Of a stretch of DNA of 64,000 bases, positions 1-64,000 are shown piece after piece. Under the pieces are notes generated by a model. It ran no database searches and was not told where the DNA came from. It worked only from the letters and a program-made list of their open reading frames with translations. This DNA comes from Nonomuraea sp. MG754425 (GTDB taxonomy: Bacteria > Actinomycetota > Actinomycetes > Streptosporangiales > Streptosporangiaceae): positions 1-64,000 of the forward strand of contig NZ_SSXE01000024.1 of assembly GCF_021699195.1 (NCBI RefSeq), given 5' to 3'. Position 1 is the first letter of the stretch, and the number at the start of each line of letters is the position of its first letter. The translations under genes were made by a program, and so were the position numbers.

Positions 1-192
1 GCCCCACACCGGGGCCCTGGGCCACGGGGCTGTGGCCGCCCGTCCATGAACGGCGGTCACACCCCGCGCCTTCCGGGGTTCGGGTGGGCCGGTCGGGGGG
101 TGTAGCGCCTACCACAGCCCGCCCTGGCGTACGGGCCGCACATGCTGCGCGCCCCGAACGCCCCTGTTGATCAACACTCATGGAGGTGATGC
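1..192. other. Non-coding left edge upstream of the excisionase gene
   Basis: No credible reading frame is visible. A hairpin at 61-79 (ACCCCG, 7-nt loop, CGGGGT) could end an upstream gene, which in AICE-type elements is usually the replication initiator. GGAGG lies 6 nt before the next ATG. Confidence 0.5.
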
Positions 193-456
193 ATGACCAG
201 CACAACAACTCCAACCGGCCACCCAGTGCAGGCGGCGCAGTTGGCGCCGGAGGTGATCAGCCTGCTCGCGGCTGGGCGGCTGCTCGGCCTGAGCCGGACC
301 ACGGCCTACCGGCTTGCCCGTGCGGGTGAGTTTCCGTGTCGGGTGCTGCGGATCGGTGGCCGGTACGCGGTGCCGGTACGCGGACTGCGGGCGCTACTCG
401 ACCACACCAACCACCAGGACGGCGGACAAGACCGTCCAGCAAGCGAGGAAGGATGA
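193..456 (+). CDS. xis: Excisionase-type helix-turn-helix protein (AlpA/MerR-like)
   Basis: An 87-residue basic protein with one MerR/AlpA-type winged helix (about residues 18-70: VISLLAAGRLLGLSRTTAYR, then a LARAGEFP wing) and a short acidic tail. Proteins of this size and fold directly before a tyrosine integrase act as recombination directionality factors that bend attachment-site DNA during excision. The start has a strong GGAGG at 6-nt spacing. The stop overlaps the integrase start as ATGA, so the two are translationally coupled, as in pSAM2-like elements. The excision role is inferred from family and position; it could instead be a small regulator. Confidence 0.85.
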   Translation: MTSTTTPTGHPVQAAQLAPEVISLLAAGRLLGLSRTTAYRLARAGEFPCRVLRIGGRYAVPVRGLRALLDHTNHQDGGQDRPASEEG

Positions 457-2141
457 CCACGATGGCCAAACACCCGAACACGACGATGGGCAGGGAGCCG
501 AGCGTCGCCAAGGGCACCACGTTCAAGATCTGCTCGTGCATTGATCCGCTGACCGGCAAGAACCTCAGCAAGACGTGCCCCAAGTTGCGCCGCCCGCATG
601 GTGATGGTGGGGGGCGGTGGAGCAGTTCGCACGGCAGGTGGGGCTACCAGTTGGAGTTGCCCGCGCACGCCGACGGCAAGCGGCGCAATCCGCTGCGGCG
701 TAGTGGTTTCGCGACGCTGGAGCAGGCCGAGGCGGAGCTGGATCACGCCCGCGGCCTGCTCGCCCTCGACAACGATCCGGCCGTCCGGCGGCAGATCACC
801 AAGCTGATGCTGTCGGTCCTCAAGGACACCAAGACGCTGCCCGATACCGAGGAGGTGCGGCGCAAGGTCCGCACCCGCCAGGACCTGAACCGGCACATCA
901 CGGTGGCGGAGTGGCTGGAGGAGTTCCTCAAGCGCAAGCGGTCGATCGAGGAGACGACGAAACGCTCGTATGAGTCGCACGTCCGGCTCTACTTCAACCC
1001 GTACCTGGGGGAGATCCGGCTGGATCGGCTGCGGGTCTCCGATATCGCGGGCATGTTCGATGCGATCGAGGAGTTCAACGACATTATCGCCACCGAGCGC
1101 GGCAGCGGCGACCCCGCCCGCGTGGCTTCGGTCCGCTACCGGCGTCCGGTTGGGCCGACCACGCTGCATCGGATCCGGGCGACGTTGCGGCACGCGTTGA
1201 ACGTCGCGATCCGCCAGGACCGGCTGCTGGACTTCAACCCCGCCGCCGTGGTCGAGTTGGCTCCCGCTGTGCGGCCCAAGCCGGTCATCTGGACCGAGGA
1301 GAAGGTCACCCAGTGGCGCAAGGACCATGCCGCGCATGTGGATCGGGTCAAGCGGGCTCGGGAGGGGAAGCGGGTCGATCCGATCGCCGCCTACATCGGC
1401 ACGGTGCGTCCGTCGCCGGTGATGGTGTGGACGCCTGAGCAGACGGCGGCGTTTCTCGCGTACGCCCGGCGGGATCGGCTGTTCGCGCTGTATCGGCTGA
1501 TCGCGGTACGCGGCCTGCGACGCGGTGAGGGAGTCGGGGTGCGGTGGCCCGATGTCATCTTCGAGAAAGGACGGATCGGCGTGCATTGGCAGATCACCCA
1601 GCTCGGCTGGGACCCGATCCAGGGCAGCCCGAAGACCGACGCCAGCGACCGCGAGATCGCCGTCGACGCCGAGACGATGGCGATCTTGAAAGAGCACAAG
1701 AAGCGGCAGGCCAAAGAGCGGCTGGCCGCGGGCGAGGACTGGGTCGACTCCGGGTTCGTCTTCACCGACGAGATCGGCCGTCCGCTGCACCCGCAGCAGG
1801 TGACCGACCGCTTCTACTGGTTGTGCCACCAGGCGGGCCTGCCGCCGATCCGGCTGCATGACCTTCGTCATGGAGCGGCCACCGCCATGCTCGCCGCTGG
1901 GGTGGACATCAAGATCGTGCAGGAGACGCTCGGGCACAAAACGTCGGCCTTCACCCGGGATACGTATACCAGTGTCTATCCCGAAGCGGCGGCTGCTGCG
2001 GCGGAGGCTACCGCTGCCTTCCTGTCGGGGCCCGTGGTTTCCCAGCCGGAGCCGGTTCTGCCCCGGCGGGGTGCCGCTCGGCCTGGTACGAGCGGTAAGG
2101 GGGAGGCCGGCGGGTCGGTGATTCCGATGCCGACCCGGTAA
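453..2141 (+). CDS. int: Tyrosine recombinase / site-specific integrase (AICE type)
   Basis: A 562-residue phage-type integrase. The first 60 residues contain a Cys-rich stretch (CSCIDPLTGKNLSKTC), typical of actinomycete element integrases. A SAM-like core-binding region follows (about 150-270), then a catalytic domain with R356 (GLRRGE), H469 and R472 (HDLRH), H495 (LGHKTS) and nucleophile candidate Y505 (RDTYTS). All catalytic residues are present, so it should be active. The frame is open further upstream, but the ATG at 453 overlapping the xis stop is the natural start. The C-terminal 50 residues are low-complexity. Confidence 0.93.
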   Translation: MTTMAKHPNTTMGREPSVAKGTTFKICSCIDPLTGKNLSKTCPKLRRPHGDGGGRWSSSHGRWGYQLELPAHADGKRRNPLRRSGFATLEQAEAELDHARGLLALDNDPAVRRQITKLMLSVLKDTKTLPDTEEVRRKVRTRQDLNRHITVAEWLEEFLKRKRSIEETTKRSYESHVRLYFNPYLGEIRLDRLRVSDIAGMFDAIEEFNDIIATERGSGDPARVASVRYRRPVGPTTLHRIRATLRHALNVAIRQDRLLDFNPAAVVELAPAVRPKPVIWTEEKVTQWRKDHAAHVDRVKRAREGKRVDPIAAYIGTVRPSPVMVWTPEQTAAFLAYARRDRLFALYRLIAVRGLRRGEGVGVRWPDVIFEKGRIGVHWQITQLGWDPIQGSPKTDASDREIAVDAETMAILKEHKKRQAKERLAAGEDWVDSGFVFTDEIGRPLHPQQVTDRFYWLCHQAGLPPIRLHDLRHGAATAMLAAGVDIKIVQETLGHKTSAFTRDTYTSVYPEAAAAAAEATAAFLSGPVVSQPEPVLPRRGAARPGTSGKGEAGGSVIPMPTR

Positions 2142-2513
2142 CCGTTACGAGGCCAGGTAGGGAACTGGGCAGTAGGCCGGTAAGTCGCGCGATTGACCGG
2201 CCTTTGCTGAGGGGCGTGCGGGTAAGGGGAAGGGTGATGCACCCCTGGTGATGGGCACATCGGAGTTCTTACCCGCACGGCCGGAGCCCGGCAGCAGCAC
2301 ACATTTGAGGGGGATGCGGCTGCTGGGCGTCTGTGGGTGGGGCGGTCCCTCGCATCGCGGCTCTTGGCTTCCGCGATTGTCCCTAAGGCGAGAGACCGCC
2401 CCCGGCAACGATCAGGCGTGCTGGAGGAACGCCATGACCATCACCGCGTGGGTGACCGACCGGGGTTCTTGAAACCGGTCTGTCACCAGGTTCTGCGCAC
2501 GTGTTGAGCGGGT
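2142..2513. other. Gap after the integrase; possible attP region
   Basis: No gene of normal size. In related elements the attachment site lies next to int, so attP may be here, but no tRNA-like segment was found. A 12-codon mini-ORF (2434-2472, MTITAWVTDRGS) has an excellent GGAGG 6 nt upstream but nothing co-directional behind it. It ends in a short inverted repeat (ACCGG..CCGGT). Confidence 0.35.
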
Positions 2514-2855
2514 CTAGGCGGCGTTCGGGGATGTTGCGGCCAGGACGTGGCGGATGCGCTCGGCTGCTGTGGCGAGGTGGGTGACCTCGGTGATGGGTTC
2601 GTTCCAGGACCACATGAACAGCCATTGGTCGTGGTTCGGTGCGGCGGAGATGATCTCGGACAGGGTGGTGGCTTTGGGGTTGATCACGCGCAGGCGCGGG
2701 AGCCGGTCGTCCTGGGTGAGCAGGCGGGCGTGCAGGCCGAGGGTTTGTAGCGCCTCCCGCAGGTTGTCGAGGTGGGTGGCGGCTTCGGTGGCCATAGCGG
2801 CGACCACAGCGGGGGTCGCTGCAAGGATCACCGTGGGGGCGATGGGGTCGGACAT
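2514..2855 (-). CDS. Hypothetical protein, 113 aa
   Basis: Family not recognised. The protein is soluble, with an Ala-rich helical N-terminus (about residues 10-45) and a central segment with conserved-looking aromatics (HDQWLFMWSWNEPI, about 75-88), followed by a helix. The sequence looks genuinely coding: no low-complexity Pro/Arg bias and normal GC-rich third positions. It is the last member of a leftward series of small genes between the integrase and the ATP-binding protein gene, so it is probably element cargo. Confidence 0.65.
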   Translation of the reverse strand: MSDPIAPTVILAATPAVVAAMATEAATHLDNLREALQTLGLHARLLTQDDRLPRLRVINPKATTLSEIISAAPNHDQWLFMWSWNEPITEVTHLATAAERIRHVLAATSPNAA

Positions 2856-2904
2856 GGCGGACTCCGAAAGTGGATGGGATCGGTGCTGGACAGGGCTGTG
2901 CTGT

Positions 2905-3144
2905 TCAGGAGGTGGTCGGGGAGGGCGGTTGTGGGTGTTCGGGGTGGGGTCGGTTGCGGTGGGCGGCGGCTTGCCGTGCCCGGTAAATCGCCCGCAGGGT
3001 GACCCCGAGGCAGGCGAGCAGCAGGCCCGCGACCAGGGCCTGACTGGTCGGCTTGGTCACGCTGGCGGGGGCCAGTAAGACGAAGGCGACGTAGCCGGCG
3101 GTCAGCAGTAGCGCCAGCACACTGATCACTTTTTGGCGCGGCAT
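2905..3144 (-). CDS. Small membrane protein with two TM segments, 79 aa
   Basis: Two hydrophobic helices are visible (VISVLALLLTAGYVAFVLLA at about residues 6-25, and ALVAGLLLACLGVTLRAIY at about 37-55). A basic, Pro-rich cytoplasmic tail rich in His and Arg follows. The ATG at 3144 was chosen because GGAG lies upstream; an ATG at 3162 would add six residues. It sits 49 bp before the next gene on the same strand, so co-transcription is likely. Function unknown. Confidence 0.6.
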   Translation of the reverse strand: MPRQKVISVLALLLTAGYVAFVLLAPASVTKPTSQALVAGLLLACLGVTLRAIYRARQAAAHRNRPHPEHPQPPSPTTS

Positions 3145-3420
3145 GATGAGGACTCCGTTCATGGGGGGAAGCGGTATTCGGGGGAGGCCAGGAAGTGCCG
3201 GCGGTTCGCCGGCTCGGGCAGGCCGCGTTCGTGGGTGCTGCCGTGCCACCGGTGCTGGCGCTCGGTGAGATCCGATGGCGCGGCGGCGGAAGGCCGAACG
3301 GGGTGTGTGGGCCGCATCGCCGCCGCGCCGGTCAGGTCCCGGGGCCGATCTCCAGCAGGCCGCTGGCATCGCCCCGGCACGTCTCATAGGCCAGCGTTAG
3401 AGAATGGTGCCGAGCCTGCG
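3145..3420. other. Gap with degenerate coding remnants
   Basis: On the minus strand directly after the neighbouring gene's stop, codons for RRLGTIL continue that gene's repeat, showing its end was lost to a stop codon. A further minus frame reading LAYETCRGDASGLLEIGPGT ends in TGA near 3337 but has no start codon. The rest has no convincing gene. Confidence 0.45.
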
Positions 3421-3795
3421 CTAGTCGTTGCTGGGCCTGCGAATCTCGCCCGGGTGCTGCTGGTCGCGGACGCTGACGGCGTCGTGGTCGTTGATCGGGG
3501 CGTACTTCAGGTCTGTTCCCTCGACTGCCTCGTACCGGTCGTCGTCCACGTCGATGTTGTGGAGGCCCTCGGCCGACTGCTCGACGCCAGGGCCACGGCC
3601 GAGTAGTGCGCCCAGCCTGCGGAAGTCGTCACCGGGCCGGCGGATCTCGACCTCCGGCCGGTCCTTGTCACGCACCGCGTAGTCGTCGCCGTCCCCGATC
3701 GCCGCGTACTCGATGCCCGTGCCGTTCAGCATCGTGAACTTGGCCTCATCTACGGCGACCGCCCACAGGTCGGGCTGAAGCGATCTGGCTGTCAT
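3421..3795 (-). CDS. Tandem DUF397-like protein, second unit truncated, 124 aa
   Basis: Two related units of about 50 residues are visible. Unit A (about 19-68) contains GIEYAAIGDGDDYAVRDKD, then EIRRPGDDFRRLGALL. Unit B (about 83-124) contains DLKYAPINDHDAVSVRDQQ, then EIRRPSND. Both resemble DUF397, whose hallmarks are a (C)VEVA strand, AVRDSKDP and a W/F-aaF helix, but the Cys and Trp are missing. Unit B stops exactly where unit A has Phe, and the next codons read RRLGTIL, matching unit A, so a nonsense change appears to have shortened the gene. AAGGGAGAA precedes the ATG. The DUF397 link is my inference. Confidence 0.6.
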   Translation of the reverse strand: MTARSLQPDLWAVAVDEAKFTMLNGTGIEYAAIGDGDDYAVRDKDRPEVEIRRPGDDFRRLGALLGRGPGVEQSAEGLHNIDVDDDRYEAVEGTDLKYAPINDHDAVSVRDQQHPGEIRRPSND

Positions 3796-3975
3796 GAAAG
3801 TTCTCCCTTGCGTTTGGTTCTTCGATGGCGCCGGACACCGAGGCCCGGCCTGGTTCCCGGCCCGCCGCCCGCCCGGCACGGCGGGCCAGGAGCTTCACCG
3901 GCGGGGACCGGCCAGACGCTGGACGATCGCCTGCTGCGTCGCCAGTACGGCCATGAGGTCGATGGGGGTGCGGCA

Positions 3976-4212
3976 CTACACGATCCGCCACGTTCCTGCG
4001 GTGTTGACCAGCTTCCTCAGCGGACGACCAGCGCGCGACAGGCCATGGCGATGCCATTGCGCGCCGAACATCGAATTGTGCGCCGTGGCGTCGGTGTAGG
4101 TCAGCCGCATACCGTCAGTCGCCTCAGCATCCGGGCATACGGTGCGCTGATAAGCCACGCCCTCGTCCTTGTACGCCGTCACGGAAGGCACCACCCTCGT
4201 GTCCCCGCTCAC
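3976..4212 (-). CDS. Hypothetical protein, 78 aa
   Basis: Starts at a GTG overlapping the preceding gene's stop (GTGA), with GGGAGGGTGG upstream, so it is translationally coupled to that gene. The sequence is polar, with a YTDATAHNSMFGAQWHRHGL segment and a basic C-terminus. No known domain is recognised. It probably belongs to the same operon as the ATP-binding protein gene. A longer reading to 4356 is open but overlaps the upstream gene heavily. Confidence 0.5.
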   Translation of the reverse strand: MSGDTRVVPSVTAYKDEGVAYQRTVCPDAEATDGMRLTYTDATAHNSMFGAQWHRHGLSRAGRPLRKLVNTAGTWRIV

Positions 4213-4571
4213 GCCGTGCCACCCTCCCCGGCACGCGGCCCGTGAGTCGCCAGCTCGGCCACCCCGTACATCCGCAGGTATCGCTCCTGACACAAGCCCT
4301 CGATTCGCTCCACTGCCGTGACCATCTCCAAACTCGGGCACACCGTGTACTCCCATCTCCCCGTTCCGCTTCTATCGCTCAGCGACCACCGGAAACGCCA
4401 CACGCCGCGCTCCCGCTCACACCACACCGCCGCGCCCACCGACCAGACCCCCACCAGGGCGATCCCGTGAGCCTCGAAGATCTCCGACCTCACGCCACGA
4501 CGACCCAGACGCTCCGCCAGCTCACCCGCCAGTCGTCCCGCCACACTCGACATTCCGGCAGCCGCCCTCAC
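4209..4571 (-). CDS. Hypothetical protein, 120 aa
   Basis: A mixed alpha/beta protein with central aromatic strands (IALVGVWSVGAAVWCERE, then GVWRFRWSLSDRS) and a C-terminal helix pair. No family recognised. The GTG at 4571 lies 3 bp from the stop of the ATP-binding protein gene; ATG 4553 is an alternative. Tight packing on both sides (3-bp gap, then 4-bp overlap) makes a three-gene operon, so it may act with the ATPase. Confidence 0.6.
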   Translation of the reverse strand: MRAAAGMSSVAGRLAGELAERLGRRGVRSEIFEAHGIALVGVWSVGAAVWCERERGVWRFRWSLSDRSGTGRWEYTVCPSLEMVTAVERIEGLCQERYLRMYGVAELATHGPRAGEGGTA

Positions 4572-4574
4572 TGC

Positions 4575-5081
4575 TCAGCCATCCCGTACCGGCTCACTTC
4601 GCCGTTCCTGCGATCGGCCATTTAGCGGCAGCAACCCCCAAACGATCCGTTCGTCCTCCTGCGTAAGCTCCGTGCCCCAGCAGCCACCCGTAAGCTCGTC
4701 CACCAGCCACAGGCCCCTCCCCGACATCTCGCCCAGGGCGGGCATACGAGGCATGGGAACCGACGCCGACCGGCCAGGGTCCGCCACCGCCACGTGCCAA
4801 TAACGCCGTCCTCCCACCTTCTCCGGCCCCAAACTCAGCCGCACCCACGCGCCACCCCCATGAAGCAGCGTGTTCGTCACCAACTCCGACACGATCAGCT
4901 GAAGATCATCCAGTGCTGGATGATCTCTCACCCACCTCTGAAGCTCCTGACGCGCCAAGCGTGGCAATAGACGCTTCTGATCTAGCTCCTGGAGCATCCA
5001 CGTCCTGATGCCTGCGTACGGAGGATCTGACACGACTGCCGCTTGCATACCTCTCACCGACTTTGGTTGTGAGCGATTCAC
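4575..5081 (-). CDS. ATP-binding protein, RsbW/anti-sigma-type HATPase
   Basis: A 168-residue GHKL-fold ATP-binding protein. The N-box is seen in LIVSELVTNTLLHGGG (about residues 63-78), the G1-type box in VADPG (about 99-103) and a glycine-rich lid in MSGRGLWLVDELTGG (about 119-133). Such stand-alone HATPase_c_2 proteins are anti-sigma-type kinases in actinomycetes. The gene is divergent from an XRE regulator followed by a DUF397 gene, the composition of abaA/whiJ-type developmental loci. Partner sigma factor or target is not encoded nearby. Confidence 0.85.
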   Translation of the reverse strand: MNRSQPKSVRGMQAAVVSDPPYAGIRTWMLQELDQKRLLPRLARQELQRWVRDHPALDDLQLIVSELVTNTLLHGGGAWVRLSLGPEKVGGRRYWHVAVADPGRSASVPMPRMPALGEMSGRGLWLVDELTGGCWGTELTQEDERIVWGLLPLNGRSQERRSEPVRDG

Positions 5082-5254
5082 TGGACGCGCTTTTGCCTCA
5101 AATTTCGCTGTGTCGCCACACCTACGAGCTGGTGTGAATCACTAGTCAGGATGGCAGTCACCAGGTACTTTTCTAGCGATCGCCAAAGTCTGTAGTGACA
5201 CAGTTTCCACGCCACGGAGTTTCACCGGAGTGGTTTAGGAGGGGAGGTAGGGTA
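5082..5254. promoter_or_regulatory. Divergent promoter region of the abaA/whiJ-like locus
   Basis: AT-richer than its surroundings. It contains a GATTCAC element near the left gene start and a GTGAATC copy about 60 bp away in opposite orientation, plus GTGTCGCCACAC and AGTGACACAG blocks. These are reasonable candidates for binding by the adjacent XRE protein, but no single clean -35/-10 pair could be assigned. Confidence 0.4.
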
Positions 5255-6094
5255 GTGGGAATCGAGGTGAAGCTAGATCCCGAAACCAGCCCAGAAGCCC
5301 GGTTCGGCTACGAATTGCGCGAACGGCGCAAAGCGGCGGGGTTGACGTTAGCGCAGCTTGGGGCACGAGTTGCCCTCACCGGTCAGCAGATTGGGAATAT
5401 CGAGCGGGCCGAACGTCGCATGGACGAGGAGAGAGCGCGTCTGTGTGAGGAAGTTATGGGCCTGCCCCCAGGCGATCTTGTACAGCACCTTCCCCGCAGA
5501 TCCCGCAGCAACGTGACCTTTCGGAACTTCCTTCCTTGGATCGATCGGGAGAAGCGCGCTACGGAGCTGTGTGCCTATGAGGCGCTGATCATTCCTGGTC
5601 TTCTCCAAACGCAGGAGTACGCCGAGGCGATCTGCCGAGGTGTCCCCGGCACAACCCCTGAGCAAGCGAGGGAGACCGTGGAAGCCCGCATGCATCGACA
5701 GACCATCTTGCGCAGGGACAACCCTCCGTACCTGTACGCAGTCCTCGATCAAGCCGCCCTGCTACGTCCGGTAGGGAACGAGGAAGTCACCCGGAATCAG
5801 CTTCAACACCTCCTCGCCATGGGCAGATGTCCGAATATAGTGATTCAGATCGTCCCCCTACGTGCCATGTCCACCAGTGGCCTGGTCGCGGGGTTCGTGA
5901 TTGCCCGAACGGCTGGAGACGGAGACGAAGCGGCCTACATCGACGCCCCCGGCGGAGGCCGCATGATTGATCAGCTAGACCACCTGGAGAGGCTGAAGGC
6001 TTGGTTTCAGACGATCAGGGCGGATGCACTTCCTCGGGGAGACTCATTGGCGCTCATTGAAGAGAGGCTGGACCAGAAATGGATCTGGAGCTGA
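5255..6094 (+). CDS. XRE-family regulator with DUF5753 domain (Scr1/abaA-OrfA/WhiJ-like)
   Basis: A 279-residue protein. The N-terminal Cro/C1-type HTH (about residues 14-70) contains LRERRKAAGLTLAQLGARV and QQIGNIERAERR. A DUF5753 ligand/effector-like domain follows (about 95-275) with the typical FLPWIDREKRATELCAYEAL and IIPGLLQTQEYAEAI segments. The family partners with small DUF397 proteins in Streptomyces developmental and toxin-antitoxin-like loci. GTG 5255 was chosen because AGGAGGGGAGG lies upstream; an earlier ATG at 5195 lacks an RBS. It overlaps the DUF397 gene by 16 bp. Confidence 0.9.
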   Translation: MGIEVKLDPETSPEARFGYELRERRKAAGLTLAQLGARVALTGQQIGNIERAERRMDEERARLCEEVMGLPPGDLVQHLPRRSRSNVTFRNFLPWIDREKRATELCAYEALIIPGLLQTQEYAEAICRGVPGTTPEQARETVEARMHRQTILRRDNPPYLYAVLDQAALLRPVGNEEVTRNQLQHLLAMGRCPNIVIQIVPLRAMSTSGLVAGFVIARTAGDGDEAAYIDAPGGGRMIDQLDHLERLKAWFQTIRADALPRGDSLALIEERLDQKWIWS

Positions 6095-6294
6095 GTGAGG
6101 AACTCACGAACGCGACATGGCGGAAAAGTCCTCTCTCGGATGGCCAAGGAAACTGTGTAGAGGTGGCTACCCTTTCGGGCGGACGCATCGCCGTCAGAGA
6201 CAGCAAGGACCCCGACGGGCCGGCTCTGGTGTTCACCACCCCAGAGTGGCTGGCGTTCACCGGAGGCGTGAAAGAGGGAGTGTTTGACCTCTAA
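6079..6294 (+). CDS. DUF397 domain protein
   Basis: A 71-residue single-domain protein with the full DUF397 pattern: WRKSPLSDGQGNCVEVA (about 15-31), IAVRDSKDPDGPAL (about 37-50) and WLAFTGGVK. The gene overlaps the end of the XRE gene by 16 bp, so the two are co-translated. In this family the small protein antagonises or modulates the XRE partner. The canonical Cys and Trp are intact, unlike in the tandem DUF397-like gene at 3421-3795. Confidence 0.92.
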   Translation: MDLELSEELTNATWRKSPLSDGQGNCVEVATLSGGRIAVRDSKDPDGPALVFTTPEWLAFTGGVKEGVFDL

Positions 6295-6307
6295 CATCTG
6301 GCAAGCA

Positions 6308-6335
6308 GGGGACCTGATCTTCTTGTCAGGTCCCC
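6308..6335 (+). terminator. Hairpin after the DUF397 gene
   Basis: A 10-bp perfect stem (GGGGACCTGA / TCAGGTCCCC) with an 8-nt loop, 14 bp after the stop. No T-run follows. Confidence 0.65.
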
Positions 6336-6366
6336 TCGTCATATCGCGCGACAACAGATGTTTGTT

Positions 6367-6413
6367 GGCTCTTCGACTTTGAGGGGGATGGCCACCCTCA
6401 AGATCGAAGAGCC
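6367..6413. terminator. Long bidirectional terminator hairpin
   Basis: A 19-bp inverted repeat with two mismatches (arms 6367-6385 and 6395-6413, 9-nt loop) followed by TGTTTGTTGT. With the preceding hairpin it forms a double terminator. Confidence 0.7.
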
Positions 6414-6950
6414 TGTTTGTTGTGCTTCACACGGCTGATGCACTCCGTACCGAGTCAGTAGGCAATCGGGCAGTTGTAATATTCGACGTGCCAGAGGGGA
6501 TCTATCCCGAAGAAGCGGTCAGCGATCACCGAGCCTTCATCGCCGCTGGGCCATGCGTCCCAGCGAGGAGTGTCGCACCCCGCCGATGCCGAGTGATCAG
6601 ATCCGTTCCGCAGAGTAGGCCAGAACGGCAGCCACTGTGAAGGCCTGTGAGCTCGGCCGAAGGCGGCTTGACCAGCGGGCTTGGACGGGCTGCGAGCAAG
6701 CCGGACCTTTCCCGCTCGCCTACCCCTTCCATCTCGCCCTTCTGAAGGGTGTTCCGTGGGCGTGGCTTTACGATCCAGCCTCGGGTGACTGATGCTCGAC
6801 AGCACAAACCGGCGCTTTTCGACCTCACTATCGGCCCGCCGATGTGCCGGACGCGTGCCGAAGAGCATGTGACGAGCATGAACTCGGCCATCTTCGCCTC
6901 GCGGAAGGCGGCCGAGAATCGAGAAAGTACAGGTCGAATGGGGTGTGGAG
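6414..6950. other. 537-bp gap, probably degenerate DNA
   Basis: Short open frames occur on both strands (for example 6422-6640 plus) but none has a recognisable domain, good RBS or convincing codon use. I see no att-like copy of the neighbouring tRNA gene here. Likely eroded remains at the end of the integrated element. Confidence 0.4.
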
Positions 6951-6953
6951 TGG

Positions 6954-7026
6954 TAGGGCGCCCGGGGCTCGAACCCGGAACCTACGGATTAAAAGTCCGC
7001 AGCTCTGCCAATTGAGCTAACGCCCC
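6954..7026 (-). tRNA. tRNA-Lys (anticodon TTT)
   Basis: The cloverleaf reads on the minus strand. The acceptor stem GGGGCGT pairs with GCGCCCT, the anticodon loop is CTTTTAA in a GCGGA/TCCGT stem, and the T arm is CCGGG/CCCGG around TTCGAGC. CCA is encoded at 6953-6951. Its 3' end faces the accessory region, the usual polarity for an integration target. Confidence 0.95.
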
Positions 7027-7075
7027 TCGCACCAGCAAGGGTACAGAGATTACCGCCCTGCCCGCGACGCCTCCA

Positions 7076-8230
7076 TCACCGGTAAGCCGCCATCCCCGTC
7101 AGCGCCTCCCCGAGCACCAGCGTGTGGATCTCCTGGGTGCCCTCGTACGTCAGGACGCTCTCCAGGTTGTTCATGTGCCTGATCACAGGGTACTCCAGCG
7201 TGATCCCGTTCCCGCCCAAGATGGTGCGAGCCTGGCGGGCGATGTCGAGGGCGGCCCGTACGTTGGCCAGCTTGCCGAAGCTGATCTGGCGGGGCTCCAA
7301 CTGCCCGGCGTCCTTCAGTTCGCCGAGGTGCAGGGCGGTGAGCCCGGCCTGGGCGGCCCCGACGTACATCCAGGCCAGTTTCTCCTGCGTGAGCTGGAAG
7401 GAGCCGATCGGCTTGGAGAACTGGACGCGGGTCTTCGCGTAATTCACGGCCGCCTCCAGGCAGGCGCGGGCGGCGCCCACGACGCCCCAGATGATGCCGA
7501 AGCGGGCCTCCGAGAGGCAGGAGAGCGGGCCGCGCAGCCCGGTGACGCCGGGCAGGACGGCCGAGGCGGGCAGGCGGACGTCGTCGAAGTAGAGGGAGGA
7601 GGTGACCGAGGCCCTCAGGGAGAGCTTCTTGTGGATCTCAGGGGCGGAGAAGCCGGGGGTGGAGGTGGGGACGACGAAGCCGCGCACGCCGTCGTCGGTC
7701 TGCGCCCACACGACGGCGACGTCGGCGATCGAGCCGTTGGTGATCCACATCTTGGAGCCGTTCAGCACCCAGTCGGTGCCGTCCTTCTTCGCGTACGTGC
7801 GCATGCCGGACGGATCGGAGCCGTGGTCGGGCTCGGTGAGGCCGAAGCAGCCGATCGCCTCGCCGGCGGCCATGCGAGGGAGCCACTCGTCCTTCTGCTC
7901 GTCGGAGCCGTAGCGCCAGATGGGGAACATGGCCAGCGAGCCCTGCACGGAGACGAAGGAGCGCAGCCCGGAGTCGCCGGCCTCCAGTTCGCGGCAGGCC
8001 ACTCCGTACGAGACCGCGTCGGTGCCGGCGCAGCCGTAGCCCTGCAGGTGCATCCCGAGCAGGCCGAGCGAGCCGAGCGCGGGCGCGAGTTCGCGCGCGG
8101 GGAAGACGGCCTGCTCGAACCAGTCCCCTACGTGGGGCAGGACGCGGTCGGCGACGAAGGATCTGACCGTGTCGCGGATGAGCCGCTGGTCAGGGTTGAG
8201 CCTGTCGTCGAGGCGCAGCAGGTCGTCCAT
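7076..8230 (-). CDS. gcdH: Glutaryl-CoA dehydrogenase-type acyl-CoA dehydrogenase
   Basis: A 384-residue FAD-dependent acyl-CoA dehydrogenase of normal length. The FAD/substrate motif CFGLTEPDHGSDPSGM (about 129-144) and the flavin-binding WITNG are present. The catalytic base is E363 in TYEGTQEIH. This pattern and the N-terminal LNPDQRLIRDTVRSFVADRV fit the glutaryl-CoA dehydrogenase subgroup, which oxidises and decarboxylates glutaryl-CoA to crotonyl-CoA in lysine and tryptophan breakdown. It stands alone on the minus strand after tRNA-Lys. Exact substrate is inferred. Confidence 0.88.
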   Translation of the reverse strand: MDDLLRLDDRLNPDQRLIRDTVRSFVADRVLPHVGDWFEQAVFPARELAPALGSLGLLGMHLQGYGCAGTDAVSYGVACRELEAGDSGLRSFVSVQGSLAMFPIWRYGSDEQKDEWLPRMAAGEAIGCFGLTEPDHGSDPSGMRTYAKKDGTDWVLNGSKMWITNGSIADVAVVWAQTDDGVRGFVVPTSTPGFSAPEIHKKLSLRASVTSSLYFDDVRLPASAVLPGVTGLRGPLSCLSEARFGIIWGVVGAARACLEAAVNYAKTRVQFSKPIGSFQLTQEKLAWMYVGAAQAGLTALHLGELKDAGQLEPRQISFGKLANVRAALDIARQARTILGGNGITLEYPVIRHMNNLESVLTYEGTQEIHTLVLGEALTGMAAYR

Positions 8231-8320
8231 GGCGGGTCCTCTCGTGCAAGGGGGACTACCAGGGTTCTACCAGGGGCAATCCTGATGTGCGAACACCGGG
8301 CCGTCGGGCAGTCTTGAGGC

Positions 8321-8608
8321 ATGAGCGAATACAACGTCAAGAAGCTGCGTCGGACTCACAAGGGCCGGATCATCGCGGGTGTCTGCTCGGGCGTCGGCGA
8401 GTTCGTGGGGATCGACGCCAACCTGGTGCGGATCGGGCTGGCGATCGCGACGCTGTTCGGCGGGGCGGGCGTCGCGCTGTACGCGATCGGCTGGCTCCTC
8501 ATGCCCGACGAGGAGCACGGCACCTCGATCGTCCAGGACATCGTCAAGAAGCAGCAGAACAAGGCCACCTCGACGGACTGGAGCGGCGAGCAGAAGCCGC
8601 GGTCGTGA
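8321..8608 (+). CDS. PspC domain membrane protein
   Basis: A 95-residue protein with a PspC domain (about residues 8-65). KLRRTHKGRIIAGVCSGVGE is followed by a hydrophobic segment (IGLAIATLFGGAGVALYAIG) ending in WLLMPDEE, the usual PspC finish. The tail is charged. Such proteins are membrane-anchored parts of envelope-stress responses. Its stop codon abuts the stop of the convergent MFS gene with no gap. Confidence 0.9.
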   Translation: MSEYNVKKLRRTHKGRIIAGVCSGVGEFVGIDANLVRIGLAIATLFGGAGVALYAIGWLLMPDEEHGTSIVQDIVKKQQNKATSTDWSGEQKPRS

Positions 8609-9892
8609 TCAGACGGTGGCCTCGGCGGGCACCGGGGCGGGCTTGTCGCGAGACTCGGTCCAGATCAGGGCGAGCACGGCCGCGCTGATCACGCCGGCGA
8701 TCCCCGCCAGCGCGACCACCGGCTCAGGGCCGAGTCTCTCCGCCGCGAGCCCGCCGACCAGGATCCCGATCCCCTGTACGGCCATCAGCCCCGACTGCAC
8801 GAGGCCGAACGCCTGGGCGCGACGTTCGGCCGGTACGTGCTGGACGAAGGCGGCATTGGCCGCGAGCTGGTACGCCCCGCCGATCCCCGACAGGACCCAC
8901 GCCACCAGCACCACGGCCAGCGGCGGGCGGATCGCGGTCACGATCAGGGGTGCGCAGCTCAGCATGGCCATCCAGCCCATGAGCCGCATCCGTCGCGGCG
9001 GCGAGACGAACCTGCTGAACAGGAACGCCCCCACGACGGTGCCGGCGGGCATGGCCGCCATCAGCAGGCCGGTGATCACGGGCACCGGCAGCCCGCCGGT
9101 GGCGAGCTTGGCCGCGTACGGCGCCGCGATGCCCTCGGGCAGGATGTAGAACCCGCACAACCAGGCGAACAGCACCAGCGTGCGCAGCTTCCGCGAGCCG
9201 AACACCAGCCGGGCCCCGCTCGCCGTCATCGACCACATGGACGCTTTGGCGTCGTCGGGACGGGCGGCCGGACGCCGGCGTACCCCGGAGACCAGGATCA
9301 GCGCCGAGGCCAGGAACGTGGCCGCGTCGAGGGCCAGCGCGCGGTACGGGCCCATGGTCGCGATCAGCGCTCCGCCCGCGGCGAAACCGAGCATCTGGAC
9401 GGCCTGGTTGGTCATGTTCTGCAGGGCCGAGCCGATGACGTACGCGTCGCCTTCGAGCACCTCGGGCAGCAGCGCCGCCCGCGCGGCCGAGAACGGCGCG
9501 CTGAGCAGCACCACCAGGAACACCAGCGCGCACAGCGCCCAGAACGGCACGCCCGGCACCGCCATCACGCCCACCAGGGCGGCCCTGACGAGGTCGCAGG
9601 TCAGCATGACGCCCCTGCGCGCGAACCGGTCGGCCAGCCCCGCCAGCAGCGGCCCGCCGACGATGGAGGGCAGGTACGTCAGCGCGTACACCGCCGCGGT
9701 GGCCAGCGGCGAGCCCGTGCGATCGTAGACGAGGACAGCGAGCGCCACCTGCGCGAGCTGGTCGCCGAGGAGCGAGAGGCCCTGGCCGTACCAGAGCGCC
9801 CGGAACTCCTTGATGGCGATGACTTCTCGATATGTGACTTGTTGTGCTTCTCCGGCACGGCGATGCCGTCCCGGTGGCCGTCGCGCCCGCAT
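8609..9892 (-). CDS. MFS transporter, putative drug/metabolite exporter
   Basis: A 427-residue protein with about 12 hydrophobic segments in two halves. It has an MFS A-like motif (GLADRFARRGVM) between TM2 and TM3 and the opening FRALWYGQGLSLLGDQLAQVALAVLVYD typical of the MFS_3/EntS-like exporters. The ATG at 9892 follows GGGGG and gives a short Arg-rich N-terminus; a longer frame to 9988 looks spurious. Substrate unknown. The gene shares its terminus with the convergent pspC gene. Confidence 0.85.
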   Translation of the reverse strand: MRARRPPGRHRRAGEAQQVTYREVIAIKEFRALWYGQGLSLLGDQLAQVALAVLVYDRTGSPLATAAVYALTYLPSIVGGPLLAGLADRFARRGVMLTCDLVRAALVGVMAVPGVPFWALCALVFLVVLLSAPFSAARAALLPEVLEGDAYVIGSALQNMTNQAVQMLGFAAGGALIATMGPYRALALDAATFLASALILVSGVRRRPAARPDDAKASMWSMTASGARLVFGSRKLRTLVLFAWLCGFYILPEGIAAPYAAKLATGGLPVPVITGLLMAAMPAGTVVGAFLFSRFVSPPRRMRLMGWMAMLSCAPLIVTAIRPPLAVVLVAWVLSGIGGAYQLAANAAFVQHVPAERRAQAFGLVQSGLMAVQGIGILVGGLAAERLGPEPVVALAGIAGVISAAVLALIWTESRDKPAPVPAEATV

Positions 9893-10002
9893 GGCCCCCA
9901 CTGGACTCCGCTGTGCCTGACTCAGGGTGCTCGCTATGTCACCTAAGGTGCCCGACGGCGGGGGTAAGCCGCAACCCAAAGCAGCCAACCAAAAGCAAAG
10001 GG

Positions 10003-10353
10003 TTACCAGCCCAATTCGTGAAGCCGGGCGTCGTCGATGCCGAAGTGATGGCCAACCTCATGGACGACCGTGATGCGCACCTCGTCGACCACCTGGTCCT
10101 CGGTCTCGCAAATTTGACATATCGGAGTGCGGTAGATCTCGATCCGGTCGGGCAGAACTGCTGAGTACCAGTCGCCGCGTTCGGTGAGGGGGACACCGGT
10201 GTACAAGCCGAGCAGGTGGGGCTCGGGCGGGTCATCGACGACGGTGACGACGACATTGCTCATGGCGCGCGCGAGGTCGGGTGGAATCGTGTCCAATGCC
10301 TCGGCCACGAGTTCCTCGAACTTTTCCCGCGAAACCTCGATCACACTTGCCAT
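10003..10353 (-). CDS. Zincin-family metallopeptidase (PF06262-type)
   Basis: A 116-residue protein with a minimal zincin active site HEVGHHFGIDD: H98 and H102 as zinc ligands, E99 as catalytic base and D108 as probable third ligand. The family is small, cytosolic and widespread in actinobacteria, and its substrate is not known. N-terminal helix FEELVAEALDTIPPDLARAM is the typical opening. It is divergent from the metallophosphoesterase gene. Confidence 0.9.
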   Translation of the reverse strand: MASVIEVSREKFEELVAEALDTIPPDLARAMSNVVVTVVDDPPEPHLLGLYTGVPLTERGDWYSAVLPDRIEIYRTPICQICETEDQVVDEVRITVVHEVGHHFGIDDARLHELGW

Positions 10354-10386
10354 TCTGCCCCGTGAACCAGGTAAGCCAGAAACCGT

Positions 10387-11946
10387 ATGAAGTTCGTGTT
10401 CAAGTCCACGGCAGTCCTTCGATCGCGCGGCGCGCGGATCGCGGCGGTGCTCTGCGTCGCCGCGGTCGGCGCATGGCTGGGCATCTTCCTCAGCGGCACC
10501 GTACGCGCCCAGGTAGGTCCGGTGGAGACCGGCATGTCACTGCGCCCGGCGTGGGCCGGCGAGACGGTCGTCGACGCCAGCCCGCTCGGCACGCTCACCT
10601 TCCGCACCCACAGTGCGCCGCTGCGACTGCGCATCACCCTGGAGAACATCGACCAGGAACGTGCCAAGGCCCTCCTGGAGGACCCGCGTCTCGCCGACCG
10701 CCTGCCCGGCCTGATCGAGGACGACCTCCTCGACGGCGTGCGCGCCCTCGTCATCCGCTCGCTGCTCTGCGCGGGCGCCGGGGCCCTCATCGCCGTCCTG
10801 ATGGTCTTCAGACGCCCGAGGACGGCTCTGCTGGGCCTGCTGGCGGCCTCCGTGGCCCTGGCCGCCACCGGAGCCATGGCGGCCGTCACGTTCCGCCCGA
10901 GTTCGCTCATCGAGCCGCGCTACTCGGGCCTGATCGCCGCGGCCCCGTCCCTCGTGGGCAGCGCGGAGTCGATCGTGACGCGCTTCGAGTCGTACCGCTC
11001 CCAGCTCACCAAACTCGTGACGAACGTCTCGAAGCTCTACGAAACCGTCTCGACCCTGCCCTTGTACGACGCCGACCCCAAGACCATCCGGGTCCTGCAC
11101 GTCTCCGACATCCACCTCAACCCGATCGCCTGGAACGTCATCCGCTCGCTCAAGGACCAGTTCGCCGTCGACTTCATCATCGACACGGGAGACATCTCCG
11201 ACCACGGCACCAAGGCGGAGAACAAGTTCGTCGACGAGATCCAGGGCCTCAAGGTCCCGTACGTGTTCATCCGCGGCAACCACGACTCGATGACCACGCA
11301 GAAGGCGGTCGAGAAGCAGAAGAACGCCATCGTCCTGGACGACCGTTCCCGGAAGGTCGCGGGCCTGAAGGTCTACGGCCTCGGCGACCCCCGCTTCACC
11401 CCCGACAAGTCCGTCACCGTCGACTCCGACCCGGCCTCGCTCACCGAGCTCGGCCGCGCCCACCGGCCCAAGGCGAGCGGGGCGGACCTGATCGCCGTCC
11501 ACGACGGGGAGGTCGGCCGGGGCTTCTCCGGCGCGGCCCCCATGATCCTGGCCGGCCACACCCACGAACGCCGGACGACCGTGTTCCCGACCGGCACCCG
11601 CATGCTCGTCCAGGGCTCGACGGGCGGGGCCGGGCTGCGCGCGCTCGAACACGCCCAGCCCACCCCGGTCCAGGCGTCCGTGCTGTACTTCGACAAGGAG
11701 ACCAAGCGCCTGCGGGCGTGGGACGACATCACGCTCGGCGGGCTGGGGGAGCAGTCGGTGTACATCCAGCGTCACGTGGAGGCCCACCCACAACGTATGA
11801 TTTCCCCGGAGCCAACGAACGCCCCGTCGCCAACGGGAACGATCACTGGCACCGCCTCGCCGGCAGCCGGTCCGCCACTTTGGCATCGAGGGCAATCGTC
11901 CCCTATGCTTCAGGGGTCCCCGACGGAAGGCGACAGGGAAACCTAA
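10387..11946 (+). CDS. Membrane-anchored calcineurin-like metallophosphoesterase
   Basis: A 519-residue protein. The N-terminal TM helix (about 12-36) and a second TM pair (about 118-165) flank an extracytoplasmic segment. The phosphoesterase core (about 235-425) has every metal motif in order: VSDIHLN, DTGDISDHG, RGNHDS, VHD and AGHTHER. The last 45 residues are Pro/Thr/Ser-rich and contain the promoter of the next gene, a tRNA. The TAA stop directly abuts tRNA-Glu. Phosphodiester substrate unknown. Confidence 0.88.
   Translation: MKFVFKSTAVLRSRGARIAAVLCVAAVGAWLGIFLSGTVRAQVGPVETGMSLRPAWAGETVVDASPLGTLTFRTHSAPLRLRITLENIDQERAKALLEDPRLADRLPGLIEDDLLDGVRALVIRSLLCAGAGALIAVLMVFRRPRTALLGLLAASVALAATGAMAAVTFRPSSLIEPRYSGLIAAAPSLVGSAESIVTRFESYRSQLTKLVTNVSKLYETVSTLPLYDADPKTIRVLHVSDIHLNPIAWNVIRSLKDQFAVDFIIDTGDISDHGTKAENKFVDEIQGLKVPYVFIRGNHDSMTTQKAVEKQKNAIVLDDRSRKVAGLKVYGLGDPRFTPDKSVTVDSDPASLTELGRAHRPKASGADLIAVHDGEVGRGFSGAAPMILAGHTHERRTTVFPTGTRMLVQGSTGGAGLRALEHAQPTPVQASVLYFDKETKRLRAWDDITLGGLGEQSVYIQRHVEAHPQRMISPEPTNAPSPTGTITGTASPAAGPPLWHRGQSSPMLQGSPTEGDRET
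11880..11909 (+). promoter_or_regulatory. Candidate promoter for tRNA-Glu inside the upstream gene
   Basis: TTGGCA (11880-11885) and TATGCT (11904-11909) are separated by 18 bp. The -10 hexamer ends 37 bp before the tRNA 5' end, leaving a short precursor leader. Confidence 0.6.
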
Positions 11947-12019
11947 GCCCCCATCGTCTAGCGGCCTAGGACACCGCCCTTTCAAGGCGGCGGCACGGGT
12001 TCGAATCCCGTTGGGGGCA
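11947..12019 (+). tRNA. tRNA-Glu (anticodon TTC)
   Basis: A 73-nt cloverleaf. Acceptor GCCCCCA pairs with TGGGGGC, and the anticodon loop CTTTCAA sits in a CCGCC/GGCGG stem. CCA is not encoded. First of a Glu-Asp-Phe tRNA cluster. Confidence 0.95.
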
Positions 12020-12116
12020 CCGCGAGCGCCTAGCGCACCCGCAAAACGGTCGGTCGAAGACCACCGAAGAGCTGGTAAGCTAAGCGAGCGCAAACAGAAC
12101 GAAACGCAAGACACAA

Positions 12117-12191
12117 GGTCCTGTAGAGCAGTTTGGAGTGCTCGCCACCCTGTCAAGGTGGAGGTCGCGGGTTCAAGTCCCGTCAGGACCG
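12117..12191 (+). tRNA. tRNA-Asp (anticodon GTC)
   Basis: A 75-nt cloverleaf. Acceptor GGTCCTG pairs with CAGGACC, and the anticodon loop CTGTCAA sits in CCACC/GGTGG. Discriminator G. Only 5 bp separate it from tRNA-Phe, so the two are likely co-transcribed. Confidence 0.95.
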
Positions 12192-12196
12192 CTCTA

Positions 12197-12270
12197 GGTC
12201 AGGTAGCTCAGTTGGTACGAGCGTCCGCCTGAAAAGCGGAAGGTCGGCGGTTCGACCCCGCCCCTGACCA
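12197..12270 (+). tRNA. tRNA-Phe (anticodon GAA)
   Basis: A 74-nt cloverleaf. Acceptor GGTCAGG pairs with CCTGACC, and the anticodon loop CTGAAAA sits in TCCGC/GCGGA. Its 3' half is duplicated exactly at 17226-17263, which marks it as the attachment site of the island that follows. Confidence 0.96.
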
Positions 12271-12286
12271 CATCAATTGACTTGCA
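12233..12286 (+). repeat. attL: 54-bp direct repeat overlapping tRNA-Phe
   Basis: Identical to 17226-17279. It covers tRNA-Phe from the anticodon loop to the 3' end plus 16 bp beyond. Because the copy belongs to the full tRNA gene, integration kept tRNA-Phe functional. Confidence 0.93.
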
Positions 12287-12289
12287 TAA

Positions 12290-12322
12290 ATGCCCCGCCA
12301 CACGATTACGTGGACGGGGCAT
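12290..12322 (+). terminator. Terminator after the tRNA cluster
   Basis: Hairpin ATGCCCCG-CCAC / GTGG-A-CGGGGCAT with one bulged A and a 7-nt loop, followed by ATTTGTGT. It lies inside the island, replacing the host terminator now found at 17285. Confidence 0.7.
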
Positions 12323-12350
12323 ATTTGTGTCTGCGTGTCTAGCTGCGTGA

Positions 12351-12647
12351 CTACGGTTCCGGAGCGAGCGGGAAGATCTCATCCATCACCGTAGCGCCTT
12401 CCTGCATGACGGGTCGGATCTGCTTGCGGTAGACCATCTCGGTCACGAGCGTGTTCGTATGGCCGACCAGGCGTGAGATGTGCTCGATCGGGACGTCATG
12501 AGCTGAGAGCAGCGAGACGAAACTGTGCCGCAGTTCCCGAGGGGTCCATTCCGCTGGATCGATGCCGTCGGCGTTCTTGAGAGCAATTCGGACATCCCGC
12601 CGAACGTTCTCCGCAGTCATGGCGGTCTCGTTCCTGGTGCCGAACAC
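12351..12647 (-). pseudogene. Integrase C-terminal remnant
   Basis: About 98 residues matching the end of actinomycete tyrosine integrases. TPRELRHSFVSLLS gives the H-x-x-R block, ISRLVGHTN the second His, and EMVYRKQIRP the nucleophilic Tyr. The frame continues upstream without a start to about 12712 (RANGESVGTFSESRVFG) and then meets a stop. The first catalytic Arg and all N-terminal domains are missing. It is therefore a truncated relic of the island's integrase, correctly oriented toward the tRNA. Confidence 0.85.
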
Positions 12648-12716
12648 TCGACTCTCGCTGAACGTGCCGACGCTCTCACCATTGGCACGCTCGTCGAGCA
12701 GCCCCCTTGAGCGCTG

Positions 12717-13082
12717 TCACGCAGCGAACCGGAATCCGCAGGAGCCGGTCACCCGTTCCAGCTCTCCGATGATCGCCGCACGCAGATAGGAGCCGTGCCG
12801 GTCGGCGGCCAGAGCGACCGAGACGGGTTGCTGCGTAGGCAGCGGCTTGGGCCGCAACAGCTCAGCCAGCCAGGGAGGCGGCGGCGCGACAGGCGAAGGG
12901 TGAATCACCTTGTACGAGCCCTGGCCGTCACTCGCACACACGTGGCTACCGGGACCGACGACGTAGCCGCCCACCCCTCGCGTGTCGATCAGCCAGCCCA
13001 GCGCGCCTTGGGTGTTGGGCAGAGGCGCATCGGCCCGCGGCATACTTCCCGCTTGACCAGGTTGGCTAGGCAGGTTATACAA
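12717..13082 (-). pseudogene. Prim-pol (AICE replication) gene remnant
   Basis: A frame of about 121 codons resembling the middle of bifunctional DNA primase/polymerase proteins: LGWLIDTRGVGGYVVGPGS, then KVIHPSPVAPPPPWLAELL, then DRHGSYLRAAIIGELERV. Full-length members run to about 300 residues. The catalytic N-terminal part is absent and the C-terminus is cut short just before the integrase fragment. Prim-pol genes are typical of the replication module of some AICEs. The apparent start at 13082 is probably fortuitous. Confidence 0.7.
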
Positions 13083-13139
13083 GCATCATGTTGGGTGGCC
13101 TGGCTAGTCATGTCAAGAGTCCATGGCTGACTTGGCTAG
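13053..13139 (+). promoter_or_regulatory. Promoter and repeated TGGCTAG operator of the GntR gene
   Basis: TTGACC (13053-13058) and TTATAC (13075-13080), spacing 16, form a good promoter. TGGCTAG occurs three times (13063, 13101, 13133), once inside the promoter spacer and twice in the presumed leader. Flanks (TTGGCTAGGCA, CTGGCTAGTCA, TTGGCTAGCAA) suggest a degenerate palindrome. Confidence 0.55.
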
Positions 13140-13172
13140 CAAAGTTGTTCAGGTGCGGCTACGATCGGAGGC

Positions 13173-14015
13173 ATGAAACTCGACCCGGACGATCCTCGTC
13201 CGCCCTTTCAGCAGGTCGCCACGCAGCTCAGGGCGGCCATCCTCACCAGGAAGTTCGCGCCGGGAGAGAAGCTCCCCTCTGGGCCGGAACTCGCCAAGAC
13301 CTTCGGCGTGGCGCGCCAGACGATCCAGCAAGCCATCCGCCTACTCCGAGAGGAGGGCCTGATCGTTTCCCGGCAGGGGAGCGGCGTGTTCGTGCGGGAG
13401 AAGACCGCGCGGCCTGTCGGCCTGCGTCCGCACATCGAGGAAGCGTTCAAGCGGCCGGAAGTCTCCATCGACTTCGCCGGGTTCTCCGGCGAGACGCTGC
13501 ACGGCGCGGTGATGGAAGCGCTTGACAACATCCGGGCCGGCCGCCTGACGCCGGACCGCATCTCCATCCGGCTCCTCCTCCCGGACACCGACCGGCCGTG
13601 GTCCCTTCCCTGCCGGGTGGACGACGGGCAGGACGAGCCGCTGTTCAGGCAGCGCGCCGAAAAGATCATCTCTCGACACGCCCAGGCCATCGTGGACTCG
13701 GTCCACGAGTTGAGAGACCTCGGCCTGGTGCCGCACGCGTCCGCCGACGTCCGGATCAGCGGAGAGCCGCCCCGGTTCAAGATGTACGTGATCAACGGGG
13801 AAGAGGCGTTCTTCGGTTACTACGCAGTGGCGGAGCACACCGTGGCGCTGAGCGGGGCGCCGGTCACGATGTACGACCTGATGGGCAAGGACACCGAACT
13901 GTTCCACTTCGCGCTGAGCGACGGTCCCGATTCGACGTCGGCCCAGTACGTGCAGCAGTCCTTCGCGTGGTTCGACGCGGTGTGGAACTCGGTCGCTCGC
14001 GAGGTGTCGTGCTAG
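13173..14015 (+). CDS. GntR-family regulator of the tRNA-Phe island
   Basis: A 280-residue protein. The N-terminal winged helix (about 8-75) reads PFQQVATQLRAAILTRKFAPG, LPSGPELAKTFGVARQTIQQ and a wing ending GSGVFVRE. The C-terminal 200 residues do not show a standard UTRA or FadR fold and may be an element-specific effector domain. Related GntR proteins (KorSA type) keep AICE replication and transfer genes repressed. Its upstream region carries three TGGCTAG motifs. Its last codons overlap the GTG start of the HAD gene, so the two form an operon. Confidence 0.85.
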   Translation: MKLDPDDPRPPFQQVATQLRAAILTRKFAPGEKLPSGPELAKTFGVARQTIQQAIRLLREEGLIVSRQGSGVFVREKTARPVGLRPHIEEAFKRPEVSIDFAGFSGETLHGAVMEALDNIRAGRLTPDRISIRLLLPDTDRPWSLPCRVDDGQDEPLFRQRAEKIISRHAQAIVDSVHELRDLGLVPHASADVRISGEPPRFKMYVINGEEAFFGYYAVAEHTVALSGAPVTMYDLMGKDTELFHFALSDGPDSTSAQYVQQSFAWFDAVWNSVAREVSC

Positions 14016-14707
14016 CTCGGTCCTCGTCCGCAGCCGTCCAGGGCGTCATGAGGGACGCCCGGTGCCTCCTGCTCGACTTCGACGGGCCGGTCTGCAATAT
14101 CTTCGCGGGACTCCCGGCACGGGCCGTGGCCGAGAGTCTCCGCACCGCTCTGGAAAAGGCCGGCGGGCCACTCCCCCCGGAGGTGCGCGCCACGAACGAC
14201 CCCCTGGCGGTCTTCCGGCTCAGCGTGTCGCTCGGCGAGGACCTGAATCAGCTCGCTCTCAGGACGCTCACGGAACGGGAAGTCCAGGCGGCCGGTACGG
14301 CACGGCTTACCCCGGGCGCGGTTGACCTGATGGAGCTGGCACGCGGCAGAGATCTGCCGGTCGCCATCGTGAGCAACAATTCCGTGGCCGCAGTGTCGGC
14401 CTTCCTGACGCGAGAAGGGCTCAGCGGCCTGGTCGAGTACATCGCCGGCCGTACGGAAGCGGACCCGTCGCTCATGAAGCCGAACCCCCATCTGCTCGAC
14501 CAGGCGCTCACCTACCTCAACGCGGAACCGTCCGCTGCTCTTCTGGTCGGCGATTCGGTGACCGATGTGCAGGCGTCCAAGCGCGCCGGAGTCGTCGCTG
14601 TGGGCTACGCCAATCGTCCGGGGAAGGTCGAGCGGCTTGGCAACGCGGGAGCGGATCTCATCGTCACCAGCATGCAAGATCTCGCGGACGCGCTCAGGAG
14701 CCTTTGA
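14009..14707 (+). CDS. HAD-superfamily hydrolase
   Basis: A 232-residue phosphatase-type HAD protein. Motif I is DFDGP with the two aspartates (about residues 21-23), motif II VSNNS, motif III Lys in LMKPNP, and motif IV GDSVTD followed by QASKRAGV. The cap domain is helical (C1 type). The GTG at 14009 overlaps the gntR stop; ATG 14048 is an alternative with less overlap. Substrate unknown, possibly a phosphosugar or nucleotide phosphatase. Cargo of the island, in operon with gntR. Confidence 0.85.
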   Translation: MLARSSSAAVQGVMRDARCLLLDFDGPVCNIFAGLPARAVAESLRTALEKAGGPLPPEVRATNDPLAVFRLSVSLGEDLNQLALRTLTEREVQAAGTARLTPGAVDLMELARGRDLPVAIVSNNSVAAVSAFLTREGLSGLVEYIAGRTEADPSLMKPNPHLLDQALTYLNAEPSAALLVGDSVTDVQASKRAGVVAVGYANRPGKVERLGNAGADLIVTSMQDLADALRSL

Positions 14708-14762
14708 GGGCTCTGCGTCGTAGCCTGTCGATAAGGGACATTTCGGAGAGGCGGCAGGGTCT

Positions 14763-15944
14763 ATGACCGATGCCAGTACCCTCGGTGCGCGTCTCCGCGC
14801 CGTACGAATCGACCGTGACCTGACTCAAGAAGAACTGGCCGAGCGAGCCGGCCTTTCACGGGACCTGATCGCCAAGCTGGAGCAGGGGCAGCGACGATCG
14901 GCTCGGCTCACCTCGCTCATGCGCCTGGCCAACGCTCTCGACATCGAGCTGTCCAAGTTGCTCGGCAAACGCGACCAACTCGGTGCCGATCGCGACGGCG
15001 GGAGCGTCCTGGCCCTTCGGAACGCGTTGCTCACACCATCCCTGCTCCCCGACCTTGATGACGGCATGGACGGCGAGCCCACCCCTCTGCCTGACATCGA
15101 GGCGGCGGTGGAGCAGGCATGCCGTTCCTACTGGCGCGGGAACTTCCCCGCTCTCATCGCCGGCCTGCCTGATCTGCTGGCCGAAGCTCGCTACTCACAC
15201 GCGGCCTTTGGAGCCGCCGCCGTGTACCCGCTGTCCATGGCTTATGACCTGGCGGCGGCCGTGATGATCCACCTTGGCCGCGAAGACCTGGCCGCGATCG
15301 GTGCGGAACGAGCCATCACGACGGCACACGGCGGCGACGACGAACTGCTCTGGGCATGCTTGCACGCCACGTACGTGTGGGTCCTGCTCAACCAGGCTCG
15401 CCTCACCGAGGCCGAGCAACTCGCGACCACCATGGCCGCGCGCATCGAGCCGGCCTTCTCCGCGCCCACTCAGCACATCGCCGTGTGGGGCAAGCTCCTG
15501 CTCGGCGCGATGGCCCCAGCCGCTGCGGCGGGCCGGGACATCACCGAGTACGCGTCGCTTGCGGCTGCCGGGGCCGGACGGCTGCGCGGCACGGTCGCCA
15601 TCTACAACAGCAGGTTCGGCCCGGACATGGTGGCAGAGCAGGAGACGCATGCCTACACCGTGCTCCGTCACCCCACCATGGCGTTGCAGGCCGCCAGACG
15701 GATCCAGCCGGGAGCGCTGGAAAGCATCGCCTTCGGGCGTCACCTGATCGACGTGGCCCAGGCCCACCTGGACGCGGGCCACCGAGTGGCGGCCACTGAG
15801 AGGCTGCTGGAGGCACGGGAGCAGTCGCGGGTGTGGTTCCGTCACCAGGCAGTGGCTCGGGGCCTGGTCGAGGCCATCCGTGACGAGGAGACGCGCCCGT
15901 CCCGCGCCGTGCGGTCACTGGCTCGAACCTTAAACCTGGGCTGA
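14763..15944 (+). CDS. XRE regulator with large helical C-terminal domain
   Basis: A 393-residue protein. A Cro/C1-type HTH lies at about 5-65 (LGARLRAVRIDRDLTQEELA, GLSRDLIAKLEQGQR). Residues about 110-390 are almost all helical and Ala/Leu-rich with repeating helix pairs, which looks like a TPR-type sensory domain, common in actinomycete HTH-TPR regulators. Gene starts 55 bp after the HAD gene, with GGCAGGG before the ATG. It probably regulates island functions or senses a small ligand; the role is not known. Confidence 0.8.
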   Translation: MTDASTLGARLRAVRIDRDLTQEELAERAGLSRDLIAKLEQGQRRSARLTSLMRLANALDIELSKLLGKRDQLGADRDGGSVLALRNALLTPSLLPDLDDGMDGEPTPLPDIEAAVEQACRSYWRGNFPALIAGLPDLLAEARYSHAAFGAAAVYPLSMAYDLAAAVMIHLGREDLAAIGAERAITTAHGGDDELLWACLHATYVWVLLNQARLTEAEQLATTMAARIEPAFSAPTQHIAVWGKLLLGAMAPAAAAGRDITEYASLAAAGAGRLRGTVAIYNSRFGPDMVAEQETHAYTVLRHPTMALQAARRIQPGALESIAFGRHLIDVAQAHLDAGHRVAATERLLEAREQSRVWFRHQAVARGLVEAIRDEETRPSRAVRSLARTLNLG

Positions 15945-16042
15945 GTAGGACACGATGTCCTCATAGGCCGAAACGCAGTCGAGCCGGTAGGACAGCACGT
16001 CCATGGAGGTCTGTTTCCCCAGCTCATAGCGTTTTCCGCACG

Positions 16043-16378
16043 GATCCATCCGATGCGGCAGAGCAAGCGACAACCCCGACTGCGGACCTCGACATCGGCG
16101 CGGCGATCACCCGAGCCGCGATCGCCGCACGCGCGGCTGCGGAGCGAGAACAGCAGGCCCTCCAGCAGGTCGCCGAGCTTCGGGCCGCCTACCCCGGTTG
16201 GGACATCAGCCGTTGCCGTGACGAGACCGGCGAGTGGTGGGTGGCCGTACTGCGGAGCGCGGTCACGGAACAGATGGCCCTACTCGGCGTGGTCAGAGAG
16301 TCCCGCCAGCGAGACGGGTCGGCACTCACGATCGTCCTGGCCAGCCAGACAGCTCTCATGGAGCGCACCCGAGCATGA
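16043..16378 (+). pseudogene. Start-less small coding frame, likely 5'-truncated
   Basis: The frame reads AEREQQALQQVAELRAAYPG, then WDISRCRDETGEWWVAVLRS, and ends TALMERTRA. It looks genuinely coding and its stop overlaps the next gene's ATG (ATGA). However, no ATG, GTG or TTG precedes the conserved-looking part in frame; the first GTG is deep inside. Either the 5' end was lost when the island decayed or translation starts at a rare codon. Family unknown; proteins of this style occur in AICE cargo. Confidence 0.5.
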
Positions 16379-16782
16379 GCACAGGACCCCAGCACTGCGG
16401 GGAGTGCGGCCAGGCCGTGTACCGCGTCCGCCTACAGGACGGCGGCACCCGCATCGATCTCGACCCGCAACCCGTCATCGGCGGCACGTACACATTCTGG
16501 AACCCGACCTATGGCCAGCAGCTCTGGCTGTGCAAGCCAAGACCTGTCAGGGTCTTGCCGCCCCGTGGTTGCTTTGGCCAGGAAGCCAAGGAGTGGGACG
16601 GTCGAAAGGCCGCCGACGGACGTCGATGGTTCGTGCAGCACGTCTGCGGGTTGACGGCGGCAGAGGTCGTGGAGGAACGACGCCGCCGGAAGGGCGCAGA
16701 AAGTGTCCCCGCTGTCCCTGCCGTCCCTAAGGCTGCTGTGACCAGCACCAACGTAGGGCCCGCCGAGGGACATGTCTCCTGA
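16375..16782 (+). CDS. Small CxxC protein, 135 aa, element cargo
   Basis: Begins MSTGPQHCGECGQAVYRV, so a CxxC knuckle lies at residues 8-11. The next segment is GTRIDLDPQPVIGGTYTFWN, and two more Cys occur downstream (LCKP, RGCFG), which could complete a zinc site. The C-terminal third is basic (EERRRRKGAE) and then Ala/Pro-rich. The ATG overlaps the preceding frame's stop by ATGA. No function assigned; a nucleic-acid-binding zinc ribbon is possible. Confidence 0.6.
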   Translation: MSTGPQHCGECGQAVYRVRLQDGGTRIDLDPQPVIGGTYTFWNPTYGQQLWLCKPRPVRVLPPRGCFGQEAKEWDGRKAADGRRWFVQHVCGLTAAEVVEERRRRKGAESVPAVPAVPKAAVTSTNVGPAEGHVS

Positions 16783-16999
16783 GGGACTGTCCCTGATGCC
16801 GTCAAGAACGCCGGTGGTTCGAGATAGGCAAGGCCCGACCTCAGGTTGTTGTGGCGATCGTCGCGTAAGGGCCTGAATGGAGCTTCGCGCGCCCTCTGTC
16901 CGCGCTGCGCGCCGGAAGACAGGCTGTAACACCCTGGGGGCGCCCTCGGTGTTGCAGCAGGTTTGGCCCTGGCGGGCCGTCGCCTTCTGATCGCACCGC

Positions 17000-17094
17000 T
17001 CGCGCACTGCGACCCAGACGCGGCACGTCTTGAGCAGGACATCCCTGACCCATCCGCTGACCTGGTCGTGAGTGTGCTTCTGCGGGGGCAGGTA
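17000..17094 (-). repeat. 95-bp inverted copy of GNAT gene segment
   Basis: Reverse complement of 20210-20304 with a single mismatch (17078). The matching bases encode the N-terminal third of the acetyltransferase. Identity this high indicates a recent duplication or recombination. Confidence 0.92.
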
Positions 17095-17173
17095 GAGGAG
17101 CGGCCGAGTGGCAAACTGCGTGACAACCGTGGCAGACGATCACGGACGTTGACGGACGCTTGGGAACGGCAGG

Positions 17174-17205
17174 GCCTGGTCAGCGCCGTCATGAGTTCGG
17201 TGGGA
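17174..17205 (+). repeat. 32-bp direct copy of GNAT gene end
   Basis: Identical to 20573-20604, which spans the last codons of the GNAT gene and the overlapping ATG of the next small gene. Confidence 0.9.
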
Positions 17206-17225
17206 ACGGGCGCTCAGCTTGCCTG

Positions 17226-17279
17226 AAAGCGGAAGGTCGGCGGTTCGACCCCGCCCCTGACCACATCAATTGACTTGCA
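17226..17279 (+). repeat. attR: 54-bp copy of the tRNA-Phe 3' segment
   Basis: Exact copy of 12233-12286. Immediately upstream the similarity continues imperfectly (GCCTGAAA with one A fewer), so the true crossover cannot be fixed to the base. It carries no complete tRNA. Confidence 0.93.
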
Positions 17280-17284
17280 GAGAA

Positions 17285-17316
17285 GCCCCGAAGCGATTCC
17301 CGCTCCGGGGCGTTTT
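17285..17316 (+). terminator. Probable original tRNA-Phe terminator
   Basis: Hairpin GCCCCG-A-AGCG / CGCT-C-CGGGGC followed by GTTTTT, 5 bp after attR. It is what would follow tRNA-Phe if the island were excised. Confidence 0.8.
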
Positions 17317-17340
17317 TGCGTCTGTGACAGCAACGCCCGC

Positions 17341-17406
17341 CAGTGTGCCGGGATCGGCAGTCTGGTCGCAATCGTGTCCGTCCTTCTTCGTGCCCGGACG
17401 GCTTGA
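17341..17406 (+). pseudogene. Fragment of a membrane-protein gene like the one at 21796
   Basis: The plus frame reads GIGSLVAIVSVLLRARTA then stop. The intact gene at 21796 has GAAIGSLVAIASVFLRARQE at its N-terminal TM helix. Only about 18 codons survive, with no start. It is further evidence that pieces of the 20-22 kb region were copied near the island. Confidence 0.6.
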
Positions 17407-17670
17407 CATAAAGAGAGATGTCGAGCACAACGACCTGCAGAAACACCGACGTCCGCGAGTCTCCGCCGGACTTGATCCCACGATGTTCGAGCCCAGAACC
17501 TCGTCTACGCGGCCCGTTCCTGCCGTCCTCCGGTGACACTCTGACCAGCCGTAATGCGAACGCCTGTACCTGATGACACGAGTCTGAGAGGGCGTCTCCT
17601 GCATAGCGGGGGATGACGTGAAGGCGGAAGTCGAAGACCGTCTGGAAGCGACGTCGACACCCCCGACGGC

Positions 17671-18903
17671 CTACGCGCGGCTGTCCTGCTTGGCGTCGGC
17701 GTCCACGCGGCCGCCGTCGTCCGTGATCTTGAGCTTTCGTACGGCGGGAGCCAGCACGTAGGGCAGGTTGGCCGCCGCGGTGCCGAGGCAGGCGATCCAC
17801 AGGAGCTGGTGAATGGTGACGGCCTCGCCCAGCAGGCCGCCGACGACACCGCCGAGCGGCAGCGAGCCCCACGTGAGGAAGCGGAGGCTGGCGTTCATCC
17901 TGCCGCGCAGGGCTTCAGGGCAGATCGCCTGGCGGTAGCTGCCCTGGGCGACGTTGAGCATGACCGCGACCAGGAAGATGAGCGCCATGCCGATCGGGTA
18001 GAGGGCGAGCCGCCAGCCGGGTCCGGTGAAGGCGATGAGCACGGTGATCGGGATGATGAGGACGGCTGCGCCGTACATCGTGGGGCCGTGACCGAAGCGG
18101 GCGATCACGCGTGGCGCGAGGAGCGCACCGAGCAGGCCGCCGGCTCCGGCACCCGAGATCATCAGGCCGTAGGCCGTCGCGCTCACGCCCAGCTCGTCGA
18201 CCAGGTACAACGGCTGGACGACGGCCCAGATGCCGTTGATGAACATGTTCATGGCGCCGACGAGGCCGATCAGGCGCAGGATGGGGTGGCCGAGCACGTA
18301 GCGCAGGCCCTCCATGAGGCTCACGCGCCCCCCGGAGGGGGTCTCCTCGGCCTTGACGGTCGCCAGCAGGGCGGCGGAGATCAGGTAGCTGACCGCGTCG
18401 GCCACGATGGCGATGGGCGCCGTGAGCGCCTGCACGAGCCAGCCGCCGAGCCCGGGGCCGAAGAGCACGGCGAGGCTGCGCACGGACTCCAGGGTTCCCA
18501 TGCCCTTGGGCAACTGCTCCTTGGTCACGATGGAGGGCAGGAAGCTCAGGTGGGCGACGTCGAAGAAGGCCGTGCCGATGCTGACGATCACGGCGACCGC
18601 GTAGAGCTGCGCCAGCGTGAGCGCGTCGAACAGCGCGGCGATCGGGATGGAGGCCAGGGCGACCGCGCGCAGCAGGTCGGCCGTCACCAGGATGGGCTTC
18701 CTGCGCAACCGGTCGACCCACACGCCGGCGGGCAGCCCGAAGAGGAGGAAGCCGATCATCTCGGCCCCGCTGAGCAGGCCGAGCTCGAACGGGCCCGCGT
18801 CCAGCACCAGCAGCGCGACCAGCGGGAGGGCCACGCGCGTGACGTGGGTGCCGAACTGGCTGAAGCCGTCGGCGGTGACGTAACGACGGAAAACGGGGGG
18901 CAT
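17671..18903 (-). CDS. MFS exporter, EntS-like (MFS_3)
   Basis: A 410-residue protein with 12 predicted TM segments, no large soluble domain and the motif GVWVDRLRRKPILV after TM2. The opening FRRYVTADGFSQFGTHVTRVALPLVALL is typical of the enterobactin-exporter-like subgroup that moves drugs or siderophores outward. The C-terminal tail is hydrophilic and acidic. No regulator or biosynthetic gene adjoins it, so the substrate cannot be guessed. ATG 18903 gives a normal N-terminus. Confidence 0.87.
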   Translation of the reverse strand: MPPVFRRYVTADGFSQFGTHVTRVALPLVALLVLDAGPFELGLLSGAEMIGFLLFGLPAGVWVDRLRRKPILVTADLLRAVALASIPIAALFDALTLAQLYAVAVIVSIGTAFFDVAHLSFLPSIVTKEQLPKGMGTLESVRSLAVLFGPGLGGWLVQALTAPIAIVADAVSYLISAALLATVKAEETPSGGRVSLMEGLRYVLGHPILRLIGLVGAMNMFINGIWAVVQPLYLVDELGVSATAYGLMISGAGAGGLLGALLAPRVIARFGHGPTMYGAAVLIIPITVLIAFTGPGWRLALYPIGMALIFLVAVMLNVAQGSYRQAICPEALRGRMNASLRFLTWGSLPLGGVVGGLLGEAVTIHQLLWIACLGTAAANLPYVLAPAVRKLKITDDGGRVDADAKQDSRA

Positions 18904-18959
18904 CTGATCTACGCTAGGGATGTCGGCGCTCTGCGAAATCCCCCCGACGCCGCGGCCGG

Positions 18960-19060
18960 ATGTACGGCACCGTGCTGGTCGGCCTGGACGGCAACACCGT
19001 CATCGATCTGCTGGGGGATCGCGAAAGCGCCACGCCGGCCGCCTGGCACCGGTCTCAGGC
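18960..19060 (+). pseudogene. ISL3-family transposase scrap
   Basis: About 30 codons (YGTVLVGLDGNTVIDLLGDR, then ESATPAAW) match the conserved start of the DDE domain of ISL3 transposases, where Y-G-T-V-L-V-D and DLLPDRE are hallmarks. Neither the zinc-binding N-terminus nor the rest of the DDE domain is present, and downstream codons are scrambled. No flanking terminal repeats were found. Confidence 0.65.
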
Positions 19061-19279
19061 CGGTCGCAGCCGGCCTGTCGCGCGCGCAGGTCGGCCTTAC
19101 GCGTCGCCATCTCCAGCCCACGCTTCATCTCCGGGCGTAAGCGGCGGTCGCTGATCGATGCTCATGTTGATCATCGTCACACCCTCTTGCCGACACTCCA
19201 GATTGCGCCACCCGCCCACCCCGCCAACCTGCCGGAACACCGCAAACCGTGGCAGAACCGCCAGCAGTATCGTGGCGGG

Positions 19280-19723
19280 ATGATCGAGCTTCGAGAGGGC
19301 GGTGTGATCGACTGCTCCGCCGCGCGGGTGTGGGCGGTGGTCGCCGACTACGGGCAGGACCCGCGGTGGCGGAAGGGCGTCGAGACGATGGCGCCGTCGC
19401 CCGAGGGACTCGTGCGGGTGGGGACGACCACCGCCGAGGTCATGCGGTTCGCGGGCAAGACCTATCGCAACGGCGGCGAGGTCGTGGCCGTGGAGCCGGG
19501 GCGGTCGTTCGCGTGGCGGACCAACTCGGGGATCGTCGCCGAGGGCGGCAGGCTCGTCGAACCGCTCGGCGAGGAACGGTGCCGCTTCACCTTCCACGTG
19601 CGCGTCTCCCCGCGCACCGGCTCCGAGCGGGTGCTGGAGCCGGTGCTCAGGTGGTTGCTGCGGCGCTCGATCCGTGCGGACGTCCGGCGGCTGGCCGTGG
19701 GGTTCAGCCGCCGCGCTGCTTGA
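19280..19723 (+). CDS. SRPBCC-family protein (polyketide cyclase-like fold)
   Basis: A 147-residue START/Bet v1-like small-molecule-binding protein. It begins with a strand and helix (GGVIDCSAARVWAVVADYGQ), followed by DPRWRKGVETM and alternating strands including YRNGGEVVAVEPGRSFAWRT, then a long C-terminal helix LEPVLRWLLRRSIRADV. Members bind hydrophobic ligands or act as cyclases/dehydratases; no catalytic residue can be assigned. GGCGGG lies just before the ATG. It stands alone. Confidence 0.85.
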   Translation: MIELREGGVIDCSAARVWAVVADYGQDPRWRKGVETMAPSPEGLVRVGTTTAEVMRFAGKTYRNGGEVVAVEPGRSFAWRTNSGIVAEGGRLVEPLGEERCRFTFHVRVSPRTGSERVLEPVLRWLLRRSIRADVRRLAVGFSRRAA

Positions 19724-20110
19724 GGGCGCCCCGTCCGGGCATGCGGCGATCTGCTTGGTGACCGGCTGTTTGCCCGCCAGTTCGAGGAAGTTCTTCGCCA
19801 CGGTGGAGGGGATGTCGCCCGGGATGGCGTCCTCCTCCCGAGCGTGGCCTCACCCCCCAAGTGGAGTGATCGTTGCGGGTCACCCCAGGTGACGGCTTCT
19901 CGCCGCAGATGCGGGTTTCGGTCGGGGGATGAGTCCGGCGGCTTGTGCCGCGACAACGATGGCGGGGGCGTTTTCGCAGGTCGCGATGCTCGCTGGTGGG
20001 CCGTCGCCTGCTGATCTCACCGGTAGCCTCGCCGGCCCTTCGTCTTGACCGGAAAGGTTCACCGGGTTATTTGTTCGCCTGTGTCCTGGCCCTCGCCATA
20101 GGTTCACGTC
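19724..20110. other. 387-bp gap with a minus-strand coding remnant
   Basis: On the minus strand a frame reading DAIPGDIPSTVAKNFLELAG, then KQPVTKQIAACPDG (about 19840-19730) looks like a real protein tail but has no start and runs into the SRPBCC gene. Nothing else is convincing. 19994-20021 resembles 16971-16998. Confidence 0.4.
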
Positions 20111-20593
20111 ATGAGCGAGGACGGCAGGACCGAGATCCGGGTCGCGGACGCGGCAGACGCGGCCGTGGTCGCACACATCCACATGGTCTCCCGAGCGGCG
20201 ACCATGCCATACCTGCCCCCGCAGACGCACACTCACGACCAGGTCAGCGGATGGGTCAGGGATGTCCTGCTCAAGACGTGCCGCGTCTGGGTCGCAGTGC
20301 GCGAACTGGAGATCCTCGGTTTTGCCGCCCTTGAGGGTGACGTGCTCGAACATCTGTATCTGCGACCGGACGTCCGCCGCCAGGGCATCGGGACGCTACT
20401 CCTCGACACGGTCAGACGACACAGCCCCGAAGGAGTGTCCCTGCACGTCTTCCAACAGAACACCAACGCCCGCGCGTTCTATGAGCGGCACGGCTTCACC
20501 GTCCTCGACACGAGCGACGGTAGCGGCAACATGGAGAGCCTGCCCGACATGACCTTGCGCTGGACACCGGACGCCTGGTCAGCGCCGTCATGA
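20111..20593 (+). CDS. GNAT-family N-acetyltransferase
   Basis: A 160-residue protein with the full GNAT fold. Motif A (acetyl-CoA pyrophosphate loop) is LRPDVRRQGIGTLLLDTVRR (about 88-107), and motif B is NTNARAFYERHGFTVLD (about 117-133). It is similar to RimI-like single-domain acetyltransferases. Its stop overlaps the ATG of the next small gene. Partial rearranged copies of this gene lie at 17000-17205. Substrate unknown. Confidence 0.9.
   Translation: MSEDGRTEIRVADAADAAVVAHIHMVSRAATMPYLPPQTHTHDQVSGWVRDVLLKTCRVWVAVRELEILGFAALEGDVLEHLYLRPDVRRQGIGTLLLDTVRRHSPEGVSLHVFQQNTNARAFYERHGFTVLDTSDGSGNMESLPDMTLRWTPDAWSAPS
20210..20304 (+). repeat. GNAT gene segment duplicated (inverted) at 17000-17094
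   Basis: This is the intact-gene copy of the 95-bp pair; it keeps the reading frame and is the likely source. Confidence 0.9.
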
Positions 20594-20763
20594 GTTCGGT
20601 GGGAGCGGATTTCGGTCAGCCGAAGTTCCTGTTGATCGACGGGGATGGACGCGTGCTCGGGACTTGCCTTGATGCCGAGGGCGTCTTCATCGAGTCGGTC
20701 GAGAGCGATGAGCCGGTGACTGTCGAGATCCTGGGGTGCCTTCCCACTCGGCGCTTTACGTGA
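20590..20763 (+). CDS. Small hypothetical protein, 57 aa
   Basis: ATG overlaps the GNAT stop by 4 bp (ATGA). The sequence reads GQPKFLLIDGDGRVLGTCLD, then VFIESVESDEPVTVEILGCL, with alternating strands and no bias, which looks like real protein. No family recognised. The first codons are duplicated at 17191, where the frame stops after 11 codons. Translational coupling to the acetyltransferase is likely. Confidence 0.5.
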   Translation: MSSVGADFGQPKFLLIDGDGRVLGTCLDAEGVFIESVESDEPVTVEILGCLPTRRFT

Positions 20764-20805
20764 CTTCTTGGAGGGGTCCAAGCGGTACCGCCTGAGAAAT
20801 CCTCT

Positions 20806-20994
20806 TTGGCTGGAAGCGCTTCGGATGCTCGCGATTTCGGGGCGAGAGTGCCGTTCACCCTGATCTGGAGCGATTCCCACGTTGCCCAGCGGTCCCTGAC
20901 AAGGACCTTGGACGAGATGGACGACGGTCCGACGTACTTCGACATCATCCAGACCATCTTCGGAGAACACGGTGTGGGAGTCACGTTGAGGTGA
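20806..20994 (+). CDS. Small hypothetical protein or C-terminal remnant, 62 aa
   Basis: Reads FTLIWSDSHVAQRSLTRTLD, then DGPTYFDIIQTIFGEHGVGV, which is protein-like. The only starts are a TTG at 20806 without an RBS, so it may be the end of a gene whose 5' part is lost. It follows the 57-residue gene by 42 bp. Function unknown. Confidence 0.35.
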   Translation: MAGSASDARDFGARVPFTLIWSDSHVAQRSLTRTLDEMDDGPTYFDIIQTIFGEHGVGVTLR

Positions 20995-21087
20995 CTGCCG
21001 GCGCATCACCGCCGCGTCCGACGAGAACGGCGCGGTGGTCACGCCCCTGAGGCTGCGCGAGCGGCTTGTGCCAGGGGTGGGGGCCGG

Positions 21088-21114
21088 CCCCGTTCGCCCT
21101 TTCGGGCGAAGGGG
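21088..21114. terminator. Hairpin between convergent genes
   Basis: CCCC-G-TTCGCCC / TTTC / GGGCGAA-GGGG: an 11-bp stem with one bulged base and a tetraloop. It lies just before the 3' end of the minus-strand secreted-protein gene. Confidence 0.7.
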
Positions 21115-21147
21115 CGCGACGTCGGCCGGGCCGTGCTGGTCGATCGT

Positions 21148-21519
21148 TCAGCAGGTCTTGGTCTTCTGGTACGGCTTGCGGTCGTGGGTCGTCGTGATGG
21201 ACTCGGAGACCGAGCGGCCCTTGGAGATGTAGCGGCAGTTCGAGTCAGAGGCCCACGACCAGGCCACCCTGACCTTCACGGCGTTCTTGCAGTTGTTGGT
21301 GAGCTTGACGGTGGTCTTGACCAGCACCTCGCCGAGACTGTTCCGCTTGCCCGTGTACGAGCGGGTCACGTAGCGATCGACGCAGGACGGAGCGTTGCCG
21401 AGGACCTGGACGGCGCTGGTGGCCTGGGTGGTAGCGGCCTGGGCGGTGCCGGCGTGGGCCGGGGCCGCGAACGCGGTCACCACGGCGGCGCACGCGAAGG
21501 CAGTGCTCAGAAAGCGCAT
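21148..21519 (-). CDS. Small secreted protein, 123 aa
   Basis: A classical signal peptide (MRFLSTAFACAAVVTAFAAP, cleavage near AHA-GT) is followed by an Ala/Thr-rich linker. A mature domain follows with four Cys and strands such as VLVKTTVKLTNNCKNAVKVR and WSWASDSNCRYISKG. The pattern NNCxxAVxVRxxW resembles small secreted actinomycete proteins of unknown role. ATG 21519 has GGAG at 8-nt spacing. The longer open frame to 21693 is not needed. Confidence 0.8.
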   Translation of the reverse strand: MRFLSTAFACAAVVTAFAAPAHAGTAQAATTQATSAVQVLGNAPSCVDRYVTRSYTGKRNSLGEVLVKTTVKLTNNCKNAVKVRVAWSWASDSNCRYISKGRSVSESITTTHDRKPYQKTKTC

Positions 21520-21795
21520 CGATATTCTCCGGTTTCTTTGCTGCAAGAGATGAGTGGTGCTGTGCTTCGGACGGTCGTGGGTTCGGTCCCCGTCGCTGGA
21601 ACAGGTATCGGGCCGTCGCCCCCCGAGCCAGGTCCATATTTTTAGTGGACGGCGGTATAAGACAGGTATGTTGCGCCGCGCGCTCAGGCCCACGCTCGGG
21701 CGGAGCGGACGGTCACGCGCAGACGGCGACGTCGGCCACTGTGGCGTTGGCGATCATTGACGGGGTTGGAGATTCGTAGCTAACTTCCGGGATTT

Positions 21796-22437
21796 GTGAC
21801 CCCTCAGTGGATCGGTGTGGTCGGGACTGCTCTTGGCGCGGCGATCGGAAGTCTGGTCGCGATCGCTTCCGTCTTTCTCCGGGCGCGCCAGGAGGCCGCG
21901 GCCGAGGCGCGCGAGCACGAGAGAGAGCAGGTCCGTAGAGCTCGTGATCGCGAGTGGGACATCACCGTTCAGGGGCTGGACGCGCGGCGACAGACCTACG
22001 CCACTTTGTTACGGCGGGCCGCGGCCTACAGCCGGCACCTCGAAGCGATCACCGAGCAGGCTTCGGCTGCGGTCGGCGACAAGCGGGTTCCGCACCCCCT
22101 CAGGGGGGAACTGCACACCTCCAGGGCAGAGCTCGAAGATCTGGTCTTCGAGGTCGATGTGCACGCGCAGCATCCCCTTGTCGGCGATGTACTGCGGCAA
22201 CTCCTTCAAGAAGGCGAAGCAGCCCAGGACGCTCTGGAAGCAGGGGAGTGGGATCAGGCCAGGGAGCTGACTCCCTTCGTAGGTCCCTTGGTGGGGAGGC
22301 TGCGCGATGTATGCCGGTGGGATCTGGGTTTGTATGGGCCGGATCCGTACGAGGACCTGAACGGCGCGCCAGGGTCGGCAGCGGACGAGGAGAAGGCGGT
22401 CGAGCAGGAAGAAGGCGCCCCGGCCGAAACGGGCTGA
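21796..22437 (+). CDS. Membrane-anchored coiled-coil protein, 213 aa
   Basis: GTG start. One N-terminal TM helix (VGTALGAAIGSLVAIASVFL, about 9-28) is followed by a highly charged helix (EAREHEREQVRRARDREWDI) and a long helical region (about 65-165) with coiled-coil spacing. The C-terminal 25 residues are acidic. No enzyme motif. This layout occurs in many uncharacterised actinomycete proteins. A short copy of the TM segment coding sequence is found at 17341-17406. Confidence 0.7.
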   Translation: MTPQWIGVVGTALGAAIGSLVAIASVFLRARQEAAAEAREHEREQVRRARDREWDITVQGLDARRQTYATLLRRAAAYSRHLEAITEQASAAVGDKRVPHPLRGELHTSRAELEDLVFEVDVHAQHPLVGDVLRQLLQEGEAAQDALEAGEWDQARELTPFVGPLVGRLRDVCRWDLGLYGPDPYEDLNGAPGSAADEEKAVEQEEGAPAETG

Positions 22438-22508
22438 GGCGCAGCGAGTGGGGGTGGATCGGCCGAGGGCGTCACCGAGGTTGCCCCAAGCCGTCCGCCT
22501 GTCGTCGA

Positions 22509-22554
22509 GGGACGCGCCGTGCCGGGCGGGGTCCTGCCCGGCACGGCGCGTCCC
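22509..22554. terminator. Very strong bidirectional terminator
   Basis: A perfect 19-bp stem (22509-22527 with 22536-22554) and an 8-nt loop. It lies between the convergent coiled-coil gene and the protease gene and serves both strands. Confidence 0.85.
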
Positions 22555-22561
22555 GTCCTGG

Positions 22562-25500
22562 TCAGGGGGCGGTCATGGTGAACGTCCTGAGGGTGGTCTG
22601 CTTGACGGTGTTGCCGGCCGTGTCCCAGGCCTCGGCCTTCAGGCTGACCTGGCCGGGGCGGAGCCCCTTCAGCTTGGCGGTGTAGGTTCCGTCCTTGGCC
22701 CTCTTCAGGGTGGCGGGCTGCCAGCTCGCGCCGTCGTCGGTGCTCGCCCACACCCGCAACCCGGCGATCGCGGGCATCGCGGCGGCCGAGTCGGAATGGT
22801 AGGCCTCGACCGAGAAGCTGAGCTCGCCGCGCGCGGCCACGGTGTTGTCCAGCCGCAGCCGGTCACCCAGGTCGTAGCTGACGAACACCGCGGGCACGGG
22901 CCTGCACTGCTCCGCGTATCCCTGCATGAACCAGGAGGTGCAGTTGAAGCCGGGCTGGACGTGCTCCTTGCCGGGCGGTGCGGAGAACGTCCACTCGACG
23001 TCGTTCCCGGCGTACTTGGCGGTCAGCCGGTACGTGCCGGGTTCCTGCGCCAGGGTGAAGCGCGGGACCTTGGTGAACGGCCCGCCCCCCGGGGCGCTGG
23101 GGATCTCCACGCCGTCCCGGTAGAGGTGCAGGTCGTAGGCCGGAGCCAGGATCTCGCCCCTTCTCCAGAACCCGCTGGCGTAGTCCCTGCGCTCGCCGGT
23201 CCCCGACACCTCGAAGAAGCTGGCCCAGAGCTTGTTGCCCTGCACGCACAGGGCGCAGGTCATGTCCACGCCCTGCTTCTCCAGGATCCCGGCGGCGGGA
23301 TCGGCGAGCGCGGCGACCTTCGCCGGCACGGTGCCCGCCCCCGGCGTGCTCGGCAGCGCGAACCACTCCTGGGAGGTGCGGCCCGGCCGGTCGAACACGC
23401 TGCTGAGCCACCGGCTCTGCTCCGCGCTCGACATCCCCTGGGAGTGGATCACGTTGCGGTCGAGCGGCCAGATCCATTTGGGGCGGCTCTTCGGCCCGGT
23501 GATCGAGGTGTCGGCCGCCGCCTGGCCGACGGAGAACCTGTGCAAGTCGTCCTGCTTGTAGATGTAGTCCCATTCCTGGAACGGCGTCGGCTTGGCGGCG
23601 TGGACGTTGGTGTCGACCCGGGCCAGGTCGCGATCGCGCAGCGAGAAGCGCAGCGAGGCGGGGATGCGACCCTCGAAGTAGGGGGCGAGTACGTAGCTGT
23701 AGGGAGTCTCCGGCGTCCCCGACACCCGGATGGTGACCGGGGACTTCGCCGCCTGCTCGCTCAGCCGCAGGCCCTCGGCGCTGGACAGGTGGGCCAGGGG
23801 GATCCCGATGGGCTTGGGCTCTCCCGTGAACGGCAGTTGCCAGATCGGCAACGGGATCGGGCAGGGCGAGTCACGGATGGGGTAGACGGCGATCCCGGCC
23901 GCGCCGGCGTCCCTGATGGGGCCGATCCGCTCGATCTGCGCGCCGCATGACGCGTTGCCGAAGATGTCGCGGGAGTCCTCGGCGCCCATGAGGACGAGCT
24001 TTCCGCGCAGGTCGCGCCCGGCGAGCTCCTCGGGCCGTCCCAGGCCGACGTCGACCACCCGCAGGTCCTGAGTGCCGGTGAACGGCCGCCAGTCAGGGTG
24101 CGCGTCCACCTTCCCGTACCAGTGCAGGTTGGCCGCCGGGTGCAGGGTCGTCCCGCGCGGCTCGCGGACGCTCATCGCGATCTCCGACTGGCCGAGCACC
24201 CAGGCCGTGTTGAAGCGGAACGTCCCCTTCGTGACCTTTTTCGTGGGCAGCACCCACAGTCTGTCCCACGAGCCGATCGGCGTGCCGAAGAGGACGGTGG
24301 TGAGGTGTGCCTCGCCGCTCGCGGTGGTCCGCTGGAAGAACTGCGTGTAGTTGTTGTTCAGCGGCTCCGCGGGTCTCTGCGTGTCGAAGCGGATCTGGGA
24401 GGACTTGCGGGCGTCCAGGGTGATCTCGGTGTCGCCGGTGACGGTCACCTCGGGATCGACCAGCCAGGCGTGGTTGCTCCTGCTCTCGCCGTCCACCCAC
24501 TCCAGCAACTGCGTCACGCTGACGGTGCCGGCGGGGACCTTGGTGACGACCGTGCCCGGCCCCGTGATCATGTGCGGGCCGACTGAGCCCTTGTCGCCGT
24601 CGATGTCGAGGACGTCCTGGGCGATCGGGGTGCGTGGCTTGCCGTCGCGGTCGATCGAGTGGATGGTGAGATCGAACGTGGGCGCTTCGCGCACCGCGCC
24701 GACGGGCGTGGTCAGGTGGACGTCGCCGGCCTCGGCGACGACCGAGCCGGTGTATTTGCCGAGCCCCAGCCCGTCAGGGGAGAGCGTGAGTTCGGTTGTG
24801 GCGCTGCCCTTGGCCGGGACGGTGAGCGTGGCGTCCGCGACGGCGAGCCGGCCCTCGACCACGGTGCCGTTCGTGCTGCGCAGGCTGGGCTTCAGGGTGA
24901 GGGTGACCGGTTGGTCGCCGAGGTTGGTGTAGGCGAGTTCGCGGGTCAGCGGCGTGCCCGACTCGTCGAGTTGCCCGAAGTCCGCGTGCGCGGTGGCGGC
25001 GAAGACCTGCTGCGTGGTGGCGCGGGCCAGGTCCACCCGCCCGGCGCCCTGCTGGTAGACGTGGAGGCCGTCGTCCTTGGCCGTCGACATCAGCGCCGCC
25101 TTGAGCTGCGCCGCCTTCCAGTCCGGGTGCTCCTGCGCCAGGATCGCCGCCGCTCCCGCCACGTGCGGGGTGGCCATCGAGGTGCCTGACGCGCCGGTGT
25201 AGTGGTCGTCGACCGGCGTCCCCATCGTGGTGCCCGCGGCCCTGGCCGCGACGATGTTCGCGCCGGGCGCCGCGATGTCCGGCTTGAGCCCTCCGCCGAG
25301 GCGCGGGCCCTGGCTGGAGAAGTCCGCGAGCTTGTCGCTCTTGTCAACGGCGGCGACGGTGAGCGCGGACTCGGCGGCCCCCGGCATGTTGATCGTCTCC
25401 GCCGCGCCCAGGTTGCCCGCGGCGAGCACGAACAGGGTGCCGGTCTCCGCCGTGAGGTTGTCGACCGCCTGGCTGCCCGGGTCGGTGCCGTCGGTCGGGT

Positions 25501-26542
25501 CGCCGCCCAGGCTCATGCTGACGAGCTTCGCGCCGCTGTGCGCGGCCCACTCCATGCCCTCGATGACGCCGGACACCTCACCGCTGCCGGAGTTGTCCAG
25601 CACCTTCCCGACGATGAGCTGGGCGCCGGGCGCCACGCCCTTGTTCCTGCCGCCGGAGGCGGCACCGCTGCCGACGATGGTGGAGGCCACGTGGGTGCCG
25701 TGGCCGTGACCGTCCTGGACGTCCTGGCCCTCGATGAACGAGCGCGACTCCGTGACCTTCCCGGCCAGGTCGGGGTGCCCGGTGTCGATGCCGGTGTCCA
25801 GCACGGCCACCTTGACGCCGGTGCCGTCGAATCCGGCGGCCCAGGCCGCCGGTGCGCCGATCATCGGGACGCTCTCGGCCAGGTCGACCTTGACCTTGGC
25901 GTCCAGCCACACCTTGGAGATGCCGCCGCGCAGCGTGCCGGGTACCGCCGCCATGCCCCGCGCGGACGTCGGGACGGCCCGGACCGCCTGCCAGAACGTG
26001 GCCGCCTCGGCCTTGGCCACGTTCAGCCCGGAGGCGTGGATGCTCTCCAGTTGCGTGGTGGGGGCGCTGGCGGGGATGGCGTCCGCCGAGCTCCTGACCG
26101 AGGCGGCGGCGCTCGTCTTCGGGTACTGCACGATGACGGGGAACTGCTCGGTCCTGTCGTCGGTGTAGCCGTTCTCGGCCAGGTACTTGACGTTGAACAG
26201 CTCCTTGTCCACCCGCCCCGCCTGGACGGCGGGGTAGGCGTCCTCGGGCACCGTGTAGACGCCCTTCGGCCCCGACTGGGTGATCAGCGCGGGGCTGGTG
26301 CCGTCGGGCCTGGTGGCGGGCACGCGGTCGATCTGGTAGCGGCCGCCGCCGGTGTCGGTCAGCTTGACCTTGTCGCCGGTGATCAGGGTGATCTCGTACG
26401 GCTTGCTGGGCATGCCGTCCAGCGTCACCTCCTGGCCGGGCGGCGGCGCGGGCTGCTCGGCCCGCGCGGGAGCGGCCGCCGCCGACAGCGGCACGGCCGC
26501 GGTCGAGGCGGCCAGCGCCGCCACCAACCTGCGTAATCTCAC
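22562..26542 (-). CDS. Secreted subtilisin-like S8 serine protease, multidomain
   Basis: A 1326-residue exported protease. Signal peptide residues about 1-28 (RLRRLVAALAASTAAVPLSA). A propeptide-like region runs to about 235. The S8 domain has D249 (VAVLDTGID), H284 (HGHGTHVAS) and S455 (GTSMATPHVAG). About 850 further residues include Fn3-like and PA-type regions and end with a strand-rich domain (WASTDDGASWQPATL). The start is GTG 26542, close to GAGGA. It is 238 bp after a LAL regulator on the same strand, a candidate controller. Role: extracellular protein degradation. Confidence 0.92.
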   Translation of the reverse strand: MRLRRLVAALAASTAAVPLSAAAAPARAEQPAPPPGQEVTLDGMPSKPYEITLITGDKVKLTDTGGGRYQIDRVPATRPDGTSPALITQSGPKGVYTVPEDAYPAVQAGRVDKELFNVKYLAENGYTDDRTEQFPVIVQYPKTSAAASVRSSADAIPASAPTTQLESIHASGLNVAKAEAATFWQAVRAVPTSARGMAAVPGTLRGGISKVWLDAKVKVDLAESVPMIGAPAAWAAGFDGTGVKVAVLDTGIDTGHPDLAGKVTESRSFIEGQDVQDGHGHGTHVASTIVGSGAASGGRNKGVAPGAQLIVGKVLDNSGSGEVSGVIEGMEWAAHSGAKLVSMSLGGDPTDGTDPGSQAVDNLTAETGTLFVLAAGNLGAAETINMPGAAESALTVAAVDKSDKLADFSSQGPRLGGGLKPDIAAPGANIVAARAAGTTMGTPVDDHYTGASGTSMATPHVAGAAAILAQEHPDWKAAQLKAALMSTAKDDGLHVYQQGAGRVDLARATTQQVFAATAHADFGQLDESGTPLTRELAYTNLGDQPVTLTLKPSLRSTNGTVVEGRLAVADATLTVPAKGSATTELTLSPDGLGLGKYTGSVVAEAGDVHLTTPVGAVREAPTFDLTIHSIDRDGKPRTPIAQDVLDIDGDKGSVGPHMITGPGTVVTKVPAGTVSVTQLLEWVDGESRSNHAWLVDPEVTVTGDTEITLDARKSSQIRFDTQRPAEPLNNNYTQFFQRTTASGEAHLTTVLFGTPIGSWDRLWVLPTKKVTKGTFRFNTAWVLGQSEIAMSVREPRGTTLHPAANLHWYGKVDAHPDWRPFTGTQDLRVVDVGLGRPEELAGRDLRGKLVLMGAEDSRDIFGNASCGAQIERIGPIRDAGAAGIAVYPIRDSPCPIPLPIWQLPFTGEPKPIGIPLAHLSSAEGLRLSEQAAKSPVTIRVSGTPETPYSYVLAPYFEGRIPASLRFSLRDRDLARVDTNVHAAKPTPFQEWDYIYKQDDLHRFSVGQAAADTSITGPKSRPKWIWPLDRNVIHSQGMSSAEQSRWLSSVFDRPGRTSQEWFALPSTPGAGTVPAKVAALADPAAGILEKQGVDMTCALCVQGNKLWASFFEVSGTGERRDYASGFWRRGEILAPAYDLHLYRDGVEIPSAPGGGPFTKVPRFTLAQEPGTYRLTAKYAGNDVEWTFSAPPGKEHVQPGFNCTSWFMQGYAEQCRPVPAVFVSYDLGDRLRLDNTVAARGELSFSVEAYHSDSAAAMPAIAGLRVWASTDDGASWQPATLKRAKDGTYTAKLKGLRPGQVSLKAEAWDTAGNTVKQTTLRTFTMTAP

Positions 26543-26591
26543 GAGTCCTCGACTTTCCGCTCCGGGCCGGGGGCGCGCGGAGCAAGGGGGG

Positions 26592-26714
26592 TCAGACGGG
26601 TTCGAACCCGTCCGGCGGCCGGGGAGGTGCCCCGGCGCCAGACCCTTCCGGGTCCGGTTCGTGCTCGTCGTCGGCGTCCTGCTCGGCAGGAGCCGAAGGC
26701 TCGTCATCGGGCAT
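26592..26714 (-). CDS. Candidate acidic 40-aa ORF before the protease
   Basis: Reads MPDDEPSAPAEQDADDEHEP, then Gly/Pro-rich to FEPV. Very acidic, no TM. The RBS is weak (CTGGATCC), so it may be untranslated. Its 3' end contains an 18-bp perfect palindrome (26595-26612, GACGGGTTCGAACCCGTC) that could be an operator or hairpin. Position between the LAL regulator and the protease makes it worth noting. Low certainty. Confidence 0.3.
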   Translation of the reverse strand: MPDDEPSAPAEQDADDEHEPDPEGSGAGAPPRPPDGFEPV

Positions 26715-26780
26715 GGATCCAGCGTCGCCACGGCGGCACCGCGCGGGTATGGGGTGGCGTATGGGGAAAAATCCCCATCC

Positions 26781-29606
26781 TTAGCTGGGGAGGTGGCGGG
26801 CGAGTTCCGTCCGGGACCGGGCGCCGGCCTTGCGCATCGCGGCGCTGACGTGCTTGTCGACCGTCTTGGGCGACAGGAAGAGCTGCCTGGCGATCTCCTG
26901 GTTCGTCATCCCGGCGGCGGCGAGCCTGGCCACCTGGAGCTGGCGCGCGGACAGCCCGCCGTCCGCCCTGGGGCTCCGTCTGGGCGCGGTGGGCCGCAAT
27001 CCCCACCCGCGAGCCAGCCCGGTGACGCGGTCGAGGTCCCAGTCCGCGCCGAGAGTGGTGTAGGCGGCGATGGCCTGCCGTACGCACTCCTCGGCCGACG
27101 GATCGCCGAGCGCGAAGAGGCAGGCGGCCCGCCGCTCGGTGGCCAGGGCGGCCTCGTGGCCGGCGGGCAGCGCCGCGTAGGCGGTCGCCGCCGCGGCGAA
27201 CTCGGTGGCCGCCTCCGCCCAGCGCTCCGCCCCGCCGGCGAGCAGCCCGCGCGCGTGCGCCAGTGCCGGCACGGCGAGCGGCGCGTCCAGTCCCCGGACG
27301 CCCAGGCCGTACCGGCGGACCAGGTCGGCGGCCCCGCCCTCGTCCTGCGCCGCCAGGAGCGCCTCGACCGCCGCGGGCACGGCGCGTACGCCGACCGGCC
27401 ACAGGTCCCTGCGCTCCCATGACGCGAAGACCCCCGCCGTCTCCGCGACCGCCGCCCCGGGATCCCCGCGCGCGGTGTCCAGCCTGAGCAGCGCGGCGAC
27501 CGGCGCGGGCAGCGTGTCCAGGTCTCCGCGGACCCCGGCAGCCCTGATGATGCCGACCAGCGCGTCCCGGCCGGCGGCGGGGGCCAGGCACGCCGCCAGG
27601 CCGTCCAGGACCGTGCGGTGGTGCGGGAGGTCCGCGTAGTGCTCGCGCAGCGCCTCGATCTCCTCGCGCAGTCCCGCCCAGTCACCGCGGTAGTAGCGCG
27701 CCGAAGCGAGCTCGCAGCGCAGGCGCACCTTGTCGTGGTCGGGCGACCCGCTCTCGCCCAGGCCGGCGAGCGCGGTCGACAGCAGGTCGTACGCCGCCTC
27801 GTGGTGGCCGCTCGCCACGGCGCCCGCCGCGATGGACTTGTAGGCGCGGGCCACCTGCCTGCTGACGGGTTCCTCGCCGGCCTCCCGCAGGACGCGGCCG
27901 GTCAGCTCCGACCAGCGCGGGTCCCCGGCCACGGCGAACACCATGGCGACCTTGCCCAGCACGAACAGCCGCAGGCCCCCGTCGCCGTCCTGCGGGAGGG
28001 TGTCCAGGGCGCGTTCCAGCCAGGCCACCCGCTCGGCGAGCGGACGGTCGGCGGTGGTGGGGATGCCGAGCCCGACCATGGCCCAGGCGGCCAGCTCGGG
28101 ACGGTCACCGAGATCCTCGATCGCGTCGGCGAACGCCTGGCGCACGCGTAGCTGGTCCGTCCTGGTCAGGTCGATGTGGAGGGCGAGTTCGAGCCGGAGC
28201 TCGCCGCGTACGGTCCTGGGCAGGTCGTGGCCGAGCGCCTCGGCCAGCAGGTCCCCGATCGCCCGGACCCGGCCCGTGGCGCGGGCCGCCCTGCCCAGTC
28301 GCGTCGATAGCTCCGCCCGTCGTACGGGGTCCAGGGGGGCGTGCCGTAGCACGTCCTCCAGCAGGCGTACGGCCTCGGCGTCGTCGCCCAGGGCCAGCGC
28401 CCGGTCGGCGGCCGTGGCGGTCGCCGCCACCCAGGAGGTGATCCGGCCGGCGCCGCGCAGGTGATGCGCGATCTGCCCGTAGGGGACCGGGTGGAGCGCG
28501 CCGACCGCGGTGGCGGCGCGGGCGTGCATGGCCTGTCTGCGCCCGAGCGTGATCGCCGCGTAGGCGGCCTGGGCGGACAGGGTGTGACGGAACTCCACCA
28601 GCCCGTCCCGTTCCACCAGCAGGCCGGAGGCCAGCGCCTCGTCCGCTCCCGCCGCCCCCGGCGCCTCGTCCAGGTCCGCCACCTCGGCCAGCACGCTCAG
28701 GGGTACGGCCAGCCGCAGCACCGCCGCGGCCTCGACGACCGCGCGGGCCCGTGGCGGCAGGTGCGCCACCCGCTCCTGCACCGAGGCGCGCACCCCCGCG
28801 GGCACGTCGAGGCTCTCCAGCGCGCGCCTGGCCCAGCCGCCCTCCCAGCGGATCAGCGTCCCGCGGCTGCGCAGCAGCGCCAGCAGTTCCTGCACGGCCA
28901 GGGGCAGCCCCGACGCCCGGGAACGCAGATGCTCGGCGAACTCCGCCGACACGTGCTCCGTCTCCAGGATGGCCGCGGCCAGCGCACGGGTCTCGGCCAC
29001 GTCCAGTGGCGGCAGCGTGAGGGAGTCGGCGGTGACCGTGCTCGCGGCGCGCGATGTCACCGACCGCACCGCGGCCCCCGCCTCCTCGCCCCGGTAGGTG
29101 AGCACCACCGACAGCCCGTGCGGGAGCACCGTGACGAGGTAGGTGAGGAACTCGACCGTGAGCTCGTCGGCCCAGTGCAGGTCCTCCACCACCAGGACGG
29201 CGGGCCCGAGCGCGGACAGCACCTCGGCCAGCCCGCGGAAGAGCCGGTGACGCTCGGCCGCGCGGTCGTCGAGCGCGGGCGGCGCCTCGGGCAGGACGTC
29301 GCCGAGTTCGGGCAGCAGCGGCCGGAGCGAACCCGCGACCGGGGACAGCGGGGCGCCCGCCACGTCCGCGCCCCGCCCGCGCAGGGCCTCCACGATCGGG
29401 CCGAGCGGGAACGGCTCGCGGACCTGGGCACATCCGCCGATGAGGAACCGCCGGCTGGACCGGGCCGCGAGCTCGGCCACCAGCCGGGATTTCCCGATCC
29501 CGGCCTCGCCCTCGACCACGACCACCGACGGGGCGCAGGCCAGTGCGGCCTCCAGCCGCTCCAGCTCCCTGGCCCGGCCTACGAGGGGCGGTGGGACGGC
29601 CGCCAC
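26781..29606 (-). CDS. LAL-type LuxR-family ATPase transcriptional regulator
   Basis: A 941-residue large ATP-binding LuxR regulator. Walker A is GEAGIGKS (33-40) and Walker B is AVLVVEDLHWADEL (about 142-155). A long helical TPR-like middle follows (about 380-860). The C-terminal LuxR HTH (about 880-938) reads LSARQLQVARLAAAGMTNQE and SPKTVDKHVSAAMRKAG. These proteins act as pathway-level activators. The downstream same-strand neighbour is the S8 protease, so that gene is the first target to test. Confidence 0.92.
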   Translation of the reverse strand: MAAVPPPLVGRARELERLEAALACAPSVVVVEGEAGIGKSRLVAELAARSSRRFLIGGCAQVREPFPLGPIVEALRGRGADVAGAPLSPVAGSLRPLLPELGDVLPEAPPALDDRAAERHRLFRGLAEVLSALGPAVLVVEDLHWADELTVEFLTYLVTVLPHGLSVVLTYRGEEAGAAVRSVTSRAASTVTADSLTLPPLDVAETRALAAAILETEHVSAEFAEHLRSRASGLPLAVQELLALLRSRGTLIRWEGGWARRALESLDVPAGVRASVQERVAHLPPRARAVVEAAAVLRLAVPLSVLAEVADLDEAPGAAGADEALASGLLVERDGLVEFRHTLSAQAAYAAITLGRRQAMHARAATAVGALHPVPYGQIAHHLRGAGRITSWVAATATAADRALALGDDAEAVRLLEDVLRHAPLDPVRRAELSTRLGRAARATGRVRAIGDLLAEALGHDLPRTVRGELRLELALHIDLTRTDQLRVRQAFADAIEDLGDRPELAAWAMVGLGIPTTADRPLAERVAWLERALDTLPQDGDGGLRLFVLGKVAMVFAVAGDPRWSELTGRVLREAGEEPVSRQVARAYKSIAAGAVASGHHEAAYDLLSTALAGLGESGSPDHDKVRLRCELASARYYRGDWAGLREEIEALREHYADLPHHRTVLDGLAACLAPAAGRDALVGIIRAAGVRGDLDTLPAPVAALLRLDTARGDPGAAVAETAGVFASWERRDLWPVGVRAVPAAVEALLAAQDEGGAADLVRRYGLGVRGLDAPLAVPALAHARGLLAGGAERWAEAATEFAAAATAYAALPAGHEAALATERRAACLFALGDPSAEECVRQAIAAYTTLGADWDLDRVTGLARGWGLRPTAPRRSPRADGGLSARQLQVARLAAAGMTNQEIARQLFLSPKTVDKHVSAAMRKAGARSRTELARHLPS

Positions 29607-29808
29607 GGCCCACCCCTCTCGGCTGCCGAACGATCACCGGCCATTCAACTGCATCAATGACCAGATGTCACGAAAAGGGACGCTGGGACCGCCTTGCGGC
29701 GATCAGCGGCAACTGCCGTGCGACCACGCCGGGAACCGGGACGTCCGTCGCGATCCACCAGGCCCCGCCGTCGCGGGCGGCGGCTCCTTGACGGGTCCCC
29801 GGTTGGTT

Positions 29809-30765
29809 TCAGGTCCAGGTCATGTTGATCGAGTGTTCGAAGTTGATCCAGCCGGCGCGCTTGAAGGCGTTGGCCATGGGGACGTTCTCGAGGTCCGTGG
29901 ACGCGCGGATGCGGCGGACGTCCTCTTGCGTGCTGAGGACGCGGGTGCCTTCGGCGAGGATGTCGTCGATGTAGCCGTTGCCGCGGTGCTCGGGGAGTAC
30001 GGCGAGGTAGCCGATGACGGGGTTGTAGTCGTTGCGGCCCGGGGTGACGAAGCCCACCGGGTCGCCGTCCGGCAGGGTCGCGATCCGCCACCAGCCCTGG
30101 GGGCTGCGGTAGCGGGCGAGTTCGTCCTCGTAGTGTCTGACGGCTGCCTCGCGGGCGGGCATCCGGGTCAGGTCGCTTCTGCTGTGCGCGTCGAGCGTCC
30201 CGTCGAGGACCCGGGTCATCAGGGAGAGGAGTTCCTCGGTGTCGCGGACGGGGCGGAACGTCAGGCGTCCGGTCGGTTCGGGGATCGGGGTTCCGGGACG
30301 CCATTCCAGGCGGAGTCGTTCGACGAACAGGCGGGCGCCGGTCCGCTCCAGCGCGTTCATCCGGTCCTCGACCGGTCGCCTGGCCGCTTCGGCCTCGCGC
30401 CAGTCGGGCGGGACCATGCGGATGTAGTTGGGCGGGGCGGCGTCCGCCGGGACGACTTCGGCCATGGCGGCCCGCAGCAGCCGTTCGCCGAGGTCCACGC
30501 GCCGGCCGCGGTCCGCGATGGCGTCGTCGATGTCGAGGACGTCCAGGAGGAACGGTGTGTCGTCGCCCGCCTGGCTCCACCAGGCGGCCCTGGCCAGGAG
30601 GCGGTCGCCCTGGAGGGCGAACCACATCCACCCCGGCCGGCGGCGGCCGGCGGCGAGGTCGTCCGCCAGTTCCTCGTTGAGGAGGTAGGGCAGGCGGCAG
30701 AAAAGGTCGAGTTCGTCAGGCCCGGTGATCGGGCGGATGGTCAGGTCGTTCTGTTCCACGGTCAA
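29809..30765 (-). CDS. Double-domain GNAT acetyltransferase with leader ORF upstream
   Basis: A 318-residue protein with two GNAT-like halves. The N-terminal half (about 5-130) is degenerate. The C-terminal half (about 165-315) has the acetyl-CoA loop LAVLPEHRGNGYIDDIL and the motif B NVPMANAFKRAGW. The start is TTG 30765 with GGAG at 6-nt spacing; GTG 30759 is an alternative. A 17-codon ORF with a near-perfect RBS ends 36 bp upstream, behind two alternative hairpins, which suggests translation-dependent control as in some drug-resistance acetyltransferase or methylase genes. The substrate is unknown. Confidence 0.87.
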   Translation of the reverse strand: MTVEQNDLTIRPITGPDELDLFCRLPYLLNEELADDLAAGRRRPGWMWFALQGDRLLARAAWWSQAGDDTPFLLDVLDIDDAIADRGRRVDLGERLLRAAMAEVVPADAAPPNYIRMVPPDWREAEAARRPVEDRMNALERTGARLFVERLRLEWRPGTPIPEPTGRLTFRPVRDTEELLSLMTRVLDGTLDAHSRSDLTRMPAREAAVRHYEDELARYRSPQGWWRIATLPDGDPVGFVTPGRNDYNPVIGYLAVLPEHRGNGYIDDILAEGTRVLSTQEDVRRIRASTDLENVPMANAFKRAGWINFEHSINMTWT

Positions 30766-30801
30766 AGCACGCTCCGGGTGAGGGCGCTCGGCCGCCCCGG
30801 G

Positions 30802-30855
30802 TCAGACGTGGTCCGCGGCCCGGGAGGGCACGAGCACGGTGATCATGGCGATCAT
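30802..30855 (-). CDS. Putative 17-aa leader peptide of the GNAT gene
   Basis: Reads MIAMITVLVPSRAADHV and stop. AAAGGAGGGA, close to a perfect anti-16S match, lies 7-8 nt before the ATG, much stronger than the RBS of the GNAT itself. Stop to GNAT start is 36 nt. A segment at the end of the leader (GGCCGC) can pair with GCGGCC just after its stop, near the GNAT RBS. That it is a regulatory leader is inference. Confidence 0.6.
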   Translation of the reverse strand: MIAMITVLVPSRAADHV

Positions 30856-30876
30856 GGGCTTATCCCTCCTTTCGGT

Positions 30877-30911
30877 TGGTGGCCCCTGCTCTGGGTCGGC
30901 GGGGCCGACCA
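30877..30911 (-). promoter_or_regulatory. Mutually exclusive hairpins before the leader ORF
   Basis: Transcript hairpin 1: 30910-30905 with 30899-30894 (GGTCGG/CCGACC, 5-nt loop). Hairpin 2: 30911-30901 with 30886-30877 (TGGT-C-GGCCCC / GGGGCCACCA, one bulge, 14-nt loop). They share 30901-30910, so only one can form. Hairpin 2 ends 5 nt before the leader RBS. Confidence 0.55.
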
Positions 30912-31130
30912 CAAGGTTTATCCGATCGCCTGTTCCCGCGCAAACGTGTTCGTCGTGATCCGGCGGGACGTCCGCGCCGTCGTCAACGACCGAGGGGTCG
31001 TGACGGCGGGGGTCGATGAGGCCGTCAGTCTTCAGTATTTGTCCAGAAAGTCGCTTTAGCAGTAGTCGTTCGCCGCGGCGTGGTACCAATGTGTGCTTCT
31101 TCAACATCTGGTGCTCCAGGGAGAAATGTG

Positions 31131-32384
31131 ATGACGCTCTCCAGGCGGCGGCTCCTGCAGACCGGGGCCGCGGTGCTGCCCGCCGTGGCGCTCGGCGCGC
31201 GACCTGCGGCAGCGGCGGCGGCGGGGGCCGCGGCGATCCCGACGACCGGGGTCGTGCCGGCCGCGCTCAGCGGGTTCGACACGGCGATGAAGACGTACAT
31301 CGCCGAGCGGGCCATCTCGAGTGCCCAGCTCGCGGTGGCCAAGAACGGCAAGATCCTGCTCGCCCGCGGCTACGGCTCCTACCAGCGCGCCGGCGCGACC
31401 GTGAACGTGCAGCCGACCTCGCTGTTCCGGATCGCCAGCCTCAGCAAGAGCCTGACCGGGGCCGCGCTGGCCCGGCTGGCCCAGGACGGCAAGGTCAGCC
31501 TGGGCGCGAAGGTGTCGGACCTGCTGGGCCTGTCCACCACGGCCGACCCGCGGCTGGCGAACGTCACCCTCTGGCGGCTGTTGCAGCACACCGGCGGCTG
31601 GGACCGCGGCGTGTCGAAGGACCCGCTCTGGATCGACCACACGATCGCGGCGTCCCTGGGCGTGGCGTTGCCGATCGGCCACGCCGACATCACGAAGTAC
31701 GTCACCGCGCGCCCGCTCGACTTCGCCCCCGGCAGCAAGTACGTCTACAGCAACTACGGCTACATGCTGGCCGGCCGGGTGATCGAGAAGGTCTCGGGCA
31801 TGAGCTACGAGGCGTACGTCCGGGACACGCTGCTCGCCCCCGTGAAGATCACCCGGATGCTGCTCGGCCAAAGCGTGGAGCCGTTCGCCACCGAGGTGAA
31901 CTACGAGTCGCAGTACACCAACAAGAGCGTCGTGGACGGCTCGGGCGCGACCGTGCCCTACCCGTACGGCGGCTTCAACATGCCCAACCAGGACGCCAAC
32001 GGCGGCTGGCTCGCCTCGGCGGTGGACCTGGTCAAGTGGGGTTTCGTCTTCGACGCGGCGGGCCCGGTGCTCAACGGCACGTCGATCTCGCGGGTGTTCG
32101 CCAAGCCGGAGACCGGGGTCACGGCCGGCGGCTCCTGGTACGGCCTGGGCTGGCACGTCCGCACCAACAACCTCGGCACGCTGAACACCTGGCACAACGG
32201 CTCGATGCCGGGCACCTTCAGCTTCCTGGCACGGATCCAGAACGGCGTCAGCTACTGCGCGATCTTCAACCGGCGGGAGGAGACGGGCACGCCGGACTAC
32301 GACTCGATCGACCCGATCCTCGGCCAGGCGAGCAGCGGCGTGACGACCTGGCCCACGACCGACCTCACCTCGCGGTACTTCTGA
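31131..32384 (+). CDS. Tat-exported serine hydrolase (class C beta-lactamase/DD-peptidase fold)
   Basis: A 417-residue protein with an N-terminal Tat-like signal (LSRRRLLQTGAAVLPAVALG). The beta-lactamase-type fold has SxxK at S103-K106 (ASLSKS), YxN in YSNYG and the HTGGW segment common in this family. The HxG-like motif may be WHNGS near residue 360. Members hydrolyse D-Ala-D-Ala peptides or esters; the substrate is not determinable. GGGAG precedes ATG 31131; upstream in-frame codons are not needed. A hairpin overlaps the stop. Confidence 0.9.
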   Translation: MTLSRRRLLQTGAAVLPAVALGARPAAAAAAGAAAIPTTGVVPAALSGFDTAMKTYIAERAISSAQLAVAKNGKILLARGYGSYQRAGATVNVQPTSLFRIASLSKSLTGAALARLAQDGKVSLGAKVSDLLGLSTTADPRLANVTLWRLLQHTGGWDRGVSKDPLWIDHTIAASLGVALPIGHADITKYVTARPLDFAPGSKYVYSNYGYMLAGRVIEKVSGMSYEAYVRDTLLAPVKITRMLLGQSVEPFATEVNYESQYTNKSVVDGSGATVPYPYGGFNMPNQDANGGWLASAVDLVKWGFVFDAAGPVLNGTSISRVFAKPETGVTAGGSWYGLGWHVRTNNLGTLNTWHNGSMPGTFSFLARIQNGVSYCAIFNRREETGTPDYDSIDPILGQASSGVTTWPTTDLTSRYF

Positions 32385-32409
32385 GCCGGAGGGCCCGGCT
32401 CAGAAGTAC
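32375..32409. terminator. 15-bp hairpin overlapping a stop codon
   Basis: Perfect stem GTACTTCTGAGCCGG / CCGGCTCAGAAGTAC with a 5-nt loop. The 5' arm contains the hydrolase's last codons and TGA. It can serve both converging genes. Confidence 0.8.
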
Positions 32410-32426
32410 GCCCGGCGGACGTGCGG

Positions 32427-34520
32427 TCACTGGAGCGTGCAGACCGAGCCGTTCAGGGTGAAGACGGACGGGAGCACGTTCGGGCCGTTGTAGTTGCCGA
32501 CGTAGCCGATCGTGGTCGTGGCCCCGGTCGCCAGCGCGGGGTTGGCGGCCTCGTTGACGGCCTTGACCTCCGAGCCCGACTGCGTCCAGACGGCGCTCCA
32601 GCCGCTGCCCAGGCTCTGCCACGACCTGGGCCAGTCGAAGGCCAGCGTCCAGCCGTTGAGCGGGGCGCCGTTGTTGGTGACGTCGACGGCGGCGACGTAC
32701 CCGCTGGCCCAGTCGGTGGTGACGGTCAGCCGGACGGAGCAGGAGCTGGTGGCGGGGGTGCCGGTGGTGAAGGTCAGCGGGGGCGAGGGGTCCGACACGG
32801 CGCCGCCGGTGTCCCTGGCGACGACGTTGACGGTGTAGCGGGTGCCGGGCTTGAGGTTGCCGACCGTGAACGTGGTGCCGGTGCTCTCACCGAGCTGCTC
32901 GGAGACGGCTCCGTTCTGGCGGTAGAGCTCATACTTGGCGACCGGCCGGGTGCCGGGCTTGGCGGCGGGCCAGGTGATCCTGGCCGTCTGGTCGGTGACG
33001 GCGCCGGCGGCGGGCTGGCCCGGCTCGCCGGGGCGGCCGGCCTGGACCGACGACGGGCGCAGGAGCACGGTGGTCAGCGAGAGCGGCGGCAGGGTCTGCG
33101 CGGTCGCGGTGCCGGTCGAGGACGTGGTGATGCTCGTGGCCCCGTTCGTGTGCGACAGGACGGTGGGCGCGCCCGCGGCGGGCGAGAAGCCCGAGTAGCC
33201 GAGCTCGACCGGGTACGACGTGTCGGACGAGGTGTTGATCAGCAGGACGGCCAGATCCCCGTTCGGGCGGCGGGCCGCGTGCGCGCTGACCTTCGGCTGG
33301 TCCGTCGCGGCCCGGATGAACCGGTCACCGGGGCGGGCGAACCTGCTCACCATCTGCAGCGCGTAGTAGGGCGCGAAGGGGGTGTTCAGCGCGGGCTCGC
33401 AGACGCTGCCGTCGGAGGTGCACGCGCCGCTCGACAGCAGGCCGAAGTCGCCGTAGTCGGTGTGCCCCTCGACCTCGGTGACGGCGCCGATGCCGTTGTG
33501 CACGTTCCACCAGTCCACGGTGAAGACGCCGCCCGCCAGCAGCGTGGCGTACGCGTCGGCGGCGGCCAGCGCGCCCGGCTGGGTGTTGGTGCCGTTGCTG
33601 CTCGACCCGGTGTTGAACTCGGTCATCGCGATGCCGATCCGCTCGGAGCCGGGGCCGGCGTACCTGGCGATCTGGTCGCGGGTGAGCTGGAGCATGTCGG
33701 GCACGTGGCCGGTCCTGTCGAGGGCGCCGGGGTACCAGTGCAGGATGACGAAGTCGATCTTCGAGCCGGCGGCGGACAGCACGACCTTGTTCCACGAGCC
33801 GCTGTCGCCCTCGGCGGTGATGGCGTCGGGCCAGTTCGCGGGCGTGGTCAGCACGGCGCCGATCTTGATGGTGGGATCGACGGCCTTCATCGCGTCGGCG
33901 TAGGAGACGACGTGGCGGGCGTACTCGTTCGGGCTCTTGTCGGCGTGGTCGTCGGCCTCCCAGGCGGAGCCGTAGTGGCCGTTGCCGTAGTTCTCGTTGC
34001 CGATCTCCCAGTACTTGATGCCGTACTTCTTGGTGACGTTGGCCTGGCGCACCCAGGCCGCGGCCTCCTCGGCGGTGCCCGTGCCGTAGTTGGCGGTCAC
34101 CATCGCCTGGCCGCCGGTGCGGCGCACGCCGCTCATGAACGTGTCGAAGTCGGTGTTCGGCGCCACGTAGCCGCCGGGGGCGGTGTGGTCGGCCCAGTGG
34201 TAGATGTCGGAGTAGGAGCCGCCGGGATAGCGCAGCAGCTTCATGCCCGCGTCCTTGAGCAGGTCGGCGGTCTCGTTCGTGCCCAGGTTGGAGTCCCAGA
34301 TCGCGTGGTTGGTGCCGAGCCCCGTGTCGGGGACGGCGGCGAGCGCGGCGCGGGCGTTCACGGTCACCTTGACGGCGGCGCTCGCGCCCGCTGTGCCGGC
34401 CGCTGTGCCGGCCGCTGTGCCGGCCGCGTGCGCGGTGCTGACGGTCAAGGTGGTGGGGACGTTCAAGGCGGTCAGCGTCAGCAGGACCGCCAACGCGGAT
34501 CGCAGGGGGATTTTCGGCAT
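32427..34520 (-). CDS. Secreted glycoside hydrolase with FnIII and CBM2
   Basis: A 697-residue modular enzyme. Signal peptide to about residue 32 (LTLTALNVPTTLTVSTAHA), then an AGTAAGTAAGTA linker. A TIM-barrel catalytic domain (about 45-500) resembles GH51-type arabinofuranosidases; acid/base candidate Glu lies in EIGNENYG and the nucleophile in AMTEFN. The FnIII module is at about 515-600, and a C-terminal CBM2-type cellulose-binding domain (about 610-697) has a Cys pair at its ends and exposed Trp. Divergent from a dual-HTH regulator. Likely acts on plant hemicellulose. Confidence 0.85.
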   Translation of the reverse strand: MPKIPLRSALAVLLTLTALNVPTTLTVSTAHAAGTAAGTAAGTAGASAAVKVTVNARAALAAVPDTGLGTNHAIWDSNLGTNETADLLKDAGMKLLRYPGGSYSDIYHWADHTAPGGYVAPNTDFDTFMSGVRRTGGQAMVTANYGTGTAEEAAAWVRQANVTKKYGIKYWEIGNENYGNGHYGSAWEADDHADKSPNEYARHVVSYADAMKAVDPTIKIGAVLTTPANWPDAITAEGDSGSWNKVVLSAAGSKIDFVILHWYPGALDRTGHVPDMLQLTRDQIARYAGPGSERIGIAMTEFNTGSSSNGTNTQPGALAAADAYATLLAGGVFTVDWWNVHNGIGAVTEVEGHTDYGDFGLLSSGACTSDGSVCEPALNTPFAPYYALQMVSRFARPGDRFIRAATDQPKVSAHAARRPNGDLAVLLINTSSDTSYPVELGYSGFSPAAGAPTVLSHTNGATSITTSSTGTATAQTLPPLSLTTVLLRPSSVQAGRPGEPGQPAAGAVTDQTARITWPAAKPGTRPVAKYELYRQNGAVSEQLGESTGTTFTVGNLKPGTRYTVNVVARDTGGAVSDPSPPLTFTTGTPATSSCSVRLTVTTDWASGYVAAVDVTNNGAPLNGWTLAFDWPRSWQSLGSGWSAVWTQSGSEVKAVNEAANPALATGATTTIGYVGNYNGPNVLPSVFTLNGSVCTLQ
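34390..34425 (-). repeat. Three perfect 12-bp tandem repeats in a coding linker
   Basis: GCTGTGCCGGCC repeated three times in the codons after the signal peptide (AGTA units). In-frame, so copy-number change would alter only linker length. Confidence 0.9.
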
Positions 34521-34652
34521 CGGCGCACCTCGTGCTGGATTTGCGGGTATCGAGCTCGACGCCTCCTCCTGACCAGGAAGCCCCATGATCATGGGCGGTG
34601 GCCGCACGGGCGTCAATCGCGGCTGAAACTTTCACGACATACACCGAATGTC

Positions 34653-35642
34653 ATGATGGAGCGCATGCTGGAGCCTGCCGGACTGGGTGAACTGGAGGAA
34701 CGCGCGTACCGGTTACTCGTACGGGCGGGTGAGACGGACGCCACCACCCTCGCCGAGGAACTGGGAATCACGACGGACGCGGCCACCGCCGCGCTGCGCG
34801 ACATGCTGGGCGCGGGCCTGGCCCGCGAGGCGGCGGGCGGCAGGTACGCCCCGGTCGCGCCGGAGGTCGCGCTCGGCCCCCGCCTGGTACGCCGCCAGGA
34901 GACGATCGACTGGGCGCGGCAGGCCGTCGAGCAGCTCGCCGAGGAGTACCGCGCCGGCCTGCGCCGCCGGGACGCCGACCGGCTGATCGAGGTGCTGCCG
35001 AGCCGCGCGGTGCTGCGCGAGCGGGTCCGCCACCTCCAAGACAGCGCCCGCGAGGAGGTCCTGTACTTCTGCCGCGCGGGCCACGTGGTGATGCCGTCCG
35101 TGGACAACACCGAGGAACTGGAGGCGCTCGGCCGCGGCGTGCGCTACCGGGTCATCTACGAGCAGGCCCTGCTCGCGGAGCCCGGGATGGTGGCCAACGT
35201 CGCCTACGGGATCAAGCTGGGCGAGCAGGCGCGGGCGCTGCGCGAGCTGCCGGTGCGGATGATGATCGCCGACCGGTCCATGGCGCTGCTGCCGCTCGTG
35301 CAGCACGTGGACGGGGTGAGCGACACCACGGCCGCGCTCGTGCGGGGGAGCAGCCTGCTGGAGGCGCTGATCGCGCTGTTCGAGGCCCAGTGGGAGCGGG
35401 CCACGCCGATCAGGTTCTCGGAGGACGGACGGGTCACCGACGCCCCGTCCGGCCCCCTGGACGCCGACGAGCTCTACCTGTTGTCGCTGCTGGTCGCCGG
35501 CGTGCCGGAGAAGACGATCGCCACCCAGCTCGGCCTCAGCCTGCGCACGGTGCAGCGCCGCGTCTACCACCTGATGCGGCTCGCGGGCGCGCAGACCAGG
35601 ATGCAACTGGCCTGGCACGCGGCCCGCGAGCGCTGGCTCTGA
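34653..35642 (+). CDS. Regulator with TrmB-like and LuxR-type HTH domains
   Basis: A 329-residue protein. An N-terminal TrmB-like winged helix (about 10-70: ERAYRLLVRAGETDATTLAE, ELGITTDAATAALRDML) is followed by a middle domain (about 75-250) with a helical linker and a sensor-like part. A C-terminal LuxR HTH (about 270-325) contains GVPEKTIATQLGLSLRTVQR. This two-HTH layout is known in streptomycete regulators. ATG choices are 34653, 34656 or 34665; none has a strong RBS. It is divergent from the glycoside hydrolase, a probable target. Confidence 0.82.
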   Translation: MMERMLEPAGLGELEERAYRLLVRAGETDATTLAEELGITTDAATAALRDMLGAGLAREAAGGRYAPVAPEVALGPRLVRRQETIDWARQAVEQLAEEYRAGLRRRDADRLIEVLPSRAVLRERVRHLQDSAREEVLYFCRAGHVVMPSVDNTEELEALGRGVRYRVIYEQALLAEPGMVANVAYGIKLGEQARALRELPVRMMIADRSMALLPLVQHVDGVSDTTAALVRGSSLLEALIALFEAQWERATPIRFSEDGRVTDAPSGPLDADELYLLSLLVAGVPEKTIATQLGLSLRTVQRRVYHLMRLAGAQTRMQLAWHAARERWL

Positions 35643-35662
35643 GCGCTGACTCTGAGCGCGGG

Positions 35663-36454
35663 CTAGTTGTACTGGTAGCCCTTCGTGGCCCTGCGCCGGC
35701 TGTGGTCGTACACCGAGGCGCGGTACATGCTGACCGACAGCTCGCCGTGCTCGGCCCGGCCGCAGGTGCCGAGGCCGGCGAGCTGGTGGATCTCGAAGCG
35801 GGTGGTCGGGTCGCCGCCCACGAAGTACTCGGCGCGGGCCTGGTACTCGTCGGCCCTGGTGTCGCAGGCGTAGACGAACGTCTTGCGCTCGGAGAAGCAG
35901 ACGGTCGCGGCGTTCTTCGTCGAGGCGCAGGTCCTGGACTTGGCGCGGGCCTCGGCGGGCGTGGTGCGGGTCTCCCGCTTGACCGGATATTTCGCCATGT
36001 TGCGGACGGTCTTCCACCGGCCGTACCTGACCCGGTGGTCGCCCTGGTAGAGGGCGGCGCGGAAGGTCACGACACGGCCGATCTCCCGGTTGCCGCGCAC
36101 CTCGCCGTGACGGGCCAGGTTGTGGATGACGTACTGGGTGCCGAGGTAGCCGTTCAGGTAGTACTCGACCGCGGGGTGGCTGCGGTCGTCGGCGGTGTCC
36201 TCGACGGTGATGCCGGGCCGGTCGCTCCCGTCGGGGCCCACGCACGCCTGCGCGCCCTTGATACGCACGCACACCGGCTCGTCGGCGGTGACGGCCGGGC
36301 GCTCGGCCGTCTGGGCGACCTGGGCCGCCTGGGTCGTCTGGGTCGCCCGGACGACCGGGGAACGGGGCGGCGCGGGCGTGGCGCCCGCCCCGACGGTGCT
36401 GAACGCGACGGCCGCCGTCACGGCCGCCGCGATGACTGCGCGACGTAATGCCAC
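35663..36454 (-). CDS. Secreted hypothetical protein, 263 aa
   Basis: Signal peptide about 1-26 (RRAVIAAAVTAAVAFSTVGA). A Thr/Gln/Ala-rich linker follows, and then two similar blocks (PAVEYYLNGYLGTQYVIHNL at about 94-113, and EYFVGGDPTTRFEIHQLAG at about 205-223), suggesting an internal duplication of a strand-rich domain. Five or more Cys may form disulfides. No enzyme motif seen. Probably a cell-surface or extracellular protein of unknown role. Confidence 0.75.
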   Translation of the reverse strand: MALRRAVIAAAVTAAVAFSTVGAGATPAPPRSPVVRATQTTQAAQVAQTAERPAVTADEPVCVRIKGAQACVGPDGSDRPGITVEDTADDRSHPAVEYYLNGYLGTQYVIHNLARHGEVRGNREIGRVVTFRAALYQGDHRVRYGRWKTVRNMAKYPVKRETRTTPAEARAKSRTCASTKNAATVCFSERKTFVYACDTRADEYQARAEYFVGGDPTTRFEIHQLAGLGTCGRAEHGELSVSMYRASVYDHSRRRATKGYQYN

Positions 36455-36585
36455 TGCAACCTCACCAGCCTCAATCTGTCACCGTGCTTTTGCCTGGATG
36501 TGACGCCAGGAACGCGGTGAAGGTTCCGGATCGGGCGGCATTCGTTCAGCGACCGTTCAGGAAAGCCGGGAGGAGACCGGGACGC

Positions 36586-37083
36586 TCAGGCCGCCCGCCT
36601 GCGGGTGAGACTGGCCAGCAGCAGGAGCAGGGCGCTCTGCGCCAGCATGCCGGGGGCGAGCGGCGGGGCCATCCCGACCGACTTCGTCAGCGCGTACCAC
36701 CACTGGGTGAGCGGCGAGAACGAGTCCCACTCCGGGTCCATCGCGCCCATGCCGTGGTTGACCGAGACGTGCATGAACACCCCGTACGCCGAGGCGAGCA
36801 GCACCATCGTGGCCAGCACGCGCACGACGGTGAGCACCGGCCCGGCGTCCCGCAGGAGCAGCAGCACCAGCGCGACCCCGAGCAGCGCCAGCGCCACCCA
36901 GGGGATGAGCTGCACGGGGGTCGCCCAGTGACGCTCGAAGGCGAGCTCCAGCGCCGCGCCCACGATGCCGATCGCCACCAGCGCCAGGAGCCCCAGCCGC
37001 AGTGCCGCGGGGCCGTCGGGGACGAGCCGGCGCGAGTGCCGCGCGCCCGTCTGGGCGGTCGTCCGAGGAGGAGATGAGGTCAT
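36586..37083 (-). CDS. Four-TM membrane protein, 165 aa
   Basis: Hydrophobic segments at about 27-47 (LRLGLLALVAIGIVGAALEL), 57-77, 84-105 and 144-160, with a soluble loop containing HVSVNHGMGAMDPEWDSFSP. The short N-terminus is basic. No family recognised and no transport or enzyme signature. Monocistronic between the secreted-protein gene and the lpd terminator. Confidence 0.7.
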   Translation of the reverse strand: MTSSPPRTTAQTGARHSRRLVPDGPAALRLGLLALVAIGIVGAALELAFERHWATPVQLIPWVALALLGVALVLLLLRDAGPVLTVVRVLATMVLLASAYGVFMHVSVNHGMGAMDPEWDSFSPLTQWWYALTKSVGMAPPLAPGMLAQSALLLLLASLTRRRAA

Positions 37084-37229
37084 GTGCGGGGACCACCGTC
37101 CGATGCGAGGGTCGCTTTCGAGGTCGTCTCAAACGTCTCCGGGGATCCTCAGAGTATTCTCAGCGAATTCTGAAGATCTGGTGAGAACTCGGGCGATCCG
37201 CTCCTCTTCGCGGGCGGCGAGCCTCAGAT

Positions 37230-37259
37230 GATCGGTACGACCGCGCGGCCGTACCGATC
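37230..37259 (-). terminator. Terminator of the lpd gene
   Basis: Near-perfect 30-nt inverted repeat (GATCGGTACG-A-CCGC / GCGG-C-CGTACCGATC), 14 bp after the lpd stop on the minus strand. Confidence 0.8.
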
Positions 37260-37273
37260 GGCCGGCACCCGGA

Positions 37274-38653
37274 TCACATGTTGATCATGTGACCGGCGAG
37301 CCCGTGGACGGCCTCCTTGACGGCCTCCCCGAGCGTCGGGTGCGCGTGCACGTTGCGGGCCACCTCGTGCACGGTCAGGTCCCACTGCTGGGCCAGCGTC
37401 AGCTCGGGCAGCAGCTCGGTCACCTCGGGCCCGATCAGGTGGGCCCCGAGCAGCTCACCGTGCGTGTTGTCACTGATGATCTTCACGAACCCGGCCGTGT
37501 CGCCCAGCCCGTGCGCCTTGCCGTTCGCGGTGAACGGGAACTTCGCCACCTTCACGTCGTAACCCAGGTCGCGGGCCTGCGCCTCGGTGTAGCCGAAGCT
37601 GGCCACCTGCGGCTGGCAGTACGTGGCCCGCGGGATCATCACGTAGTCGAGCTCCATGGTCTCGGCGTCGGCGATCGTCTCCGCCGCGATGATGCCCATC
37701 GACTCGGCGGCGTGCGCCAGCATCAGCTTCGCCGTGACGTCGCCGATGGCGAAGATGCTCGGCACGTTCGTCCGGCACCGGCCGTCCACGGCGATCGCGC
37801 CCCGCTCGGTCAGCGCCACCCCGGTCTTCTCCAGCCCGTAGCCGTCGACGCGCGGCTGGAACCCGATGGCCTGCAGCACCTTGTCCGCCTCCAGCACCTG
37901 CGTCTGGCCGTCGCGGGTGACGGTGACCCTGACCGCGGAGCCGGTGTCGTCGATGCTGTCCACGCGGGTCGAGGTCAGCACCTCGATGCCGAGCCGCTTG
38001 TAACGCTTGGCCAGTTCGGCGGAGACCTCTTCGTCCTCCAGCGGCACGACCCGGTCGAGGAACTCGACGATGGTCACCTTGACGCCGTAGTTGTGCAGCA
38101 CGTACGCGAACTCCACGCCGATCGCCCCGGCGCCCGCGATGACGATGCTGCCGGGCAGGTCCTCGGAGAGGATCTGCTCCTCGTACGTCACCACCCGCTC
38201 CGAGAGCTGCGTGCCGGGGATCAGCCTGGTGGTCGCGCCGGCCGCGATGATGCAGTGGGAGAAGGTGATCGTCTCACCGTTCACCTGGAGCGTGTTGGCG
38301 TCGAGGAACGTGCCACGACCGTCGTACTCGGTGATGGCGTTCTTCTTCATCAGGTAGTGAACGCCCTTGACGCGCCCGTCGGCCACCTTGCGGCTGCGCT
38401 GGAAGGCCGCGCCGTAGTCGAAGGTGACCTCCCCGCTGATGCCGAAGGTCTTGGCCTCATTGTGGAAGATGTGGGCGAGCTCCGCGTTGCGCAGCAGCGC
38501 CTTGGACGGGATGCAGCCCACGTTCAGGCAGACGCCACCCCAGTACTTCTCCTCGACGACCGCGGTGCGCAGTCCGAGCTGGGCGGCGCGGACCGCGGCC
38601 GTGTAGCCTCCAGGACCCGCGCCGAGGACGACGACGTCATAGTGAGTGCTCAT
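37274..38653 (-). CDS. lpdA: Dihydrolipoyl dehydrogenase (E3)
   Basis: A 459-residue flavoprotein disulfide reductase. FAD Rossmann motif [20 protein letters not shown] (residues about 8-27), redox disulfide [13 protein letters not shown] (about 42-54), NAD motif [15 protein letters not shown], and the C-terminal HAHPTLGE catalytic His-Glu pair are all present. It re-oxidises lipoyl groups of pyruvate/2-oxoglutarate dehydrogenase or glycine cleavage. MSTHYDVV is the expected start; an ATG four codons upstream is also possible. No E1/E2 gene adjoins it. Confidence 0.95.
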
Positions 38654-38692
38654 GAGTCGGACCATACCGCTCGCCCGACTCTGCCCCGGACC

Positions 38693-39067
38693 TCAGACCT
38701 CCACCTGGTACGGCAGGGTCAGCTCGTCGGCGGGAACGCCGCGGATCCCCCAGTTCGTCCGGGGCATCTCGACGATCGTGATCTCCAGGTCCTCGGGGTC
38801 GTACCCGGATCTGTCGTAGAGCTCGCGGATCAGCGCCCGCTTGGCGTCGTCGCTGCGGCCGGTGAAGCACAGCACCTCGATGATGAGATATCGCTCACTC
38901 CGCCCGGGGCAGACGAAGTCGTCCGCGTCCAGCAGCAGGAAGCGGTGGAACCGCTTGCCCTCCGGGATTCCCCACGCGTTCACCAGGCAGGTCTGGACGA
39001 GATCCGAGACCTCCCGCTGCCGCCCCGCCCAGACGTCCCGGCGGCCGTACACCTTCACTTGTGCCAT
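38693..39067 (-). CDS. Tautomerase-family protein
   Basis: A 124-residue protein with the layout of the two-domain tautomerase/MIF superfamily. Its first strand is MAQVKVYGRRDVW, a helix follows (REVSDLVQTCLVNAW), and then IPEGKRFHRFLLLDADDFVC. The second half repeats strand and helix (ERYLIIEVLCFTGRS). There is no Pro directly after Met, so the classical Pro1 base is missing and the enzymatic role is doubtful. It is 33 bp from the divergent response-regulator gene. Confidence 0.7.
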   Translation of the reverse strand: MAQVKVYGRRDVWAGRQREVSDLVQTCLVNAWGIPEGKRFHRFLLLDADDFVCPGRSERYLIIEVLCFTGRSDDAKRALIRELYDRSGYDPEDLEITIVEMPRTNWGIRGVPADELTLPYQVEV

Positions 39068-39100
39068 GGCCGGCCAATATAGCCGCCAGGATGTTGAGTT

Positions 39101-39751
39101 GTGATCCGCATACTCCTGGCCGACGACGAGGCCATGATCAGGGCGGGGGTCCGGGCGATCCTCCAGTCCGATCCAGAGCTGGAGGTGGTGGCCGAGGCCG
39201 GCGACGGCAGGCAGGCCGTCGACCTGGCCATCAGCCACCACCCCGACGTCGCGCTGCTCGACATCCGCATGCCGCGCCTCGACGGCCTGGCCGCGGCGGC
39301 GGAACTGCGCAGGGCCGCGCCGGGCACGGCCGTGGTGATGCTGACCACCTTCGGGGAGGACGACTACATCGCCAAGGCGCTCGACATCGGCGCCAGCGGC
39401 TTCCTGCTCAAGTCGGGCGACCCGCGCGAGCTCATCGCCGGCGTGCACGCGGTCGCCGGCGGGGCCGCGTACCTGTCGCCCAAGGTCGCCCAGCGCGTCA
39501 TCGCGCAGCTCTCCGGCGGCCGGCTGGCCAGGGGCGCCCAGGCGCGCGACCGCATCGCCGCGCTCACCGAACGCGAGCGCGAGGTGCTCGCCCTGCTCGG
39601 GGCCGGGATGTCCAACGCCGAGATCGCCCGTGAGCTGCACATCGTCGAGGGCACGGTGAAGGCGTACGTGAGCGCCATCCTCACCCGGCTCGACGTACGC
39701 AACCGCGTCCAGGCCGCGATCATCGCCCACGAAGCCGGCTTGGTAGCCTGA
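39101..39751 (+). CDS. NarL/LuxR-family response regulator
   Basis: A 216-residue protein. The receiver domain (1-120) has the acidic pocket D8/D9, phosphoacceptor D54 (VALLDIRMP), a Thr in VVMLTTF and Lys in FLLKSG. The LuxR HTH (about 150-210) contains LTEREREVLALLGAGMSNAE and IVEGTVKAYVSAILTRL. GTG start. No histidine kinase is adjacent, so it is an orphan here. Only 3 bp separate its stop from pyrD, so it shares that transcript. Confidence 0.92.
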   Translation: MIRILLADDEAMIRAGVRAILQSDPELEVVAEAGDGRQAVDLAISHHPDVALLDIRMPRLDGLAAAAELRRAAPGTAVVMLTTFGEDDYIAKALDIGASGFLLKSGDPRELIAGVHAVAGGAAYLSPKVAQRVIAQLSGGRLARGAQARDRIAALTEREREVLALLGAGMSNAEIARELHIVEGTVKAYVSAILTRLDVRNRVQAAIIAHEAGLVA

Positions 39752-39754
39752 CCC

Positions 39755-40810
<1,056 letters not shown>

Positions 40811-40833
40811 AGCCCCGCGCGGCCTATCGTGGC

Positions 40834-41391
40834 ATGGTGATCGAACCAGTCTCGCTCGTTGACGACATCGTCCTGCGCCTGGCGACCGAGCAGGACACCG
40901 AGGCGCTGCTCGCCGCCTGCCTGCGCAACCGCGACCACCTGGCCCGCTGGGAGCCGCGCCGGCCCGAGGAGTTCTTCACCGTGGCGGGCCAGGCCCGGCG
41001 CCTCGAAGCGCTGCTCGACCAGCAGGCCAGGAACCAGGCGGTGGCGTGGGTGCTGGCCGACGGCGAGCGGATCGTGGGCCGCATGACGCTGAACGACATC
41101 GTCCGCGGCCCGTTCCTGAACGCCCACCTCGGCTACTGGATCGACGCCGGGCACACCGGCCGGGGCCTGGCCACGCAGGCGGTGCTGGAGGTGTGCCGGA
41201 TCGCCGACCAGGAGCTCGGCCTGCACCGGATCGCGGCGGGCACGCTGCTTGACAACGTGGCCTCCCAGAGCGTGCTGCGCAAGGCGGGCTTCGAGCAGTT
41301 CGGCACCGCGCCGCGCTACCTGGAGATCGACGGCCGGTGGCAGGACCACCGGCTGTTCCAGCTCATCCTCAACGACCGCCCCGCCTTCTGA
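40834..41391 (+). CDS. RimJ/RimL-type GNAT acetyltransferase
   Basis: A 185-residue GNAT of the ribosomal-protein-alanine acetyltransferase type. The opening is IVLRLATEQDTEALLAACLR, the acetyl-CoA loop YWIDAGHTGRGLATQAVLEV, and the end motif LLDNVASQSVLRKAGFEQFG. The ATG at 40834 is 23 bp after pyrD; GTG 40837 is possible. Probably co-transcribed with pyrD. Could acetylate a protein N-terminus or a small amine; not decidable. Confidence 0.9.
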   Translation: MVIEPVSLVDDIVLRLATEQDTEALLAACLRNRDHLARWEPRRPEEFFTVAGQARRLEALLDQQARNQAVAWVLADGERIVGRMTLNDIVRGPFLNAHLGYWIDAGHTGRGLATQAVLEVCRIADQELGLHRIAAGTLLDNVASQSVLRKAGFEQFGTAPRYLEIDGRWQDHRLFQLILNDRPAF

Positions 41392-41400
41392 GCGCCGGCG

Positions 41401-42993
41401 TCAGATGCTCGGCCGGGTGGACTCCGCGTCGTGGGTCAGGGCGTCGATGCGGGACATCACCTCGGTGATGCGCACCGCGCTCGGACGGTGCGGCCGGCGG
41501 CGCTGCCACGGGTGCGGCCCGTCCAGCGGGCGGTACTCGACCCCCAGGGCGTCCAGCCGGCCGAGGTGCTCGGCCAGCCGCCCGTCGAAGCCGTCGGCGA
41601 CGCCGCCCGACCAGGCCACCTCCGCCACGGCGCAGGCGCGCGGCCACAGCCGGTAGTCCACCGTGCGGGCGTCGGGGACGCGCTCGGTCCACAACTGCGC
41701 CTGCACCCCCAGGACGTGAGCCCGCTCCTGCTCCGACCACTCGGCGGGCACGGGCGCGAACGCGGCCACGTCCGCCAGCGTGATCGCGTCCCCGATCGCC
41801 ATCGGCTCGTCGGGCGAGGACGCCTCGGCGTAGTCGAGGTAGAGCGGGTACACCGGCGTCGCCACCACGTCGTGCCCGGCGGCGGCGGCCCGGCGGCCCA
41901 CGTTCATGCCCCGCCACGGCATCACGATCGTGTCCTGCCGCAGCCCGCCGCTGACGAACGCCTCGTCCCACACCACCGCCCGCGCGCCCCGCTCGGCCAG
42001 CGCGTCCGCCAGCCGCCGCAGGAACCACGCCTGCAGCTCGTTGACGCTCGCCAGCCCCAGCGACTCGCGGTAGGCGCCGATCTCCGGCGAGGCGGCCCAG
42101 TGGTCGAGCACGACCTCGTCGCCGCCGATGTGCGCGTACGGCGTCTCGCCCAGCGCCCCGAGCAGCTCGTCGAAGATCGTGACCAGGAATTCCACGGTCG
42201 GCGGCAGCGGCGACAGGATCGCGGGGGAGATGCCCCAGCGGTCGAGCACGTCGTGCCGCTCCCCGGTGGCCCCGAACTCCGGGTAGGCCGCCAGGATCGC
42301 CGAGGCGTGCCCCGGCACGTCGATCTCGGGCACGATGACGACGCAGCGGGAGCGGGCGTAGGCGGCGATCTCGGCGAGGTCGTCGAGGGTGTAGTAGCCG
42401 CCGTGCGGCACGTCGTCGTAGGTGTCCGGCTCGCGGTGGTGGTTGGTCGCCGTGCGCGGCCGGTGCGAGGCCACCTCGTGCAGGCGCGGGTAGGCGCGGC
42501 TCTCGACCCGCCAGCCCTGGTCGTCCACCAGGTGCAGGTGCAGCCGGTTGAGCTTGTGCACGGCCATCAGGTCGATCAGCCGCAGGATCTCCCGCTTGGG
42601 GAAGAAGTGCCGCGCGACGTCGAGGTGCAGGCCCCGCCAGGCGAAGCGGGGCTCGTCCTCGATCCGCACCCCGGGGACCGGCCACGACCCGCCGCCGGTG
42701 AACCGGTAGGAGGCGGCCGGCAGGAGCTGGTGCAGCGACTGCGCCGCGTAGAACGCGCCCGCCCGGCCGCCCGCCACGATCTCCACCCCGCGCGAGCCGA
42801 CCGTCAGCCGGTACGCTTCCTCGCCCAGCTCCGGGTCACGCCGTACGTCGATCCCGCCGGAGTCGCCGGGCAGCGGGTCGAGGCGGGCCAGCGCGGGGCG
42901 GACGGCGTCCACCAGGTCGCCGGACACTGTCACGCCGGCGTTCAGCACGTAGGAGGCGGAGAGGTCACGAAGCAGCGCGGGGCGAGGAATCAT
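41401..42993 (-). CDS. Beta-N-acetylhexosaminidase, GH20
   Basis: A 530-residue GH20 enzyme. The N-terminal GH20b-like domain (about 15-115) is followed by a TIM barrel with the conserved LNRLHLHLVDDQGWRVES, the DVPGHASAIL segment, and the catalytic Asp-Glu pair in AHIGGDEVVLDHW. No signal peptide is seen, so it is likely cytosolic. Its ATG overlaps the stop of the upstream lipoprotein amidase (ATGA), suggesting a joint role in turnover of peptidoglycan or chitin fragments. Confidence 0.92.
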   Translation of the reverse strand: MIPRPALLRDLSASYVLNAGVTVSGDLVDAVRPALARLDPLPGDSGGIDVRRDPELGEEAYRLTVGSRGVEIVAGGRAGAFYAAQSLHQLLPAASYRFTGGGSWPVPGVRIEDEPRFAWRGLHLDVARHFFPKREILRLIDLMAVHKLNRLHLHLVDDQGWRVESRAYPRLHEVASHRPRTATNHHREPDTYDDVPHGGYYTLDDLAEIAAYARSRCVVIVPEIDVPGHASAILAAYPEFGATGERHDVLDRWGISPAILSPLPPTVEFLVTIFDELLGALGETPYAHIGGDEVVLDHWAASPEIGAYRESLGLASVNELQAWFLRRLADALAERGARAVVWDEAFVSGGLRQDTIVMPWRGMNVGRRAAAAGHDVVATPVYPLYLDYAEASSPDEPMAIGDAITLADVAAFAPVPAEWSEQERAHVLGVQAQLWTERVPDARTVDYRLWPRACAVAEVAWSGGVADGFDGRLAEHLGRLDALGVEYRPLDGPHPWQRRRPHRPSAVRITEVMSRIDALTHDAESTRPSI

Positions 42994-43832
42994 GATTTGA
43001 GATAGTGCTGCAATCCGTTCGACAGCGCCAGAGCGATCCGCTGCCGGAAGCGCGGGTCCTGGAACTTGGCCGCCTCGCCCGGATCACGCATGTTCCCGCT
43101 CTCGAACAGGACCTTCGGCACGGTGGACAGGTTGAGCCCGCCGATGTCGTTGCGGGGGTCGAGCCCGTTCTTGCCGATGTAGTTGGAGTACGGCACCCCC
43201 GTGCCCTTGCGGTACGCGTCGCGCACGGCGATCCCGAGCTTGCGGGAGGGGCCCACGACCTTGTCGACGGGCCCGTTGATCTTCTCGGGCAGGATGACGT
43301 GGAAGCCGCGGTGGCCCGGGGTGTCCGAGCCGTCGGCGTGCACCGAGATGGCGGCGTCGGCCTTGGCCTTGTTGCCGATGGCGGCCCGTTCGGTGATGCA
43401 CGGCCCGACGCCGTTGTTGCTGTTCCTGGTCAGCTTCACGGTGGCGCCGCGGCCCTCGAGGATCTTGGTCATCCGCCTGGAGACGTCCCAGGTGAAGGCG
43501 GCCTCGCTGTACCCGCTGTTGGTCGCGGTGCCGGTGGTGTCGCATTCCTTCCACTTGGTCAGCACGTAGACCTTGCGGTTGATCTCGGCGGGGTGGCGGT
43601 AGTTGGCGCCGTTGTGGCCGGGATCGATGACGATGACCTTGCCTTCGAGCGGCTTGGCCTCCGGCGGCGCCTGCTTCGCGGGCCCGGAGGAGGGGGCGGA
43701 GGAGGGAGACGCCTGCCCCGCGACGGTCGCAGGGGCGGCCTGACCTGCCGCGGCGCCACCGGAGCCGGTGCCGCCACACGCGGAGGCGATCAGGCCGCAA
43801 ACGGCGAGGGCGGTGGCTGGTAGAGCACGCAT
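42990..43832 (-). CDS. Lipoprotein N-acetylmuramoyl-L-alanine amidase (Amidase_3)
   Basis: A 280-residue exported lipoprotein. A lipobox (GLIASAC) anchors it after about 18 residues, followed by a Ser/Pro/Ala linker. The Amidase_3 domain (about 75-275) shows VIVIDPGHNGAN with the first zinc His, SEAAFTW carrying a Glu ligand, ISVHADGSD with the second His, and a C-terminal VLFESGNMRD catalytic Glu. It cleaves stem peptides from murein. It is coupled to the GH20 gene, which would process released sugars. ATG 43832 was preferred over 43862. Confidence 0.92.
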   Translation of the reverse strand: MRALPATALAVCGLIASACGGTGSGGAAAGQAAPATVAGQASPSSAPSSGPAKQAPPEAKPLEGKVIVIDPGHNGANYRHPAEINRKVYVLTKWKECDTTGTATNSGYSEAAFTWDVSRRMTKILEGRGATVKLTRNSNNGVGPCITERAAIGNKAKADAAISVHADGSDTPGHRGFHVILPEKINGPVDKVVGPSRKLGIAVRDAYRKGTGVPYSNYIGKNGLDPRNDIGGLNLSTVPKVLFESGNMRDPGEAAKFQDPRFRQRIALALSNGLQHYLKS

Positions 43833-43901
43833 GCCGTCCAACTTACGGCAGAGTGGGAGCACAAGCCCGTCTTATGCCAAGCGTGGCGAGCCGGTACGTG
43901 C

Positions 43902-44150
43902 TCACCAGACCCGCTCGCCGACCTCCTGCCGTTCGAGCAGGGCGGCCAGCTCCCGCGCGTCCTCGGCGTCGAGCCCGAGGACGACGCGGGGGCGGCCCCA
44001 CGGATGGTCGAGCGAGTGGGCGACGTAGCTGGCGACCGACTCGGCGCAGCCCTCGGTGCTCCGTCCCCTGCCCGCCCTCCAGTGTCCCCAGGCGCGCTCG
44101 AGCTCGGCCGCCGCGCGCTGGGCGCAGGACACCAGTTCCGGATCACGCAT
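43902..44150 (-). CDS. Hypothetical protein, 82 aa
   Basis: An acidic/basic alternating helical protein (LVSCAQRAAAELERAWGHWR, then SVASYVAHSLDHPWGRPRVV, then DAEDARELAALLERQ). No motif recognised. It is preceded by a perfect 23-nt palindrome at 44173-44195 that could be its operator. Monocistronic. Codon use is normal, so I regard it as a real gene of unknown function. Confidence 0.65.
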   Translation of the reverse strand: MRDPELVSCAQRAAAELERAWGHWRAGRGRSTEGCAESVASYVAHSLDHPWGRPRVVLGLDAEDARELAALLERQEVGERVW

Positions 44151-44172
44151 GACTGTTCCCCCGGATCAGACC

Positions 44173-44195
44173 GTGGCCGGATCGGATCCGGCCAC
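44173..44195. promoter_or_regulatory. Perfect 23-nt palindrome
   Basis: GTGGCCGGATC-G-GATCCGGCCAC, 11-bp arms around one base, 23 bp upstream of the 82-aa gene's start. The 1-nt centre suits a protein-binding site better than an RNA hairpin, though it could also stop readthrough. Confidence 0.55.
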
Positions 44196-44270
44196 AATTA
44201 GCATGACCCTGACGAGTAAACCGCCGTGTGGCCGCGCCTCCACACGGCTTGACCCAGCTTTGGCGCACCT

Positions 44271-45320
44271 TTAGGCGGGTCCCGTGCTTCGTCGCACGAT
44301 CAGTTCCGGACGGATCTCCCGCAGCCGCGCGACCTTCGCGGGGTCCCCGATCCGGTCGCTCAGCAGCGCGGCGGCCGACCTGCCCATGCTGCGGCGAGGC
44401 TGATCGACCGAGGTGAGCGAGATGTGGTGGGAGGCCGACAGGTGCGTGTTGTCGTAGCCGACCACCGAGAGGTCCTCGGGTACGCGCAGGCCCAGGTCGT
44501 CGGCTGCGGAGAGCACGCCGAGCGCGACCACGTCGTTGGCGGCGAAGATCGCCGTGGGCCTGGGGTCGCGGGTCAGCAGCGCGAGCGCCGCCTCCCTGCC
44601 GGCCTCTTCGGTCGAGTCCGCGGCCTCGACCATGATGTACGGCGCCAGCGAGTGCCTGCGCATCGCCACGAGGTAGCCCTCGCAGCGCGACGGTCGCCGG
44701 CCCTCGATGTGCGCGATCCGTTTGTGGCCCAGCTCGACCAGGTGGTCGATGGCCAGACGGGCCCCGAGCTGGTCGTCGTCGACCACGATGTCGACGCCGT
44801 CGAGCTCGATGTCACGTTCCCCCACGACGACCGTGGGGGTGTAGGCGGTGGCCTCGATCAGGGTCTCGCTGGTCGGCGCGATCCCGAGCAGGACCAGCCC
44901 GTCGACCCGCAGTTCGAGGAAGGCCTCCACGGCCTCGTCCTCGAAGGCGGGGTCCCACTGGCTGTTCCCGATCAGCATGCGCAGGCCGTCGCCGTGCAGG
45001 CTCTCCTGCAGTCCGTCGAGGAACTCCGCGTAGAACGGGTTGTGCAGGTCGGCGACGAGCGCGCCCACCAGATGCGTACGGCCTTCGACCAGGCTCCGGG
45101 CGACCGCGTTCGGCCGGTAGCCGAGCTCGCGGGCGGCCTGGAGCACGGCCTGGCGCCGGTGCTCGCTCACGTGCGGGGACCCGCGGAGCACGAGCGAGAC
45201 CAGCGACTTGGACACGCCGGCGCGTTCGGCGACGTTACGGATGGTGGGTCTGGGCCGAGGCAGTGCGTCTACCTCTCTTAGCTCAGCGATGGTTGACGTG
45301 TTGACGGGCGGTCCTGACAT
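44271..45320 (-). CDS. LacI-family transcriptional regulator
   Basis: A 349-residue protein. A LacI HTH with hinge (about 25-80) reads TIRNVAERAGVSKSLVSLVL and SEHRRQAVLQAARELGYRPN. The periplasmic-binding-like effector domain follows (VGALVADLHNPFYAEFLDGL onward). The N-terminal 24 residues before the HTH are extra relative to typical members. ATG 45320 follows GGGAG; an earlier ATG at 45362 is less likely. No sugar transport operon is adjacent, so the target is unknown. Confidence 0.9.
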   Translation of the reverse strand: MSGPPVNTSTIAELREVDALPRPRPTIRNVAERAGVSKSLVSLVLRGSPHVSEHRRQAVLQAARELGYRPNAVARSLVEGRTHLVGALVADLHNPFYAEFLDGLQESLHGDGLRMLIGNSQWDPAFEDEAVEAFLELRVDGLVLLGIAPTSETLIEATAYTPTVVVGERDIELDGVDIVVDDDQLGARLAIDHLVELGHKRIAHIEGRRPSRCEGYLVAMRRHSLAPYIMVEAADSTEEAGREAALALLTRDPRPTAIFAANDVVALGVLSAADDLGLRVPEDLSVVGYDNTHLSASHHISLTSVDQPRRSMGRSAAALLSDRIGDPAKVARLREIRPELIVRRSTGPA

Positions 45321-45432
45321 GTGTCTCCCCCGCGATGCGGATATGGGCACCTGTCTGACCAAACGATCGAGTTCGCCGCAGGGTACGGCTTCCGTTACGG
45401 ATTGGCTTAACCTCCGTGGCGAAAACCGGATA

Positions 45433-45483
45433 TTGACTGCACGCTTCGGCGTCCGCTATTGGGTACGGCGTCGGATACCGTAC
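45433..45483 (+). promoter_or_regulatory. Promoter and operator of the TetR gene
   Basis: TTGACT (45433-45438) and TATTGG (45457-45462), 18-bp spacing, followed by GTACGG-N9-CCGTAC (45463-45483) exactly where transcription should start. This supports autorepression. Confidence 0.6.
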
Positions 45484-45487
45484 ACAT

Positions 45488-46138
45488 GTGACACCCGGGA
45501 AGTCAGCCGAGACGGCACGGCCGGCACGGCGCAGGCTCAGCGTGGACCGGCGTCGGGAAGAGCTCATGGCGGCGGCGCTGGAGCTGTTCAGCACCCGCGA
45601 CGCGGAGGACGTCTCGATCGACGACGTGGCCTCGGCGGCGGGGGCTTCGCGGGCCCTGGTCTACCACTACTTCGGCGGCAAGCAGGAGCTCTACGTGGCC
45701 GCGCTGCGCAGCGCGGCGGAGCAACTGGAGTCGCGGCTGCGCCCGCAGGGGGGCGGCCGGCCGATCGAGGAGCTGGCCTCGGGGCTCGGGCGCTACTTCG
45801 ACTTCGTCGAGGAGCACGCGGCCGGCTTCGCCGCGCTGCTGCGGGGCGGCCCGGCCAACCGGAGCGGCGAGGTCGGCGAGATCGTCGACGGGGTGCGCCG
45901 GCGGCTGTTCCGGCTGATCCAGAAGCAGATGGGCGTCGAGGAGCCGAGCCCGGTGCTGCGCACGACCCTGCGCTCGTGGATCGCCTCCGTGGAGACGGCG
46001 GGCCTCGACTGGCTGGAGCACCGCGACGTCGAGCGTCCGACGCTGGAGAAGCTGCTCGTCGAGCAGATGGTCGCGCTGCTGGGGGTCGCCGCCGCCCATG
46101 ACGGCGAGGTCGCCGGGCTGCTGGAGCGGCTGGCCTGA
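45488..46138 (+). CDS. TetR-family transcriptional regulator
   Basis: A 216-residue protein. The HTH (about 20-65) contains RREELMAAALELFSTRDAED and IDDVASAAGASRALVYHYFG. The ligand-binding half (about 80-210) is helical (TetR_C type). GTG start at 45488, 5 bp after a GTACGG/CCGTAC palindrome. No target gene is co-directional; the next features downstream are a repeat array and bldC on the other strand. Likely autoregulated and controlling a distant gene. Confidence 0.9.
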   Translation: MTPGKSAETARPARRRLSVDRRREELMAAALELFSTRDAEDVSIDDVASAAGASRALVYHYFGGKQELYVAALRSAAEQLESRLRPQGGGRPIEELASGLGRYFDFVEEHAAGFAALLRGGPANRSGEVGEIVDGVRRRLFRLIQKQMGVEEPSPVLRTTLRSWIASVETAGLDWLEHRDVERPTLEKLLVEQMVALLGVAAAHDGEVAGLLERLA

Positions 46139-46234
46139 CCGGCCCCTGGAGGACGAACGCGTCGGGGGTGCCACCGGCACGCGGGCCGTTTCGCGGTGAA
46201 CGGGCGGGTTGCGTGGGGGATGTGCTCAGCGGCC

Positions 46235-46359
46235 GGCGTCACGAAGCGTGACCGCGTCTGGCGTCACTGAACGTGACGATGGCCGGTGTCACCGAGCGTG
46301 ATCACGGCTGACGTCGCGGAGCACGACTGTGGCCAAGGTCACGGCAGACGGCGACGGGG
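46235..46359. repeat. Tandem array of 25-bp palindromic units (4 clear, 1 decayed)
   Basis: Units begin at 46235, 46260, 46285, 46310 and weakly 46335, spaced exactly 25 bp. The core of each is an imperfect palindrome GTCAC-NNR-CGTGAC preceded by GGC. Flanks between cores vary (CGCGTCT, GATGGCC, CACGGCT, TGTGGCC). The array lies 3' of the TetR gene and 153-277 bp from the 3' end of bldC. It is non-coding in all frames I checked. Confidence 0.85.
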
Positions 46360-46511
46360 CCGGGGGAGCGAACGGGGTGCCGGGAAGAGAAGAATGGCGC
46401 CGGCGCGGGCGGCGCCAACCTCCCCATCGTCACGAGCAAGTGGTGGACCGGGCCCATTGGCGGCCTGGTCCACCCCCTTCAAACCCCCCTGAGGTCCGTG
46501 ACGACCTCCAG

Positions 46512-46715
46512 CTACTCTGAGCGCTGCTGCGGAATCCCCGCCAGCAGCGCGCGAACCTCGGTCTCCCGGTAACGTCGATGACCGCCGAGGGTACGAATCG
46601 ACGTCAACTTGCCCGCCTTGGCCCACCGCGTAACGGTCTTGGGGTCGACCCTGAACATGGTCGCGACCTCAGCGGGCGTGAGCAGTGGCTCGGCCTCGGG
46701 TGTACGAGCTGACAT
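46512..46715 (-). CDS. bldC: BldC developmental regulator
   Basis: A 67-residue MerR-like protein without an effector domain. LLTPAEVATMFRVDPKTVTR, WAKAGKLTSIRTLGGHRRYR and ETEVRALLAG correspond to the BldC DNA-binding fold almost residue for residue. BldC binds direct repeats cooperatively and delays entry into development in Streptomyces. The neighbours on its upstream side (conserved hypothetical, vdh, DUF3073, purM, purF) match the Streptomyces order. Very small, complete. Confidence 0.96.
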   Translation of the reverse strand: MSARTPEAEPLLTPAEVATMFRVDPKTVTRWAKAGKLTSIRTLGGHRRYRETEVRALLAGIPQQRSE

Positions 46716-47038
46716 TTGTGCGGCCTCTCCTCCGTGTGGACCGGCGTAGCGATCCTGTGACTGCCTTTGCGCGTGTCACGGATGTCCCCCTATGGCGCAG
46801 AGCGTGCGGCTTTTCTGAGCCATATGCGGCATCACCCGATGTGACCATACCGCCACGCAGAGCGATTGGCGAGCCCTTCTTTCGACCCAGCTGCCCGCCC
46901 CCGTGGCCATGTCACGCTCGGTGATTCTAGCGACACGGTTCGTGGTATCGCAGTGAAAACGGCAAACTACTCAGTTCGCAGAAGAGAGCAGCCGCGAGAC
47001 GTGACCTACTCATGCAGGTCAGACGGCCGTATTGGGGC
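46716..47038 (-). promoter_or_regulatory. Long upstream region of bldC
   Basis: 323 bp without a gene, AT-richer than the average. It must hold the bldC promoter and leader. No certain -35/-10 pair was assigned. Confidence 0.45.
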
Positions 47039-47905
47039 TCAGTTGGCAGATTCCAGCAGTTGCATTGACTTCCACCGGAGGATGACCCTCTGGTACATGG
47101 CGTAGGCAAGTTCTTCTTGACCCGTGTCCAGGCCCGTCAGGGCCGCGGAAAGCTCCGCGACGGACTGGTCCGCCTGCAGCGCGTCGTCGTCCATGAGGTG
47201 CACGAGGCCGCCGTAGTCGAGCTCGACCAGGGAGTGCGGGTGGAACTCCTCCAGCCACCTGGCGACGTCCTCCACGTCGAAATTGGCCGCCACGTCGTCG
47301 CCGAGGTGCCGGCGCAGCACGCTCAGCGCCCGGGCCGCGCGCCTGCGGGCCTGCGCCATGGAGGTGACGTAGATGAGGTTGCGTCCGGTAGCGGTGGTCA
47401 CGTCCTGTCCCGGGTTGGCGGAGCCGAGCACCAGCCAGCGCTCGTTCCCATCAAACGGCACGAACCACGATGGCGGCACATGCCACGCCGTGGTGCGAAT
47501 ATGCGTACGCAACGCGGCCGAACCGGTCTGCCTCTTGTAACGGTCGAAGTCGTCGGCCGTCTGTTCGGCGATCGCCTTGGGCACCAGATGGTCCATCAGC
47601 TTCACCGGAGTGCTGCCACGGAGCCGTGAGAACGCCAGCCACGAACGCAGACGCGTCTGCCAGGGACAGACGTAGAGCCGGTCCTCAACACGCCGCAGAT
47701 AGGCGTTGGGGCTCTCCTGGGCGGGAACGGGTTCAGGGGGCATGCCGAGCAGGCGCATGACGGACTCGCCGTGCTCCGCATTGAGCGCGTTCGCGCGCCG
47801 AGGGCGGTCACGGGAGTCGGCGTAGTCGGCCCACGCCTTGCGCTCGGGCTCGGCGAACGCGGTCAGTGGCTCATAGACACGGAGGTAGGCGGCATAGGGC
47901 AGCAC
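47039..47905 (-). CDS. Conserved actinobacterial protein next to bldC (SCO4090-like position)
   Basis: A 288-residue soluble protein of unknown function. It contains [36 protein letters not shown], and a central [18 protein letters not shown] followed by a helical end. It sits between bldC and the divergent amino-acid dehydrogenase, as its counterpart does in Streptomyces coelicolor, so conservation of position argues for a real gene. No catalytic motif identified. Confidence 0.8.
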
Positions 47906-48012
47906 GGAGGCATCGTGTCACGAAGCGAACCTGCGCGCACCGTCGTGGCTTACTACTCTGTGAGGTGATCTCCGCCGCGAAGGCGCGGCGGACCGGACAG
48001 GGAGTCACCACC

Positions 48013-49092
48013 GTGACCGATGTCTTCGGAGCGTCCCACAAGGACGTTCACGAGCAGGTCGTCTTCTGCGCCGACGAGCAGAGCGGCCTGCGTGCCATCA
48101 TCGCCATCCACAACACGGCGCTGGGCCCGGCCCTGGGTGGCACGAGGTTCTATCCCTACGACAACGAGCAGGCGGCCCTGGCCGACGTGCTCAACCTGGC
48201 CAGAGGCATGTCCTACAAGAACGCGCTGGCCGGCCTCGACCTGGGCGGGGGCAAGGCCGTGATCATCGGCGACCCGTCCCGCGACAAGAGCGAGGCGCTG
48301 CTGCGCGCGTACGGCAGGTTCGTGCAGTCGCTCGGCGGGCGCTACGTCACCGCCTGCGACGTGGGCACCTACAGCGAGGACATGGACGTCGTCGCCCGGG
48401 AGTCACGCTTCGTGACCGGCCGCACGACGGCCCACGGCGGCGCCGGGGACTCCTCCATCCTCACGGCGTTCGGCGTGTTCCAGGGCATGCGCGCCTCGGC
48501 CGAGCGCGTCTACGGCACGCCGTCGCTGCACGGCAGGCGGGTCGGCGTGGAGGGGGTCGGCAAGGTGGGCCACCGCCTGGTCGGGCTCCTGCGCGAGGAC
48601 GGCGCCGACGTGGTGGTCTGCGACGTCGACCCCAAGGCGGTCGAGCGGGTGCGGGTGCGGCACCCGGAGATCGACGTGGTGGCCGACGCGCACGCCATGG
48701 TCGCCGCCGACCTCGACGTCTTCGCCCCGTGCGCGCTGGGCGGGGTGCTCGACGACGACACCGTGCCGGCCCTCAAGGCGAAGATCGTCTGTGGCGCGGC
48801 CAACAACCAGCTCGCCCATCCCGGGGTGGAGAAGCAACTCGCCGAGCGCGGCATCCTCTACGCGCCCGACTACGTCGTCAACTCCGGGGGCGTGATCCAG
48901 GTCGCCGACGAGATCGACGGCTTCGACATGGAACGCGCCAGGTCCAAGGCCGCCCAGATCTACGACACGACTCTGAAGATCTTCGGGATCGCGGCCGACG
49001 AGGGCGTTCCCCCCGCTGTCGCAGCGGATAGGCTGGCCGAGCGCAGAATGTCGGAAGTCGGGCGTATTCGGGCCATTTGGCTGGGGCGCTGA
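48013..49092 (+). CDS. vdh: Valine/leucine dehydrogenase (Glu/Leu/Phe/Val family)
   Basis: A 359-residue NAD-dependent branched-chain amino acid dehydrogenase. The substrate pocket and catalytic Lys are in [19 protein letters not shown] (K69, K81) and the flexible [12 protein letters not shown]. The Rossmann fold has GVEGVGKVG (about 175-185), and the coenzyme part ends [16 protein letters not shown] 48013 with GGGAG upstream is preferred; the longer frame to 47866 overlaps the divergent promoter. It deaminates valine and leucine to 2-oxo acids, which supply branched fatty acid and polyketide precursors. Confidence 0.94.
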
Positions 49093-49243
49093 CGCCCCAC
49101 GCCCATACGGCGTACCGAGCTGGGCACAAAACAGGTACGGTAATAGGCGAACGATAGGCTGACGCCCGAAGTCAGGCGGCGTCAGTGTGTGGTGCGTTAG
49201 CGACGAGGGGTCGGGGACGATCCCACACGAGGGGGTCGAGCCA

Positions 49244-49471
49244 ATGGGGCGCGGCCGAGCAAAGGCCAAGCAGGTCAAGGTTGCTCGCCAGCTGAAGTAC
49301 AACAGCGGTGGCACGGATCTTGACCGTCTTCGCGACGAACTCGGGGTCGGCGACTCCAGCAATGACGACGCCGACGACCTCAACGATGAGCTGGCGGATC
49401 GCTATGCCGATTACGCCGATGACTATGGCGGCGGAGACGACGACGATGGCCGTACGTCCGGCCGCCGATAG
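49244..49471 (+). CDS. DUF3073 protein
   Basis: A 75-residue protein: a basic N-terminus (MGRGRAKAKQVKVARQLKYN) diagnostic of DUF3073, then an extremely acidic tail full of Asp (DDADDLNDELADRYADYADD). GAGGGGGTCGAG precedes the ATG. It lies between vdh and purM as in Streptomyces. Function unknown; the basic head could bind nucleic acid. Confidence 0.93.
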   Translation: MGRGRAKAKQVKVARQLKYNSGGTDLDRLRDELGVGDSSNDDADDLNDELADRYADYADDYGGGDDDDGRTSGRR

Positions 49472-49538
49472 CCGTTCTCCTGAGTGATGTGGCCGAGGAT
49501 CCGGCGGCGCGCGCCGGGTCCTCGCTCACGCTCGTCGG

Positions 49539-49560
49539 GCCCCACGGGTAACCGTGGGGC
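49539..49560. terminator. Terminator between DUF3073 and purM genes
   Basis: GCCCCACGG-GTAA-CCGTGGGGC followed by TTCGTCGTGT. A second GC-rich hairpin precedes it (GGATCCGGCG / CGCCGGGTCC, near 49495-49520). Confidence 0.8.
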
Positions 49561-49647
49561 TTCGTCGTGTCGTCCCGGAGTCAGGTGGCTTCGGGCGCGG
49601 CGGCCCGCCTGACCGGCCGGGCCGCGGGCTCGCCCGGCCGGCGGGGA

Positions 49648-50673
49648 TCAGCGGTAGCGGGCCTGGCCGCTTCCCGGCACGACCTCGCCCAGCACCCAGG
49701 CGTCCAGGCCGCGGGCGGCCAGCAGCCGGATGGCCTCGTCCGCCACGGCGGCGGGCAACACGGCGGCCATCCCGACACCGAGGTTGAACGTGCGGTCCAT
49801 GTCCCGCTGGGCGATCCGGCCGTACGCGGCGAGCGCCCCGAAGATCGCGGGAGGCGTCCACGACGACCGGTCGAGCACCGCGTCGAGGTGCGCCGGCAGC
49901 GAACGTGAGAGGTTGTTCTCGACCCCGCCGCCGGTGATGTGCGCGTAGGCGTGCACGTCGAGCGTCCTGGCCAGTTCCAGGCAGTGCAGCGAGTAGACGC
50001 GGGTGGGTTCGAGCAGTTCCTCGCCCAGCGGCCGGCCCAGTTCGGGCAGCACGGCGTCGAGCTCCAGCGAGTTCTCCCGCAGCACGTGACGCACCAGCGA
50101 GTAGCCGTTGGAGTGCACCCCGGACGAGGCCATCCCCAGCACCACGTCACCGGCCGCGACCCGGTCGGGGCCGAGCATGGCGGACGCCTCCACCACGCCC
50201 GTGCCGGCTCCCGCGAGGTCGTACTCGTCGGCTCCCATCGCGCCCGGGTGCTCGGCCGTCTCGCCGCCCACCAGCGCGGCCCCGGCCAGGCGGCAGCCCT
50301 CGGCCACGCCGCCGACGATCTCGGCGACCCGCTCGGGCACCAGCTTGCCGCAGGCGATGTAGTCGGTCATGAACAGCGGCTCGGCCCCGCAGACCACCAG
50401 GTCGTCGAGGACCATGCCGACCAGGTCGATGCCGATGGTGTCGTGCTTGCCGTAGCGCTGGGCGATCATGACCTTGGTGCCCACGCCGTCGGTGGAGGTG
50501 GCGAGCAGCGGACGCCGGTAACGCAGCAGGGCCGAGGCGTCGAACAGGCCGGCGAAGCCGCTGGCGTCGTCGACCACCTCGGGCCGGCGCGAGCGCGCGA
50601 CCTTGTCCTTCATCAGCGTGACGGCGCGCTCGCCGGCCTCGATGTCGACCCCGGCGGCCTCGTAGGTGCTCAC
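49648..50673 (-). CDS. purM: Phosphoribosylformylglycinamidine cyclo-ligase (AIR synthetase)
   Basis: A 341-residue enzyme for step five of purine synthesis. Motifs STYEAAGVDIEAGERAV at the N-terminus, STDGVGTK (ATP/FGAM site), GIDLVGMVLDDLVVCGAEPL, GGETAEHPG, and the C-terminal AHITGGGVENNLSRSLP are all intact. GTG 50673 overlaps the purF stop by GTGA, so it is translated by coupling behind purF. The long upstream open frame is fortuitous. Confidence 0.96.
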   Translation of the reverse strand: MSTYEAAGVDIEAGERAVTLMKDKVARSRRPEVVDDASGFAGLFDASALLRYRRPLLATSTDGVGTKVMIAQRYGKHDTIGIDLVGMVLDDLVVCGAEPLFMTDYIACGKLVPERVAEIVGGVAEGCRLAGAALVGGETAEHPGAMGADEYDLAGAGTGVVEASAMLGPDRVAAGDVVLGMASSGVHSNGYSLVRHVLRENSLELDAVLPELGRPLGEELLEPTRVYSLHCLELARTLDVHAYAHITGGGVENNLSRSLPAHLDAVLDRSSWTPPAIFGALAAYGRIAQRDMDRTFNLGVGMAAVLPAAVADEAIRLLAARGLDAWVLGEVVPGSGQARYR

Positions 50674-52106
50674 GCTTTGCTCTCCAACACGAATTTTCCG
50701 ACGTTGTCCTGGTCGATCGGGATCGGGTACTCGCCCGTGAAGCACGCCCGGCACAGCCGGTCGGCCGGGATCGTGGTGGCCTGCGTCAGGCCCTCCAGCG
50801 AGATGTAGCCGAGCGAGTCGGCCCCGAGCGAGGCGCGGATCTCCTCCACCGTGAGCGAGCCCGCGATCAGCTCCGCCCTGGTGGCGAAGTCGATGCCGTA
50901 GAAGCACGGCCAGGCCACCGGCGGGGACGAGATGCGTACGTGCACCTCGCGCGCCCCCGCCTCGCGCAACATCTTGACGATCGCCCGCTGGGTGTTGCCG
51001 CGCACGATCGAGTCGTCGACGACCACCAGGCGCTTGCCCTCCACGACCTCGCGCAGCGGGTTGAGCTTGAGGCGGATGCCGAGTTGGCGGATGGTCTGCG
51101 AGGGCTGGATGAACGTGCGGCCCACGTAGGAGTTCTTCACCAGGCCCTGGCCGTAGGGGATGCCGCTCTCCTGGGCGTAGCCCACGGCGGCGGGCGTGCC
51201 CGACTCGGGGGTGGGGATGACCAGGTCGGCCTCCACCGGGTGCTCGCGGGCCAGCACGCGGCCGACCTCGACCCGGGTGACCTGGACGCCGCGCCCGGCG
51301 ATGGTGGTGTCGGGGCGGGCGAGGTAGACGTACTCGAACAGGCAGCCCTTGGGCTCCGCCAGCGCGAAGCGGCGGGACCGGACCCCGCGCTCGTCGATCG
51401 TGAGCATCTCGCCGGGCTCGACCTCGCGGACGAACGTGGCGCCGACGATGTCGAGCGCCGCGGTCTCGGAGGCGACCACCCAGCCGCGCTCCAGCCGGCC
51501 GAGGACCAGCGGGCGGATGCCCTGCGGGTCACGGGCGGCGTAGAGCGTCTTCTCGTCCATGAACACGAGTGTGTAGGCGCCCTTGACCTGCGGGAGCAGC
51601 TCGGCGGCGGCGTCTTCGACGGAGCGGGAGCGGTCCTGCGCGAGCAGCGTGGTCAGGACCTCGGTGTCGGTGGTGGCGCGGGTGGAGCCCGGCGTCAGGC
51701 GCTGGGCCAGCTCCGGGGTGTTGATGAGGTTGCCGTTGTGGGCGAGCGCCAGGCCGCCCACCTCGGTGGAGCTCAGCGTGGGCTGCGCGTTCTCCCACAC
51801 GCTGGAGCCGGTCGTGGAGTAGCGGCAGTGTCCGATGGCCAGATGGCCGCGCAGGGTGCTGAGCACCGACTCGTCGAAGACCTGGGCGACGAGGCCCATG
51901 TCCTTGTAGACGAGAATGCGGCTGCCTTCGCTGACCGCGATGCCCGCGGACTCCTGGCCGCGGTGCTGCAACGCGTACAGCCCGTAGTAGGTGAGTTTGG
52001 AAACTTCCTCGCCCGGAGCCCATACGCCGAAGACACCGCAGGCGTCTTTGGGTGCGCGGTCGTGGGGGTCCAGGTCATGGCCGAGCCGGCCGTCGCCCTT
52101 CAGCAC
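50670..52106 (-). CDS. purF: Amidophosphoribosyltransferase
   Basis: A 478-residue enzyme for the first committed purine step. The propeptide ends before nucleophile Cys in KDACGVFGVW, the glutaminase domain continues with YALQHRGQESAG, GHCRYSTTG and HNGNLINT, and the PRTase domain has VVVDDSIVRGNT. Two C-terminal Cys fit the Fe-S type. GTG 52106 matches the start of other actinobacterial PurF proteins; the ORF extends to 52145. Operon purF-purM. Confidence 0.96.
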   Translation of the reverse strand: MLKGDGRLGHDLDPHDRAPKDACGVFGVWAPGEEVSKLTYYGLYALQHRGQESAGIAVSEGSRILVYKDMGLVAQVFDESVLSTLRGHLAIGHCRYSTTGSSVWENAQPTLSSTEVGGLALAHNGNLINTPELAQRLTPGSTRATTDTEVLTTLLAQDRSRSVEDAAAELLPQVKGAYTLVFMDEKTLYAARDPQGIRPLVLGRLERGWVVASETAALDIVGATFVREVEPGEMLTIDERGVRSRRFALAEPKGCLFEYVYLARPDTTIAGRGVQVTRVEVGRVLAREHPVEADLVIPTPESGTPAAVGYAQESGIPYGQGLVKNSYVGRTFIQPSQTIRQLGIRLKLNPLREVVEGKRLVVVDDSIVRGNTQRAIVKMLREAGAREVHVRISSPPVAWPCFYGIDFATRAELIAGSLTVEEIRASLGADSLGYISLEGLTQATTIPADRLCRACFTGEYPIPIDQDNVGKFVLESKA

Positions 52107-52157
52107 ATGCCTCAGTTTAGGTCGGCCGGTTCGATGCTCGCACACCCGGGTGCGCGA

Positions 52158-52901
52158 TCAGAGGGCGTGAGCTGACCTGCCCGCATTCGATCCGTCGCGG
52201 ATGATCTCTCCGGTGAGGTTACGGTTGGCCGCCGAGCCCAGAAAGACGATCAGTGCCGCCATGTCGTCGGCGGTGGAGAGCCGTCGGCTGGGCGTGCGGG
52301 CGGCGAGCCGGTCGAGGACCTCCTGCGGGAAGGCCCGGACGCCGGTGATCGTGAGGCCCGCGACGGCCACGTTCACCAGGACGCCGTCGCGGCCGGCCTC
52401 CCAGGCCAGGGCCCTGGCCATGCCGTGCAGGGCCATCTTCGCCGTGCCGTACGGGCCGGGCCCCGGCACGCCCTCCTCGCCGATGCCGGACGAGACGAAC
52501 ACGATCCGGCCCCACCCCTTGCGCCGCATCCCCGGCAGCGCCGCGCGGACGAGCAGGGCGTTGCCGACCACGTTGGCGTGCATGGCGGCGGACCACTCGG
52601 CGGGCGGCACGTCCTCGAAGCTCACGCCGCCCGGCTGGACCGAGCCCCAGCGGACGGCGTTCGCGACGAGCGCGTCCACCGGGCCCGCCCGTTCGACGGC
52701 GGGCCCGATCGTGTCATGGTCCTCCAGGTCGAGGTGCACGGCCGCGCCCCGCGCGCCGGCCTCCTCGATCCGCTTGACGACCTCGGCGGCGCGGTCCGCG
52801 CCGGTGTTGTAGGTGATCGTGACGTCCGCGCCCGTCCTGGCGTACGCGAGCGCGGTGGCCGCGCCGATGCCGGACGAGCCACCCGTGATCAGTACATGCA
52901 T
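52158..52901 (-). CDS. SDR-family oxidoreductase
   Basis: A 247-residue classical short-chain dehydrogenase. Cofactor motif TGGSSGIG (6-13), NANVVGN-type Asn helix, Ser in VFVSSG, and Y-G-T-A-K as the YxxxK catalytic pair. The substrate is unknown. It is divergent from a MarR gene, with a 24-bp inverted repeat just upstream of its start, so it is very likely the MarR target. Confidence 0.9.
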   Translation of the reverse strand: MHVLITGGSSGIGAATALAYARTGADVTITYNTGADRAAEVVKRIEEAGARGAAVHLDLEDHDTIGPAVERAGPVDALVANAVRWGSVQPGGVSFEDVPPAEWSAAMHANVVGNALLVRAALPGMRRKGWGRIVFVSSGIGEEGVPGPGPYGTAKMALHGMARALAWEAGRDGVLVNVAVAGLTITGVRAFPQEVLDRLAARTPSRRLSTADDMAALIVFLGSAANRNLTGEIIRDGSNAGRSAHAL

Positions 52902-52923
52902 GGAGAGTCCTCCGTAACGTTAC

Positions 52924-52947
52924 TTAGCCGACTAATTAGCCAGCTAA
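52924..52947. promoter_or_regulatory. MarR operator between the SDR and MarR genes
   Basis: A 24-bp inverted repeat TTAGC-CGAC-TAATTA-GCCA-GCTAA with two mismatched pairs. AT-rich arms in GC-rich DNA are typical of MarR sites. TAACGTTA lies next to it. Confidence 0.75.
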
Positions 52948-52981
52948 GTGGAGGGCAGGTCCTGCGGGCAAGAAGGTTTCG

Positions 52982-53404
52982 CTAGGAGTGAAAGCGGCTG
53001 TCGGGCATGACACGTACGAGCCGGGCGAGCAGTTCCCGCTCCCCGGCGGAGAAGCCGCGCAGCAGTTCCTCGTCCATCCGGTTCCAGATCTCCTCGACCG
53101 GTGTGCGCAGCGATCTGCCGGCCTCGGTGAGGTACACGCGGCCCACCCGGGGCCGGTCGGGGTCGGGGGCCCGGTAGACGACGCCCGTGCGCTCCAGGCG
53201 CTGGAGGGTCTTGGTCACGGTCGGGGGCTCGACGCCGAGCCGGGCGATCAGCTCGCTCTGGGTCAGGCCGTCTTCGTGCCAAAGCTGGTTGAGCAGCATC
53301 TCCTGGCCCACGTGCAGGCCGAGCGGCACCAGCGCGGTGGCGAGCTGGTTGCGGTGGGCCTTCATGAGCTTGATGAGCGCGTACGTCAGGGTCTCGTCCA
53401 GCAT
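52982..53404 (-). CDS. MarR-family transcriptional regulator
   Basis: A 140-residue winged-helix repressor. The DNA-binding part (about 45-105) has GLTQSELIARLGVEPPTVTK, TLQRLERTGVVYRAPDPDRP and a wing with RVGRVYLTEAGR; dimer helices lie at both ends. It is transcribed in the same direction as the SDR gene, upstream of it, with the operator in the 80-bp gap. Autoregulation and control of the SDR gene are inferred. Confidence 0.92.
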   Translation of the reverse strand: MLDETLTYALIKLMKAHRNQLATALVPLGLHVGQEMLLNQLWHEDGLTQSELIARLGVEPPTVTKTLQRLERTGVVYRAPDPDRPRVGRVYLTEAGRSLRTPVEEIWNRMDEELLRGFSAGERELLARLVRVMPDSRFHS

Positions 53405-53545
53405 GCACTCATCTTGCCCGTCGCCTGGTGCTTTGGCGCATGGTGACCCAAGGATGAGCCCCCTCTTACCGTGTCGCGCGGTTTAGCGGATGCCTTCCGC
53501 GAAAGGGTGAAGTATCCGGCATGCAGACCCTCGGGAGACGCAGAA

Positions 53546-54730
53546 GTGACCACACCTGGGGATCCGAACGAGCCTCGAGAGGGGCAGGACCCGCATACCG
53601 ACCGTCCGCGCGACGAGCAGCCAGAGGGCACCCCGCCACGGCACGGGCCCGAGTGGTGGAACGAGGGCACCAGGCCCGGGGACGAGCGGCCGCCCGAGCA
53701 GAGCGGGCCGGCCGGCGGTGCGGAACGGCCGGACGAGGCGCCTGAGCCGGGCCCCGGGGAGCCGGGCCCCAGAGAGCCGGGCGGGGAGGAGCCGATCGCG
53801 CCCGCGCCGCCCGTGGTGCCCCGGCCCGACGTGCCGCCGACGCACGAGCCCAGGCCGGCCGGTGAGCCGACCCACCCGGACCTGCCCACCTCGCCCGAGG
53901 CCCCCGAGCCCGCGGGCGACAAGGGGAGCGAGGCCGGTGGTGAGGCAGGTGAGGCGGGTGGTGACGCCGAGGCGACCCAGGTGTACCCGATCCCCGGCGG
54001 CAGGCCGTCGTACCCGGGGTGGGGCGCGGGGGAGCAGGAGGAGCCGCCCGTCAGGCAGCCCTCGCGCTACGAGCAGCCGGGCGAGCAGCCGCACTTCGCG
54101 CCGCCCGCCGGCAGCGCGCCCGCGGGAAGCACGGCCTTCGGAGCGGCCCAGCCGCCCGGGGAGGCCCAGCCACCCGGAGCGCAGCCGCCCGCCGGCGGTC
54201 AGCCACCCCTTGGAGGCCAGCCACCCGCAGGGGCTCAGCCGCCCGCAGGGGAGGGTGAGGCGCCCTGGGAGCGCAGGACGCAGGACCAGGAGCCGACCGT
54301 GCCGGGAACGACGCCCTCCGCCCCGTACGGAGGCCCGCCCGGCTACCCGCCGCCCCCAGGAGCCCCGTACGGCGGCCAGCCGAGCCAGTACGGCGGCCAG
54401 TACGGCCAGTACCAGCAGCCCGTGCCCGGCAGCGGCCTGGCCACGGCCTCGCTCGTGCTCGGCGTGGCGAGCCCGTTCCTGGTGTTCGTCTGCTTCACCG
54501 GCCTGATCACGGCGATCCTGTCGATCGTCTTCGGCTGGGTGGCGCTGGCCAAGCACGCGGGCAGGGGCCGCGCCATCGCCGGCATCGTGATCAGCGTCCT
54601 GTCGCTGATCCTGTTCACGATCGTGGCCATCTGGTTCTGGAACGTGGTCCAGGAGTGCGCCCACCTGCCCGGCCAGCTCGCGGACCGGTGCTTCCAGGAC
54701 CGGTTCCCCTGGATGAGCGGCACCCGTTAG
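53546..54730 (+). CDS. DUF4190 membrane protein with long disordered N-terminus
   Basis: A 394-residue protein. The first 290 residues are Pro/Gly/Glu-rich and disordered, with QPPAG-type repeats (about 210-250) and Gly/Tyr/Gln-rich stretches near 290. Two TM helices (about 300-330 and 345-370) form the DUF4190 domain: [20 protein letters not shown], then [23 protein letters not shown] 53546 has GGGAG upstream; longer starts to 53471 lack one. Function unknown. Its stop overlaps the convergent gene's stop by 3 bp. Confidence 0.85.
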
Positions 54731-55164
54731 AGCGGCAGGTGTCCGGACAGGTCGGCCCGGGAGCCGCTGGCCGACACCGCGCCGCTCGCCATGGCCTCGT
54801 CCCAGGTCAGGCGGCCCAGCGCGAGCTCGATCCAGGTCCGGCCGTCCATCTCCACGACGTTCGGGGGAGTGCCCCGCGTGTGCCGGGGGCCGGCGATGGC
54901 CTGGATGGCGGCGTACGGGGGCACCCGCACCTCGACGGTTCGCCCCGGCGCGTCGCTCGCCAGCCTGTCGAGCAGGTGGCGCACCGCCATCCTGGCCGCG
55001 GCGCGCTCGGGCTGGAGCCCGCGGTCGTAGGCGGCCAGCACGGCGGCCACGAGGGCGGCCGGCAGGCCCGCGGCCGGTCCGTCGTAGGCGGGCTGGTCGA
55101 GTGCGACGAGCTGGCCGTCGAGGGCCGCCCTCAGCTTCTCCTGGTCCATCTTGCGTGGTGGCAC
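54727..55164 (-). CDS. Sterol-carrier-family protein (purF neighbour)
   Basis: A 145-residue protein of the small sterol carrier-like family found near purF in actinobacteria. The N-terminal helix [19 protein letters not shown] is followed by [20 protein letters not shown], and [20 protein letters not shown] is the typical lipid-binding strand/helix. GTG 55164 chosen ([10 protein letters not shown]); ATG 55149 is an alternative. The PHO-box array that follows its start belongs to the divergent phoX gene. Ligand unknown. Confidence 0.8.
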
Positions 55165-55187
55165 CCCGCCATTGTCTCCCCGGAAGC

Positions 55188-55231
55188 GTTCATCGAGACG
55201 GAGGTCTTCGTTCACCTCCGGTTTCGACGGC
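55188..55231 (+). promoter_or_regulatory. PHO-box-like direct repeats upstream of phoX
   Basis: Four consecutive 11-bp units at 55188, 55199, 55210 and 55221. Units 1 and 3 match the Streptomyces PHO box best (GTTCATCGAGA, GTTCACCTCCG), and unit 4 is GTTTCGACGGC. The array ends 47 bp before the phoX start. Confidence 0.65.
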
Positions 55232-55278
55232 GACCGTAGCCTCCGGGCGGTACAACCGCGCACTTTTATGGAGGACCT

Positions 55279-57360
55279 GTGGCGAACCCCAATGCGGGGC
55301 CGCGGCTGCTGCCGCTGCTTTCCACCCCGCACAAAGGTGGCCGTTCCGCGTTGACCTGTCAGTTCCGCTGTGGAAACGCGTGCGCGCATGACGTGGCCAA
55401 CACCACCGGGAACGCCTACTTCGGCGACGTGGTGAAGGAGGCGCTGTCGCGCCGCGGCGTGCTGCGCGCCGGCGCGCTGGGCGCGGTCGTGGTGGGAGCG
55501 GGCGTGGCGGGCGCCGTCCCGGCCATGGCCGACGAGCCCGAGGCGAGCGCCGCCCGGCACGGCGGCAACAGTGGCAACGGCGGTGGCGGCGATCTGCGGT
55601 TCACCCCGGTGAGCCCGAACAAGGACGACGCCCTCACCATCCCGGACGGCTACCAGTCCTCCGTGGTCGTGCGCTGGGGCGACCCGGTGCTGCCCGACGC
55701 GCCCGAGTTCGACTTCGACAACCAGAGCGCCGACGCCCAGAACAAGCAGTTCGGCTACAACTGCGACTACGTGACGGTCTTCCCGATGGGCCGCGACCGC
55801 GCGCTCATGTGGGTCAACCACGAGTACACCGACGAGACCCTGATGTTCCGCGGTTACCCGGGTGGCGCGGAGGCGACCGAGGAGCAGATCAAGATCGCCC
55901 TGGCCGCGCACGGCGGCTCCGTCGTGGAGCTGGAGCGGGCCGGCAACACCGGCGAGTGGAAGCTGGTCACCAGCGGTCGCCGCCGCTACAACCGGCGCGT
56001 CACGGCCCAGACCAGGATGCGCTTCTCCGGCCCGGCCGCGGGCAGCGCCCCGCTCAGGACCGCCGCGGACCCGAAGGGCGGCACGCCCGTCGGCATGCTG
56101 AACAACTGCTCGGGCGGCACCACCCCGTGGGGCACGGTGCTCACCGCCGAGGAGAACTTCAACCAGTACTTCGTCAACGCCGACAAGGTGCCCGCGGAGC
56201 AGCAGCCGTACATCAAGCGGTACTCGATCACCACCGGCACCCCGGCGGAGAGCCGCCGGTTCGACCGCGTCGAGGAGCGCTTCGACCTGGCCAAGCACCC
56301 GAACGAGGCCAACAGGTTCGGATGGATCGTCGAGATCGACCCGTTCGACCCCGACTCGACGCCGGTCAAGCGCACCGCGCTCGGCCGCTTCGCCCACGAG
56401 GCCGCCACCACGACGCTGGCCCGCGACGGCCGCCTGGCCGTGTACATGGGCGACGACGGCCGCTTCGAGTACATCTACAAGTTCGTCTCGAAGGACCGCT
56501 ACATCCCCGGCTTCGACCGTCACAACCGGGCGCTCCTGGACGAGGGCACCCTGTACGTGGCCAAGTTCACCGGCGACAGCCCCGCCTCCGAGATCGACGG
56601 CTCCGGCAAGCTGCCCGAGGACGGCCTGTTCGACGGCTCAGGCGAGTGGATCCCGCTGGTGTCGGGCACGAAGTCGTACGTGGAGGGCATGTCCGCCGAG
56701 GAGGTGCTCGTTCACACCCGCGTGGCCGCCGACAAGGTGGGCGCGACGAAGATGGACCGTCCCGAGGACATCGAGCGCAACCCCGTCACCGGCGGCGTCT
56801 ACGTGGCGCTGACCAACAACACCAACCGCACCCCGGCCCAGGTGGACGAGGCCAACCCGCGGCCCTCGAACAAGCACGGCCACATCGTGGAGATCGTGGA
56901 GAAGCGGAACGACGCCGGCGAGAAGACGTTCGCCTGGTCGCTGCCGCTGGTCTGCGGCGACCCGAACGACGCCGCCACCTACTTCGCCGGCTTCGACAAG
57001 AGCAAGGTCTCGCCGATCTCCTGCCCGGACAACGTCACGTTCGACAAGGACGGCAACCTGTGGATCTCCACGGACGGCAACGCGCTGGGCACGAACGACG
57101 GCCTGTTCGTGATGCCGGTCAAGGGTAAGGACCGCGGTCACGTGCGGCAGTTCCTCACCGTGCCGGTCGGGGCCGAGACCTGCGGCCCGCTCGTCTCGAC
57201 CGACCAGCGCAGCGTCTTCGTGGCGGTGCAGCACCCGGGCGAGACCGACGGGGCCGGCCCGGACAACCCGAGCAGCCGCTGGCCCGAGGGCGAGGGCGGC
57301 CAGCCGCGGCCGTCGGTGGCCGTGGTCTGGCACGCCAAGGGTAAGAAGATCGGGGCTTGA
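55279..57360 (+). CDS. phoX: PhoX-type alkaline phosphatase (DUF839)
   Basis: A 693-residue Tat-exported calcium/iron phosphatase. The Tat motif [20 protein letters not shown] starts near residue 57, after an unusually long N-terminal extension with three Cys. The catalytic beta-propeller shows [34 protein letters not shown] with the conserved Cys and Glu, [22 protein letters not shown] and [14 protein letters not shown] 55279 follows GGAGG at short spacing. Upstream PHO-box-like repeats suggest PhoP control during phosphate starvation. Confidence 0.94.
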
Positions 57361-57394
57361 CCTCGACTTAACCTGAGGTCATAGGTTCCATGTC

Positions 57395-59278
57395 ATGAGC
57401 ATGGAAGTGACCGCCTGGCATCAGCTTTACTCGATGAACAACCGGCCGGAGCGTCGTCCCGTCACCAGGGCGACGCTTCGGCGCATCGGCGCCTTCGCCC
57501 GTCCGCACCGCCGCAAGCTGACGCTGTTCCTGCTGCTCAGCGTGCTGATGGCGGGCCTGGCCGTGGGTTCGCCGCTGCTCGCGGGGCGGGTGGTGGACGC
57601 CATCTTCCGCAGCGAGCCGCTCGGCGTGGTGGTCACGGTGGCGCTGCTGATCGCCGCCCTGGCGCTGGCGGAGGCCGGGCTCGGCCTGCTGAGCCGCTGG
57701 TTGTCGGCGAGCATCGGCGAGGACCTGATCCTCGACCTGCGCACGGCCGTGTTCGACCACGTGCAGCGGATGCCGGTCGCGTTCTTCACCAGGACCCGCA
57801 CCGGCGCGCTGGTCAGCCGGCTGAACAACGACGTGATCGGGGCGCAGCGGGCCTTCACCGACACCCTGTCGGGCGTGGCGGGCAACGTCGTGACGCTCGT
57901 GCTGACGCTCATCGCGATGATCGGCATCTCATGGCAGATCACGCTGCTCGCGCTGCTGCTCCTGCCGGTGTTCGTGCTGCCCGCGCGGCGGATGGGCACG
58001 CGGATCGCCCGGCTGCGGCGGGAGGCGGCCGACCACAACGCGGCCATGGGCACCCAGATGACCGAGCGCTTCTCCGCGCCCGGCGCGACCCTGGTCAAGC
58101 TGTTCGGACGTCCGGCGCACGAGTCGGCCGAGTTCGCGAGCCGGGCCCGCCGCGTGCGCGACATCGGGGTGCGCTCGGCCATGACGCAGTCGGTGTTCGT
58201 GACCGCGCTGACGCTGGTGTCGGCCCTGGCCCTGGCCCTGGTGTACGGGCTCGGCGGCTTCTACGCCCTGCGCGATCAGCTCCAGCCCGGCGCGCTCGTG
58301 TCGATGGCGATGCTGCTGACCCGCCTGTACGCGCCCCTGACCGCCCTGGCCAGCGCCCGCATGGACGTGATGAGCGCGATCGTCAGCTTCGAGCGGGTCT
58401 TCGAGGTGCTCGACCTCAAGCCGCTCATCCAGGACAAGCCCGGCGCGCGCGAGGTGCCGCAGGGCCCGGTGTCGGTGGAGTTCGACGACGTGCGCTTCGC
58501 CTACCCCTCGGCCGACAAGGTCTCGCTGGCCTCGCTGGAGGAGGTGGCCGCGCTCGACACGCGCGGCGGCGTGGAGGTGCTGCACGGCGTCTCGTTCCGC
58601 GCGGAGCCGGGGCAGATGGTGGCGCTGGTCGGCTCGTCGGGCGCGGGCAAGTCCACGATCGCGCAGCTCCTGCCCAGGCTGTACGACACCGACTCGGGCG
58701 CCGTCCGGCTCGGCGGGGTGGACGTGCGCGACCTGAGCGCCGACTCGATCCGCGCCACGCTCGGCATGGTCACCCAGGACGGTCACCTCTTCCACGAAAC
58801 GATCCGGGCCAACCTGCTGCTGCCCAGGCCGGAGGCGAGCGAGGAGGAGGTCTGGGACGCGCTCACCCGCGCCCGCCTGGCCGAGCTGATCCGCTCGCTG
58901 CCCGACGGGCTCGACACGGTCGTGGGCGAGCGCGGCTACCGGCTGTCGGGCGGCGAGCGCCAGCGGCTGACGATCGCCCGCCTGCTGCTGGCCAGGCCGC
59001 AGGTGGTCATCCTCGACGAGGCCACCGCGGCGCTCGACTCCACCTCGGAGGCGGCGGTGCAGGCGGCCCTGGGCGAGGCCCTGGAGGGCAGGACCGCCGT
59101 GGTGATCGCGCACCGGCTGTCCACGATCCGGGCCGCCGACCTGATCCTGGTGATCGAGGACGGCCGGGTCGTGGAGCGCGGCACGCACGCCGAACTGCTC
59201 GCCGCCGAGGGCCGCTACGAGGAGCTGTACCGCACTCAGTTCGAGGACCCGACGGTCTCCGGGGCCGCGGTGGTCTGA
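57395..59278 (+). CDS. ABC exporter, fused permease and ATPase
   Basis: A 627-residue half-transporter. Six TM helices lie in the first 330 residues (ABC_membrane type 1). The NBD (about 365-610) has Walker A GSSGAGKST, Q-loop MVTQDGHLF, signature LSGGERQRL, Walker B VVILDEATAALD and switch IAHRLST. A short insertion (about 380-395) precedes Walker A. It is 34 bp after phoX in the same direction, so partial co-transcription is possible. Likely exports a drug or lipid; substrate unknown. Its end overlaps the convergent MFS gene by 43 bp. Confidence 0.93.
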   Translation: MSMEVTAWHQLYSMNNRPERRPVTRATLRRIGAFARPHRRKLTLFLLLSVLMAGLAVGSPLLAGRVVDAIFRSEPLGVVVTVALLIAALALAEAGLGLLSRWLSASIGEDLILDLRTAVFDHVQRMPVAFFTRTRTGALVSRLNNDVIGAQRAFTDTLSGVAGNVVTLVLTLIAMIGISWQITLLALLLLPVFVLPARRMGTRIARLRREAADHNAAMGTQMTERFSAPGATLVKLFGRPAHESAEFASRARRVRDIGVRSAMTQSVFVTALTLVSALALALVYGLGGFYALRDQLQPGALVSMAMLLTRLYAPLTALASARMDVMSAIVSFERVFEVLDLKPLIQDKPGAREVPQGPVSVEFDDVRFAYPSADKVSLASLEEVAALDTRGGVEVLHGVSFRAEPGQMVALVGSSGAGKSTIAQLLPRLYDTDSGAVRLGGVDVRDLSADSIRATLGMVTQDGHLFHETIRANLLLPRPEASEEEVWDALTRARLAELIRSLPDGLDTVVGERGYRLSGGERQRLTIARLLLARPQVVILDEATAALDSTSEAAVQAALGEALEGRTAVVIAHRLSTIRAADLILVIEDGRVVERGTHAELLAAEGRYEELYRTQFEDPTVSGAAVV

Positions 59279-60657
59279 GGCTCGCCGGGGGTCCGTCCGG
59301 GGCGCAGCGCGTAGAGCGCGATCGGGATGGCGGCCAGCAGCACGGCCGCCGCCACGGTCAGGGTGAACCGGTAGCCGTCGAGGAAGGCGGGCAGTGGCGG
59401 CAGGCCGCTCGCTCTCTGCCTGGCGGTCAGCAGCGCGCCCAGCACGGTGATGCCGAGCAGCCCGAACACCTCCCGCGAGACGTTGAGCACGCCCGAGGCG
59501 ACGCCTGAGCGGTCCTTGGGGACGCCGTTCAGCACGGCGGCGGTCAGGGGGACGAGCAGGCCGCCGCCGAGGCCGTACAGGATGAACCAGGGCGCCACGT
59601 CGGCGAAGCCGGCGTCGGCGCCCACGCGGGAGATCAGGAAGACGGCGACGCCCATGAGCGCCATCCCGAGCGCGACCGTGCGGCCGATGCCGAGCAGCGC
59701 GCCGATCCGTTGCGACAGGATCGCCGTCACGGCCATGACCAGCGCCATCGGCACGAACGACGCGCCCGCCTGGGTGGGGGAGAAGCCGAGCACGTTCTGC
59801 AGCCACAGGGCGCTGAAGAAGTAGATCCCGAACACGCCGAACGTCCAGATGCCGCTGGTGAGCACGCCGCCGGTGAACACCCGCGACCGGAACAGCGACA
59901 CCGCGATCATCGGCTCGGCGGCCCGCCGCTCGACCGTCACGAACGCCACGGCCGCCGCCGCGCACACGGCGAACGCGGCCAGGATGGGGGCGGAGGTCCA
60001 GCCGAGCGCCCCGCCCTCGATGAGCGCGTACGTCAGGGCGAACAGGGCCAGCGCCGAGGTGGTCAGTCCGGGCAGGTCGAGGCTGTGCCGCGTCCGGGGG
60101 CCCGCGGGCCGGACGGCCCAGAGCGCGAGCCCCGCCGTGACCGCCCCGATCGGGACGTTGATCAGGTAGATCCAGCCCCAGTGCAGGTTCTCGCTGATGA
60201 GGCCGCCCAGGGTGGGCCCGAGTGCCATGGACAGCGCGCCGGAGGCGCTCCAGATGCCCACGGCCCTGCCGCGCTCGGCCGGGTCGGGGAAGAGCTGGCT
60301 GATCAGCGCCAGCGCGGTCGGCGTGAGCAGCGCGGCGCCGACGCCCTGCGCGGCCCGTGCGGCGATCAGCGTCCCGCCCGACTCGGCGAGCCCGGCCACC
60401 AGCGAGGCGGGCGTGAAGACGGCCAGGCCGGCGAGGAAGACCCGGCGGGCGCCGAGCACGTCCGCGAGCCGGCCGCCGGCCAGCATGAGGCCGGCGAAGA
60501 CCAGGATGTACGAGCTGACGATCCACTCCAGGCCGGAGATCGTCAGCCCCAGGTCCCGCTGGATGGTGGGCAACGCGACGTTGCCCAGGTTGTTGTCCAG
60601 GTAGGTCATGAAGGTGCCCAGGGTCACCGCGACCAGCGCCCACCAACGCACGCGCAT
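59236..60657 (-). CDS. DHA2-type MFS efflux pump (EmrB/QacA family)
   Basis: A 473-residue protein with about 14 TM segments. The opening reads ALVAVTLGTFMTYLDNNLGN, with motif A GRLADVLGARRVFL and motif C GPTLGGLI. These are proton-driven multidrug pumps. The start lies next to a TATAGG hexamer and the operator array of a divergent TetR gene, so it is probably repressed by it. The last 43 bp are antisense to the end of the ABC exporter. Confidence 0.93.
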   Translation of the reverse strand: MRVRWWALVAVTLGTFMTYLDNNLGNVALPTIQRDLGLTISGLEWIVSSYILVFAGLMLAGGRLADVLGARRVFLAGLAVFTPASLVAGLAESGGTLIAARAAQGVGAALLTPTALALISQLFPDPAERGRAVGIWSASGALSMALGPTLGGLISENLHWGWIYLINVPIGAVTAGLALWAVRPAGPRTRHSLDLPGLTTSALALFALTYALIEGGALGWTSAPILAAFAVCAAAAVAFVTVERRAAEPMIAVSLFRSRVFTGGVLTSGIWTFGVFGIYFFSALWLQNVLGFSPTQAGASFVPMALVMAVTAILSQRIGALLGIGRTVALGMALMGVAVFLISRVGADAGFADVAPWFILYGLGGGLLVPLTAAVLNGVPKDRSGVASGVLNVSREVFGLLGITVLGALLTARQRASGLPPLPAFLDGYRFTLTVAAAVLLAAIPIALYALRPGRTPGEPQTTAAPETVGSSN

Positions 60658-60663
60658 CAGCTC

Positions 60664-60716
60664 CTATACAGCGTACTTGTACGCCGTATAGTTGAACTTG
60701 TACGTCGTATAGTTGT
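60664..60716. promoter_or_regulatory. TetR operator array between two divergent genes
   Basis: 60664-60691 is a 28-bp near-palindrome (CTATAC-A-GCGTAC-TT-GTACGC-C-GTATAG). Its right half is part of two 21-bp tandem direct repeats, 60675-60695 and 60696-60716 (ACTTGTACGYCGTATAGTTG core). The 21-bp period equals two helical turns. Confidence 0.75.
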
Positions 60717-60721
60717 CAACC

Positions 60722-61372
60722 GTGATGGGAAAACTGACCGCGCGGTCGATCGTGGAGCGGGCCCTGGAGGTCGGCGACGGCGAGGGCATCGAGGCCGTGA
60801 CGATCCGCCGCCTGGCCACCGACCTCGGCGTCACCCCGATGGCCCTCTACTGGCACTTCAAGAACAAGGAACAACTGCTCATCGGCATCGCCGACCACCT
60901 GATCGGCGGCTTCGCGCCCAAGCCCGCCGACGACCGCCCCTGGCAGGTCCAGCTCAGAGACCTGACCGAGGGCCTGGTCAGGACGCTGCGCACGCACCCC
61001 TGCGCCCGGCTCGTGCTGGAGCAGATCGACCCGTCCACGGTGCCGAACTTCCTGGTGGTCTGGGACCGCGCGCTCGGGCTGGCCCGTACGGCGGGCTTCA
61101 GCGTGGAGGAGAGCTGCCTGATCACGAAATACCTGCTGCAGAGCGTCATCGCCATCGCCGACGCCCCGGTGCGGCGGCACACCGAGCCCGACTGGGACAG
61201 CCGGGTCAGGACCAAGCGCGCCGGGCTGCAGTCGCTGCCCCCCGACACCTACCCGTACCTGGTGGAGATGGCCGCACCGCTGGTGGAGGGCATGCCCCCC
61301 GAGCTGTACGACACGTTCGGGGTCGATCTCGTGCTGAGCGGCATCGAGACGCTGGCCGCGCGGCGCGGTTAG
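60722..61372 (+). CDS. TetR-family repressor of the flanking MFS pumps
   Basis: A 216-residue regulator of the TetR(C) class. The HTH (about 8-52) contains ARSIVERALEVGDGEGIEAV and TIRRLATDLGVTPMALYWHF. The ligand domain is helical to the end. GTG 60722 or ATG 60725 starts with no RBS, directly after TATAGT, so the message is probably leaderless. The gene lies between two DHA2 pumps and shares operator motifs with both upstream regions. Confidence 0.9.
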   Translation: MMGKLTARSIVERALEVGDGEGIEAVTIRRLATDLGVTPMALYWHFKNKEQLLIGIADHLIGGFAPKPADDRPWQVQLRDLTEGLVRTLRTHPCARLVLEQIDPSTVPNFLVVWDRALGLARTAGFSVEESCLITKYLLQSVIAIADAPVRRHTEPDWDSRVRTKRAGLQSLPPDTYPYLVEMAAPLVEGMPPELYDTFGVDLVLSGIETLAARRG

Positions 61373-61376
61373 GCCG

Positions 61377-62825
61377 TCAGGACCGGGTCCTCGGCTGCCT
61401 GGCCAGCGCCGCGAACACCGCGCCCAGCAGCGCCACCCCGAACAGCACCGCGTACGCCCGCTGGAACCCGTCCATGAGCTGCCCCACCGCCACCGGCGAC
61501 AGCGTGGACATGGTCCCCGCGTAGATCTGGGTGCGCAGGCCGGGACCCACCGAGGAGGTCAGCACGCTGAGCGACAGGCCGACGCTGATCACGATGCCGA
61601 TGTTCATCACCATCATGCGGAAGCCGTTGACCACGCCCAGGCTGCCGGTCGGCAGCGCCCGCATGACCATCGTGGTGTTGCCGGTCAGGAACGTTCCGCT
61701 GCCGCAGCCCGCCACGAACAGGCCGATCCCGATCACCCAGTACGGCGTCGCCGGATCGGCCGTCAGCATCAGCGTGCCGAGCCCGGCCGCGCTCAGCAGC
61801 GCGCCGCCGATCGACAGCGCGTACGGCGAGACCCACCGCCCCAGCAGGCCCACGATCGGCGAGGCCAGCCCGATCCCCACCGGCACGGGCAGCACGCTCA
61901 GCCCCGCCGCGAACGCGTCCACGCCCCTGGCCGCCTGGAAGTACAGCGCCACCACGAGGATCAGCGCCGAGCGGGCCAGCGCGTTGCAGAACGAGGCCAG
62001 GTTCGCGTAGGTCAGCAGCCGCCCGCCGAACAGCCGCAGGTCCAGCACCGGGTTCGGGGCGCGCCGCGCGGCCAGGACGACGAGCGGCACCAGCGCCACG
62101 AACACCCCCGCCCCGCCCAGCACCACGGGACTGAGCAGCCCGCTCGACCCCGCCGAGGACAGCGCCAGCAGCAGCGCCGACAGCGCCGCGAACACCAGCA
62201 CGTTGCCCAGCGCGTCCACCGGCTGCTTCGGCCCCCTGGGCATCTTGCGTAAGATCACCGCGCCCACGGCCAGCGCCAGCAGCCCGGCGGGCACGTTCAC
62301 CCAGAAGATCCACTGCCAGCCGGCCGTCTCCGCGATCAGCCCGCCCAGGGTGGGCCCGGCGAGCTGGGCCACCGACAGCGTGCCGATGTAGACGCCCATG
62401 CCCTGGCTGAGCCGCTCGGGCGGGAAGGCGTCGGTGATGATCACCGTGCCGTTCGCGAGGATCATGGCCGCGCCGATCGCCTGCAGCACGCGCATCGCGA
62501 TCAGGAACCACACCCCGGGCGACAGCCCCGCCAGCAGCGAGGCCACGGTGAACAGCGCGAAGCCCGCCAGGTACACCTCCCGCCTGCCGAGCAGGTCGGC
62601 CACCCGGCCGAAGAACACCAGGCTCGCCGTGTTGACCAGCAGGAACGACAGCAGGATCCAGCTCGACTCCAGCTCGTCGGCGTGGAAGTGCCGCACCACG
62701 GCGGGCAGCGCCACGTTCAGCGTGCTGCCGGCGATGCCGATGAGAACGAGGCCCAGGCTGGTGACCGCGCACACCCGCCAGGCGTAACGCAGACGGGTGT
62801 CGTCCTTGGGGGTGACCGCGACCAT
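61377..62825 (-). CDS. DHA2-type MFS efflux pump
   Basis: A 482-residue protein with about 14 TM segments. Motif A FGRVADLLGRREVYLAGF and motif C AGPTLGGLIAE are present. The first TM begins CAVTSLGLVLIGIAGSTLNV. Convergent with the TetR gene (4 bp apart). Its start region has a 15-bp palindrome with the 10-mer GTACGTCGTA shared with the TetR operators, and a CATAGT hexamer 7 nt before the ATG, so the start may be leaderless and co-regulated. Drug substrates unknown. Confidence 0.93.
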   Translation of the reverse strand: MVAVTPKDDTRLRYAWRVCAVTSLGLVLIGIAGSTLNVALPAVVRHFHADELESSWILLSFLLVNTASLVFFGRVADLLGRREVYLAGFALFTVASLLAGLSPGVWFLIAMRVLQAIGAAMILANGTVIITDAFPPERLSQGMGVYIGTLSVAQLAGPTLGGLIAETAGWQWIFWVNVPAGLLALAVGAVILRKMPRGPKQPVDALGNVLVFAALSALLLALSSAGSSGLLSPVVLGGAGVFVALVPLVVLAARRAPNPVLDLRLFGGRLLTYANLASFCNALARSALILVVALYFQAARGVDAFAAGLSVLPVPVGIGLASPIVGLLGRWVSPYALSIGGALLSAAGLGTLMLTADPATPYWVIGIGLFVAGCGSGTFLTGNTTMVMRALPTGSLGVVNGFRMMVMNIGIVISVGLSLSVLTSSVGPGLRTQIYAGTMSTLSPVAVGQLMDGFQRAYAVLFGVALLGAVFAALARQPRTRS

Positions 62826-62838
62826 GCCTCTTACTATG

Positions 62839-62853
62839 ACGTACGACGTACGT
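62839..62853. promoter_or_regulatory. 15-bp palindrome upstream of the second MFS pump
   Basis: ACGTACG-A-CGTACGT. On the minus strand it contains GTACGTCGTA, the same 10-mer as the repeats at 60699-60708. Confidence 0.65.
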
Positions 62854-62871
62854 CCGCTTTGTCCCCAGGGG

Positions 62872-63534
62872 TCACCTGGCGCGCCTGCGTAACCCGTCGA
62901 GGTCGTGGATCACCACGCGCCGCCTGCCGGTCTCGATCAGGCCCCGGTCACGCAGCGTGCGCAGCGCCTTGCTGACGGCCTCGCGGGAGGAGCCGGTCCA
63001 GCCGGCCAGCTCGTCCTGCGACAGGGGCAGCGCCACGCGCACGCCGCTGTCGGTCTGCTCGCCGTACCGGTCGGCCAGCTCCAGCAGCCGCGTCGCCACC
63101 CGGCCCGTGGTGTCGAAGGCGCCGTACTCGATGCGCTTGCGGTCGGAGTCGCGCAGCTTGCCGCTGATGAGCCGCATGAGCAGCACGGCGATGCGCCCGT
63201 GGGTCTCCAGGAAGGCGATGAAGTCGCGCACCACGACGCCGGAGATCGGCTCCAGCGCGGTCACGGTGGTCGAGCGGGGGGAGCCGTCGATGGCCGACAG
63301 CTCGCCGATCAGCGCGCCGGGGCCACGGACGGCCAGCACCACCTCGGTGCCGCCGCTCGTGTGCGAGGAGCACTTGACCCGGCCCTGGAGCAGCACGAGC
63401 ACCCAGTCGGAGGTGTCGCCCTCGGTCATGATGGTCGTGCCCCGGTCCCAGCGCCGCAGCCGGCCGGCCGCGCGCAGGTGCTCGACCTCCTCGGCCGTGA
63501 GCAGGGTGAGGAATTCGCCGGGCTCTGCATCCAT
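62872..63534 (-). CDS. Crp/Fnr-family transcriptional regulator
   Basis: A 220-residue protein. The cNMP-binding domain (about 10-120) includes IMTEGDTSDWVLVLLQGRVK, VLAVRGPGALIGELSAIDGS and the phosphate-cassette-like PRSTTVTALE, so cAMP binding is likely. The HTH (about 165-205) reads LSQDELAGWTGSSREAVSKA. The neighbouring gene on its 5' side is a class III cyclase, which supports a cAMP signalling pair. Start ATG 63534. Confidence 0.92.
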   Translation of the reverse strand: MDAEPGEFLTLLTAEEVEHLRAAGRLRRWDRGTTIMTEGDTSDWVLVLLQGRVKCSSHTSGGTEVVLAVRGPGALIGELSAIDGSPRSTTVTALEPISGVVVRDFIAFLETHGRIAVLLMRLISGKLRDSDRKRIEYGAFDTTGRVATRLLELADRYGEQTDSGVRVALPLSQDELAGWTGSSREAVSKALRTLRDRGLIETGRRRVVIHDLDGLRRRAR

Positions 63535-63567
63535 GCGCCCGATTATGTCGATGGGGGCACCGGCCTT

Positions 63568-64000
63568 CTATGTCATTTCGGTCAGAACGTACGCCGTTAC
63601 CGGCTCCTCCTTGCCCTTGAGGCTCAGCGGCCCGAGCGGGCGCACCGCCGCCCCGCCGCCCACCTGCCGGAACGTCGTCTCGCCGATCACCACCGTGCCC
63701 GGCTCGGCGAGGGCCTGGAGCCTGGCCGCCACGTTCACGCAGTCGCCCATCGCGTTGAAGCCGCGCAACTCCGGGCTGCCGATGTTGCCGACCAGGGCGG
63801 GCCCGGTGTTGACGCCCACCCGGAACGTCGGCCACTCCACGTCGCCGGCCCGCGTCCAGGCCATCTCCTCGGCCACCTCGGCGGCGGCCCGCTGCATCTC
63901 CAGCGCGGCCCGGCAGGCCGCCCGCGCGTGCCCCGCCTGCGTGGCCGGCGCGTTGAACAGCGCCAGCAGCGCGTCCCCGACGAACTGCACGATCGTGCCG
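63568..64000 (-). CDS. Class III adenylate/guanylate cyclase, cut by the window edge
   Basis: Only the C-terminal 144 codons are visible; the 5' end is outside the window. VGDALLALFNAPATQAGHAR, FRVGVNTGPALVGNIG and FNAMGDCVNVAARLQ belong to the catalytic domain, with the conserved Asn and Arg of the active site. The end carries a GEEPVTAYVL tail often seen in cyclases with N-terminal forkhead or other modules. Next to a Crp gene (33 bp), it probably supplies cAMP to it. Confidence 0.9.
   Translation of the reverse strand, partial: GTIVQFVGDALLALFNAPATQAGHARAACRAALEMQRAAAEVAEEMAWTRAGDVEWPTFRVGVNTGPALVGNIGSPELRGFNAMGDCVNVAARLQALAEPGTVVIGETTFRQVGGGAAVRPLGPLSLKGKEEPVTAYVLTEMT

Follow-up and report, generated by a model that had tools for sequence, protein, structure and literature searches.

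The ermC and ermB attenuators depend on internal stalls that are set by the drug together with the nascent peptide. The locus that we describe here resembles them in having a leader ORF and, by prediction, mutually exclusive helices and a Shine-Dalgarno (SD) sequence hidden by default (a likeness that draws in part on the available portion of PMC12121999), but its peptide is not conserved. In the toiL uORF of E. coli topAI-yjhQ, the available portion of the report describes trapping of ribosomes at the start codon by tetracycline or retapamulin, which relieves a hidden RBS (PMC12121999). As there, the GNAT locus has a short leader ORF and a next gene whose RBS would be hidden by RNA pairing; however, in the same portion the toiL leader itself is proposed to mask the RBS and a stall anywhere opens it (PMC12121999), whereas in the GNAT locus a third strand can be taken by either the leader codons or the RBS, the modelled switch opens mainly at the start, and gene and peptide are unrelated. 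Start-codon stalling also opens the downstream gene in the Streptomyces ARE5 ABCF leaders of tiaA and are5sc, for which the accessible part of the account gives a predicted terminator/antiterminator and an ABCF gene (PMC12421871); here the gene encodes a GNAT and no intrinsic terminator is seen. Because it has been described for toiL and for the Streptomyces ARE5 ABCF leaders, the principle of start-codon stalling is already known. The leaders of cplR (C. difficile) and vmlR (B. subtilis; compare PMC9226507) likewise combine a short uORF with translation attenuation that hides the SD, as far as the available sections of PMC10201436 go, but their uORFs have about three codons, work by transcription attenuation too and precede ABCF genes (PMC10201436, same sections), whereas the GNAT leaders run to 13-20 codons and their RNA itself takes part in the proposed switch. 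What is apparently undescribed is a peptide-independent translation attenuator with a shared hub strand before an uncharacterised GNAT. A literature search of open-licence papers found no leader reported for such a GNAT, and the five Rfam matches in 30500-31200 all scored far below gathering scores.

The stretch of DNA that we analysed, hereafter the window, is 64,000 nucleotides long and comes from Nonomuraea. On its minus strand lies a leader ORF of 17 codons (30802-30855; MIAMITVLVPSRAADHV, ATG start, TGA stop), preceded by the SD AAAGGAGGG (30864-30872), and 36 nt separate its stop from the TTG at 30765 that opens a GNAT acetyltransferase gene of 318 aa (29809-30765, minus; Pfam PF13302 and PF00583 above cut-off), whose own SD, GGAG (30772-30775, minus), is invariant in 7 aligned congeners. 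The original prediction had seen this much correctly, namely a 17-codon leader with a strong RBS that ends 36 nt before the acetyltransferase. Its claim that the gene has only a TTG start fails in the relatives: the codon at this position is TCG in L005 and L007 and CTT in L009, and a GTG six bases downstream (30757-30759), kept in 7 of 7 leader-bearing congeners, provides a conserved alternative start at 30759. The surrounding 221 nt fold better than 200 of 200 dinucleotide shuffles (z -3.24). In the ribosome-free fold the leader SD is partly paired with leader codons, with a mean pairing of 0.46 over 63 sequences.

The enzyme itself is an uncharacterised GNAT: its best match among solved structures reached only E 0.57, so that it has no solved relative, NCBIfam holds no informative model for it, Pfam gives generic GNAT domains only, and AlphaFold2 on three GNAT sequences gave a pLDDT of 53. 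A large LuxR-type regulator ORF lies directly downstream of the GNAT (26781-29606, minus), and a beta-lactamase-family gene (PF00144; 31131-32384, plus) is divergent from the leader-GNAT unit. Two distant GNAT paralogues in the window's own genome (L002 on G000:C219 and L003 on G000:C14) have no similar leader upstream by eye.

How widely is the leader kept? GNAT searches matched 10 of 54 genomes of the genus at E 1e-60 and 85 of 341 genomes of the family at E 1e-80, the latter in 17 of 68 genera, and upstream DNA was taken for 92 loci, 91 of them distinct (L014 duplicates L008). An intact leader with its SD, the ORF being read from sequence, stands before 81 of the 92 GNAT loci in 15 genera, so the leader codons are conserved in relatives, a point on which the original prediction had staked itself. 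These leaders are 13-20 codons long; 79 were found by a fixed rule, and L004 and L045 were added by hand, L045 being part of this count and left out of the energy tests (80 loci). At 61 of the 81 loci the spacing between leader stop and GNAT start is 33-40 nt. Among the 11 remaining loci, seven have no visible leader (L010, L012, L013, L018, L047, L059, L064), and of the other four, L072 has a leader that lost its stop, the region upstream of L052 is unclear, L011 carries a broken gene and L014 is the duplicate. When 345 genomes of the order were scanned with RNA model R1, which is mostly sequence-based, 73 of them had the leader.

We also considered readthrough or an N-terminal extension as the purpose of the leader and rejected it, because leader stop and GNAT occupy all three relative frames (22, 28 and 31 of 81); L072 is the one stop-loss fusion seen. 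There, 90 nt upstream of the GNAT, the stop has become TGC, and the in-frame leader gives the GNAT a 30-residue extension. Contigs G160:C1, G152:C2 and G148:C1 of genus g35 each carry a pair of GNAT genes, separated by about 15-23 kb, and a leader precedes each copy; in the G160 pair one leader is the stopless L072 and the second GNAT copy has an intact leader (L022).

The leader goes with this gene: outside the collected GNAT loci, R1 matched four places (L126-L129), which lie before damaged gene copies or a remnant: a GNAT with a large internal deletion (L126), one with an early stop (L127), a GNAT remnant (L128) and a leader remnant with no recognisable gene (L129). All four keep the leader wholly or partly, L128 and L129 without its start, and at L011 the leader is lost. 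The broken or shortened copies (L126-L129, L011) hint at repeated gene loss. In a sample of the class, the GNAT was found at E 1e-70 in 21 of 394 genomes. Ten GNAT loci outside the family were read by eye over 220 nt upstream; two, L130 and L146 of genus g87 in another family, have a leader, and none was seen by eye in that interval at the other eight, six of g87 among them. Because L130 and L146 also have the GNATs most like the Nonomuraea form among these extra-family loci, the pattern suggests that leader and gene moved together, and horizontal transfer of the whole unit is probable for these two.

Pairing between leader codons and a strand behind the leader stop is conserved. In the window, helix P1 joins leader nt 19-25 (GTGCTCG, 30831-30837) to the shared strand CGAGCGC (30784-30790), which we call the hub, and helix P2 joins leader nt 31-37 (TCCCGGG, 30819-30825) to CCCGGGG directly after the leader stop (30795-30801), all on the minus strand; P1 is a covarying helix present in the start-state fold of the window, and P2 appears in both the helix test and the window fold. 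Across relatives, P1 pairs leader nt 19-26 (codons 7-9) with an intergenic hub of the GGGCGC type, and P2 pairs leader CCGGGG with CCCCGG after the stop. Of the 63 leaders that were aligned, 60 have the first base of P1 at nt 19, among them the six of 15 and 16 codons; the second P1 pair changes from C-G to T-A in 16 of the 63, and the sixth, occurring as C-G, T-G, T-A, G-C and G-T, is paired in 52.

RNA covariance across homologs had been proposed as a check, and leader codons do covary with the intergenic strand. On alignment A5, in which L048, L075 and L080 count in a mis-registered state, 90.5% of 799 P1 and P2 cells are paired, both sides change in 7 of 13 pairs (4.1 in shuffles), and covariation is 0.239 against 0.151 in shuffles, a value reached by 0 of 500. 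Sliding the partner by 1-3 columns leaves 33-56% paired. The MAFFT alignment splits the hub in three rows and scatters its last base, and L048, L075 and L080 were re-registered by hand; RNAalifold on the full 63-sequence alignment, with the hub split in this way, returned only 3 bp. Since shuffles ignore kinship, strands were also swapped between genera: native P1 has 363 of 378 cells paired, while 2000 cross-genus chimeras average 326 with a maximum of 343. With one representative for each of 14 genera, 77 of 84 cells are paired, a figure equalled by 1 of 5000 permutations (the register of the three rows being uncorrected here). The stability of P1/P2 exceeds the chimera mean in 75 of 80 native sequences. 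The aligned tests cover 63 of the 80 leaders; the other 17 (six of g18, L022, L025, L037, L042, L082-L087, L090) are spaced differently, and for them the analysis goes no further than a list of best helices.

The hub has a second partner. In the sequestering hairpin P3 (30765-30789, minus), hub bases 30789-30784 pair with 30770-30765, and CTC (30782-30780) pairs with the GAG of the GNAT SD (30774-30772); this hairpin appears in the intergenic fold of the window (L001) and in its codon-5 and codon-12 folds, and pairing of the hub and following bases with the GNAT SD and start region is seen in many intergenic folds of relatives. As the hub can be taken up by leader codons or by the GNAT initiation region, and not by both at once, either helix would exclude the other. 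Covariation of P3 is weak in these sequences. In its lower stem, counted by anchors since alignment A6 mis-registers the hub, with L067 and 21 g35 sequences left out, 194 of 205 cells are paired (41 non-g35 sequences) against a cross-genus chimera mean of 194.1; chimeras pair equally well, and between-genus covariation therefore gives P3 no support. By energy, native P3 is more favourable than the chimera average in no more than 51 of 80, with g2, g3, g24, g31, g32 and g58 against, and pairing of SD with anti-SD is better than that of the average chimera in 44 of 63, chiefly through g35 and g30. One change in the window is telling: where the hub has A for G, the start region has the matching T for C (GAGCGC/GTGCTT, where congeners have GGGCGC or AGGCGC with GTGCCT). 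A stem from the leader end towards the GNAT RBS region had been foreseen, and the leader end can indeed pair with intergenic sequence adjoining the RBS. We rejected direct pairing of leader CCTCC with the GNAT SD, which fits some genera (TTCCTTC/GAAGGAA in g31) and fails by eye in g35 (SD GAAGG).

The original prediction had placed the competition further upstream, in two hairpins sharing bases 30901-30910 within the 5' UTR (30880-30910, minus). Both can form in the window, one in its best fold and the other in its free-state fold, but by eye the pair is not conserved in relatives, with little or none of it in L007, L033 and L042, and for this reason we reject it as the switch. The conserved competition is that for the hub, which can join leader codons 7-9 or else the initiation region of the GNAT.

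What has selection kept in the leader, the peptide or the RNA? Within genera, the 56 leaders that have 17 codons give a dN/dS of 1.7 over their whole length, rising to 3.9 in codons 7-12, while a GNAT control of 17 codons at 56 loci gives 0.33; GC-biased codon use may inflate the leader values, and the control has the same bias. By this contrast the peptide is not what is kept, and leader dN/dS does not show the conserved stalling peptide of an erm-type attenuator. A replacement of Ala-Leu by Val-Pro in the leader accompanies a change in the hub strand. Judged from these comparisons, selection acts on the leader RNA rather than on an arrest peptide, and if this reading is right the leader is a clean example of RNA under selection while the peptide that it encodes drifts.

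To place ribosomes on this RNA, each sequence was folded with a ribosome mask on successive leader codons, a crude model whose footprint is taken from E. coli. With a reach of 14 nt beyond the first P-site base, opening the GNAT start cost on average 7.8-8.0 kcal/mol with the ribosome at codons 1-2 and 10.6-11.6 at codons 3-16 (80 loci), the ribosome-free cost being intermediate at 10.4, and in 59 of 80 the start state undercut the average over codons 4-11 by more than 2. A reach of 11 nt gave this margin in 57 of 80, and with 17 nt only codon 1 was cheap (8.0 against 10.6-11.6 at codons 2-13), in 55 of 80. In the window itself the cost was 5.6 at codons 1-2 and 7.5 both at codon 3 and with no ribosome; it rose to 9.6-13.6 over codons 4-12, fell to 6.6-7.9 over codons 13-15 and rose again to 10.4-14.0 over codons 16-18. 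With the ribosome at the start, the hub pairs in P1 with a probability of 0.83 and in P3 with 0.15, P1 being ahead in 55 of 63 sequences; at codon 5 the values are 0.05 and 0.82, with P3 ahead in 60 of 63. The switch index is 3.3 kcal/mol for native sequences against -0.02 for shuffled ones, and exceeds 2 in 57 of 80 against 159 of 1200; synonymously recoded leaders reach 1.1, native leaders being higher in 70 of 80 and in 13 of 15 genera. The mean unpaired probability of the GNAT SD is nearly flat with ribosome position (0.37-0.40 over codons 1-16), and the effect of the ribosome can be seen solely in the energy needed to open the initiation region in its entirety. Switching in the model is absent in genera g24 and g41 and nearly absent in g58. 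In toiL the downstream edge of a start-stalled ribosome lies at +18 according to the available part of the report (PMC12121999), and P1, which starts at nt 19, would begin just beyond such a footprint. The model thus suggests an open GNAT start while a ribosome sits on the start codon of the leader, and a closed one once the ribosome has passed codon 2 or 3.

Taken together, we regard it as highly probable that this leader ORF belongs to a real RNA switch. A cis-acting translation attenuator ahead of the GNAT, turned on by a stall at the leader start, is the best explanation and on balance a probable one, although for the direction taken alone, with the start-codon stall as the ON state, we would give roughly even chances on the modelling. 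Three stretches of RNA would compete: codons 7-14 of the leader, the hub that follows closely on its stop, and the initiation region of the GNAT. Free-running ribosomes would cover the leader codons, the hub would pair with the GNAT SD and start in P3, and the acetyltransferase would be poorly translated. A ribosome held on the leader start codon would instead release the leader codons from the leader SD and end just before nt 19, so that these codons could pair with the hub in P1 and P2, block P3 and let the GNAT be translated. The signal sensed would be drugs or conditions that trap initiating ribosomes. We infer the direction of switching, the inducer and the role of the enzyme. What holds up well in the original prediction, then, is translation attenuation through a leader ORF, given the conserved leader, the covarying helix and the far better modelled switching of native than of shuffled sequences; what finds no support are the hairpins it named and peptide-driven stalling at particular codons.

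Classic internal stalling shares the same general anatomy: a drug or starvation would arrest the ribosome inside the leader, at particular codons in the manner of ermC or at any codon in the manner proposed for toiL, and so expose the GNAT RBS. Core residues such as ITALVSSRG do recur among leaders, and the window's own model is cheap at codons 13-15 as well as at the start. Yet the excess of amino acid changes falls in codons 7-12, the Ala-Leu to Val-Pro replacement goes together with the hub, and across the 80 loci a ribosome at codons 3-16 leaves the GNAT costlier to open than one at codons 1-2. Because the peptide is freer to change than the RNA and the model opens mainly at codon 1-2, we consider peptide-based stalling at particular codons unlikely, and internal stalling as a whole an improbable account of the locus.

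More doubtful still is a constitutive role, in which translation of the leader lowers or couples GNAT translation, by damping or reinitiation, and the helices keep the level low with no signal sensed; the short distance from stop to GNAT start in most loci and the intermediate free-state cost are what one would expect of it, but strong covariation on a strand shared by two helices and a fixed distance from leader start to P1 exceed its needs. Transcription attenuation by a uORF, intrinsic or Rho-dependent, is reported for wblC and for a number of ABCF genes, some of them from actinomycetes, in the accessible parts of PMC7157823 and PMC12421871, but is very improbable here, as no terminator-like site occurs in 30600-31100 of the window and none of the 81 regions between leader start and GNAT start contains TTTT (5 T in 8 occur in 3 of 81), which makes an intrinsic terminator before the GNAT unlikely, and what the alternative helix occludes is the SD and start of the GNAT.

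In the preferred reading, attenuation by a start-codon stall, transcription of the WblC/WhiB7 type would add a further layer in many relatives. The available part of the S. coelicolor WblC study gives the consensus GAAAWY, 3 nt, TKGMNN, 16-19 nt, TANNNT and counts 16 GNATs in the regulon (PMC7157823), and many GNAT leader promoters are alike in having a GAAA box three bases before a TKGM -35; the difference is that the uORF of wblC itself is reported there as transcription attenuation, and that this part of the study describes no GNAT leader (PMC7157823). The full consensus fits 0 of 81 leader regions, a relaxed form (sixth box base free, only the TA of the -10) fits 37 of 81 and no shuffles, and a looser form fits 68 of 81 with a shuffle mean of 0.2. 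Three leaderless GNAT copies of genus g35 (L047, L059, L064) still have a GAAAAGGAGTTGCCG-like promoter box upstream. In the window, alignment with relatives points to a promoter-like site at 30915-30952 (minus), with a -10-like TAAACC (30920-30915), a 17-nt spacer and a -35 TTGCGC (30943-30938); the CGAACA upstream of it is a degenerate form of the relatives' box GAAAWY, the site does not fit even the loosest WblC form, and a sigma-70 scan of 30600-31100 found no promoter. The window's genome has 8 WhiB-domain matches, one of which (L156) carries an AT-hook-like tail, PRGRPRKHP, that we take as the mark of a WblC/WhiB7 protein. Given the relaxed fits in relatives, the WhiB protein in the genome and the degenerate site in the window, WblC control appears likely for many relatives and only possible for the window's own locus.

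A narrower version of the start-codon model goes a step further, and we advance it tentatively: the leader may be a peptide-independent gauge of the start codon, whose switch arm begins at the first base outside the initiating ribosome, so that only initiation-trapped ribosomes would turn on the GNAT, which may in turn inactivate an inhibitor of early translation. If true, it would be the first such attenuator for a GNAT, as far as the literature searched reaches, and a self-made screen for the drugs that the enzyme meets.

In conclusion, because leader frame and RNA switch recur across many actinomycete genera, the locus looks like a real and apparently undescribed sensor of ribosome trouble. 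Actinomycetes are known for making ribosome-targeting antibiotics. If our reading is right, at least 15 actinomycete genera possess an acetyltransferase family, as yet unstudied, that comes with a built-in reporter of translation-initiation stress, and any drug able to open the switch would suggest a candidate for the substrate of the GNAT.
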